A DNA stretch of 5,248 nt, taken from assembly GCA_027306745.1 (NCBI GenBank), contig DAHUZD010000112.1:1-5248 (forward strand). Reading direction: 5' to 3'. Below, piece by piece: positions 1 to 5,248 of the stretch (position 1 is the first letter of the stretch; each line of letters begins with the position of its first letter). The position numbers and the translations under genes were made by a program. The stretch comes from Acidobacteriaceae bacterium. GTDB lineage: Bacteria; Acidobacteriota; Terriglobia; Terriglobales; Acidobacteriaceae. The notes beneath the pieces were generated by a model that was not told where the DNA came from, searched no databases, and saw only the letters and a list, made by a program, of their open reading frames with translations.

Positions 1-312
1 GCACAGGTGCGCGCGGATGTGGAAGACAGCCTGCTAGACATTCAATCCGCAGCCAAGCTGGTGAGCGCCTCAGAAAGCAATCTTCAACTGGCCAAGGAAG
101 CGCTCAGCGAAGCACAGCAGCGCTTCCAGGCCGGCGTCTCCGGCAATCTGGCGGTTTCGCAGGCCTTGACGTCTGTCGCACAGGCCAACGACGCTTACGT
201 GGCCAGCCTGTATCAGCACAATTTGGCCAAACTTTCATTGGCGCGCGCATTGGGCGTGGCGCAGATGCAATCGAAGACCATCCTCGGAGGAGGAACACCG
301 TGGCAGAAGTAA
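1..312 (+). CDS. TolC-family outer membrane efflux protein, C-terminal part (5' truncated)
   Basis: The reading frame is open from base 1 and ends at TAA 310-312, giving the last 103 residues of a longer protein. The visible part is a long amphipathic helical stretch rich in Ala, Gln, Leu and Ser. It includes a QRFQAGV segment followed by a QALTSVAQANDAY segment, and then a helix ending in LARALG. This is the usual ending of TolC/OEP-family proteins, which form the trimeric outer-membrane and periplasmic channel of tripartite efflux pumps and type I secretion systems. The last codons overlap the start of the downstream adaptor gene by 13 nt, so the two are co-transcribed and probably work in one pump. 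The substrate cannot be read from this fragment. The N-terminal half, including any signal peptide, lies outside the window. Confidence 0.9.
   Translation, partial: AQVRADVEDSLLDIQSAAKLVSASESNLQLAKEALSEAQQRFQAGVSGNLAVSQALTSVAQANDAYVASLYQHNLAKLSLARALGVAQMQSKTILGGGTPWQK
286..293 (+). promoter_or_regulatory. Strong Shine-Dalgarno sequence fixing a GTG start
   Basis: GGAGGAGG lies 6 nt before the GTG at 300, inside the end of the upstream TolC-family gene. It supports GTG 300 as the start of the adaptor gene even though the two reading frames overlap. Confidence 0.8.
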
Positions 313-1514
313 GAAATGGAACGGCAGAAACGCAGGCAACGGAAAATTCCTCGCGCAAACGGCTGCTCGCCTTCAGCGTAATTACCGTGCTGCTGGTGGG
401 CGCTGCACTTTTCTGGTGGCATAGCACCTACTATGAAGACACCGACGACGCCAGCATTGACGGCCCGCTGGTGCAGATCAGCGCGCGCATCAAGGGCAAT
501 GTGACCGAGGTCAACGTCACCGACAATCAGCGTGTGGACAAAGGCCAGGTGCTGGTGCAGATTGATCCACGCAATTTTCAGGCCGCGCTCGATCAAGCAG
601 AGGCCAACCTGGCCAGCGCACAGGCCAGTTATGAGGCGGCGTTGGTCTCCGTGCCCATCACCGACATCAACACCAATTCGCAATTGCATTCTGCGGATGC
701 GGATGTGAGAGGCGCGCTCTCCAGCGTGGCGCAATCTGAAAAGCAGTTGGATGCAGCGCAGGCGCAGGTGCTGGCCGCCGAGGCGGAAAACACGAAGGAT
801 CAACTCGATCTGCAACGGTACACACCGCTGGTGGAAAAGGATGTCATCTCCAAACAGCAATATGACGCGACCGTGGCCGCAGCCGCTTCCAGCAAGGCTC
901 AGCTTGCCGAGGCCCAGGCCAATCTGATGGCCGCGCAGCAGGCCGTTCGCCAGGCCAAGGAGCGCCTGACCGAAGCGCAGGCCAACTACAACGCCGCGCA
1001 GACTGGGCCGCGTCAGGTCACCGTGCAAAAAGCCAAGGCGGATCAGGCCGCCGCACAGGTGCATCAGGCTCAGGCAGCCGTGGAGCAGGCGCGCCTCAAT
1101 CTGAGCTATACCGTCATCACTGCGCCGGAGTCGGGCATCGTCAACAACAAGACCGTGGAAGTTGGCCAGAACGTCAGCGATGGCCAGACCATGATGACGC
1201 TCATCCCGCTGGAAAATGTCTGGGTCACAGCCAACTTCAAAGAGACGCAACTGCGCCACATGCGCGCCGGCCAGCCGGTGGTGATTTCGGTTGACGCCTT
1301 TGGTGGACGCCAGTACCACGGCGTCATCACGCAGATTGGCGGAGCCACTGGCTCCATGCTCAGCCTGTTTCCGCCGGAGAACGCCACCGGCAATTACGTC
1401 AAGGTTGTTCAGCGTATTCCGGTGCGCATTGACTTCAGCAATCCCGACGAGAACAAGGATCATCTGTTGCGCCCCGGTATGAGTGTCACTCCCACCGTGC
1501 GCGTGAAAAACTAG
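300..1514 (+). CDS. EmrA/HlyD-family periplasmic adaptor (membrane fusion protein) of a multidrug efflux pump
   Basis: This 404-residue protein joins an inner-membrane transporter to a TolC-type channel. Residues 1-21 are polar and end in SRKR, and residues about 22-40 form a single membrane anchor. Next comes the first half of the lipoyl/barrel-sandwich domain (about 48-90, with the EmrA-like stretch DDASIDGPLVQISARIKG). A long Ala/Gln-rich coiled-coil hairpin follows (about 92-268). The second lipoyl half is at about 270-300 (TVITAPESGIV) and the beta-barrel region at about 305-400, with the EmrA-type NYVKVVQRIPVRI segment near 365-377. The length is normal for the family. GTG 300 is chosen because of the strong ribosome-binding site just upstream. 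No MFS or ABC permease follows; a terminator does, so the permease must be upstream of the window or elsewhere. EmrA is the closest named relative, but the substrate is not determinable. Confidence 0.93.
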   Translation: MAEVRNGTAETQATENSSRKRLLAFSVITVLLVGAALFWWHSTYYEDTDDASIDGPLVQISARIKGNVTEVNVTDNQRVDKGQVLVQIDPRNFQAALDQAEANLASAQASYEAALVSVPITDINTNSQLHSADADVRGALSSVAQSEKQLDAAQAQVLAAEAENTKDQLDLQRYTPLVEKDVISKQQYDATVAAAASSKAQLAEAQANLMAAQQAVRQAKERLTEAQANYNAAQTGPRQVTVQKAKADQAAAQVHQAQAAVEQARLNLSYTVITAPESGIVNNKTVEVGQNVSDGQTMMTLIPLENVWVTANFKETQLRHMRAGQPVVISVDAFGGRQYHGVITQIGGATGSMLSLFPPENATGNYVKVVQRIPVRIDFSNPDENKDHLLRPGMSVTPTVRVKN

Positions 1515-1574
1515 GGAAGCTCTACACTGTGGGCTTTTGAAATAGTCGCGGCTTGGTCCGCATCACAACATCAC

Positions 1575-1620
1575 GGCCTTCGCTCAGCAATTCAAGGGAG
1601 CGAAGGCCATTTTTCTTTCT
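1575..1620 (+). terminator. Rho-independent terminator of the efflux operon
   Basis: A perfect 11-bp inverted repeat (GGCCTTCGCTC at 1575-1585, GAGCGAAGGCC at 1598-1608) with a 12-nt loop is followed by the T-rich stretch ATTTTTCTTTCT from 1609. It lies 60 nt after the adaptor stop codon. It separates the efflux operon from the ubiquitin-like cassette and implies that the latter has its own promoter. Confidence 0.9.
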
Positions 1621-1660
1621 AATTCAAGCGCAAAATTTGCTGCCACCGGACCGCGCACTG

Positions 1661-1669
1661 TGCCACAAT
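1661..1669 (+). promoter_or_regulatory. Possible extended -10 promoter element for the ubiquitin-like cassette
   Basis: TGCCACAAT reads as an extended -10 (TGn followed by CACAAT, 4 of 6 matches to TATAAT). It lies between the terminator and the first gene of the cassette. No convincing -35 is seen at 16-18 nt; CTGCCA at 1640-1645 is a weak candidate. If real, transcription would begin near 1675, after the in-frame ATG at 1668, which supports the later start chosen for the J-domain gene. This is a weak, by-eye call. Confidence 0.3.
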
Positions 1670-1678
1670 GGTCGTGAA

Positions 1679-1684
1679 GAGGAG
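1679..1684 (+). promoter_or_regulatory. Shine-Dalgarno sequence of the J-domain gene
   Basis: GAGGAG precedes ATG 1698 by 13 nt, which is longer than usual, and TTG 1695 by 10 nt. No comparable motif precedes ATG 1668. It favours initiation at 1695/1698. Confidence 0.5.
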
Positions 1685-1697
1685 CCACGCAACTTTG

Positions 1698-2039
1698 ATG
1701 CGCGAAATGCAATGGCGGGATGTCAACGGCCCCGGCAGCTCTTCCACCAAGAAGAGTGCGCAGCCGGGCGCGGTGCTGTGGCGTGAGCCGGGCCAGGCAT
1801 CGGATGCCTACGCCGTGCTGGAAGTGGCGCGTGATGCCAGCCCACAAACCATTCGCCGCGCCTATCGCACGCTGATGGAAAAATTCCATCCCGACCGCCA
1901 GCCGGAGCACTTGCGTTTGTGGGCTGGCGAGATGGCCCAGCAGATCAACTCGGCCTACGCGCTGCTGCGGGATGCGGCCCGCCGCGCCGCCTATGATGAC
2001 GCCTGTCTGATCCGCTGGAAGCATGACAGCTCCCTTTGA
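1698..2039 (+). CDS. Small J-domain (DnaJ-like) protein leading the ubiquitin-like cassette
   Basis: This is a 113-residue protein. Residues 1-35 are polar, low in predicted structure and Gly/Ser-rich. Residues about 36-103 are a J domain: DAYAVLEV opens helix I, RRAYRTLMEKF is helix II, the diagnostic HPD tripeptide is at 64-66, and helices III and IV follow (INSAYALLRD, then ARRAAYDDA). J domains bind Hsp70 (DnaK) through HPD and stimulate its ATPase. The Gly/Phe, zinc-finger and substrate-binding regions of full DnaJ are absent, so this is a minimal (type III) J protein whose client is unknown. An in-frame ATG at 1668 would add 10 residues but has no ribosome-binding site and overlaps a possible -10 element. 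The gene overlaps the E1-like gene by 17 nt, so translation is likely coupled. The J-domain assignment is secure; a role in the conjugation pathway is inferred from position only. Confidence 0.88.
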   Translation: MREMQWRDVNGPGSSSTKKSAQPGAVLWREPGQASDAYAVLEVARDASPQTIRRAYRTLMEKFHPDRQPEHLRLWAGEMAQQINSAYALLRDAARRAAYDDACLIRWKHDSSL

Positions 2040-3258
2040 ATTTCACGAAACCGCCGCAGAATTCTCAGGCGCAGATCGCTACGCACGGCAACGGTTGATT
2101 CCCGGCTGGCGGCAAGATCGCATCGCACAGGCGCGCATTCTGGTGGCGGGCGCGGGCGCGCTGGGCAATGAGGCCATCAAGAATCTGGCGCTGCTCGGCA
2201 TCGGGCATATCTGCATTGTGGACTTTGACCGCGTAGAGCCGAGCAACCTCGCCCGCTGCGTGTTGTTTCGCGCAGGCGACGTAGGCCAAGCCAAGGCGCA
2301 GGCCGCAGCGCGCGCCGCAATGGAAATCAATCCCGATGTGGAAGCCAGCGCGCTCGAAGGGGACGTTGGCTACGACTTGGGCGCAGGCGAGTTGCGCGGC
2401 TATGACCTTGTTCTAGGCTGCCTGGACAGCATTGGCGCGCGGTGGATGCTCAATCGTCAATGCCGCCGCGCTGGCGTGGCGTGGCTCAACGCAGGCATCA
2501 GCGCCAGTGTGGGTCAGGTGAGCTTGCACGCTCCGCTGGCGGGCGCGTGCTATGAGTGCACCATGACGCGCAGCCAGTGGCAGCGAATGAACGAACGCCG
2601 CTCCTGTCTGTTGGGGGGGCAGCGCCTGGCCCAAACCCAACCGCAGGCTGCATCGGTGTTGCCCGCTGCGTGGACGGCGGCTCTGCTGGTGCAGCAAGCC
2701 GTGGCCTGGCTGCACCGAGATGCCTTGGGCAGCGCAGGCGGCTTGCATCCGGGCGAGATGCTCTCCATCGACGTGAAGCAGAATGCCATGCAGGTGCTGC
2801 CACTTCCGCAGAATCCTCGCTGCGCAGCTCATGCCGCGGATGCAGAGTGGAGTGCGCCAGAGATTTTGCTGGAGTCCACGTCGGCGGCCCTTTGCGTGGA
2901 AAATATTTTGCGTGCGGTGCCGGATGCAGTTGCCTGGCTGCCGCCGCAGGCGATCGTCACCGGTTTGGAGTGCGCACAGTGCGGCACAGAGTCCATATTG
3001 TTGCCGCTGCGCCATCTGCATCGTGAGCGCTTGGCCTGTCCAAATTGCCCAACGCTGCGGCTGCCACGGCTGGCGCAGCCCGTGCAACGCGGCAGTGCGC
3101 TGGCGCAGGAAAAATTGCATCGCCTGGGAGTGCCGCATCAGGCGATACTGGATGTGCAGACAGAGCAGGGAATTCGGCGCGTGGTGTTGACCGTGCCGCG
3201 GCCCGGCTGCCTGAGGCCGGCGCGCACTGCGCAGCCAGCCCGCGCGGGAGCGGAGTAG
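2023..3258 (+). CDS. E1-like ubiquitin-activating-type enzyme (ThiF/MoeB fold) with extra C-terminal zinc ribbon
   Basis: This 411-residue protein is predicted to adenylate the C-terminal Gly of the adjacent ubiquitin-like protein using ATP and pass it to a cysteine. The adenylation domain (about 17-270) shows RYARQ at 19-23, a Rossmann nucleotide-binding loop VAGAGALG (41-48), VDFDRVEPSNLAR (66-78) with the conserved Asp, Asn and Arg, and DLVLGCLDS (128-136) whose D135 matches the Mg/ATP aspartate of MoeB. A structural zinc site is formed by C176-x2-C179 and, unusually, C267-x2-H270 instead of a second CxxC. C195 (in RRSCLL) lies where ThiF and MoeB have their conserved Cys. Beyond the core are C317-x2-C320 and C339-x2-C342 (a zinc ribbon) and a last section (about 357-393) containing LHRLGVPHQAILDV, possibly E2-binding like the ubiquitin-fold domain of E1s. 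ATG 2023 is the only sensible start: an in-frame TGA lies at 2008. The ribosome-binding site is poor, so translation probably depends on the overlapping J-domain gene. The stop abuts the next ATG. Confidence 0.93.
   Translation: MTAPFEFHETAAEFSGADRYARQRLIPGWRQDRIAQARILVAGAGALGNEAIKNLALLGIGHICIVDFDRVEPSNLARCVLFRAGDVGQAKAQAAARAAMEINPDVEASALEGDVGYDLGAGELRGYDLVLGCLDSIGARWMLNRQCRRAGVAWLNAGISASVGQVSLHAPLAGACYECTMTRSQWQRMNERRSCLLGGQRLAQTQPQAASVLPAAWTAALLVQQAVAWLHRDALGSAGGLHPGEMLSIDVKQNAMQVLPLPQNPRCAAHAADAEWSAPEILLESTSAALCVENILRAVPDAVAWLPPQAIVTGLECAQCGTESILLPLRHLHRERLACPNCPTLRLPRLAQPVQRGSALAQEKLHRLGVPHQAILDVQTEQGIRRVVLTVPRPGCLRPARTAQPARAGAE
3246..3255 (+). promoter_or_regulatory. Shine-Dalgarno region of the ubiquitin-like gene
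   Basis: GGGAGCGGAG lies at the very end of the E1-like gene. The GGGAG part is 8 nt from ATG 3259, so the ubiquitin-like protein has a good independent ribosome-binding site, unlike the E1. This may allow the modifier to be made in excess over its enzyme. Confidence 0.6.
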
Positions 3259-3513
3259 ATGCAGAGCGTTTCCATTTTTCTTTCGATGTACGACCGCAGC
3301 CGCCGTGCGGAGGTTACCTTGCCGTCATCGGTGACCGTGGGCGAGTTGATGGAGCAGTGCCAGCAGCGTTGGTCGCTGCCAGAGGATTCCTTCATCCTGC
3401 GCGATCTGGGGCGCAATCGCGTGCTGCTGGATCACGAAACAATTGAAGAAGCCGAAATCGCCAATGGCGCAGAGCTGCAAATCTTTCCTTTGGTCGAGGG
3501 CGGCGCAGCGTGA
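3259..3513 (+). CDS. YukD-type ubiquitin-like modifier protein with C-terminal Gly-Gly-Ala-Ala
   Basis: This 84-residue protein has the length and pattern of a single beta-grasp (ubiquitin-like) domain. Strand 1 is at about 3-10 (SVSIFLSM), strand 2 at about 16-21, then a helix (VTVGELMEQCQQRW, 25-38), strand 3 at 46-50, LLDHETIEEAEIANG (56-70), and a final strand ELQIFPLV (72-79). The NGAELQI ending and the TVGEL helix start resemble YukD/EsaB-like Ubls. The tail is VEGGAA: Gly81-Gly82 followed by two alanines. In conjugated Ubls a terminal Gly-Gly is adenylated by E1, so removal of Ala-Ala, most likely by the JAMM protease encoded two genes on, would activate it. The gene starts directly after the E1 stop and its TGA overlaps the GTG of the E2-like gene. 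Modifier identity is strong from context; targets are unknown. A non-conjugated YukD-like role is the alternative, made unlikely by the neighbours. Confidence 0.88.
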   Translation: MQSVSIFLSMYDRSRRAEVTLPSSVTVGELMEQCQQRWSLPEDSFILRDLGRNRVLLDHETIEEAEIANGAELQIFPLVEGGAA

Positions 3514-4040
3514 GTACCGTGCGAGAGCGGCGGTTGCGTCATGACCACGAAGCGTTGTTGCGGCTCTGTGAGCAGACGCATCAGCGCATCGCTGTGGAGC
3601 GCGCTGAGGGCGACCCGCCCAGCGTCTACGTGCTGGCATTGCATGGCCGCAGCGTGGCTTGCCTGCAAGACGGCCAGCCGCTCTACACCACGCGGCCGCG
3701 CGTGCGTATTCAGTTTCCAGCGCTGTATCCGGCAGAGCCGCCGCAGGCCTCGGTGCTCTCGCCCATCTTTCATCCACACATCTGGCCCAACCGCATGGTT
3801 TGCCTGGGCAAGTGGAGTCCGGCAGAAAAGCTGGACAGCCTGGTGCTGCGCATCGCTTCCATTCTCATCTTCGATCCGGCGCAGTTTAACTGGAAGAGCG
3901 TGGCCAACCATGAGGCCGCCGCCTGGGCGCAGCATCATTTGCAGCTTTTTCCTCTCGATGATCTTTTTCAGTCTGTGCCACAACAGCCCTCATCGGATCG
4001 ACTGTTGCAGTGGAGTGAAGGGAAGCGCTCGCATGGTTGA
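3510..4040 (+). CDS. E2-like ubiquitin-conjugating enzyme (UBC fold)
   Basis: This 176-residue protein is predicted to accept the activated modifier from E1 on a cysteine and transfer it to targets. The N-terminal helix (about 3-27) and strands (38-44, 49-52, 63-69) lead to YPAEPPQASV (73-82), the equivalent of the E2 YPxxPP motif. Then FHPHIWPNRMVCLG (87-100) matches the E2 active-site segment, with C98 exactly 10 residues after H88, as in eukaryotic E2s (HPN to catalytic Cys). KWSPAEKLDSLVLRIASILI (101-120) matches the following W-S-P and helix 2. FDPAQFNWKSVANHEAAAWA (121-140) matches the closing 'N..A' helix. The HPN asparagine is replaced by His90. GTG 3510 overlaps the upstream TGA (GTGA) and is preceded by GAGGG about 9 nt away. 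Residues 141-176 are a variable tail. The gene overlaps the JAMM gene by 8 nt. An E2-fold without activity is possible but unlikely, given the cysteine. Confidence 0.9.
   Translation: MSTVRERRLRHDHEALLRLCEQTHQRIAVERAEGDPPSVYVLALHGRSVACLQDGQPLYTTRPRVRIQFPALYPAEPPQASVLSPIFHPHIWPNRMVCLGKWSPAEKLDSLVLRIASILIFDPAQFNWKSVANHEAAAWAQHHLQLFPLDDLFQSVPQQPSSDRLLQWSEGKRSHG
4018..4025 (+). promoter_or_regulatory. Shine-Dalgarno sequence deciding the JAMM start
   Basis: AAGGGAAG lies 7 nt before ATG 4033, inside the end of the E2-like gene. It picks this ATG although the reading frame is open much further upstream. Confidence 0.55.
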
Positions 4041-4626
4041 GTTCAACCGCCAGAGCGAAACCGCAGCGCCGTGGGCATGGAACGATCTGCAACGCAACGA
4101 ACCGCTGGAGACGCGCCCGCTGGAGATGTTTCTACACGATGAGCCTCCCGCACCGGCCCCAACGCCCACGCCACATCAGGCAGGCTTCGCTCTGGTGCTG
4201 CCCCGCTCCCTGCGCGCGCAGATGATCGAACACGCGGGCCGCTGGGTGACGCATGAGCAGGCCGGCATTCGTTTGGGACGCGCCTACCAGGATCCGCGCG
4301 GATTTCAATTCACAGTGCTGGCCGCCGCTCTGCCCGTGGAAGATGCCGAAGCCAGCATCGCCCAGGTCAAGATGCGCGCCGCGGCCTGGCCAGCGATATG
4401 GAAGGGATTGCAGCAGAACCCCGGCCAGCAAATCATCGGCTGGTACCACTCCCACCCCGGTTATGGAATTTTTCTTTCCGCCACCGATCGCACCACGCAG
4501 AATGCCTACTTCGCCGCGCCGTGGCAGGTCGCCGTGGTCGTTGATCCTGTGCGTGGAGAGTTTGGCGTCTTCGCTGGATGCGATCCAGACCCTGTGCCCG
4601 ATGCGGCCATTTTTTCAGTGGCGTAG
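4033..4626 (+). CDS. JAB/JAMM (MPN+) metalloprotease, predicted deconjugase and Ubl-processing enzyme
   Basis: This 197-residue protein has a complete JAMM zinc-protease signature: catalytic Glu75 in HEQAGIRLG (74-82), and H139-S-H141-x7-S149-x2-D152 in WYHSHPGYGIFLSATD (137-152). Eukaryotic and bacterial JAMM enzymes use these residues to hydrolyse the bond after the Gly-Gly of ubiquitin-like proteins or to mature them. The MPN core runs from about 54 to 183; IIGWYHSHP and the strand QVAVVVDP (165-172) are typical. Residues 1-50 are an extra N-terminal region without clear fold, ending in a Pro-rich linker (PPAPAPTPTP, 38-47). It is the last gene of the cassette, overlaps the E2-like gene by 8 nt, and so probably trims the neighbouring Ubl (removing Ala-Ala) and/or reverses its conjugation. 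Translation in this frame can be extended far upstream, but that part is antisensical to UBC-gene coding and ATG 4033 has the ribosome-binding site. The activity call rests on motif identity; the substrate is inferred. Confidence 0.93.
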   Translation: MVEFNRQSETAAPWAWNDLQRNEPLETRPLEMFLHDEPPAPAPTPTPHQAGFALVLPRSLRAQMIEHAGRWVTHEQAGIRLGRAYQDPRGFQFTVLAAALPVEDAEASIAQVKMRAAAWPAIWKGLQQNPGQQIIGWYHSHPGYGIFLSATDRTTQNAYFAAPWQVAVVVDPVRGEFGVFAGCDPDPVPDAAIFSVA

Positions 4627-5220
4627 CGCGCCTTCGGCGTGCGGTTCCAGCAGGCGCGGCTCCAACGGATGCGCCACGCCGCAGTGGACACACTTGCCAG
4701 CCAGATGTTCGCGCAGCCATGCGCCCGTCTCTTCGTGATAGCCCGCTCCGCAGCGGCAGACGAGGATCGTTTCGCCCGCTTGGAAGGGGGCTCCATCAAT
4801 CGGATCGGCCACGATGCCGCCGAGCGCTGTCTCCTCAAAAAACTGTACGGGTGAGCCGGGCACTTCTGGCGGCGGCTCTTCATAGTGTGGACGGGTGGGT
4901 TCGATGGCTCCGCTGAGCGGCAATAGAGTCTGTTCGGCGGCGGGCGGACGGCTGCGAGGTTGCGGTGGCGGCTGTGGCGGAATCAGCGTGAAGCTGGGCC
5001 GAGTGTAGGTCTCCGGCTCCGGGTCAAAATCCTCCACGTCTTCCCGCGGTTCGTCCTTGGCGGCAACGCGAGTTGTCATGCGCACGCGCGTCAGCAGCCG
5101 TAGGGCGATGGCCACCGTAGCCGCCAGCAGGGCCAGGTCCACGGCCAGCAGTACGTGCAAAACCGGCAGCGCGAGTGCAAAGAGTGCAGGCATGGAGTGG
5201 AGGATTCCGCTTGCAATCAT
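4615..5220 (-). CDS. Membrane-anchored protein with Pro-rich linker and C-terminal RING/treble-clef-like zinc module (start uncertain)
   Basis: I do not recognise a named family. Read from ATG 5218-5220 it has 201 residues. Residues about 11-43 are strongly hydrophobic (one long or two short membrane segments) and are followed by a basic stretch (RLLTRVR, then RVAAK). Residues about 57-125 are acidic then Pro-rich and probably disordered. The C-terminal part (about 133-184) holds C155-R-C157-G, YH at 161-162, a WL pair at 168-169, and C177-V-H-C180-G. The order C-x-C, YH, WL, CxxC resembles the second half of a RING or related treble-clef finger; the expected first CxxC is absent and DPIDGAPF stands in its place. 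A four-ligand zinc ribbon is the simpler alternative. The gene converges on the JAMM gene with 12 nt of 3' overlap. No good ribosome-binding site precedes the ATG, and the frame stays open to base 5248, so the true start may be outside the window. A link to the conjugation pathway is inference. Confidence 0.75.
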   Translation of the reverse strand: MIASGILHSMPALFALALPVLHVLLAVDLALLAATVAIALRLLTRVRMTTRVAAKDEPREDVEDFDPEPETYTRPSFTLIPPQPPPQPRSRPPAAEQTLLPLSGAIEPTRPHYEEPPPEVPGSPVQFFEETALGGIVADPIDGAPFQAGETILVCRCGAGYHEETGAWLREHLAGKCVHCGVAHPLEPRLLEPHAEGALRH

Positions 5221-5248
5221 CCTACGCCGGGCGCGCAGCTCGCAGAAG

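Follow-up and report, generated by a model that had tools for sequence, protein, structure and literature searches.

A six-gene bacterial ubiquitin-like conjugation cassette as a candidate regulator of type VI secretion

What does a bacterium modify with a ubiquitin-like conjugation pathway? For most bacterial cassettes that encode a ubiquitin-like protein (Ubl), we know of no substrate. The question is raised by the window analyzed here, the whole 5,248-nt stretch that comprises positions 1-5,248 (forward strand) of contig DAHUZD010000112.1 from Acidobacteriaceae bacterium GCA_027306745.1. An earlier sequence-only reading had described a compact, complete cassette of E1, Ubl, E2 and JAMM protease genes at 2023-4626, and had left its role open between defence and housekeeping. 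These four genes were confirmed by Pfam matches, conserved residues and a structure model of the Ubl, and the set of four is complete, but the cassette proved to contain six genes, since a J-domain gene and a convergent RING/U-box-like membrane protein gene had been missed beyond 2023 and 4626 (Table 1). As for the role, we replace the two options with a third one, control of the type VI secretion system (T6SS), which is suggested by the genomic context.

Table 1. Genes of the cassette in the window
Feature	Position	Strand	Evidence
J-domain protein gene	1698..2039	+	Pfam DnaJ E=3e-17; HPD motif
E1-like adenylating enzyme, ThiF fold	2023..3258	+	ThiF PF00899 E=5e-50
Ubl modifier, 84 aa, C-terminus EGG-AA	3259..3513	+	Pfam, structure model, Ubl alignment
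E2-like UBC-fold protein, 176 aa, active-site Cys98	3510..4040	+	UQ_con (PF00179) E=5e-10
JAMM/JAB metalloprotease, 197 aa	4033..4626	+	Prok-JAB E=2e-9; Glu75, His139, His141, Asp152
Convergent RING/U-box-like membrane protein, candidate E3 (predicted)	4615..5220	-	Structure model, motif alignment

With a conserved Cys in the E1, a UBC-fold E2, a Gly-Gly Ubl and a JAMM site, the locus has the features of a bacterial ubiquitin-like conjugation cassette. The E1 of 411 aa contains a single ThiF domain (residues 23-268 in Pfam), and its Cys195 is identical in all six aligned E1s, one of which is partial. The same holds for CxxC 176/179, CxxH 267/270 and an additional CxxC pair at the C-terminus (317/320 and 339/342). 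The Ubl matches the Pfam models of ubiquitin and YukD slightly under the cut-off and that of ThiS slightly over it (E=4e-5 to 7e-5), and its AlphaFold model (mean pLDDT 91) shows the beta-beta-alpha-beta-beta order; the assignment of the beta-grasp fold is based on this model together with the Pfam matches. Gly81-Gly82 is followed by Ala-Ala, and EGG followed by 0-7 variable residues was found in 34 of 35 aligned Ubls; the one that deviates is a distant protein of verrucomicrobial origin. The alignment comprised 30 of 31 search hits, without the one identical to the window, together with the window itself and the four loci. The UQ_con match of the E2 exceeds the Pfam cut-off, Cys98 is identical in 24/24 rows (the window and 23 of 35 homologues), and residues 88-90 read HPH where the classical motif is HPN. 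The JAMM protein likewise exceeds the cut-off with its Prok-JAB match, and HxHP...SxTD (His139, His141 and Asp152) and Glu75 are conserved in 6/6 sequences; the start at 3541 given in the list of open reading frames is spurious, and the homologues agree with 4033. The ThiF-type, beta-grasp, UBC-type and JAMM assignments of the sequence-only reading are thus upheld, with profile support for the E1, the E2 and the protease and a match near the cut-off for the Ubl. The J-domain protein consists of a DnaJ domain only, with HPD at the same place in the module in 5/5 sequences (the window and four loci). Its reading frame is open from 1668, the likely start at 1698 being taken from the N-termini of relatives, and it overlaps the start of the E1 gene by 17 nt. 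No protein of the window matched a nucleotidyltransferase or metallo-beta-lactamase in Pfam. Since the 35 E2 homologues are 37-96% identical to the window E2 and the gene order is kept in four other genomes, a chance origin of the cassette is excluded.

The convergent protein is predicted to consist of an N-terminal transmembrane helix, a disordered linker and a C-terminal domain (residues 130-201), which was modeled as RING/U-box-like (structure model and VIA-align comparison). This domain carries the motif DP[IV]DG...CxCGxxY...W...CxxC, in which CxC and CxxC are the sole invariant zinc-ligand motifs (12/12 rows) and DP[IV]DG takes the place of the first site. A canonical RING finger E3 with eight zinc ligands in two sites was therefore rejected, and bacterial RINGs without two pairs of zinc ligands have been described (PMC11354881). 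Judging from the model, the protein is a candidate E3.

In the four other genomes, a TssJ-like gene, TssK-L-M-A and further T6SS genes come after the six genes of the cassette. The survey of gene neighbourhoods that the sequence-only reading had called for thus found the genes together, and their order and orientation are retained despite very diverged proteins, while the opposite flank is not retained. The deposited strain Edaphobacter modestus DSM 18101 has the entire locus. The window contig stops short of the point where the T6SS genes would begin, and a separate contig of the same genome (C430) bears TssL-M-A-B-C of the type linked to the cassette, the joint being unassembled. Judged by the distances in the four loci, some 2.5-2.8 kb (TssJ-like, TssK and 5' TssL) would separate the end of the window contig from the beginning of C430. 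Furthermore, a second, distinct E1-RING-like-Ubl-E2 cassette adjoins T6SS-like sheath genes at eight of ten loci, the contigs of the remaining two ending early. Among the papers listed by our searches of the open-access PMC literature, no report joins a T6SS with a Ubl-conjugation cassette. From this context, we suggest that the cassette is probably a dedicated T6SS regulator, which at the inner membrane would attach the Ubl to parts of the T6SS, or to proteins associated with it, and remove it again. A single-clade origin of the cassette-linked T6SS was also considered and is unsupported by the TssM tree.

The adjacency could also come merely from shared inheritance, or from transfer as one island, of a cassette that serves general protein modification in quality control or signalling. 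Linkage alone may conserve gene order, in the same-genus genome G001 the cassette occurs with neither the RING-like gene nor a detected T6SS, and related T6SSs occur without the cassette in G037, G053 and G554. We nevertheless consider this explanation unlikely. First, such diverged proteins have kept order and orientation next to the T6SS genes, while the other flank was not kept. Second, coincidence explains poorly why an unlike cassette should also lie beside T6SS-like genes. Third, the remaining E2 cassettes that we tabulated do not adjoin such genes.

A Bil-type cassette for anti-phage defence, with the Ubl attached to virion proteins, would have the same four activities (E1, E2, Ubl and JAMM). 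Bil tags phage tail parts, and the T6SS is tail-like. In PADLOC, the E1 gives partial matches to E1-E2 models (best 2e-18) and to BilD (1e-6), the BilD model aligning best to residues 38-100. However, the mismatch with Bil operons suspected in the sequence-only reading is borne out in three proteins, and membership in BilABCD was rejected. The Ubl is a single one of 84 aa, not of the tandem type of BilA with its two Ubl domains; the E2 has Pro, Glu and Leu at +6, +8 and +13 from Cys98 and hence no CEHH motif (Cys138, Glu144, His146 and His151 in BilB); and the E1 has one adenylation domain, compared with an inactive plus an active one in BilD (PMC11354881). The presence of a RING-like partner and a J-protein and the synteny with the T6SS also argue against this kind of defence, as do viral contigs, where none of 78 pattern matches encodes a confirmed relative. 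In agreement with the absence of phage or mobile element marks noted before, the plasmid search matched a single record, which is 28% identical. Taken together, defence of this kind appears improbable. It is more doubtful still that a T6SS effector is the substrate of the conjugation enzymes or that the machine delivers the Ubl itself: the T6SS clusters next to the cassette do encode VgrG and, in the case of G032, a DUF4280 protein that is presumably PAAR-like, but the RING-like partner is predicted to reside in the donor membrane. Finally, a ThiS/MoaD-like sulfur carrier with a ThiF/MoeB-type activator for cofactor or tRNA thiolation is hardly credible, since the E1 and the Ubl score against ThiF, MoeB, ThiS and MoaD models but all matches listed stay below the NCBIfam equivalog cut-offs for ThiF/ThiS and MoeB/MoaD (E1, 129.8 of 275.25 bits for TIGR02356; none reached among the best 25 of 26 E1 matches), a further and stronger gene of the ThiF family is present in the genome (C307), and we know of no role in sulfur transfer for the combination, seen in the cassette, of a JAMM protease, a RING-like protein and an E2 whose Cys98 is conserved.

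Two further ideas on the cassette-linked T6SS were rejected. In G032 and G728, the cassette-linked TssK is the only TssK, and the best matches to the sheath-recycling ATPase ClpV (858 and 865 of 885 bits) lie under the TIGR03345 cut-off. Matches at this level were seen in nearly all genomes searched and are probably ClpB. The cut-off was passed in 6 of 15 genomes, including G766, where ClpV is encoded on the contig that carries a second, canonical T6SS; in a second search set it was passed in four of eight genomes, and G578 (57% complete) had no match above it. Because G037, G053 and G554, which have no cassette, also have no ClpV over the cut-off, the loss is not specific to cassette genomes, and the cassette was dismissed as a ClpV substitute. 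A change in the N-terminal LLDxIV of TssC was likewise dropped as a signature, since it is altered in three cassette-linked TssC proteins but reads LLDRII in the window's genome.

In the mechanism of T6SS control that we infer, from each biochemical step to the substrate, the cassette would carry out reversible protein modification. The two residues beyond Gly81-Gly82 of the Ubl are predicted to be cut off by the JAMM protease. The E1 would then activate the Gly-Gly end by adenylation and take up the Ubl on Cys195, from where it would pass to Cys98 of the E2. At the T6SS base (TssJ-L-M and TssK), the RING/U-box-like protein anchored in the membrane would serve as a dock for the charged E2 and steer the tag onto a component or regulator there. 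The J-domain protein would recruit DnaK to the machine in its tagged, assembled or spent state, and the JAMM protease would take the tag off. In a broader and more tentative form, which we put forward with some reserve, bacteria may have evolved at least twice an E1-E2-RING pathway of the ubiquitin-like kind that serves a contractile weapon. In it, a RING/U-box-like E3 anchored in the membrane would tag T6SS parts with the Ubl to time building, firing and dismantling, a J-protein would pass tagged parts to Hsp70, and a JAMM protease would reset the switch. If true, this would be a bacterial counterpart of ubiquitin control over a membrane machine. Control of the T6SS by the cassette would also mean a new post-translational control layer for type VI secretion, and a bacterial example of a RING-like E3 that is bound to the membrane and works with a J-protein. 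Synteny with one defined machine narrows the candidate substrates to a few (TssJ, K, L, M, A, B and C), and the question is directly testable in Edaphobacter modestus DSM 18101.

We then compared the cassette with known systems. The window E1 and JAB domains score against type II CBASS Cap2/Cap3 and 6A-MBL models, the NCBIfam 6A-MBL match being under the cut-off. In type II CBASS, E2 and E1 are fused in one chain (Cap2) and no Ubl is known to be used, whereas the window has E1, E2 and JAMM on separate chains and a Ubl. Burroughs, Iyer and Aravind reportedly described in 2011 YukD-like Ubls encoded together with E1, E2, JAB and RING finger E3s; the window Ubl scores with YukD, and we know of no T6SS link in that work. 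In 2006, Iyer et al. predicted bacterial operons of E1, E2, Ubl and JAB (rows 6a-6e, PMC1779556). As in row 6d, the Ubl, JAB, E1-like and E2-like proteins of the window are separate genes of one operon, and the Ubls of those operons also end in glycine, with conjugation predicted; unlike in the window, row 6d includes one more protein, which is alpha-helical, and its JAB bears an alpha+beta domain at the N-terminus, and the available text mentions neither DnaJ nor type VI secretion (PMC1779556). BilABCD likewise has Ubl, E2, JAMM and E1 within one operon, and differs in that no RING-like, J-domain or T6SS partner is described in the available sections (PMC11354881). The archaeal Caldiarchaeum subterraneum has a compact set of E1, E2 and ubiquitin with a small RING protein (PMC5654768). 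Unlike this set, the window has a RING-like domain that is predicted to be membrane-anchored and has half the zinc ligands, a J-protein at the locus and, in its relatives, T6SS neighbours.

The cassette of the window consists of five plus-strand genes, each overlapping or abutting the next, and a convergent gene for a RING/U-box-like membrane protein, the candidate E3. The latter protein had no Pfam match at E values up to 1. Upstream lies an EmrA/HlyD-like adaptor gene, which together with the end of an apparent outer-membrane efflux protein, recognized by eye, takes up positions 7-1514, 5' of the cassette.

Genes of the cassette in the window and their profile support
Gene	Position	Strand	Support or remark
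J-domain ORF	1668-2039, start probably 1698	+	DnaJ E=3e-17, over Pfam cut-off
E1	2023-3258	+	ThiF E=5e-50, over Pfam cut-off
Ubl	3259-3513	+	near Pfam cut-off with ubiquitin, YukD and ThiS
E2	3510-4040	+	UQ_con E=5e-10, over Pfam cut-off
JAMM	4033-4626	+	Prok-JAB E=2e-9, over Pfam cut-off
RING-like	5220-4615	-	overlaps 3' end of JAMM gene

Cys195 of the E1, which we take to be the counterpart of the acyl-carrying cysteine of ThiF, is identical in all six aligned E1s (one partial), as are CxxC at 176/179, CxxH at 267/270 and a C-terminal CxxC pair. Cys98 and His88-Pro89-His90 of the E2 show no variation across the 24 aligned rows. The classical E2 motif is HPN, and thus its asparagine is replaced by histidine in every aligned E2 of this subfamily (HPH, window 3771-3779); HPN is kept in the five E2s read of a second cassette type described below. 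The JAMM protein contains the active-site residues Glu75, His139, His141 and Asp152. The Ubl shows EGG in 34 of 35 aligned rows, followed by zero to seven variable residues (no tail in six), and its AlphaFold model has the beta-grasp order with a mean pLDDT of 91, residues 81-84 falling below 50. The tail behind the conserved double glycine is presumably removable, and the combination of E1, E2, tailed Ubl and JAMM protein in one pathway predicts reversible conjugation.

The E2 subfamily is small, with matches in 32 of 399 class genomes in one draw. Matches above 200 bits were obtained only in G000 (the window's own genome), G766, G728 and G032, the next best scoring 105 bits. Named carriers are Edaphobacter modestus DSM 18101 and Ca. 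Angelobacter, the latter locus being that of G766 (identical protein matches). In four other loci, the J-E1-Ubl-E2-JAMM genes are followed by the convergent RING-like gene, a TssJ-like gene and TssK-L-M-A of a type VI secretion system (T6SS), with one additional gene separating JAMM from the RING-like gene in L079. Pfam supports TssK, L, M and A in locus L010, TssB, TssC, Hcp, gp25/TssE, TssF, TssG, VgrG and DUF4280 in G032, and TssG and VgrG in G728, while the TssJ-like protein, without a Pfam match, is named from its place and size. No kinase, FHA or Clp ATPase was found among the cluster proteins given to Pfam, which made up part of the clusters. On the opposite flank, only a generic HlyD match was common to two loci, and the genes at window 7-1514 are not kept beside the four relatives' cassettes except for one distant HlyD match in L036. 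G766 has two T6SSs, the cassette-linked one on contig C64 and a canonical one, accompanied by ClpV, on C155.

The window, which is the whole of contig C214 of G000, ends 28 nt past the RING-like gene start, and G000 is incomplete (1.94 Mb, 435 contigs, 72% complete). TssK was not found in this genome; a TssC fragment was found on contig C430 (6691 nt), where the order TssL (3' part)-TssM-TssA-TssB-TssC (5' part) is that of the cassette-linked loci. The C430 TssM scored best with these loci (760-841 bits, 33-36% identity), although the cassette-free G053 was close behind (747 bits), and the C430 TssB most resembles those of G053 (71%) and Angelobacter (69%). Judging by the spacing in relatives, the window contig and C430 may flank a gap of about 2.5-2.8 kb in a single locus.

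Several observations argue against a strict link between cassette and T6SS. First, in the same-genus genome G001 (76% complete), GHMP kinase and MatE genes come after E1-Ubl-E2-JAMM, and searches of this genome revealed neither a RING-like gene nor TssK or TssC. Second, eight genomes contain related T6SSs (their TssK proteins scored 240-524 bits against the cassette-linked profile), and none of them had an E2 match in the 399-genome draw or cassette genes in the stretches read, one of which starts just before TssK and two of which reach about 1 kb past the TssJ-like gene. Third, these cassette-free T6SSs fall inside the cassette-linked group in the TssM tree, a pattern that requires loss, transfer or a combination of the two. 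The cassette-free lineage includes L173-L178 (G053, G743, G497, G037, G685 and G762), and no ClpV over the cut-off was found in G037, G053, G554 and G578 of this lineage.

Ten loci of the second cassette type came to light through weak E2 matches. This type comprises E1, a membrane protein in which two RING-like cysteine clusters were called by eye (without a Pfam match), a Ubl of 86 aa, with Asn-Gly at its C-terminus in the five loci read, and E2. Eight of the ten loci (L124-L131, in G106, G159, G660, G695, G603, G676, G525 and G570) adjoin FHA-like, VWA, TssB-like (PF05591, E=3e-4, below cut-off) and TssC-like (PF17541, E=1e-19) genes; since the profiles used to find these four genes across the loci were built from G106 alone, seven of the eight matches are independent. 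In five of the six of these genomes that were searched, the E2 is 12-21 kb away from a ClpV/ClpB-like ATPase (708-740 bits, below cut-off). Over 20 kb, the JAMM profile found nothing in seven of the eight loci and, in G570, no more than a weak hit at the far end. The G741 and G476 contigs end at the VWA or FHA gene; the G476 locus has a JAMM gene, and no Ubl was found there.

Altogether, T6SS-like genes occur in 12 of 36 tabulated loci, four of the window's kind and eight of the second type. None was found in the stretches read of the other 24, which include G741, G476 and G631, the last without an E2 ORF. The table leaves out fetched loci L041, L048 and L050-L055; five of the 32 E2-match genomes (G584, G664, G666, G713 and G774) contributed short stretches only, and in G603 and G695, with two E2 places each, the weaker one alone was read at length. 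A further acidobacterial arrangement, E1-JAB-...-E2 (L043:7346-8979, L037, L038, L047, L049 and L140-L143), showed no T6SS genes in its stretches; in L043 the arrangement also includes a TM protein whose tail is FHA-like and another protein in which a PHD/RING-like cysteine cluster was seen by eye at the N-terminus. E1-E2 operons at L042:8427-11397 and L044:9249-10444 encode a Ubl in which GG precedes a short tail, along with small TM proteins containing CxxC pairs, and the gene next to the L042 operon presumably resembles RtcB. A verrucomicrobial locus, L012, has a Ubl (ending HGC), E2 and JAMM; profile searches found no E1, J-domain or T6SS in it.

Because two unlike cassettes adjoin two unlike T6SS-like clusters, we argue that the link is functional. 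The membrane-anchored RING-like partner, together with the T6SS side of the synteny, suggests that the substrate lies at the base of the T6SS, and the presence of a J-protein suggests that Hsp70 helps to remodel tagged parts. We lean, with some reserve, towards a cassette dedicated to T6SS regulation, and are surer of conjugation itself than of what is conjugated. Burroughs et al. reportedly worked on RING and YukD proteins in 2011. No report of a T6SS-Ubl cassette link was among the open-access literature matches listed. The BilABCD features used for comparison came from PMC11354881, and of the operons of this kind predicted by Iyer et al. 2006 (PMC1779556), row 6d is nearest to the window.
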